Of a stretch of DNA of 23,778 bases, positions 1-23,778 are shown piece after piece. Position numbers and translations under genes: made by a program. Source of the DNA: a virus; the IMG/VR virus record IMGVR_UViG_3300027747_003293, positions 1-23,778 of that record; one strand, given 5' to 3'. The notes under the pieces were generated by a model that was not told the origin of the DNA, ran no database searches, and saw only the letters and a list, made by a program, of their open reading frames with translations. How positions within the stretch are numbered: position 1 is the first letter of the stretch; the number at the start of each line of letters is the position of its first letter.

Positions 1-1
1 T

Positions 2-646
2 TCATTTACTCCAGCCAATACTGATTCATCAGCAGATATACAAACTGTACCAGGAATAGGAGAATGTAAGCCAAATGGACCAGGAGGTTTGGGAGGATTT
101 GGTCTTTTAACAGCACAGAATAGCAGGGTACCATTTACACGACTTTATAACATATTTAATCTAGACAATACCAATGCTTTAAAGATTCAATTTAGAAAAA
201 TTCCTAGACAAATAAGAGGAGTAGATTTATCTAATACTGTTTATAGATATGGAAAGGCCGGGCCATATAGACAAACTAACTACGGAAACCCTCCGTCTCC
301 AACTGAGCTTGATATAGTAAGCGGAGAAGGAAGCTTGAATAATGATTTTTATATCTGGAAATGCGTAGAGAAAGACATAGTTACTAAACAAGCTAGAGCA
401 TCAACAAGCTTGCCTGAATTCTTACAGCTACAAAACGAAATGGCATTTCGTGCTTTTTATGGAAGTCTTGATGGTATTGAAAATAAATCCAGAATTATGG
501 AAAGTCTTTATGCTTGGGAATTAATACCTTATGAATATTTTACTAATGATTCTTTTTATTATAGTTCACCAACACCAACTCCATTACCAACAGCAACGCC
601 TACTCCAACGCCCACAGCAATTCCAACACTTACCCCAAATGAATAA
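2..646 (+). CDS. Probable phage structural or accessory protein, 3' end only
   Basis: The reading frame is open from the left edge of the window to the TAA at 644-646, so this is the C-terminal part (about 214 residues) of a longer protein. A TTG at 89 is only an internal codon; the frame continues upstream through GIGECKPNGPGG. I do not recognise the fold. The visible part has a Gly-rich stretch near the edge, then a mixed alpha/beta region with many aromatics (YNIFNLDN, YRYGKAGPYRQTNYG, ELIPYEYF), and ends in about 25 residues of Pro/Thr repeats. It is one of only two plus-strand genes, six bases ahead of a small Cys-rich gene, and it converges on the replication side. A virion or tail-associated role is an inference from orientation and from the low-complexity tail; nothing in the sequence proves it. 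Confidence 0.6.
   Translation, partial: SFTPANTDSSADIQTVPGIGECKPNGPGGLGGFGLLTAQNSRVPFTRLYNIFNLDNTNALKIQFRKIPRQIRGVDLSNTVYRYGKAGPYRQTNYGNPPSPTELDIVSGEGSLNNDFYIWKCVEKDIVTKQARASTSLPEFLQLQNEMAFRAFYGSLDGIENKSRIMESLYAWELIPYEYFTNDSFYYSSPTPTPLPTATPTPTPTAIPTLTPNE
568..640 (+). repeat. Pro/Thr-rich tandem codon repeat at protein C-terminus
   Basis: Irregular CCA/CCT/CCG/CCC alternating with ACA/ACT/ACG codes for repeating TPTP units (TPTPLPTATPTPTPTAIPTL). Synonymous codons vary, so the protein repeat rather than a DNA slippage tract appears to be maintained. Such stretches usually act as extended linkers, but here only three residues follow it. Confidence 0.8.
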
Positions 647-651
647 GTTAT

Positions 652-1005
652 ATGTTCTGTAATTTTTTATCTATAGATAATGGTATTTTTAGATGTACTA
701 ATTGTGATACCGTGATCACTGTTAGTGATGATTTTGAAGAAGCTCCCATCTTCCCATGTAAGGCTTCCATAGTAAGACAGAATGATAAGGACTTTATCTC
801 ATCGGTAAAAACACTTGCAGAATCGTCTGGTAGACAGCAGTGTAATGATCTAGAAATTTTAAACAGACATAATATCTGTAAGATGTGCCCAGAGTTTAAA
901 GACGATTCTTGTTCCCAGTGTGGTTGTATCATCACCAGGAACAAAGAATTCGCCAATAAATTATTGTGGAAAGACGAAAAATGCCCAATGGATAAATGGA
1001 GTTAA
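652..1005 (+). CDS. Small Cys-rich zinc-binding protein (DUF6171-like C-terminus)
   Basis: 117 residues, starting at ATG 652 just after the upstream stop; no strong ribosome site is seen, so translational coupling is likely. Eleven cysteines are spread along the protein. An N-terminal CTNC pair is followed by a C-terminal cluster of the form C-x2-C...C-x2-C-G-C...C-P-x3-W (ICKMCPEF, CSQCGC, KCPMDKW). That C-terminal pattern resembles the short zinc-binding domain found in many phage and Firmicute small proteins (DUF6171-like), from memory of the pattern only. It probably folds around one or two zinc ions. Its role is unknown. Its stop codon overlaps the convergent minus-strand gene by four bases (TTAA). 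Confidence 0.6.
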   Translation: MFCNFLSIDNGIFRCTNCDTVITVSDDFEEAPIFPCKASIVRQNDKDFISSVKTLAESSGRQQCNDLEILNRHNICKMCPEFKDDSCSQCGCIITRNKEFANKLLWKDEKCPMDKWS

Positions 1006-1292
1006 TTATTTATCTTTTGGTTCTTTTCATCTTTCCTCTTCGGGAATAATGTTCCGCCCTTCTTATGTTGTCCAAATGATAGAACAGATCCACAATCATT
1101 ACATCTTAATTCGTAATAATCGTTACCTTCTACATTTCTACAAACATACTTGATACTAGTTTTACCACACGAGCCACACTTATCTTCGCTAAAAATTTCT
1201 TGAATTATAGCGAGCTCCTTAAATACTTCCTTTTGACCGGCTCCTTCCAGTTCAAACTGCAATCTATCATTAGCCTTATAAAGAATTTTCAT
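1002..1292 (-). CDS. Small zinc-ribbon protein, last gene of the minus-strand block
   Basis: 96 residues from ATG 1292, preceded by GGAA at -7. An in-frame ATG at 1304 inside the previous gene would add four residues (MEII). The N-terminal half (LYKANDRLQFELEGAGQKEVFKEL) looks like a helical region; the middle holds a zinc ribbon, CGSCG...LRCNDCG; the C-terminus is basic and Lys-rich (KKGGTLFPKRK). This type of small zinc-ribbon protein recurs in phage replication regions, but I know no assigned function. Nucleic-acid or protein binding is inferred from the ribbon and the basic tail. It overlaps the stop of the upstream 1295-2029 gene and converges with the plus-strand gene ending at 1005. 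Confidence 0.65.
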   Translation of the reverse strand: MKILYKANDRLQFELEGAGQKEVFKELAIIQEIFSEDKCGSCGKTSIKYVCRNVEGNDYYELRCNDCGSVLSFGQHKKGGTLFPKRKDEKNQKINN

Positions 1293-1294
1293 AA

Positions 1295-2029
1295 TTATTT
1301 CCATTCATTAGTATAGCCTAATAAATCTTCAGATATTCCAGTCATATCTTGTTGATATTTAGATAGTTGTCTAATTATCCCAATAGCATCTTCGTGATTT
1401 AGGCCATAAACATTATTTTGATCCAAAGCGTTCTTTTCCAAAAGTTTACCTACATTAATATTAAGTCTTTTACTCATAACGTCAATGAAATTAATTTGAT
1501 TATTGCTAATCTTAGATACTGTATTTTGATCTGGATGATCATCAATTTCGGCCGCTATTTCTTCAGCAGCAACCACTTTCCTCAATCTTAATGCCCTGCG
1601 TAAAGCTCTTCCTTCTGCTCTAGTCTCAGCAACAGCCACAGGATGATTCCTATATATTTTATCACAATTTCCCCAATAAACGTCTGCTGCTCCGCTCACG
1701 GTTCTGGTCTGGTTTAGATTTGGTCTATCGGAGTTAGAAGTATTTAAAATATAGGTTATAGCATGAACCACGGTGGCTCTTTTCTCATTCTCTGGCGAGG
1801 GAGACTGTACAACATCGCTCACTGAACTAATAACTTCACATTCTAGTGCTTTTTCAAAGATTCTTCTAAGACCATCTGTTGTTGGATTGCCATTAATTTT
1901 TTCATCTTCTGATAAATAGGACAAAACATAGTCTGTCCATTCTACATCAGATTGACAATATTTTTTAACTTCTACTATTTCTGGTTGATTAGTTGTTTCT
2001 AATTCTGCTTCTTTTTTTGATTTAACCAT
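1295..2029 (-). CDS. Phage protein with AETRAEGRALRRAL motif, possible recombination/annealing protein
   Basis: 244 residues from ATG 2029. Roughly residues 45-160 form a compact domain containing TTDGLRRIFEKAL, a hydrophobic segment VVHAITYIL, and GAADVYWGNCDKIYRNHPVAVAETRAEGRALRRALRLRKVVAAEE-type sequence. The last part, an AE-R-A-G-ALR-AL helix, resembles the Rad52/ERF-like single-strand annealing proteins, in which a basic helix near the end of the core domain carries similar residues. This is pattern memory, not an alignment. The C-terminal 80 residues (DVMSKRLNINVGKLLE onward) look like a small helical domain. It lies between a Vsr-like endonuclease gene and a zinc-ribbon gene. Gene is near certain; function is tentative. 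Confidence 0.6.
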   Translation of the reverse strand: MVKSKKEAELETTNQPEIVEVKKYCQSDVEWTDYVLSYLSEDEKINGNPTTDGLRRIFEKALECEVISSVSDVVQSPSPENEKRATVVHAITYILNTSNSDRPNLNQTRTVSGAADVYWGNCDKIYRNHPVAVAETRAEGRALRRALRLRKVVAAEEIAAEIDDHPDQNTVSKISNNQINFIDVMSKRLNINVGKLLEKNALDQNNVYGLNHEDAIGIIRQLSKYQQDMTGISEDLLGYTNEWK

Positions 2030-2037
2030 AACTTAAT

Positions 2038-2844
2038 TTAGTCCTCTATAAGAAATAATCTGTCTTGTGGTCCTGGAAATTTATTATTGATGGTTTCCAA
2101 ATGATCTATTAAATCTAACAATAGTTTTTGTGATCTGGTTTTTGAAAAGTCTTTTGTCTGCTTTATTCTGATCAAAACCAGTCCTTTACCCAATATCAGT
2201 CCTTGTTTTTTGTTGTCATAAGTAATGTTCTTTTTAAGAGCGTCATCACCCCAAACTGGTGAAAAGTGAGACGGCCCATCAACCTCTATAGCCGTATTCA
2301 TGGTAGGAAGAAATAGGTCTATCTGCAACTTTGTAGTTACAAGACTTTGCTCTTTATGGAAATCTACTTTATACCCTCGTTTTAGCAGGCCGTCTAGTAA
2401 GAACTTTTCTAGTTTTGATCCTGTTTTACTAGCCATCCTAACGGCATCTGTTGCCATTTTTTGCATATTCTTTTTATCATCATCAGATAATTGTTCCCAT
2501 CTTTCTTTGCATTTTTGTCTTCTTGCTTCCATACTAGCATCGTCCATATTATCCCATACATCTACTATGGCTTTGCCAATTTTTTCTTTTGTTTCGGTCG
2601 GTCTTTGAGTTCCTTTTGTAGGATGTTTATGAGCACCTGTTTTGAGTGCATTTTTTTGTGCTTCTGATTTATCTCTAATTGGAATATTAAATGACTTAGC
2701 ATCTCTGCGTACCTTATTAGCGTACGTTCCATATAATTCAGCTATATCTGCAAAACTTTTACCTTGATTACTATAAAGCTCAGTAATAAGAGTATTTCGT
2801 TCAGTTTTAGATAATTCGCTATATGACTTGTGAGAGTGTTTCAT
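2038..2844 (-). CDS. Free-standing endonuclease: HTH + NUMOD3-like + Vsr-like nuclease
   Basis: 268 residues. ATG 2844 is preferred over the in-frame TTG at 2850 because GGAGA lies nine bases upstream of the ATG. The N-terminus (about 10-55) is a helix-turn-helix type segment (SFADIAELYGTYANKVRRD). Residues about 68-95 (HKHPTKGTQRPTETKEKIGKA) match the NUMOD3 DNA-binding motif common in phage homing endonucleases. The C-terminal 120 residues hold a Vsr-type PD-(D/E)XK-like core: SKLEKFLLD, then QIDLFLP, then IEVDGPSHF, and a closing LVLIRIK strand. Family knowledge: Vsr-like homing endonucleases (I-Bth0305I type, EDxHD motif) occur in phages, often free-standing beside split genes. Homing activity here is an inference. 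The gene overlaps the end of the glycan island by 26 bases. Confidence 0.75.
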   Translation of the reverse strand: MKHSHKSYSELSKTERNTLITELYSNQGKSFADIAELYGTYANKVRRDAKSFNIPIRDKSEAQKNALKTGAHKHPTKGTQRPTETKEKIGKAIVDVWDNMDDASMEARRQKCKERWEQLSDDDKKNMQKMATDAVRMASKTGSKLEKFLLDGLLKRGYKVDFHKEQSLVTTKLQIDLFLPTMNTAIEVDGPSHFSPVWGDDALKKNITYDNKKQGLILGKGLVLIRIKQTKDFSKTRSQKLLLDLIDHLETINNKFPGPQDRLFLIED

Positions 2845-3277
2845 AATCAAATTTCTCCGATATTCCTATTGTCTTTTTCCAGCAGATATTATATATGTCA
2901 TCTACAGACTGATGGTTACTAATAATATTAACGTGATCCAATTTAAATATTTTCTTCCAACTATCGTAGTCTGTCTCTCCTGCTCCAGTCCAAGGAAAGT
3001 TTTGTGCATAGAAATATAGTTTGGATATGTTAGGAAACTTGGAAGCTAAGACAAGTGATATAAAATCAAAAACAAATAGATCTCCATAAAAAAACTTAGC
3101 ATGACTAAGATGTAAGATTGGTACGTTATATGTTTCTATCTTATCATAGAAACTATTAAAAAGTATATACTGATTATAGGGATTTTTATCAATAAATTTC
3201 TTAATTGTTTTCAACACCTCATCATGCTGTTGAATATTTGATAGTTTTGGTAAAAAGAATCCTATGTCTTTAGTCAT
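2819..3277 (-). CDS. Uncharacterised protein of the glycan island
   Basis: 152 residues from ATG 3277, overlapping its upstream neighbour by eight bases and its downstream neighbour by 26. It opens with a short beta strand (IGFFLP), followed by HDEVLKTIKKFID, a strand YILFNSFYD and later LYFYAQNFPW. This alternation suggests a small Rossmann-like domain, and the tail IGISEKFDYETL resembles the end of GT-B glycosyltransferase fragments. No donor-binding motif is visible. A role in the glycan pathway is inferred only from position. It could be a truncated glycosyltransferase. Confidence 0.5.
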   Translation of the reverse strand: MTKDIGFFLPKLSNIQQHDEVLKTIKKFIDKNPYNQYILFNSFYDKIETYNVPILHLSHAKFFYGDLFVFDFISLVLASKFPNISKLYFYAQNFPWTGAGETDYDSWKKIFKLDHVNIISNHQSVDDIYNICWKKTIGISEKFDYETLSQVI

Positions 3278-3983
3278 TTACTAATCCTTTTATGAAAGAA
3301 GCATAAGTTTGATAGGATGATAGATCGGCATTAACATCCATTGGTTGTAAATTTGAGCTATTAAGGATAACGCAGCCACAAGAAATAGCTTCTGGAATAT
3401 ATTCATCGTTATCATCAATTGGTAAATAGTATTTAGACGATTGTAAAATACTTGCTTTCTCTGGTTCTGATACCGTGCCTAGATTCTGAACATGTTTGAT
3501 ATATGGACTATTGAATAGTTTGATAGGATGTTTTGTTTTTGGATATAATAGAGTATTGATTTTACTAGGAAGGGTATTTCTATACTCTAAAAAACATATA
3601 ATGTCTTCATTTTTAATAGTTTTTGTTGACGACTTAAAAAGTTGATCATTAATGAGATCAGGAATAATCATAGTATCAGCTAGGTTATACTCTTTATTAA
3701 CTATATGCTTCGCTGCTGTTTTATAGTGTTTAATAAGATCTAGATTTGGCTGTCTATCATGGTATACGAAAAATTTTACAGACTGAAAGAATTCTGAAAT
3801 AAACTGCTTAATTTCGTTAGTAATCAATGATTCTATAAATAGAATATGGGTGTATGGTTTTTCATAATGGGATCTATATAATATCTTATCCGGATTAAAT
3901 TCTTGTAAATCTATAGAATCTAATTTTAGATAACGTAAATTATTGTTTAGTTTATTATTTGCTTTTTGGATTTTAAAATTCAT
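3270..3983 (-). CDS. Glycosyltransferase-like protein (GT-B, C-terminal domain features)
   Basis: 237 residues from ATG 3983, with a four-base ATGA overlap with the upstream gene. The C-terminal half carries the layout of a GT-B donor-binding domain: VQNLGTVSEPEKASILQSS, then YYLPIDDNDEYIPEAISCGCVILNS. This corresponds to the E-x7-E-like / E-A-x-x-C-G region that contacts the nucleotide sugar in GT4 and related enzymes. The N-terminal half has alternating strands and helices (HILFIESLI, VKFFVYHDRQP). At 237 residues it is shorter than a typical 350-400-residue GT-B enzyme, so it may be reduced or may work with a neighbour. Substrate unknown. Confidence 0.6.
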   Translation of the reverse strand: MNFKIQKANNKLNNNLRYLKLDSIDLQEFNPDKILYRSHYEKPYTHILFIESLITNEIKQFISEFFQSVKFFVYHDRQPNLDLIKHYKTAAKHIVNKEYNLADTMIIPDLINDQLFKSSTKTIKNEDIICFLEYRNTLPSKINTLLYPKTKHPIKLFNSPYIKHVQNLGTVSEPEKASILQSSKYYLPIDDNDEYIPEAISCGCVILNSSNLQPMDVNADLSSYQTYASFIKGLVND

Positions 3984-4651
3984 ATAAACTGTCTAGCTTT
4001 CATTAGGTCTTTGGCATGATTAATTTTAAAGATATTTTTTTTATCTATAATAATATTTTCAAAACGAATATTTTGCGATATTAAGGTATTAATAATTTCA
4101 AACATATAAAATTGGTCTGTATACTTAGTCTCAATAATATTTCTAAGAGCTAGTATTGCTTCCTTGTTGAGATAAACACATTCGGACCAGATATTTGGAA
4201 GATCATAAAATAGGTATTCTGTAAAACTTCCTGTGGAACATCCTATATTAAAATTTGCTCGTGGCTTATTCAACAAATAAATTTTACTATTTCCAGATAA
4301 TGTGGCTAAGGATATGCTTTTATTCTTAAATAAAATTCCACTATTAATGATCAAAAGATTCTCACACTCATGATTTTGTAGATATAGAGTTATAGCTTTT
4401 GTTTGATTTGTTGCAGAATACAGCTCATTATAGATAAATTTAATATTGCTATATTTATCTCCGATATACTTAGAGATTTTATCGTGATCGAACCCAGTAG
4501 CTATATTTAGTCTGATATCTTTATGGATACTTAGTATCTCATTGATTTGATATTCAAGTATTGGGATGTTTTTAATCTTAAGCAAACTTTTGGAGCCAAT
4601 AGATTTCATTCCCTTAGTTATTTCTGGTACTAATATTAGACTATCGATCAT
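3980..4651 (-). CDS. Degenerate sugar nucleotidyltransferase-like protein
   Basis: 223 residues from ATG 4651, with ATGA overlaps on both sides. The N-terminus has the overall pattern of nucleotidyltransferases (strand, loop, PKxLLxI..PILEYQI): GMKSIGSKSLLKIKNIPILEY. The usual loop GGxGTRLxPLT is replaced by TKGMKSIGSK, and the later N-G-D metal-site region reads IINSGILFKN. The C-terminal DKKNIFKINHAKDLMKA resembles the W-x-[DE]-[IV]-[ND]-T-P-x-D-L end segment. Family members such as LicC or RfbA activate choline or sugars as CDP/dTDP derivatives. Loss of Gly-rich loop residues makes catalytic activity doubtful; a binding or altered-specificity role is possible. Confidence 0.5.
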   Translation of the reverse strand: MIDSLILVPEITKGMKSIGSKSLLKIKNIPILEYQINEILSIHKDIRLNIATGFDHDKISKYIGDKYSNIKFIYNELYSATNQTKAITLYLQNHECENLLIINSGILFKNKSISLATLSGNSKIYLLNKPRANFNIGCSTGSFTEYLFYDLPNIWSECVYLNKEAILALRNIIETKYTDQFYMFEIINTLISQNIRFENIIIDKKNIFKINHAKDLMKARQFI

Positions 4652-5067
4652 CTATTATTCGTTCTTTGTGCCATGATTATAAAATGATCCTCATGTTGAT
4701 CTATCTTAAGAATCATAAAGCTGTTTTTGTTTAAAATATTAACGACCTTATCAGGAGAAAGCATGTTTCTTTTATTCTCTAAGCTGTTAAATACTTTAGA
4801 TCCAGATATCTGTTGATTGATATATTCTATGAACAGTTTTTTAAAGTTAACAAACTTAATAATAATATTTCCTTCTTCTCTAATCTTTTCTAAAAGAGAT
4901 AAAAGATAAGGCTCAAATTCTGAGTCCTTAATATATTCTAATGTACCACAAATAACCGAATCAATAGAATAATTAACTAAGCTATCAATATTCTCCGAAT
5001 TAACTTGATCAGTATTTGGTATACTATCTTTAACAAACTGATTGACAATATTAATATTTCTTTTCAT
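4648..5067 (-). CDS. Methyltransferase-like fragment (C-terminal half of class I fold)
   Basis: 139 residues from ATG 5067, which overlaps the upstream TGA as ATGA; this is chosen over a more distal start at 5103, which lies inside the neighbour. The segment YSIDSVICGTLEYIKDSEFEPYLLSL and GNIIIKFVN resembles motifs IV-VI of class I SAM-dependent methyltransferases (D-x-[VI]-x..LEHI.D...L..GG.L). The Gly-rich SAM-binding motif I expected about 50 residues earlier is missing. The ending NSFMILKIDQHEDHFIIMAQR matches the two final strands of such folds. It is either a non-catalytic remnant or a partner subunit. Low certainty on function. Confidence 0.45.
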   Translation of the reverse strand: MKRNINIVNQFVKDSIPNTDQVNSENIDSLVNYSIDSVICGTLEYIKDSEFEPYLLSLLEKIREEGNIIIKFVNFKKLFIEYINQQISGSKVFNSLENKRNMLSPDKVVNILNKNSFMILKIDQHEDHFIIMAQRTNNR

Positions 5068-5924
5068 GGTATAACCGGAGCTTTCTTTATGTCTCTGAGA
5101 CACTTTATGAATTTAGAGGAAAACTTATCAAAAGAGTATGTGTCCAGCAATATTTTCTTATCTGATTCTACTGATTTGGGAATGATATTCTTTATATTCT
5201 CTATAATAGATCTATAATCAGAAGTATTGAAGGAACCATTAACTCCTGGAATAGAGGGTAGGCCAGTTATTATATGACATCCTGCATATGATGCAACTAT
5301 GCAGTTAATTAGTACGTCATGATCCATAAAAACATGAAAACCAGATAGTTTATTCAAAAGTTCTGAATAATTTAATGATGATATATCAGTAATCATCTCG
5401 CAGTCTTTTAGTACATTTTTCAGATATTGGTATAGCGTGGTTACATTATTATTGTTACTAAGATTCATTATAACAAGAGATTTTTTGTTATTGATATTGG
5501 ATGTGATATTTACTTCAGGGATACCATATCCTACATTATATGAAAATTTATCTTTAATAGACCAACTATCCATAATAGAATTATCAAAGAAAATTTTATA
5601 ACTCTGCGAGCAAGACTGCTTTAAGATATAGAGATCTTCTTTTTTAAATTTATTGGGCACAAAATTATGAAAACAGATAGTGTCCGGGATTCCGTATTTT
5701 AATAGTATATTACTTCTCACACTATTATGCTCTAGTATACTAGATGTCATATAGGTATCACAATTATAATTAATTTCATAATTATTATGATAGCTATATA
5801 TTCCTATATCCAGAAAAGGAAGTATAAGATCAAAGAAAGTATTACTTGGTTTATATAGTATGTTTAGATTTTTTGAATCTAAAACCCTATAAAGAGCATT
5901 ATAAACTTTAAACCTGTTATTCAT
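5064..5924 (-). CDS. Glycosyltransferase-like protein of the glycan island
   Basis: 286 residues from ATG 5924, overlapping the previous gene as ATGA. Alternating hydrophobic strands and helices fit a GT-B fold: NILYKPSNTFFDLILPFLDI, DTICFHNFVPN, YKIFFDNSIMDSW, then KSLVIMNLSNNNNV, SGFHVFMDHDVLINC and IVASYAGCHIITGLPSIPG. The last two correspond to the usual donor-site strand-loop where glycosyltransferases have E-A-x-A-x-G-x-P. The classic Glu is replaced (I-V-A-S-Y-A-G-C), so donor binding may differ. The DNA here is extremely AT-rich (about 20% G+C in 5761-5820). Substrate unknown. Confidence 0.5.
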   Translation of the reverse strand: MNNRFKVYNALYRVLDSKNLNILYKPSNTFFDLILPFLDIGIYSYHNNYEINYNCDTYMTSSILEHNSVRSNILLKYGIPDTICFHNFVPNKFKKEDLYILKQSCSQSYKIFFDNSIMDSWSIKDKFSYNVGYGIPEVNITSNINNKKSLVIMNLSNNNNVTTLYQYLKNVLKDCEMITDISSLNYSELLNKLSGFHVFMDHDVLINCIVASYAGCHIITGLPSIPGVNGSFNTSDYRSIIENIKNIIPKSVESDKKILLDTYSFDKFSSKFIKCLRDIKKAPVIP

Positions 5925-6889
5925 AATATGGAATCTAGTTGGTTATTGGTGAAAATTCTTTTGTCTTGTTCTGTTTGTTGAGATATTGTATATCTTAAAT
6001 AAGACTTATCAAAGACTATATGACCATTTAAAGAAAAAGAGCCATCTCTTAAGTATGTAAATTTAGTATTAGAACTTGTTTGAGATATGATTTGATTATT
6101 AAATAATGATGCAATATAGTTGTTTAAAGAATTTCTAGGGTAGTCCTGCAAATCTAAAAATATATCGCAACTTTTATGAGCGATACAAAGATCGGTATAT
6201 GAACATGCTATTGGTGCTACTACAACTTTGGTTAGATTATCTTTATCTATATTACAAAGTTTCTCCATATCTGAGATATGTTTTTGTATCTGATTTACCT
6301 GAGCTCTATTTGTATTTAGAAGATATATTACTAAACAAGTATTTTCCTGATTTAGTGATGAAGGAATAAATTCGGAAACTAAGTCAAAGACGTATTCATT
6401 GTTATGATTATAGTCAACTATTGTATAAAATTTCTTCATCTGATTATGAGATGGAAAAGACAATACTTGATCTGTTTTTTTTGTTGAGTCTTGATAGTTT
6501 AAATTGAAATTAGTTGATGGTTTTTTAAGGACTGTATCAAGATTCTCTTTGGAAAATATATCATCTACTAAAATTTCATCAAATAGATTAAGATAATCAA
6601 TATCATTTTCAGACAAAAGCTCACTAGTCAATACTGGAATAACAATATTTCTTTTAATCTGTTGTGTATAGCATAAACTATCGATAGGCAGGTTCTGAAT
6701 CAATATATCATATTGTTCAATTGATTTAGTTTCAGATAAGAGAATACTATTGTCATAAGAAGATGAGTACTGAGATAAAATATGCCTACTTGTTACTTGG
6801 CCTACCTTACTCAGATCTCTGAGTATTGCATTGGAATGTAGACCATGAATAGATATGTCTCTATATTGACCAATATATAGAATATTCAT
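5921..6889 (-). CDS. GT-B-like protein of the glycan island
   Basis: 322 residues from ATG 6889, ATGA overlap with the upstream glycosyltransferase. The N-terminus MNILYIGQYRDISIHGLHSNAI resembles the opening strand and Gly loop of GT4 enzymes (strand, then G-x-x-x-x-N/A-x). A second domain begins near FYTIVDYNHNNEYVFDLV; it contains TCLVIYLLNTN, KVVVAPIACSYTDLCIAHKSCDIFLDLQDYPRNSL, where GT4 proteins carry the A-D-I-F-V-x-P-S segment. The downstream E-A-x-A-C-G motif is not recognisable (NNYIASLFNNQII), so this may be a divergent or non-catalytic member. Function is inferred from layout and neighbours. Confidence 0.5.
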   Translation of the reverse strand: MNILYIGQYRDISIHGLHSNAILRDLSKVGQVTSRHILSQYSSSYDNSILLSETKSIEQYDILIQNLPIDSLCYTQQIKRNIVIPVLTSELLSENDIDYLNLFDEILVDDIFSKENLDTVLKKPSTNFNLNYQDSTKKTDQVLSFPSHNQMKKFYTIVDYNHNNEYVFDLVSEFIPSSLNQENTCLVIYLLNTNRAQVNQIQKHISDMEKLCNIDKDNLTKVVVAPIACSYTDLCIAHKSCDIFLDLQDYPRNSLNNYIASLFNNQIISQTSSNTKFTYLRDGSFSLNGHIVFDKSYLRYTISQQTEQDKRIFTNNQLDSIL

Positions 6890-8565
6890 GAGGAGGCTTT
6901 CATTTTAGCATATGCGATAAAGTCATCTTGAAAACTGGTATTATTTTTTAGTACATCATTAGTTTGAGACTGATTATCTAGCACTGTGTAGATATACTCG
7001 ATAATAGTTTTAAAATTAGATTGTTTAATATTCATATGTCCATTGGATGAGAATCCATAATCAAGATCCTTTAACATATTCAATAGTTCTAGTTTTTGCA
7101 TTTTATCTAAATTTCCAAAATACTTATTACACAATACCAAGCAAGCATCTAGATTTTGTTGAACTTGAACAGAAATATTGGAATCTTCAAATGGGCGTAT
7201 TTGATCTATTAATTTATTCCAGTCCGATCTATATCCGCTACTATCCAATTGATCTAAGTACTTTTCCCATTTCTTAGCGATATTGTCCCAACAATAATTT
7301 TTTTCTGTTAATTCTCTTACTTTTATTCTCTGTTGATTTCTCATTGGAATTGGTAGGTTAATGAAATTCTTTATATATTCTATAAGATCCTCATTATCTG
7401 GATATACTCGATATGCTTTTGTTTCAAGCTCTTTGAACTTGCTTTTAATCTTGATGGGATGAGCATCGAGCTTTTTAACTATATCACACATAGCACTATA
7501 ATCAACTGTGGCAATAGGAATTCCACAAGCGCCAGCCTCGACTTGTGGCATACCAAAACCCTCACAGATAGCATATTGAACATATAGATCAAATATATTA
7601 TATACTTCACAAAGCTGTTCTGTTGTTAGACCATCTGCTACAGAAGGATAGACGGCTGCTTTATTAATACAGTGTTTGCATATTCTTTGTGGACCACCAA
7701 ATACACAACAAGATACTGATCTACAGTTTCTGCAAATATGGGTAAATAAAACTCTATTAGAGATTCTATTGTCTTTAAGGATTTCTGGAATATCCCATCC
7801 CATATCGGGATAACTAGTATGCAGATAAAGATATAGCTTACTACCTAGTTCGGGATCTGTTTGCTCTAATTCATCTAGTAACTTTCTAAAAGAAGAGCAT
7901 AATTCTGGGATAAGTTTTCTTTTTTGGTTTCTCATAACAGAACCAATAACAATAGCGTCTTCTGGTATTTCATATTTTTGTCGAATCTTATTTCTATCTA
8001 AAATCTTGAATGTATCAAGATCAACGCCTGGAGAGGTAGTGTCTATATAATTAATCTTACCGGAACTTTGTGACTTTAGAACATCTGCTCCCCAGTCTGA
8101 ATAAGTAAAAATAGCATCAGCTGAAAGAAAAGTCTCTATCCATTCTTCTTGTTGTGGTTCTGAATCTACGGTAGGCATAAGTATCCAGTGGAAATAAGGT
8201 CTTAATGGAGACATTGCTTGATATGCAGTCATCCAGTAATCTCTTACGTCAATTACCACGTCGGGCTTGAAGTCTAATAGGACTTTTTCAAACCTCCATC
8301 GCCCAAATTGGTTATCTCCTCTAGCAGAATATTCTTTATGGCGAGGGTCTCCCTCTTTAATGGCATTAGCATAATAAATCCAGTCAATACTTGTATCTCT
8401 TGGATCATTTACAAAACCATAAGAGGCAAATTCGGCAATTACATATTTTCCCGTCTTATGTAATCTAGATAAAATTTCTTTGGCGTATGTACCAAAACCA
8501 GAACTTAAAAAGCTGGCTTCTGAACACATTAGGACTTTAAGCTTATTTGTATTGTTGTTATTCAT
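6886..8565 (-). CDS. Glycosyltransferase, GT4 family, with zinc-ribbon-like insertion
   Basis: 559 residues from ATG 8565. It is the best-preserved enzyme of the island. N-terminal Rossmann domain: VLMCSEASFLSSGFGTYAKE (residues 11-30). Linker: TSPGVDLDTF (177-186). C-terminal domain: IVIGSVMRNQKRKLIPE (205-221), where the R/K pair normally contacts the donor diphosphate, and CEGFGMPQVEAGACGIP (334-350), the E-x7-E-type motif. Between these, residues 278-299 hold six cysteines (CRNC, CC, CKHC) that look like a zinc-binding insertion, unusual for the family. About 150 residues follow the catalytic part as a helical tail. The glycosylated target (host polysaccharide, virion protein or DNA) cannot be told. 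It starts 35 bases after the ssb terminator with no clear ribosome site. Confidence 0.85.
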   Translation of the reverse strand: MNNNNTNKLKVLMCSEASFLSSGFGTYAKEILSRLHKTGKYVIAEFASYGFVNDPRDTSIDWIYYANAIKEGDPRHKEYSARGDNQFGRWRFEKVLLDFKPDVVIDVRDYWMTAYQAMSPLRPYFHWILMPTVDSEPQQEEWIETFLSADAIFTYSDWGADVLKSQSSGKINYIDTTSPGVDLDTFKILDRNKIRQKYEIPEDAIVIGSVMRNQKRKLIPELCSSFRKLLDELEQTDPELGSKLYLYLHTSYPDMGWDIPEILKDNRISNRVLFTHICRNCRSVSCCVFGGPQRICKHCINKAAVYPSVADGLTTEQLCEVYNIFDLYVQYAICEGFGMPQVEAGACGIPIATVDYSAMCDIVKKLDAHPIKIKSKFKELETKAYRVYPDNEDLIEYIKNFINLPIPMRNQQRIKVRELTEKNYCWDNIAKKWEKYLDQLDSSGYRSDWNKLIDQIRPFEDSNISVQVQQNLDACLVLCNKYFGNLDKMQKLELLNMLKDLDYGFSSNGHMNIKQSNFKTIIEYIYTVLDNQSQTNDVLKNNTSFQDDFIAYAKMKASS

Positions 8566-8571
8566 TGTGAA

Positions 8572-8599
8572 GATATAAAATAGGGGGCTTTCGCCCCCT
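8572..8599 (-). terminator. Intrinsic terminator after ssb
   Basis: On the minus strand this reads AGGGGGC, loop GAAA, GCCCCCT, then ATTTTAT: a perfect seven-base-pair stem (8582-8588 with 8593-8599), a stable GNRA-type tetraloop and a U-rich tail. It lies between the ssb stop (8624) and the glycosyltransferase start (8565). It is the most G+C-rich hairpin I noticed in a very AT-rich window. Confidence 0.9.
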
Positions 8600-8623
8600 T
8601 ATTCTATGTATTAGAAGTTACGA

Positions 8624-8995
8624 TCAGAAAGCAACCGTTTCTGTTTCCTGGGTCTTATTTGACCTAGTTAACTTGGTAATCTTAGAAAAGTTATTAACCC
8701 TAACCTTTAGACTACTATGCTTGACTCCATCCTTTTCCCAGCTATCATTCCTTAGAGATCCTTCGATCATTACAAGATCACCCTTCTTAAAGGACTCACC
8801 GATAATTTCTGCTCCAGTATCCCATGCCTCACAGTTAATAAAAGAAGTAATCTTGTCCTTCTCACCACTCGACTTAGTATACTCTCTTGAAGTAGCAACT
8901 GTAAAATTAACAACAGATGTTTGCTTGCCACCAGTACTTACTGTTCTAACTTCTGGATCACGAGCAAGGTTTCCTCTAATCAATGTAATATTCAT
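8624..8995 (-). CDS. ssb: Single-stranded DNA-binding protein (SSB)
   Basis: 123 residues. ATG 8995 is chosen because GGAG lies ten bases upstream (9006-9009); the TTG two codons earlier is weaker. It has the OB-fold sequence of bacterial SSBs: NITLIRGNLARDPEVR, VNFTVATSREY, TSFINCEAWDTGAEIIGESFKKGDLVMIEG, then LKVRVNNFSKI. Coats ssDNA at the fork and during recombination. The usual acidic tail ending in DDDIPF is absent; the end is ETETVAF, so if a partner-binding tip exists it is reduced to a few acids and a final Phe. It is transcribed alone, from a consensus promoter to its own terminator, unlike the surrounding overlapping operon. Confidence 0.92.
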   Translation of the reverse strand: MNITLIRGNLARDPEVRTVSTGGKQTSVVNFTVATSREYTKSSGEKDKITSFINCEAWDTGAEIIGESFKKGDLVMIEGSLRNDSWEKDGVKHSSLKVRVNNFSKITKLTRSNKTQETETVAF

Positions 8996-9037
8996 ATTCA
9001 AAAAGCTCCATAAAAGTAAAAGTGAACCGACATCAAT

Positions 9038-9065
9038 ATTATAGCTGAACCAGTGGACATGTCAA
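9038..9065 (-). promoter_or_regulatory. Perfect-consensus sigma70-type promoter of ssb
   Basis: On the minus strand TTGACA (9065-9060), a 16-base spacer, and TATAAT (9043-9038). Both hexamers are exact consensus. The predicted transcript start is near 9031, leaving a 36-base leader with the GGAG site before ssb. The -35 box overlaps the stop codon of the upstream polymerase gene (TGA at 9064-9062). An exact pair at this spacing is unlikely by chance, and its position directly ahead of ssb supports function. Confidence 0.9.
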
Positions 9066-10687
9066 GAAACAGGCAGAAAACATTTTTCTATCACAAAGCT
9101 ATCCTTGGCCTTGCTTCTACTTCCTAGAAATACTAAAATATTGCCATTAAATAAATGGTCTTTATATTTTGTAAATTGTTCAGGAAAGAAGATAACGGAG
9201 TCGAGCATCCCAAACTGATCTTCTAGAGTTAAAAATGCCATCTCTTGTCCTGGATTTTTGCCAGTTTTTGTTTTAGTAATACTTACATTAGATATTTCTG
9301 CAGCCATAATAATGTTACTAGACAAACTAGAACTCTTAAACTCTTTACAGTTGGTATTAGACATACTAATATCATATGAGTCTAATCTTGAGCATGTAAT
9401 AGCAACTCCGAGCAGAGAGCTTTCAGAATCAGATAGCCATTCTATCTTATCTAACAGTGAATACGGTGGTCTCTCTATAGATAGAATAGAGTTTTGAATA
9501 ATGGCTTTCCTATTCTTGTTTATCTTCTCAGATAACATTAGAGACAGTACATCCTTCACGCTCTTGTTTGAATAAGTATTAGACAGATTAGTAAAGTGCT
9601 CCAACTCCTTCTTGCTTAAGCTGCTACATATTTCATACTCAAATAACATTTCCGTTCTTGTCTTTTTAAAGTAGTCTAAAGCTCCGCAAGATATGAGCGC
9701 TTTACTTGCTGTAGAGTTTATATTTAACAAAACACTACATAGCGTTTGTGACCAAGACAAATTATTAAGATCTATTGTTTTACATATATCGAGTATTTTA
9801 CTATATACTGATTTTCCAACACCCTTTATATCTGTTAATCCAAAATATATTGCTTTGTTTTTTAAGATAAATAGTTCATTTAGATTTCTGAGATCAGGAA
9901 TATGTACTAAGATATCCATTTCTGTAGCATTTCGCACAAGCTCCTTTATCTCTTGTTGTGGGTCTATTTTATCTTTAGCATATCTCAGATATGATGCAAA
10001 GAAGATCTTTGGGAAATGGGCTTTGGTATATGCAGACAGATAAGCATTCATGGCATAAGAAATACCATGAGATTTATTAAAAGAATATCTTTGTGATTTC
10101 TCAATCCAGCTAAAAATAGACTCGGCTTCTTCTCTAGTGACAATCTTTAGCTTATCTGTGCCTTCTAAGAACTTTTGTTTAATCTTAGCCATTTCTTCTG
10201 GCTTCTTTTTTCCGATAGCCTTTCTTAGAGCGTCTGCTTCTTGAAGATTAAAACCAGCTAAATCCCTAGCTATAGACATAGCCTGTTCTTGATAAATCAT
10301 TTCACCATATGTGGATCCTAAACATTTTTCCAATGAAGGATGAAAGTAGTCTACAGACTCTAATCCATTCTTTTTGTCTATATAATGATTGGATACGCTT
10401 TTTCCTTCTCTAAAAGCCTCCAAGCACCCTGGTCTAAGGATACTAATTAATCCAGATAATTGTTCTATATTTTCTGGTTTAAGTTTTTTAGACATGGTTT
10501 GTCCAAGTCTAGACTCCAATTGAAAGCATCCCTTAGTATTTCCTGTGGAAATCAAGTCCCAAGTTCTTGAACACTCAAGATTTAGACTTTCCAATTTGGG
10601 TGAAAATTCTATTTTTGGAAATTGGGAATCTTGTTTATCCAAAACATTAAATCTACAACCACAATCAAATGTATAATATTCAGACAT
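9062..10687 (-). CDS. dnaE: DNA polymerase III alpha subunit, C-terminal part (separate gene)
   Basis: 541 residues from ATG 10687, overlapping the exonuclease gene by eight bases. It starts with about 45 non-canonical residues (SEYYTFDCGCRFNVLD), then aligns with alpha from the fingers onward: FQLES (55-59), ISILRPGCLE, STYGEMIYQEQAMSIARD (125-142), KAIGKKKPEEMAK (156-168), SFNKSHGISYA (202-212), then a helix-hairpin-helix type YFGLTDIKGVGK and a C-terminal OB domain (NIIMAAEISNVSITKTKTGK onward). The PHP domain and palm Asp residues are missing and are supplied by 11556-13441. Both pieces must associate to give a polymerase. No intein sequence is seen at its start. Well-kept motifs argue that it is functional. 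Confidence 0.9.
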   Translation of the reverse strand: MSEYYTFDCGCRFNVLDKQDSQFPKIEFSPKLESLNLECSRTWDLISTGNTKGCFQLESRLGQTMSKKLKPENIEQLSGLISILRPGCLEAFREGKSVSNHYIDKKNGLESVDYFHPSLEKCLGSTYGEMIYQEQAMSIARDLAGFNLQEADALRKAIGKKKPEEMAKIKQKFLEGTDKLKIVTREEAESIFSWIEKSQRYSFNKSHGISYAMNAYLSAYTKAHFPKIFFASYLRYAKDKIDPQQEIKELVRNATEMDILVHIPDLRNLNELFILKNKAIYFGLTDIKGVGKSVYSKILDICKTIDLNNLSWSQTLCSVLLNINSTASKALISCGALDYFKKTRTEMLFEYEICSSLSKKELEHFTNLSNTYSNKSVKDVLSLMLSEKINKNRKAIIQNSILSIERPPYSLLDKIEWLSDSESSLLGVAITCSRLDSYDISMSNTNCKEFKSSSLSSNIIMAAEISNVSITKTKTGKNPGQEMAFLTLEDQFGMLDSVIFFPEQFTKYKDHLFNGNILVFLGSRSKAKDSFVIEKCFLPVS

Positions 10688-11381
10688 TGGTTTTGTTAAA
10701 AGATCCCTTGAATTTTACTTTAGATGCAATATTACGATGAAGTTTCATAAACCTAATCAGTATCTCTGCTGTGTCTCTAACGTCTTTTAGAGCATCGTGC
10801 GCTCCATCTTTTGATATGCCCATATAGTCTCTTAAATTATCTAATGTATAGTTCTTTAGTTCATTATTTCCTTCAAACCAATAAAAAATCATATTCATTA
10901 AATCTATAACATCTCTTGGATAAAAGAGACTGCTTCTTTTTTCTTTATTGAGATTATTATATTTTGTACTTAATCTCTCTATAATCCTCATATCATATCT
11001 ATTAATATTGTATCCAGCGGCAATGGGAGCACTGAAACAAGACTTCCTATCAGACCTCATATGATACATTTCCAAGTACGACACAAACATTTTCCATCCT
11101 TGATCTTGTTTCTGATATCCTTTCCATTGGTCTAGGATTTCTTGCTTAGAACAGCCCCTAACTTTGGAATGAAAATCAAGAACATCACTATCGCCATAGG
11201 CATATTCAGAATCTTTTTCCAAAAGCTCTGGTCTCATGTTAATATTAAACTCAGAATCTTTAACTATTTCTAGTCTAAATGGATCTATAATTAAAGCAGC
11301 TATTTGAACTGGGCTGCAAACGTCTGGATTGATACCATCCGTTTCAAAATCGAACACACAGATTTTTTGAGAATTAGCCAT
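10680..11381 (-). CDS. DnaQ-like 3'-5' exonuclease (DEDDh)
   Basis: 233 residues from ATG 11381. Exo I: VFDFETDG (D11, E13). Exo II: AGYNINRYDMRII (D130). Exo III: GAHDALKDVRDTAEIL (H195, D200), the DEDDh arrangement of PolIII epsilon. It is therefore the likely proofreading exonuclease for the two-part polymerase encoded on either side. No beta-clamp-binding peptide stands out. It overlaps both neighbours by eight bases (ATGGCTAA at the 5' side), which implies coupled translation with the polymerase pieces. An RNase T-like or sugar-non-specific role is possible but less likely in this setting. Confidence 0.9.
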   Translation of the reverse strand: MANSQKICVFDFETDGINPDVCSPVQIAALIIDPFRLEIVKDSEFNINMRPELLEKDSEYAYGDSDVLDFHSKVRGCSKQEILDQWKGYQKQDQGWKMFVSYLEMYHMRSDRKSCFSAPIAAGYNINRYDMRIIERLSTKYNNLNKEKRSSLFYPRDVIDLMNMIFYWFEGNNELKNYTLDNLRDYMGISKDGAHDALKDVRDTAEILIRFMKLHRNIASKVKFKGSFNKTNV

Positions 11382-11553
11382 TTACCTCTACCAGAGTATT
11401 GCCGGGGAAAAAAGTCCTATTAGCGCTGTTTGCAACGACCTCGGCATTAATAGATCTGCAACAACTTACTTTTACTTCATTAATTTTTCTATATTCGACA
11501 CCATTAACTGTGAACGTAGCATTAACTGGAACATCATTTAATGTCTTTTGCAT
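11374..11553 (-). CDS. 59-residue phage protein of unknown function
   Basis: ATG 11553 to TAA 11376-11374, with GGAG provided by the end of the preceding polymerase gene. Sequence features: FTVNGVEYRKINEVKV, then a CC pair, SINAEVVANSANRTFF and LVEVNG. It looks like a compact all-beta domain (NG turns, alternating hydrophobics). Similar short proteins with an NGVEY...SCC..INA pattern are familiar from phage genomes, but I know no function. Being encoded between the two polymerase halves and overlapping the exonuclease start suggests a polymerase-associated factor; this is inference. Too short for many gene finders. Confidence 0.75.
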   Translation of the reverse strand: MQKTLNDVPVNATFTVNGVEYRKINEVKVSCCRSINAEVVANSANRTFFPGNTLVEVNG

Positions 11554-11555
11554 GA

Positions 11556-13441
11556 TTACTCTCCGTTTTTTAAGATATCTGTTATGGTCATGATCTTATC
11601 TAACATTGCAACGCCTAAAATATCAAATTTTATTACACCCAAATCTTCAAGATCTTGCATCTCCATTCCGGCTATTAATTGATCATTTTTAGTGTCATAA
11701 ATCATGGGACATACATCAGATAAATCTTGAATGCTTATGGCTATTCCTGCCGCGTGTTTAGACTGATTGGATTTTACTCCTTCTAAACGAATGGCTTGTT
11801 CAAACCTTTTTGCAAGAGGTCCTGCTAGTTCATTATCATCATTAATATAGCACCAGTCCTTCAGTTTGTCAACATTGTTTTCTAAGGCCCAGCGAATAAT
11901 TGATGCTTCTCCTGTTTCTTCTTTCATCTCTTGAAGCTCATCTGCTATCTTTGCTTCATCGGGTATGAATTTAGTTATTCTATTCATTTCATCAAATGAT
12001 ATATTACCATAAACTCTTAATACTTCTTTAAGAGCACCTCTACCTTTCATGGTATTATATGTAATCATTTGAGATACTTTATTATATCCATATTTATCTT
12101 TGATATACTTAATGATCTCTTCTCTCTTATTGATCGGTACGTCCACATCTATATCTGGCATAGAGATTCTGTCAGCAGTGTTACGTCCAGTATTATAGAA
12201 CCTTTCGAAAATTAAATCATATTTGATAGGATCAATAGATGTTATTCCAATTAAATAAGACACTAAACATCCAGCAGCACTTCCTCTTCCGGGACCAGGA
12301 AGCCAATTATTCTCTCTTAGATATCGCAAAATATCCTGAACAATCAAGAAATAACTAGAAAGACCAGCGCCTTGTAAAACTTCTAGTTCATGCTTAATTC
12401 TTTCTGCATATTCAGAGTGTTTATCTTCTGGTATATGATTCTTGATCTTTTCTCTCCATCCAGAACGACATAGTTCTCTTAAGTATTCATCTGGATTAAG
12501 GTTATTAGGACATTTGAAATTAGGCAACATGGGTTTGTGTAGAATATCATATTCTTCGCAAAGACTATCTACCCAATTGGTATTTTCTATTTCTTCGTCA
12601 GTATGGAGTTCTTGCATTTCTTCTGGAGATAATATGTAGTATTTATCGGATTTAAAAAAACAATCCATCATAATATCTTCATTATTTAGAAGCTTTTTAT
12701 TAACATCTACAAGAGTTGTCTTTAAATTATTACACAACAATATTCTTTGGTCAACAGCATCTTCTTGAGCACAATAATGTGCGTCTGGGGTGCATATAAC
12801 TTTAGTATTAGTTTGTTTTCCTAGGTCTCGTATAATATTGGTCAATGCTATTTGCTGTGGTAGATTTTCTTGATCCATTAACTGTGACTCTAAAAAGAAA
12901 TTATCTTTACCAAAGATATCTTTCATCTTAGCAATAAACTCTATACCAATCTTGGTAGCATTATCCGGATCTTGCATAATCTTATGGGCTAATGTAGATC
13001 CTAAGTGTCCACAAAATCCTAGAATATTACCATCTAAATATGGAGCTAGCTTATCAAAACTTAGTCGTGGTTTATGGTAGAAGTTATCTTTGTTATTAGA
13101 CTCTGAAACCAAACTTATTAGGTTGTGCCATCCCTGCTTATTTTTCGCGAGAACTATGAAGTGGGTTAATTTAGCATTTTCTTTATTCTTAATAGACGAA
13201 TCGTCATTACTAATATATAACTCACAACCCAGAATAGGTTTGATATTCTTAGCTTTGAGCGATTTATAAAACTGAACTGCTCCAGAAATTGATCCGTGGT
13301 CCGTTATTGCACAGGACTTAAATCCTAAAGCTTGACATCTTGCCGCTATCTGAGCGGGTTTACTTAGTCCATCCAAAAGTGAATAATGAGATTCACCTAA
13401 GAATGGACATGCAGAGGCGTATATACCTTTGTCATGTCCAT
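11556..13441 (-). CDS. dnaE: DNA polymerase III alpha subunit, N-terminal part (PHP + palm), one-base frame break
   Basis: ATG 13441 follows AAGGAG by nine bases and gives MDMTKVYTPLHVHS, the PHP HxH motif, then hits TAG at 13399-13397. From 13400 the -1 frame continues LGESHYSLLDGLSKP and stays open to TAA 11556. Adding one base restores 628 codons. Positions counted from L at 13376: TDH 25-27, GCEL 50-53, GFCGHLG 120-126, TPDAHY 196-201 (PHP metal ligands), GPGRGSAAG 361-369, palm Asp D408 and D410 in SMPDIDVD, third Asp D585 in IKFDILG. It ends 21 residues later, so the whole catalytic palm is here and fingers onward lie in 9062-10687. Starting at TTG 13376 would lose HxH. Either a consensus error, a mutation or recoding. 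Confidence 0.88.
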
Positions 13442-13450
13442 CTATTTAGT

Positions 13451-13456
13451 CTCCTT
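13451..13456 (-). promoter_or_regulatory. Ribosome binding site deciding the dnaE-N start
   Basis: AAGGAG-type sequence on the minus strand, beginning within the nuclease stop codon (TAA 13457-13455) and nine bases from ATG 13441. It supports 13441 as the true polymerase start, and supports the 13455 stop as the true nuclease end. Confidence 0.8.
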
Positions 13457-14452
13457 ATGTGGTGCTGCCTGGGGCTTTATATTTACTGAAAGTATGACCA
13501 GAATGCTTATATAGATCTACAACAGTGTTGATACCATAAAGTTCTATATCGTGCTTAACCTGTTCACACTTGGTCATCATAGATCCATTAGAACAAGCTT
13601 GGTGGTCTCTGTATTCTTCCATTGCTGGTATTGATGAATTTTCAAATGTAGTTTTGCCGAAATGACATAGCTTATTACACATCCAGCTCTATTTAGTTTT
13701 GGTTTCTTTGTATTCTTAATAACTTCAAACTTATCTCTTAACATATCTTCTGTTTTACTAAGATCAGAATCATCAAAACAAATAGAGAAAGGTCCGCCAT
13801 CATTAATAAAATATATCGAGAATATTATATGCTGAATCTTAGGAAATAAATGCTTAATAGCATAATGGTATATTCTAAGTTGTGGATCGTTCTCTAATTT
13901 TTCTTGTGTTTTTTCTTTTCCTGTAGCCCAATCTAGTCTTCGTCCGGTTTTCCAGTCGATGACTTCTATGGTATTATCGTCAACGAGGGTGATCAAGTCA
14001 ATAGTGCCTTTTAAAGCTAAATTTCCATTCAGCTTACCTTCCGACGTATCGAACGAATACTTTGCCCAATTTTTATTGATCTCAAAATCAAAATGCTGTT
14101 CTGGACATAGTATATTCCTATTACGAGGATCAAACATGCCATTATTAAACTCTATCGCTTTATATACCCAAGCATTACAGTCTTTATAGTCTTTTGGAGA
14201 CCATTTATGGTGACTAGAGCTATCAGAATAGTACTTATATACTTGTTCAATAATCGTATTTAAATTATAATTATTAGTATCTAGTTTACCAACAATATCG
14301 TCTACGATAGTCTCTTCTTTATTTTGTTGGGCCTGTTTAATAACCGCTAGTATTTCTAATACCTTATGAACTATGGTTCCCTTATCGGCCTTTTGTCCAG
14401 ATGGTCCTCTCCAGCCAAGGACATATTCAAAAAAATACTGCTGCTCGCACAT
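13455..14452 (-). CDS. RecB/Cas4-like PD-(D/E)XK nuclease with Cys cluster; frame break and no normal start
   Basis: From ATG 14452 the frame reads CEQQYFFEYVLGW, KADKGTIVHKVLE (His motif, 22-33), KGTIDLI (D152), EVIDWKTG (D166, K168) and QLRIYHYA (191-198), the order of RecB-family nucleases. At about 13685 the frame breaks: it reads LNRAGCVISYV and drifts to a stop at 13577, while the next frame gives MCNKLCHFGK...C...C to TAA 13457-13455, just before the polymerase ribosome site. Adding one base gives 332 residues and NRAWMCNKLCHFGK, a Cys cluster that with the N-terminal Cys would hold Fe-S or zinc. The typical S-x-S-x-[LF] start (RSSSFNTHSMC) lies upstream of 14452 with no ATG; see findings. 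Probably processes DNA ends. Confidence 0.75.
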
Positions 14453-14487
14453 AGAATGAGTGTTAAAAGAACTACTGCGAAAATAAG

Positions 14488-15213
14488 TTATGATAATTGT
14501 AATATCTCCTCTATAATTTGTTTAATGTGTGTTGACTGTTCATAAAGGGAATATTCTGTATTCTCTACGACATAATCAAAATTTGACCAGTCATAATTTT
14601 CTTTATCTAGAATAGATTCGCTAATATGATCAGAATGAAATGGGTCTCTAGTTAATCTAATTACTTTACCACCATTTTCTTTAATAGCCTCAACCTCATT
14701 AGGAAACCTACAGTCAGTAACAATAGCAATTGGAATAGCTTCTTTTATAATTTTCTTGAGAGTAGCATCTACCCATACATTAGTATACATCGATCTGAAA
14801 ATATCGGTACCAACAAATTGCATAACCTCTCTAGCGCTGAGGTTTTTATTGTCCCATACTAGATGTGTTTTTTGATTCTTTTCTTCATCTGAGCCATAAC
14901 ATTGATTATAGTCCAAGCCAAGAATATTTATACAGACATCCCTCTTTAAAGCATCTGCAAAATTATATATCTTAATCGATTTATTTAGGGCAGTAAATGC
15001 TTTGGATATTAAAAAATCATTTGAAGAAGTATCATGAGGGTCAAAGATTCCTTCATACGCTTTTTCTCCATACAAATCAGTGATAACAATCTCTCCTGAT
15101 TCGCTTAAAAAGATTTTTTCTGACATATCTAGTTGAGACATAAAAAATGAATAAACTAGATTTCCAACAGTACTTTTTCCAGATTGCTTACGACCAGAAA
15201 CACCAATGATCAT
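14488..15213 (-). CDS. Deoxynucleoside monophosphate kinase
   Basis: 241 residues from ATG 15213, ATGA overlap with the primase stop. P-loop IIGVSGRKQSGKSTVGNLV (Walker A at 7-15). Central segment NFADALKRDVCINILGL, then SAREVMQFVGTDIFRSM, VWVDATLKK, and IAIVTDCRFPNEVEAIKENGGKVIRLTRDP-type sequence, the lid and DxRFxNE region shared with phage dNMP kinases (T4 gp1 class and AAA_33-like relatives). Phosphorylates dNMPs to dNDPs, feeding DNA synthesis together with the RNR encoded upstream. Full length for the family. Its stop reads ATAA where the next gene's start is expected. Confidence 0.85.
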   Translation of the reverse strand: MIIGVSGRKQSGKSTVGNLVYSFFMSQLDMSEKIFLSESGEIVITDLYGEKAYEGIFDPHDTSSNDFLISKAFTALNKSIKIYNFADALKRDVCINILGLDYNQCYGSDEEKNQKTHLVWDNKNLSAREVMQFVGTDIFRSMYTNVWVDATLKKIIKEAIPIAIVTDCRFPNEVEAIKENGGKVIRLTRDPFHSDHISESILDKENYDWSNFDYVVENTEYSLYEQSTHIKQIIEEILQLS

Positions 15214-16304
15214 ATTGTATACCTTTCAATAGTAGGAAGAATATCTTTTTTAATGGATTCTGTATTCATTTCAGCAACATCTGGGTAGTCGATTGTTAAA
15301 TTGATAACATTGTATGTCTTATTACATTTGGCTTTGATTTGTTCTGATGCTTTCTTCCCAGCCTCATCGCTATCCATAATGGCTATTATAGTCATTGCCC
15401 CAGAGATATCCAGCAACATCTTTTGTTTATCTTTCAGTGAAGAACCAAACAAAGCTACTGAATTATGGATCCCTGACTCCTCTAGTCTCCATACATTACC
15501 GGGACTTTCTACTAAAATTACAACGGATGTTTTTTTAATAAAGTCTTTAGCATACCAGTAATTGTATAGGCATTCCTCTGCCCTAAAACCATCACTATGT
15601 TTCCACTTAGGTACTCCATTATTTATGGATCTACCGCTACAACCAATCATAAACTTATGATCGTAGTCATAAATCGGAACAACTGCCCTATTACTCATCT
15701 CTTTGCCTTCAGCCATGCAGTCTCCAACGTCATACTTAATAAGAATTTCTGATGAGAAATTTCTATTTAAAAAATAAGGAGATGGAATATTTAATGCTTT
15801 AGTAATTATTGATCTGGTAATTGTTCTTACTGGTTTAACGTCAGAAACAGATAGTACTTTAACTGTGCTAACAAAAGTATCTTTCTCTTTCTGTTTTTTG
15901 GAAACCTTAATACTATCTAAGTTATGTTCTGTAAACTTAACAATAAAGTCAACTGATTCAGCAAATGTCGCCATTTTGTCTCCCGGCTGTTTCCAGTCGT
16001 ACTTATTGTGAGACAAACATCCTCTTACAAATCCTATTAATGATGACTTGAAGGTAGATTCACATTGCTGTGTTCTGCACTTCCAATTGCCTCTGTAACT
16101 GTCTCCCTGATGATATAAATTGAATGCAGATTCATTATCTCCACCATGTATTGGACATGTTAATGTAACCATTCTATCCATCAGCCGATAGTCAGTAATA
16201 TTTAAAGCATTTAACAAATCTTCTATTCTATCGCAAGCGATATTGGATATTGCATTTAATTGAAACTGATCATATGAATGAGATTTCTTTGTCATTATTT
16301 TCAT
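15210..16304 (-). CDS. dnaG: DnaG-type DNA primase
   Basis: 364 residues from ATG 16304; a second in-frame ATG at 16295 is equally possible. The N-terminal zinc-binding domain has CPIHGGDNESAFNLY and WKCRTQQCES (C-x2-H ... C-x4-C), as in CHC2-type primases. The C-terminal Toprim part has VVILVESPGNVWRLEESG (catalytic Glu), VALFGSSL and IAIMDSDEAGKKA (DxD metal site). It makes RNA primers for the fork and pairs with the DnaB-like helicase immediately upstream, whose stop it overlaps by 35 bases. At 364 residues it lacks the separate helicase-binding C-domain of cellular DnaG, as is usual in phages. Confidence 0.88.
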   Translation of the reverse strand: MKIMTKKSHSYDQFQLNAISNIACDRIEDLLNALNITDYRLMDRMVTLTCPIHGGDNESAFNLYHQGDSYRGNWKCRTQQCESTFKSSLIGFVRGCLSHNKYDWKQPGDKMATFAESVDFIVKFTEHNLDSIKVSKKQKEKDTFVSTVKVLSVSDVKPVRTITRSIITKALNIPSPYFLNRNFSSEILIKYDVGDCMAEGKEMSNRAVVPIYDYDHKFMIGCSGRSINNGVPKWKHSDGFRAEECLYNYWYAKDFIKKTSVVILVESPGNVWRLEESGIHNSVALFGSSLKDKQKMLLDISGAMTIIAIMDSDEAGKKASEQIKAKCNKTYNVINLTIDYPDVAEMNTESIKKDILPTIERYTI

Positions 16305-17730
16305 TAACTATGAATCCATCTTTAGTGCTTTTAGTATTATGAGCCAATTCTAATTTCGTCTTACCTTCAGTGATTTTTGCACACCAACCCTTCATATGAC
16401 AATTAATATAATCGTTGTCATCTAGTCCTCCTCCATGACGACTAATAATAGGTATCAACTTACGATTTCCTCCATCTGGACCATCCTCTGCCACTTCCTC
16501 ATCGGATTTTTTCTTGAAGATAGTGAAGTTACTACATAACCAAATAATTCTATCAGAACCGCTTGCTGTATCTGTTCCCTCTTTAGAAATTCCGTCTCTA
16601 TTTAACTGAACAAATCCCACAATAGGAACTCGATATTTTATAGCAAAGTTATGTAATGCTGTCATCATAAAACCCAGAACCTGATATTCTTTCAGATCCT
16701 GAGACATTCCAGAAGAATCCATTAGCTTAAGGTAATCATAAAAAATAACACAGTCTTTAGCTGTTCCATCATCATTTAGGCCAACTTCTTTTACAAGCCA
16801 TCTTCTCATGACCGCAAGCTGTTCCTCAAATGGTTTTCCAGCGATGCTCTTGTGGTAAAGAGGGCTTTGTTTAAGTTGTTCGGATGCTTCCTGTATCTTT
16901 TTTAATAGGTTGGGGGATTCAGCAAACTTGCCAGTTTCTATCTTTGATAATTCTATTTCTGTTATCATGGCCAAAAGCCTATGAATATGGTCTTCTTTGG
17001 TCATTTCGGTATCCATATTCAATACTGGAATTTTCAGTTTATTAGCAATATGATAACCCATATTATCGACCATTAAGCTTTTACCTATTTTTGGTCTGGC
17101 AGCAATCATATTGATGGTGCCTTTTCTTAAGCCTCCACCGATAGCTTGATCATATACCGGAAAGCCTGTAGAAATACCTACCTGATCAATCTTATTGTCT
17201 TGTAAAAATTGAACATATTCTGTTAATCCTTCTCCCATTACCGTTGGTGCTGATTCGGAGTCGGTGGATAGTGAGGCAGAGAAGTCGAATATCGCATCTT
17301 CTGCCACACCAAGAATAGATGAAACATTTTCTGTTCCAGTTACATCCAATAGCTTATCTTTGATAACGTCTAATTGCTTATGTAGCTGTCTGGTTATTTC
17401 CAGTTTACGTATTTTAGCTGCAAATTTTCTAGTATTTTCTAGATTAACAGGAAAATCAAAAATAGCTTTTAAATGTTGCGCCTCAGATTTTTGGTTTAAA
17501 ACATGAGAAAGATCAAGCTCTTGTGCCGAAGCGTATACTAGAGCTATGTCTATGGTTGGTTTTGGATATTTTTCACAAATATTTTTGAGACAACGATACA
17601 ACATCTGATTACTATCTACAGTAAATGTTGTCTCTGTTACAATATCAGAAATATCTAAGAACGCATCTTCTCCATATTTTAGTATGGAAGAAAGAACCGC
17701 TCTTTCAGATGAAGGATCACAAAGAATCAT
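16270..17730 (-). CDS. dnaB: DnaB-type replicative helicase
   Basis: 486 residues from ATG 17730, four bases after the upstream stop; in-frame codons further upstream lie inside the neighbour and look non-native. The N-terminal helical domain is DPSSERAVLSSILKYGEDAF. The RecA-like motor: GISTGFPVYDQAIGGGLRKG, Walker A ARPKIGKS (211-218), LNMDTEM (H1a Glu), FYDYLKLMD (Walker B), VPIVGFVQLNRDG (sensor Gln), and GSDRIIWLCSN. A hexameric 5'-3' helicase at the fork, normally stimulating primase. Complete for the family. No helicase loader is recognised in the window, though several unassigned genes lie upstream. Confidence 0.92.
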   Translation of the reverse strand: MILCDPSSERAVLSSILKYGEDAFLDISDIVTETTFTVDSNQMLYRCLKNICEKYPKPTIDIALVYASAQELDLSHVLNQKSEAQHLKAIFDFPVNLENTRKFAAKIRKLEITRQLHKQLDVIKDKLLDVTGTENVSSILGVAEDAIFDFSASLSTDSESAPTVMGEGLTEYVQFLQDNKIDQVGISTGFPVYDQAIGGGLRKGTINMIAARPKIGKSLMVDNMGYHIANKLKIPVLNMDTEMTKEDHIHRLLAMITEIELSKIETGKFAESPNLLKKIQEASEQLKQSPLYHKSIAGKPFEEQLAVMRRWLVKEVGLNDDGTAKDCVIFYDYLKLMDSSGMSQDLKEYQVLGFMMTALHNFAIKYRVPIVGFVQLNRDGISKEGTDTASGSDRIIWLCSNFTIFKKKSDEEVAEDGPDGGNRKLIPIISRHGGGLDDNDYINCHMKGWCAKITEGKTKLELAHNTKSTKDGFIVNENNDKEISFI

Positions 17731-17734
17731 ATAA

Positions 17735-18136
17735 TCAGCCTGCCTCTGTTGAACAATTATTACACTTATAACGAGAAGGTGCTTCAAACAATAACGATGG
17801 ACTAATAGTCTCAGTTTTTCCACAAACTCTACAAGTAACATTTATCATCTCAAAATCTCTAGTCCTTGCTACCGGAGGAGATTTACTCAAAGCCTTATCT
17901 ACTGCAATATCTTCTTTATGCATAGAGAATTCGGACATTTGTTCAAATTTATTTTTGATGTCTGATGGCTCTTTGGACCTTTTCCTACTTTTTGTTTTGA
18001 TAACCGAATTAGTCTTAAATTCAGACTCATCATTATTCTTGTCTGTCTTAATGTCTTCTTTAGGAAGAAGAGCCTGTAGTACAGAAATAAGGTTCTGAAT
18101 TTGTTCGGGATTTTTCATTAGTTCATTAAGATCCAT
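17735..18136 (-). CDS. Zinc-ribbon phage protein between recombination and helicase genes
   Basis: 133 residues from ATG 18136, overlapping the upstream gene by 11 bases. N-terminal short amphipathic helix (LNELMKNPEQIQNLISVLQAL), then a charged, probably disordered middle rich in Lys and Ser, and a C-terminal zinc ribbon: VTCRVCGKTETISPSLLF, then YKCNNC. The pattern suggests a flexible adaptor with a nucleic-acid or protein-binding ribbon. Position immediately before dnaB invites a loader or helicase-accessory hypothesis, but no AAA+ motif is present and I assign no function. Confidence 0.6.
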   Translation of the reverse strand: MDLNELMKNPEQIQNLISVLQALLPKEDIKTDKNNDESEFKTNSVIKTKSRKRSKEPSDIKNKFEQMSEFSMHKEDIAVDKALSKSPPVARTRDFEMINVTCRVCGKTETISPSLLFEAPSRYKCNNCSTEAG

Positions 18137-18608
18137 GTTTCACCTTTGTTTTTTGTACTGATAAGATAATATCAGATAGATGTTTGATGTTATTAGCAAG
18201 ATATTGCAACCTATCACTACGCTGTTTGGCATACTTTTTGATTTTATTTAAAGATGAAGCTTTATCATTATGCTTAATGGCTTGTAATGACTTCTCTATA
18301 TATCCATATCCTTTGTAGTTATTTATTTCGTCAGCAATAGTTTCTTTAATGGTCTCATCTGCCCAATTATATCTAGCCAATTCCCTATTGATGGTTCTTT
18401 GTGTGTGAAAAGCAAACTGGCTAAGTCTATAGGATATTTGCGCACAATCTTCTGGAGTTAATTTTTCAATCTGATCTCTAGACATGGTAAAGTAGTTATT
18501 TATTTCATCCGCAGGAAAACTATCGCTAGAATAACCGGACATTCCGATAGAAGACTCATATTGGTCAAGAATCTTATCCCATTCTTCGACTTGTTCTTTA
18601 GTATTCAT
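18126..18608 (-). CDS. All-helical phage protein beside the recombinase, possible mediator
   Basis: 160 residues from ATG 18608, which overlaps the TGA of the nuclease gene as ATGA; chosen over an in-frame codon at 18626. Almost entirely helical: TPEDCAQISYRLSQFAFHTQ, TINRELARYNWADETI, then GYGYIEKSLQAIKHNDKA and KKYAKQRSDRLQYLANNIKHLSDIIL, with many Lys/Arg in the second half. In T4 the recombination mediator UvsY is a small, basic, helical protein working with UvsX. A comparable role is plausible from position (two genes after the recombinase) and composition only. Confidence 0.55.
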   Translation of the reverse strand: MNTKEQVEEWDKILDQYESSIGMSGYSSDSFPADEINNYFTMSRDQIEKLTPEDCAQISYRLSQFAFHTQRTINRELARYNWADETIKETIADEINNYKGYGYIEKSLQAIKHNDKASSLNKIKKYAKQRSDRLQYLANNIKHLSDIILSVQKTKVKHGS

Positions 18609-19006
18609 TTTATTATCTGCTCCCACTCAGAATCGCTTTTATCAAAAGGTAGCTCTATATACTGTATACTATTTAATTCGCACCAAGACACTTTATCTCT
18701 ATCTCTTTTTTTGTGCTTAATAAATCCAAGCATATTAGTATGATAATGAGGAATAAATTTATAGTGCTGCTCACCATGAATCTCAATACATTGCTTGATA
18801 AGTGGAATATAAAAATCTAAAAACAATGTCTCTGATTTTCTCAGAGGAATTGGTACTTCTTCCAAAATTTGAAGTGTAGGATATCTTATAGTCAATAGCT
18901 TTCTTGCCCTGATATGGAGAGATGACTTGTTCTCAATCTTACCATGAGCCATGTTTCCTGTCAAGTGCCAATTGTGCGAATTATTATCTAGATCTCTAAC
19001 TAACAT
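18605..19006 (-). CDS. Vsr-fold / DUF559-like endonuclease
   Basis: 133 residues from ATG 19006, overlapping the recombinase stop. After an N-terminal His-rich segment (NSHNWHLTGNMAHG) comes a compact nuclease core: SLHIRARKLLTIRYPTLQIL, EEVPIPL, LFLDFYIPLIKQCIEIHGEQHY, then HKKRDRDKVSWCELNSIQYIELPF. The ordered residues E, D-x-Y-I-P, and E-x-H-G-x-Q-H-Y are typical of the Vsr/PD-(D/E)XK phage nucleases, where Q takes the usual Lys place. Likely cuts mismatched or branched DNA during recombination; a Holliday-junction resolvase role is a reasonable guess. Its partner genes are the recombinase and the helical protein. Confidence 0.7.
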   Translation of the reverse strand: MLVRDLDNNSHNWHLTGNMAHGKIENKSSLHIRARKLLTIRYPTLQILEEVPIPLRKSETLFLDFYIPLIKQCIEIHGEQHYKFIPHYHTNMLGFIKHKKRDRDKVSWCELNSIQYIELPFDKSDSEWEQIIK

Positions 19007-20019
19007 TTAATTCCCATTGTTGTTTTAACATCAATACATAGCTTATCAAATGACGCTGGATTATCTATAAGAAACTGTCTAATTTTCTCTGTTCCCTGCA
19101 TTTTTTGTTTTTGTTCTCCAAGAAAATCCAGAGTATACCATGCTCCGCCCTTATTAATCAAGCCGATATCGCAAGCCAAAGTGATTATTTCCATATGCTT
19201 ATCAATACCCTGACCATATCTAATATAGCTAGTGATAACGCCTCCCGGAGGACCAAGTGCCGAACATAAGACTTGCCATTCTACTTCTTGTCCTATTTGA
19301 GTACCATCGGAACTTAGAACCCAAGGCTTGAAACTTTTTGCTTTTATTTTGATGTCTGTCTGATAAGCAATAGCCTGCCCAGATTTCTCCTTAAATTCTG
19401 CACCATATCCTGTGGGATTACCCATTAAGTGAGTGATACCTATAACAATATTTTTATTTACAGGAATTACATTTGCTACTTTACGACAAAACTTAGCTAG
19501 TAATTTAGCCCCATCAGCTCTTTGCATTTTATCCATATCGGACGTTATTTCTGCTTCTGTACATAAAGCAGAATAGGAATCTATAATTAGAACACATCCT
19601 GGTTCTTCATTAATTATTCTTTCTGCTATTTGTAGATATTCCTCAGCATGTAATATTTTACCTTGTTGGGATCCTATAACATCAAAGTTATTTAAATCTA
19701 GTCCGGGTATTCCTTCTAGGTCTCTCTTTTTTAATCGGCCCTCAATATTTAGATAATATACTTGTCTAGGCTTCTTGAGGTCTCCCTTATATTCTGGCTT
19801 TTGTGCCGTGGCTGAGAATGTTAGTGCCGATGTGGTTTTTCCGCACTTTGGTTGTCCAGTAAAAACAACGAAACTTCCTTCTGGGATACCTCCGTTTAAA
19901 ATCATATCAATAGCTGGACTGACAGGGATAATAACTGATTTTCTATCCACAATAGAATTTGCGGACAGAATAATTTCATCTCCAAAGTTTTTCTTTACGT
20001 CTTCTTTAAGACTACTCAT
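19000..20019 (-). CDS. recA: RecA/UvsX-type recombinase
   Basis: 339 residues from ATG 20019. Recombinase core: VIPVSPAIDMILNGGIPEG, Walker A GQPKCGKTT (55-63), NIEGRLKKRDLEG (the E-G-R position, catalytic Glu region), Walker B VLIIDSYSAL (143-152), loop L1 TSDMDKMQRADGAKLLAKF, VIGITHLMGNPTGYGAEFKE with loop L2, and SGQAIAYQTDIKI. It forms filaments on ssDNA for strand exchange in recombination-dependent replication. The order (L1, L2, no long C-terminal domain) resembles phage UvsX-like proteins. The sequence encoding GPPGG contains a small palindrome that is only coding. Confidence 0.9.
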   Translation of the reverse strand: MSSLKEDVKKNFGDEIILSANSIVDRKSVIIPVSPAIDMILNGGIPEGSFVVFTGQPKCGKTTSALTFSATAQKPEYKGDLKKPRQVYYLNIEGRLKKRDLEGIPGLDLNNFDVIGSQQGKILHAEEYLQIAERIINEEPGCVLIIDSYSALCTEAEITSDMDKMQRADGAKLLAKFCRKVANVIPVNKNIVIGITHLMGNPTGYGAEFKEKSGQAIAYQTDIKIKAKSFKPWVLSSDGTQIGQEVEWQVLCSALGPPGGVITSYIRYGQGIDKHMEIITLACDIGLINKGGAWYTLDFLGEQKQKMQGTEKIRQFLIDNPASFDKLCIDVKTTMGIKC

Positions 20020-20431
20020 TATCTAATTCCTTTAATTTGGATATAATATTACGTTTGCTTGTTGGTTGTCTAAATGAAGTTTTGCTATTCCTATCAATCT
20101 CAAGAGTAAAGTCCTTGTTCTCAGCCTCTATGAGATCTCTATACTTTTCTATGATAGGGATAAGGAATGGAGCACGCAAAGAATAAATATTTTTACCTTT
20201 ATCGTCCTGTAAAGCCTTAATTATTGGCTTTGCCCCATATTGCTTAACTAATTTATTAGCAGAAGCTATCTGATTTCTATAGAAAGTAGCCCACGTTGAG
20301 TGTGTCCAAAATCTATAGTGTAAATCTAATTTATCTCTTCTTGCTTTATTTTCACACACTATCTCAGTGATAAACTGTGCTGCTGACACGGTTTTACCAT
20401 TTGAGTATTTAGATAGATATTTATGATCCAT
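20012..20431 (-). CDS. Conserved-looking protein directly upstream of the recombinase
   Basis: 139 residues from ATG 20431 with TAATG coupling to the HTH gene and an eight-base overlap with recA. Predicted mostly helical: SAAQFITEIVCENKARRD, FWTHSTWATFYRNQIASANKLVKQYG, PIIKALQDDKGKNIYSLRAPFLIPIIEKY, and a basic tail (TSKRNIISKLKE). No catalytic motif is seen. Small helical, basic proteins beside the recombinase or helicase in phages are often loaders or mediators; I offer that as a hypothesis only. Confidence 0.55.
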   Translation of the reverse strand: MDHKYLSKYSNGKTVSAAQFITEIVCENKARRDKLDLHYRFWTHSTWATFYRNQIASANKLVKQYGAKPIIKALQDDKGKNIYSLRAPFLIPIIEKYRDLIEAENKDFTLEIDRNSKTSFRQPTSKRNIISKLKELDNE

Positions 20432-20745
20432 TACTTTTTGGGTCTATAGATAGACTTACTTAGGTCTCTTCCTTTAATTGCTTGTGATTTTTTAGTGACA
20501 TCATTCATTTCAGATGCTTCTCTAGTCATGATTGATACAGAATTTAGGCCCTTGGAGGCCGTGTGTCTTATCATAAGGTCTGGTGATGTAATCTGCTTCG
20601 GTGGATTTTCAGCAATTATTTTATCCAAAATAGACTGAACACTAGCTTCTGGTAGTCCAGTCTCCTTGGCTATAGATACTGCGGTGTGTTGCTGACTAAA
20701 TAACCAATTAATAGCGTATTCTTTAACCTTTGATATTTTTGCCAT
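20431..20745 (-). CDS. Small winged-helix / HTH protein
   Basis: 104 residues from ATG 20745 (TAATG coupling). Helix-turn-helix: AINWLFSQQHTAVSIAKETGLPEASVQSILDKI (residues about 12-44), with the T-A-V-S-I-A-K-E-T-G-L-P-E-x-S-V-Q recognition pattern. The second half is polar and ends with KGRDLSKSIYRPKK. Could be a DNA-binding regulator or a structural DNA-binding factor of the replication module. No dimerisation or ligand domain is apparent. Confidence 0.6.
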   Translation of the reverse strand: MAKISKVKEYAINWLFSQQHTAVSIAKETGLPEASVQSILDKIIAENPPKQITSPDLMIRHTASKGLNSVSIMTREASEMNDVTKKSQAIKGRDLSKSIYRPKK

Positions 20746-21155
20746 TATCCTAGCTCTCTTTCTGCGTTGTGTAAATAAGACATATTCTTGGTATTCAAAA
20801 AACTAATATACAAATAAAATGCTTTAGCATTAACGTCCTTAAATTTAGAATCACTCTTACATACCTTATCTAGGAATGTATTCGGTTTTTCTTGTCCATA
20901 TATAGATATAGGATTATAAAGCTTACCTGTATTACTCATCTTAATAAGATATCTTATAGACCCATCTTCTCTAATAATTTTTTTAGCCAATGCGCTAGTT
21001 ATATTTTTTTCAAATATCCTAGTATTTTTATTACTATCTATAAAATCTCCAGTACCAACAAGAGAATAATATTCATTTTCTATTGAAGACTTAGTTTTTG
21101 GATTTAGGATAAAATCATTTTCATTTACTTCAATTATTCTTTGCTGCTTTTCCAT
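20745..21155 (-). CDS. Uncharacterised protein, paralogue of the 21814-22230 gene
   Basis: 136 residues from ATG 21155 (GAG eight bases upstream); an in-frame GTG at 21164 is an alternative. Conserved elements shared with the other copy: N-D-F-I-L-N near the start, LYNPISIYG, KVCKSDSKFKDV, and FYLYISFLNTKNMSYLHNAERE at the end. The last 60 residues are the most alike. No known motif. A virion or assembly role is possible, as is a replication accessory role; nothing here decides it. Confidence 0.65.
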   Translation of the reverse strand: MEKQQRIIEVNENDFILNPKTKSSIENEYYSLVGTGDFIDSNKNTRIFEKNITSALAKKIIREDGSIRYLIKMSNTGKLYNPISIYGQEKPNTFLDKVCKSDSKFKDVNAKAFYLYISFLNTKNMSYLHNAERELG

Positions 21156-21465
21156 ATGATTCACTCATACAACTTTCTATATAATCAAAAAATGCCTTCA
21201 TAAACATATGATAGTCCTTATTGGATGGTACTGGAATTCTATAGTTTTGTTTACAAATTTCCTTAGTCTTAACGTGTTCTCCAGCTTCGTCTTCTTCCAT
21301 TACACTGGCCATAACGTCAATAACTATTTCGTGTCTACAAGCTATTAGTTTTTTATCTTCTAGAAATAACTCATCATGTAATGAGGAATGATTCATTCCG
21401 TCATACATTCTTAATACTAGTTTTTCTATTTCATCTGCTTTTTTTTCGTTTTCTTCCTTTTCCAT
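21130..21465 (-). CDS. Uncharacterised acidic/helical phage protein
   Basis: 111 residues from ATG 21465; an upstream in-frame start at 21501 lies inside the neighbour and adds only Lys/Gln-rich residues. Opens with a very charged helix (MEKEENEKKADEIEKLVLRMYDG), then EDKKLIACRHEIVIDVMASV, RIPVPSNKDYHMFMKAFFDY and a short tail. No recognisable domain. It lies between the FmdB-like gene and one of the two paralogues, overlapping both by 26-35 bases. Confidence 0.55.
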   Translation of the reverse strand: MEKEENEKKADEIEKLVLRMYDGMNHSSLHDELFLEDKKLIACRHEIVIDVMASVMEEDEAGEHVKTKEICKQNYRIPVPSNKDYHMFMKAFFDYIESCMSESYGKAAKNN

Positions 21466-21814
21466 TGTCTGTCCATTTTGTTTTTGTTTGTGGTTTTTCA
21501 ATTCTACTCATACCAGCCGGTAACGCTTTTGTTTTATCAAAGCCCTCTTTATACGAATTATGCTTTACATATAAATGATGTTTTTGATCCTCGCTAAATT
21601 TTTCATTATTCCTTTTAGCTAAATGATCTAATGTTTTTACTTCAGAATCTGCTAATCTTATAGAGGTATTAATAGATTTAAGATCATCCTCATAAGACCT
21701 ACTGGATACTTCTCCGCATTTTTCACAAATCTGATTATCTTTATAGTTTTGTATAGTAAAGAATAGCTCAAATTTATAATTGCATTTATTACAGTAAAAA
21801 GTATACGTCGGCAT
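21431..21814 (-). CDS. FmdB-like zinc-ribbon protein
   Basis: 127 residues from ATG 21814. N-terminal FmdB-type ribbon: MPTYTFYCNKCNYKFELFFT, then ICEKCG (C-x2-C ... C-x2-C). Then a helical linker (LDHLAKRNNEKFSEDQKHH), a segment KALPAGMSRIEKP and a very basic tail (GKGRKRKKSR). FmdB-like proteins are common in bacteria and phages; no defined phage role is known to me. The basic tail suggests nucleic-acid contact. Confidence 0.7.
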   Translation of the reverse strand: MPTYTFYCNKCNYKFELFFTIQNYKDNQICEKCGEVSSRSYEDDLKSINTSIRLADSEVKTLDHLAKRNNEKFSEDQKHHLYVKHNSYKEGFDKTKALPAGMSRIEKPQTKTKWTDNGKGRKRKKSR

Positions 21815-22230
21815 TACTTGATTTCCCTCTGAGCATGATTAAGCCACTGTATATTTTCTGTTGCTAAAAAATTAAGATATTTAATGAAAATGGCTTCTGA
21901 AACCTCAGTAAATCTGAGATTTGATTTACATGTTTGATTAACGAATGATTTTTTAATATTTGGTTCTATAGTATGGAGTTTAATAGGATTATGTATTTTT
22001 TTATTAGGATCAGTCATAATATAGTAGCTATATCTATTATTGTGACTATCATTAAAATGTTTAGATTTTTTATCCTTCATACATTTAGCGTATATATGCT
22101 CACTATTCTCTTCATTTGATCTGGGATAGCCAGAGTCATCAATAAAGTCTTGAAGTCCTATCTTGGTATAAAACTTAGAACCTAAATCATTATTATGATT
22201 AATGACAAAAGAATCTTTATCTATTCTCAT
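21814..22230 (-). CDS. Uncharacterised protein, paralogue of the 20745-21155 gene
   Basis: 138 residues from ATG 22230, which overlaps the HNH gene stop as ATGA. Shared with the other copy: DSFVINH near the start, IHNPIKLH, QTCKSNLRFTEV and IKYLNFLATENIQWLNHAQRE at the end. The first half is more divergent and hydrophilic (KSKHFNDSHNNRYSYY). No known motif, so function is unassigned. Confidence 0.65.
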   Translation of the reverse strand: MRIDKDSFVINHNNDLGSKFYTKIGLQDFIDDSGYPRSNEENSEHIYAKCMKDKKSKHFNDSHNNRYSYYIMTDPNKKIHNPIKLHTIEPNIKKSFVNQTCKSNLRFTEVSEAIFIKYLNFLATENIQWLNHAQREIK

Positions 22231-22811
22231 AAACTATATGACCTCGGCAAATATACTTTCCATTCCTCTGGGATCTCTTCCTTTATTGTAAGCAGGCGAT
22301 GGCTCATCGGCAAGAATTTTAAATTTTTTGTTGGTATTATTGGCCAATTCTTAAGGGACATATTTGCTTGTTTCGGTGTTCTATTTGCCTTTTTCCTGTT
22401 GCAGTATACGCAGGCCGTGACTATATTTGTCCAACAAGTTGGGGATCCTTGATTATAATCCCATTGTGATTTAGGTACCACATGATCGTATGTGAGGATA
22501 GATATATCCTTTTTAAGATTACAGTACTGACATATGTAATCATCTCTTAGAAAGAGATTTTTACGAGAAAAATTTACCTGTTGATTATGTAGACGAAAAT
22601 ATTTAGCGGTTTTTACTACTGCTGGTATAGGATATTTCTTATTGTGAGTTCCCATAATATAATCGTCTTTATAGAAGTCTATAACTTCTACACCCATAGA
22701 GGCATCATCTTCGTGTCTGATAGACCATACCAAAGCACGTTTCCAACTAATGATGCCCATAGGACTATAATCAGCATTTAGTACTAAAGATTTTTTATGA
22801 TTTTCTTTCAT
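22227..22811 (-). CDS. HNH endonuclease
   Basis: 194 residues from ATG 22811. N-terminal domain LVLNADYSPMGIISWKRAL is the conserved opening of a bacterial HNH family. HNH core: RDDYICQYCN (C94, C97), LTYDHVVPKSQ (D109, H110), CWTNIVTACVYCNRKK (N129, C134, C137). Cuts DNA with one divalent ion; the four Cys hold structural zinc. In phages such free-standing HNH enzymes either help packaging or home into intron-like sites. Here it sits in the replication block between phoH and a paralogue gene, without an intron or intein around it. Confidence 0.88.
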   Translation of the reverse strand: MKENHKKSLVLNADYSPMGIISWKRALVWSIRHEDDASMGVEVIDFYKDDYIMGTHNKKYPIPAVVKTAKYFRLHNQQVNFSRKNLFLRDDYICQYCNLKKDISILTYDHVVPKSQWDYNQGSPTCWTNIVTACVYCNRKKANRTPKQANMSLKNWPIIPTKNLKFLPMSHRLLTIKEEIPEEWKVYLPRSYSL

Positions 22812-23526
22812 CTTTTTCGTAATTATCTAGTCTTCCAATGATTCTGCCTATGATTGGATTTCTAACAATATCAACATTTTCTAATTTTGATACTCCAATT
22901 CCATCCATACCATCCAAGGCATGAATCATATTATGAAAACCTCCTTGCATATGTCTATGTAAATCAGATTGACTAACATCACCAGTTAATATCATCTTGC
23001 TATTCATTCCAATTCTAGTCAGTAACATCTTTAGTTGATCGTAAGATGCATTTTGACACTCATCTGCAACAATAAAGGCATTATGAAAATTACGGCCTCT
23101 CATCAAACCAAGTGGAACTATTTCAATTTTATTATTTGTTTTTAAGTTAATGAATTGTGCATTCGATATGAAATAATTAACCTCATCAAGTAAAGGCAAT
23201 AAATATGGATGTAATTTTTCTTCTGCTGTTCCTGGCAAATAACCTATTTTCTCCCCAGATTCTACTACTGGTCTGGTAATAATAATCTTTTTGACTTTCT
23301 CATCAAGAAGATACTCTAGAGCCATACCTATTGCAATATGGGTTTTCCCACTACCTGCGACACCTTGACAGAATGTGATCGTATTTTCTGCTGAAGTACG
23401 AATATATTCTTTTTGGTTGTCAGTCCTTGGTTTTAACCTATTTCGATAAACTGCTCCGTGTGTATTAATATCATTAGTCGCGTCGATAACCTTGGTTCTT
23501 TTCTTAGAGCTATTTCTTTTTCTCAA
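22795..23526 (-). CDS. phoH: PhoH-like ATPase
   Basis: 243 residues from TTG 23526, which has AAAAGGG six bases upstream; no ATG fits and an in-frame stop lies just upstream. P-loop FCQGVAGSGKTHIAIG (Walker A at 55-62), IIITRPVVESGEKIGYLPG, EIVPLGLMRGRNFHNAFIVADECQNA (Walker B Asp-Glu at 155-156), and KMILTGDVSQSDL (sensor). PhoH-type NTPases are widespread in phages; their role (possible RNA helicase/ATPase) is not settled. It is the most upstream complete gene of this block in the window. The next gene upstream is a ribonucleotide reductase. Confidence 0.92.
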   Translation of the reverse strand: MRKRNSSKKRTKVIDATNDINTHGAVYRNRLKPRTDNQKEYIRTSAENTITFCQGVAGSGKTHIAIGMALEYLLDEKVKKIIITRPVVESGEKIGYLPGTAEEKLHPYLLPLLDEVNYFISNAQFINLKTNNKIEIVPLGLMRGRNFHNAFIVADECQNASYDQLKMLLTRIGMNSKMILTGDVSQSDLHRHMQGGFHNMIHALDGMDGIGVSKLENVDIVRNPIIGRIIGRLDNYEKDERKS

Positions 23527-23649
23527 ATTATGCCCTTTTAACTACAGAGGATAGGTTCCAACTATGTACTATAATACACCTTTACATGTAGTTGTGTTAT
23601 TTTATATTACTAGATCTAAACTATTATTTATGACCAATTAAATTATCAG
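23527..23649. other. Intergenic region between RNR and phoH
   Basis: 123 bases with no gene. An imperfect inverted repeat (about 23570-23605, AACTA/TAGTT ends) surrounds AT-rich sequence. No confident promoter or terminator was found: TTATAG-like hexamers occur, but no matching -35 element at 16-18 bases is clear. The phoH ribosome site AAAAGGG lies at its left end. Confidence 0.5.
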
Positions 23650-23778
23650 TTATAGTAGACAGGCTCCTCCGGCACAGCTAATCTCTTCGATTCCTGCTGT
23701 ATTATCTTCAGTTTCTAATAGCTGAGTATAGTCTACCTTGCTGAAGCTATTATTTAAATCACAATAAATTTTCCAGTT
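23650..23778 (-). CDS. nrdA: Ribonucleotide reductase large subunit, C-terminal tail (partial)
   Basis: The frame is open from the right edge to TAA 23652-23650 and gives 42 residues. It ends EEISCAGGACLL. The C-x4-C pair followed by two residues matches the mobile redox tail of class I RNR alpha (E. coli ...CESGACKI). Preceding it, YCDLNNSFSKVDYTQLLETED fits the linker of phage RNRs as I remember it. Reduces ribonucleotides to deoxyribonucleotides; the tail thiols re-reduce the active site. It is upstream of and co-directional with the replication genes. Only the tail is visible, so the class (Ia versus others) is an inference. Confidence 0.7.
   Translation of the reverse strand, partial: NWKIYCDLNNSFSKVDYTQLLETEDNTAGIEEISCAGGACLL

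Follow-up and report, generated by a model that had tools for sequence, protein, structure and literature searches.

How is an intact polymerase III alpha subunit (DnaE) made from a locus whose coding sequence is interrupted more than once? The window, a 23,778-nt stretch of viral DNA, encodes all family C polymerase domains of DnaE, namely PHP, NTPase/palm, fingers, and HHH. Pfam domains place PHP and palm on one protein and fingers through OB on another, as the earlier note had proposed, and the split does fall at the palm/fingers boundary. The C half has an additional N-terminal stretch in which a CGC is invariant. The break had been described as free of an intein; a domain search found no intein domain in the N half, the C half, or the 59-aa protein (P59), and the locus is thus not a split-intein DnaE. 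None of the 124 relatives with enough sequence has fused halves; their two-gene DnaE is conserved with the P59 gene and the exonuclease in between, so the split is real, and the four-gene order recurs throughout the lineage, a family of uncultured phages. Overlapping starts and stops occur at P59/exonuclease and exonuclease/C half (8 nt each), but the N half and P59 are separated by a 2-nt gap. Alpha is indeed divided into N and C genes, but the N half is itself broken, giving three reading stretches. Position 13441, taken in the note as the plain end of the N half, is the ATG of a frame different from that of the remaining N half. The stop element at the N-half start, which disrupts the frame, was missed in that first reading and is more unusual than the split.

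Features of the split dnaE locus and of its interrupted 5′ end
Feature	Position	Strand	Remarks
Shine-Dalgarno-like AAGGAG before ORF1	13451..13456	-	
ORF1, 14 codons, MDMTKVYTPLHVHS; DnaE N-terminus with PHP motif I (HxH)	13400..13441	-	ATG at 13441
5′ stem-loop, 5′ arm ATGGACATG	13433..13441	-	includes start codon
5′ stem-loop, 3′ arm CATGTCCAT	13403..13411	-	codons H-V-H
Take-off codon TCT (Ser)	13400..13402	-	
Coding gap, 11 nt, TAGGTGAATCT	13389..13399	-	TAG 13399-13397 first; landing triplet TCT 13391-13389 last
Take-off stem-loop, 5′ arm AGGTGAAT	13391..13398	-	begins within stop codon
Take-off stem-loop, 3′ arm ATTCACTT	13377..13384	-	in codons Y-S-L
ORF2, remaining DnaE N half (HYSLLDGL...; PHP, NTPase/palm)	11556..13388	-	resumption codon CAT 13388-13386
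DnaE N half (PHP + NTPase/palm)	11556-13376	-	PF02811, PF07733
P59, 59-aa ORF, small beta-barrel-like, conserved	11374..11553	-	
DEDDh-type exonuclease	10680..11381	-	PF00929, phrog_192
DnaE C half: fingers, HHH, OB	9062..10687	-	PF17657, PF14579, weak PF01336

The N half lacks an intact 5′ end. Specifically, MDMTKVYTPLHVHS stops at TAG, and HYSLLDGL... restarts 11 nt on in another frame. ORF2 is open from its first codon, and the only in-frame start listed for it is a TTG at 13376, within SLLDG. Skipping the gap yields exactly HVHS|HYSLLDG, and the take-off and landing triplets of the window are identical (TCT/TCT). A sequencing or assembly error at 13399 was ruled out, as the same stop and insert recur in dozens of independent metagenome contigs. 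Reading TAG as an amino acid was also rejected, since the reading frame would still not be restored.

The relatives have 43 distinct interrupted and 70 distinct uninterrupted 5′ ends. A stop codon opens the insert immediately 3′ of Ser TCY in every interrupted 5′ end, and the gap measures 8 (n = 3), 9 (9), 10 (12), 11 (18), or 12 nt (1). These lengths cover all three residues modulo 3, in-frame stops included. Hence, the frame varies among relatives while the flanking peptides remain unchanged, being HVHS on one side and [H/M]-[Y/F]-SLLDG on the other (HD in one element). Two ORFs of one protein are thus separated by a non-coding gap whose length does not determine the frame of resumption, as expected of gene 60-type bypassing. 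In 29 non-redundant elements, the landing triplet is identical to the take-off triplet in 9, shares its first two letters in 20, and has C as its middle base in all. Many contigs were retrieved with a DNA search pattern in which part of the motif was preset; protein- and HNH-based searches independently yielded elements with the same features. A programmed −1 frameshift at TCT TAG would insert LGES and give a product carrying ...HVHSLGESHYSLLDG, and slippage after TCT does open the frame HVHS-LGE-SHYSLLDG in the window. Yet gaps of 8-12 nt demand shifts that differ among relatives, zero included, so that no constant shift serves them all; a slippery heptamer is absent, and the stem, which begins with the A-site codon, lies nearer than usual −1 stimulators do. 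We regard such frameshifting as extremely improbable.

Two stem-loops enclose the break. The 5′ stem has 9 bp, pairs the start codon with the HVH codons, and lies directly 5′ of the take-off codon. All nine pairs form in 36 of 40 elements and eight in the other 4, against merely 3-7 of 9 in the best register of 67 uninterrupted controls. The take-off stem (5-8 bp) begins inside the stop codon and its changes covary, with two-sided changes TAACGA/TCGTTA, TAGTGA/TCACTA, and TAGCGA/TCGCTA, and GAGTG/CACTC accompanying a TGA stop. For both stems, an element's own arms pair better than those of 5000 reassortments; 98.4% of cells are paired, falling to 31.8-52.2% once slid, and the covariation score was matched in 0 of 500 shuffles. 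Folding of the window gave a minimum free energy of −27.2 kcal/mol (z −4.64). Synonymous sites within the stems are frozen, as Val is GTC in 38/38 elements vs 3/42 Val codons in uninterrupted genes. Outside dnaE, a scan of 3.7 Mb of searched strands returned scattered, chance-like matches alone to the two-stem design, and the window has no match in Rfam. These features bear on the idea that the PHP N-terminus was inactivated by an HNH insertion and that the 5′ end is a neutral remnant. Truncated HNH genes in several lines fit that idea, but decay would not be expected to leave two stems that covary, synonymous sites that stay frozen, a stop at a fixed position, and a retained ORF1 peptide in many divergent contigs, and we give the idea hardly any credence.

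The main rival to bypassing is reinitiation, with the SLLDG TTG, the ATG of M variants, and the GTG of some gaps as candidate restarts. ORF1 would then be a short leader, with termination at TAG and a downstream restart producing DnaE without PHP motif I. An in-frame start follows the gap in most elements: 27/38 have TTG at codon +4 and 10/38 have ATG at codon 0; gap-9 inserts contain an in-frame GTG, and short stop-to-start distances favour coupling. However, the M codon and the TTG are usual in uninterrupted genes too, and one relative (L003) has CTG in place of TTG, leaving its first in-frame start only at codon 43. ORF1, 13-15 codons long, moreover retains the native peptide YxPLHVHS, its Pro and Leu being fixed while their codons vary synonymously outside the stems. 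The Asp, His, and Glu residues of the rest of the PHP domain are invariant in interrupted and uninterrupted proteins alike. As both are kept, HxH is expected in the protein, and we consider reinitiation unlikely. Counting against bypassing are the non-identical take-off and landing triplets of many elements, the shortness of ORF1, the in-frame TTG or ATG after most gaps, and the retrieval of many contigs with a partly preset motif.

A full HNH endonuclease gene lies immediately upstream of the element in seven distinct relatives, and its 3′ end contains the Shine-Dalgarno sequence and the new start codon. Truncated HNH remnants occur in three further groups; next to the element of the window, the HNH gene is absent. 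The AAGGAG before ORF1 is probably the residual 3′ tail of this gene, where it encodes the ...NKEKI... C-terminus in relatives. Two of the seven (L010 and L043) keep the native 5′ end, displaced to a site upstream of HNH; the match was significant in these two and not in the five others. The tree rejects a single clade, with 13 changes over 40 rows. The phylogeny is patchy, and the element apparently spread by means of a DNA-cutting parasite gene. A break in the nuclease gene upstream (13577-14452 vs 13455-13682) was first suspected to be a second element and then dropped, being a 1-nt difference that only the window has; relatives are in frame.

Judged from the sequence, the dnaE-N 5′ end very likely holds an element for programmed translational bypassing of the T4 gene 60 kind, which would have arrived together with an HNH homing endonuclease. 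The stop and the 8-12 nt insert lie within a folded mRNA signal, and the most likely outcome is that ribosomes skip the break by hopping. Hopping, whose efficiency we likewise infer, would start once the ribosome has read the 14 codons of ORF1 up to Ser TCT and the hairpin-embedded stop codon occupies the A site. The ribosome would detach and slide 11 nt, and the peptidyl-tRNA-Ser would re-pair at the triplet preceding CAT, where translation resumes. The upstream hairpin might form again in the ribosome's wake and thereby bias it to move forward. The product would have the normal PHP motif HVHS-HYSLLDG within a joined protein spanning VYTPLHVHSHYSLLDGLSK, and this N half would combine with the separately encoded C half. 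The HNH endonuclease may have inserted into PHP motif I, bringing a substitute, recoded 5′ end that could protect the gene from HNH cutting, and may later have been lost in most lines, that of the window included. It is fairly probable that the element is a mobile translational intron, i.e., an HNH cassette that invaded an essential polymerase gene and spread repeatedly among phage dnaE alleles. Such an intron would combine a recoded N-terminus with a self-contained two-hairpin signal and 8-12 nt hops, natural in-frame stop-hops among them.

In T4 gene 60, a UAG within a stem-loop comes straight after the take-off codon, another stem-loop lies 5′ of it, and the HNH gene mobA is linked (PMC11194080, PMC5009743, PMC3014915). 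The dnaE element shares the stop directly after the take-off codon and within the take-off stem-loop, the upstream 5′ stem-loop, the location in a gene's 5′ region, and the linkage to an HNH endonuclease by which an essential replication gene was split (PMC3014915, PMC5009743, PMC11194080). It differs in gap (8-12 vs 50 nt), take-off codon (Ser TCY vs Gly GGA), ORF1 length (13-15 vs 46 codons), and host gene (polymerase vs topoisomerase). Unlike T4 gene 60, it has a landing triplet NCH that often differs from the take-off codon, a start codon in the 5′ stem, and many natural variants. With its few codons, ORF1 leaves no room for a nascent-peptide signal like that of gene 60, some 30 residues back; any such signal would have to differ. 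The stop-hops that Weiss et al. (1987, reviewed in PMC5009743) described in synthetic constructs likewise are brief hops over a stop between related codons, as in the in-frame dnaE cases (9/12 nt), but the dnaE element occurs naturally, is conserved, and has two flanking stems; no natural in-frame stop-hops were known according to a 2016 review (PMC5009743). The byp elements of Magnusiomyces mitochondria are also short bypassed inserts with sometimes unmatched landing codons (PMC5009743), whereas the dnaE element has a phage gene, a structured context, HNH linkage, and one conserved site.

The literature searched, mostly outside subscription journals, contains no report of bypassing in dnaE. 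To our knowledge, bypassing in phages has been shown only for T4 gene 60. With about one case of efficient programmed phage bypassing, the needed features are hard to define. The dnaE set offers dozens of natural variants in gap length, stop, landing triplet, and covarying stems, with a very short ORF1; its uninterrupted sister alleles serve as controls, and the minimal rules of ribosome hopping become testable. The elements also lend support to a joint spread of homing endonucleases and bypass elements. Gene callers can mis-start or miss an essential polymerase gene of this kind.

P59 has a predicted small beta-barrel-like fold (pLDDT 91.6), with weak PDB fold matches of EF-P/ribosomal L2-like type (Z ≤5.2) and a single viral fold match at E <0.001, to an unnamed protein. 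It belongs to no Pfam or PHROG family and has no PDB sequence relative with a meaningful E-value. The earlier suggestion that the two-part polymerase assembles co-translationally with P59 as a bridge, which is compatible with bypassing, remains doubtful to us. The conserved four-gene order, its tight packing, and a conserved, well-folded P59 speak for it. Compact operons are, however, common in phages, and the split alpha of Rossellomorea phage phiT1 (PV767480.1) has a non-homologous 50-aa ORF. As in the present locus, the break in phiT1 follows the KFDxLG helix and a small ORF separates the halves, so splitting at the palm/fingers boundary is not unique; it differs in that this ORF is unrelated in sequence, the exonuclease is absent between the halves, and the proteins are about 30% identical. 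Cyanobacterial split DnaE also makes polymerase III alpha from two genes, but the site differs here and there is no intein. A genome-contig scan returned only distant dnaE genes (≤37% identical), with no close phage relative among the 80 matches retained. Pseudomonas phage Y1 (OQ572403) was discarded as a split case, as one continuous ORF spans both halves. Alpha is a single continuous gene in Chryseobacterium phage MA9V-3 and Bacillus phage BpsS-36.

The minus strand of this 23.8-kb record from an uncultured virus carries genes for a PD-(D/E)XK nuclease, the N half of DnaE (PolIII alpha), the 59-aa protein P59, an exonuclease, the C half of DnaE, and SSB. The N-half gene (dnaE-N) is broken near its start, a feature overlooked in the earlier note. 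The frame of the ATG runs through MDMTKVYTPLHVHS to a stop codon, and the remainder, HYSLLDGLSKPAQ..., is open in a different frame. As other relatives read HVHS-HYSLLDG uninterrupted, the 11-nt insert of the window, TAGGTGAATCT, falls within PHP motif I, which contributes metal ligands.

Coordinates of features in the window and in relative locus L010
Feature	Sequence	Positions	Strand
dnaE-N ATG	window	13441	-
Stop codon (TAG)	window	13399-13397	-
Resumed dnaE-N frame	window	from 13388	-
PD-(D/E)XK (Cas4/RecB-like) nuclease gene, one-base frame-shift near 13682	window	13577-14452 + 13455-13682	-
CGC-bearing N-terminal stretch of C half	window	10590-10687	-
Homing-endonuclease-like gene (phrog_559)	window	2038-2850	-
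Homing-endonuclease-like gene (phrog_9084)	window	18605-19006	-
Intein-like insert in C half	L010	9250-10700	

A DNA-pattern scan and homology scans with dnaE-N and the HNH protein yielded 113 distinct 5' ends, 43 interrupted and 70 uninterrupted. Every insert opens with TAA, TAG, or TGA immediately 3' of TCT or TCC (the take-off codon), and the gaps measure 8 nt (3), 9 (9), 10 (12), 11 (18), or 12 (1). These lengths cover all three frames, which excludes a fixed frameshift; frameshifting is incompatible with them and fails as an explanation. Nine elements, after removal of duplicates, have a gap of 9 or 12 and would represent in-frame stop-hops. Immediately 5' of the resumed codon stands TCT, TCA, ACT, TCC, GCT, or GCC, a triplet whose middle C is invariant. 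The pattern scan presupposed part of the motif, so most weight falls on the loci recovered by other routes, all of which have the same features (L002, L003, L010, L012, L014, L021, L100, L101, L116, L132, L153, and L157).

The interrupted 5' ends share two stems. The first joins the HVH codons CA[C/T]GTCCAT, adjoining the take-off codon, to nucleotides 1-9 of the opening frame (ATGGAC[G/A]TG and variants), with 9/9 pairs in 36 of 40 elements and 8/9 in the other four; the best register of 67 uninterrupted controls gives only 3-7 of 9. The second stem, of 5-8 bp, begins at stop-codon nucleotide 1 or 2 and finishes within the S-L codons. It changes on both sides (TAACGA/TCGTTA, TAGTGA/TCACTA, TAGCGA/TCGCTA, and CACTC opposite a TGA stop), and a single element, that of L057, has a mismatch. 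The two-sided changes are distributed over separate tree branches, and this covariation contradicts decay of the gene, which therefore fails as a reading. Paired cells amount to 98.4%, versus at most 52.2% in slid controls, and arm shuffles among elements never reach the observed Watson-Crick pairing, a statistic weakened by the relatedness of the sequences. RNAalifold predicts a 4-bp extension taking in part of the take-off codon; as it never varies, it is not evidence by itself. Codons are frozen within the stems and vary synonymously outside them with residues conserved, which fits a two-stem element.

Comparison of the relatives thus strongly supports a putative bypass element. TTG or ATG frequently follows the gap, which makes reinitiation downstream of the stop the main rival, but L003 has no in-frame start before codon 43, and reinitiation leaves the retention of the native N-terminal peptide and of other PHP residues unexplained. 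In T4 gene 60, a stem-loop around the A-site stop prevents premature termination (PMC11194080, PMC5009743, PMC3014915). By analogy, we infer that in the present phages the stop codon would be held in the A site within a stem-loop, the peptidyl-tRNA would let go, and the ribosome would slide and re-pair downstream while the upstream stem re-forms behind it; the stem-loop stop, peptidyl-tRNA detachment, downstream re-pairing, and upstream stem all have counterparts in gene 60 (PMC11194080, PMC5009743, PMC3014915). Landing with only partial pairing is plausible: according to the title of a paper cited in PMC3014915, conventional pairing can be enough even when minimal. The element would represent a novel form of gene 60-type bypassing, replicated many times in nature.

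A full-length HNH gene lies directly upstream of dnaE in seven distinct relatives; in three groups, the 3' part of the gene is all that is left. The HNH protein of L100 matches PHROG HNH/endonuclease VII families. The Shine-Dalgarno and new dnaE start lie inside the HNH gene's own 3' end, and the displaced native start is still found upstream of HNH in L010 and L043 (MKNYIPLHVHAH-stop and MKNYIPLHAHSH-stop), far above shuffled controls; it is not significant against such controls in the other five full-HNH relatives. The interrupted genes are dispersed, with 13 changes, on a dnaE-N tree of 40 rows that excludes the element region, and a single clade of them is rejected (p-AU about 1e-87). The simplest account is horizontal transfer with later HNH loss, independent gains not being separable from losses. 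The HNH link resembles mobA, an apparently defective HNH gene adjoining gene 60 (PMC3014915), whose insert was suggested in a review to have given protection against nuclease (PMC5009743). In L184 and L187, an HNH remnant directly precedes a dnaE start that is uninterrupted, which may reflect loss of the bypass element in this line. A sigma-70-like TTGACA-N17-TACAAT promoter-like sequence was seen by eye between the nuclease gene and interrupted dnaE in L003, L004, and L005. The two parts of the nuclease gene form one frame in all relatives, unlike in the window, and by this comparison the break is an indel or error specific to the window.

Domain assignment bears out the split described in the earlier note, with PHP and NTPase/palm on one gene and fingers to OB on the other, and, in line with the note, finds no intein domain at the break. 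Of the overlapping junctions also proposed there, two of three have an 8-nt overlap, while the N half and P59 are separated by 2 nt. Wherever the contig extends far enough, 39 close IMG/VR relatives have the four genes arranged as in the window (N half, P59, exonuclease, C half). The halves are separate in the 124 loci of the enlarged set with at least 2 kb downstream, one of which shows only P59 within the DNA examined, and no fused copy was seen among them. Hence, the two-gene observation is sound, and the split is real, conserved, and moderately interesting. In more distant phages, the alpha gene is either continuous or split independently, the latter with an ORF that is small and unrelated. 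P59, the putative bridge of the earlier note, is confidently modelled as a small beta barrel. It is recognised in 101 of the 124 loci, and the remaining ones usually have a space of about 180 nt. The C half opens, ahead of the finger domain, with an extra stretch bearing an invariant CGC motif, conserved among aligned relatives.

Additional inserts of about 1-2.5 kb lie between dnaE-N/exonuclease and dnaE-C in L100, L115, L145, and L032, which suggests a hot spot for mobile elements that spans the polymerase locus as a whole. The intein-like insert of L010 sits between FNK and SH, with a LAGLIDADG-like sequence and parts in three different frames. In L043, L053, L065, and L078, an intein-like tail ends the N half after about residue 460, probably the mark of a fractured split intein within the palm of the polymerase; in L043 the intein-like C part, terminating ...HN, resumes at SAAG, and in the other three a freestanding EDxHD-like endonuclease lies in between.
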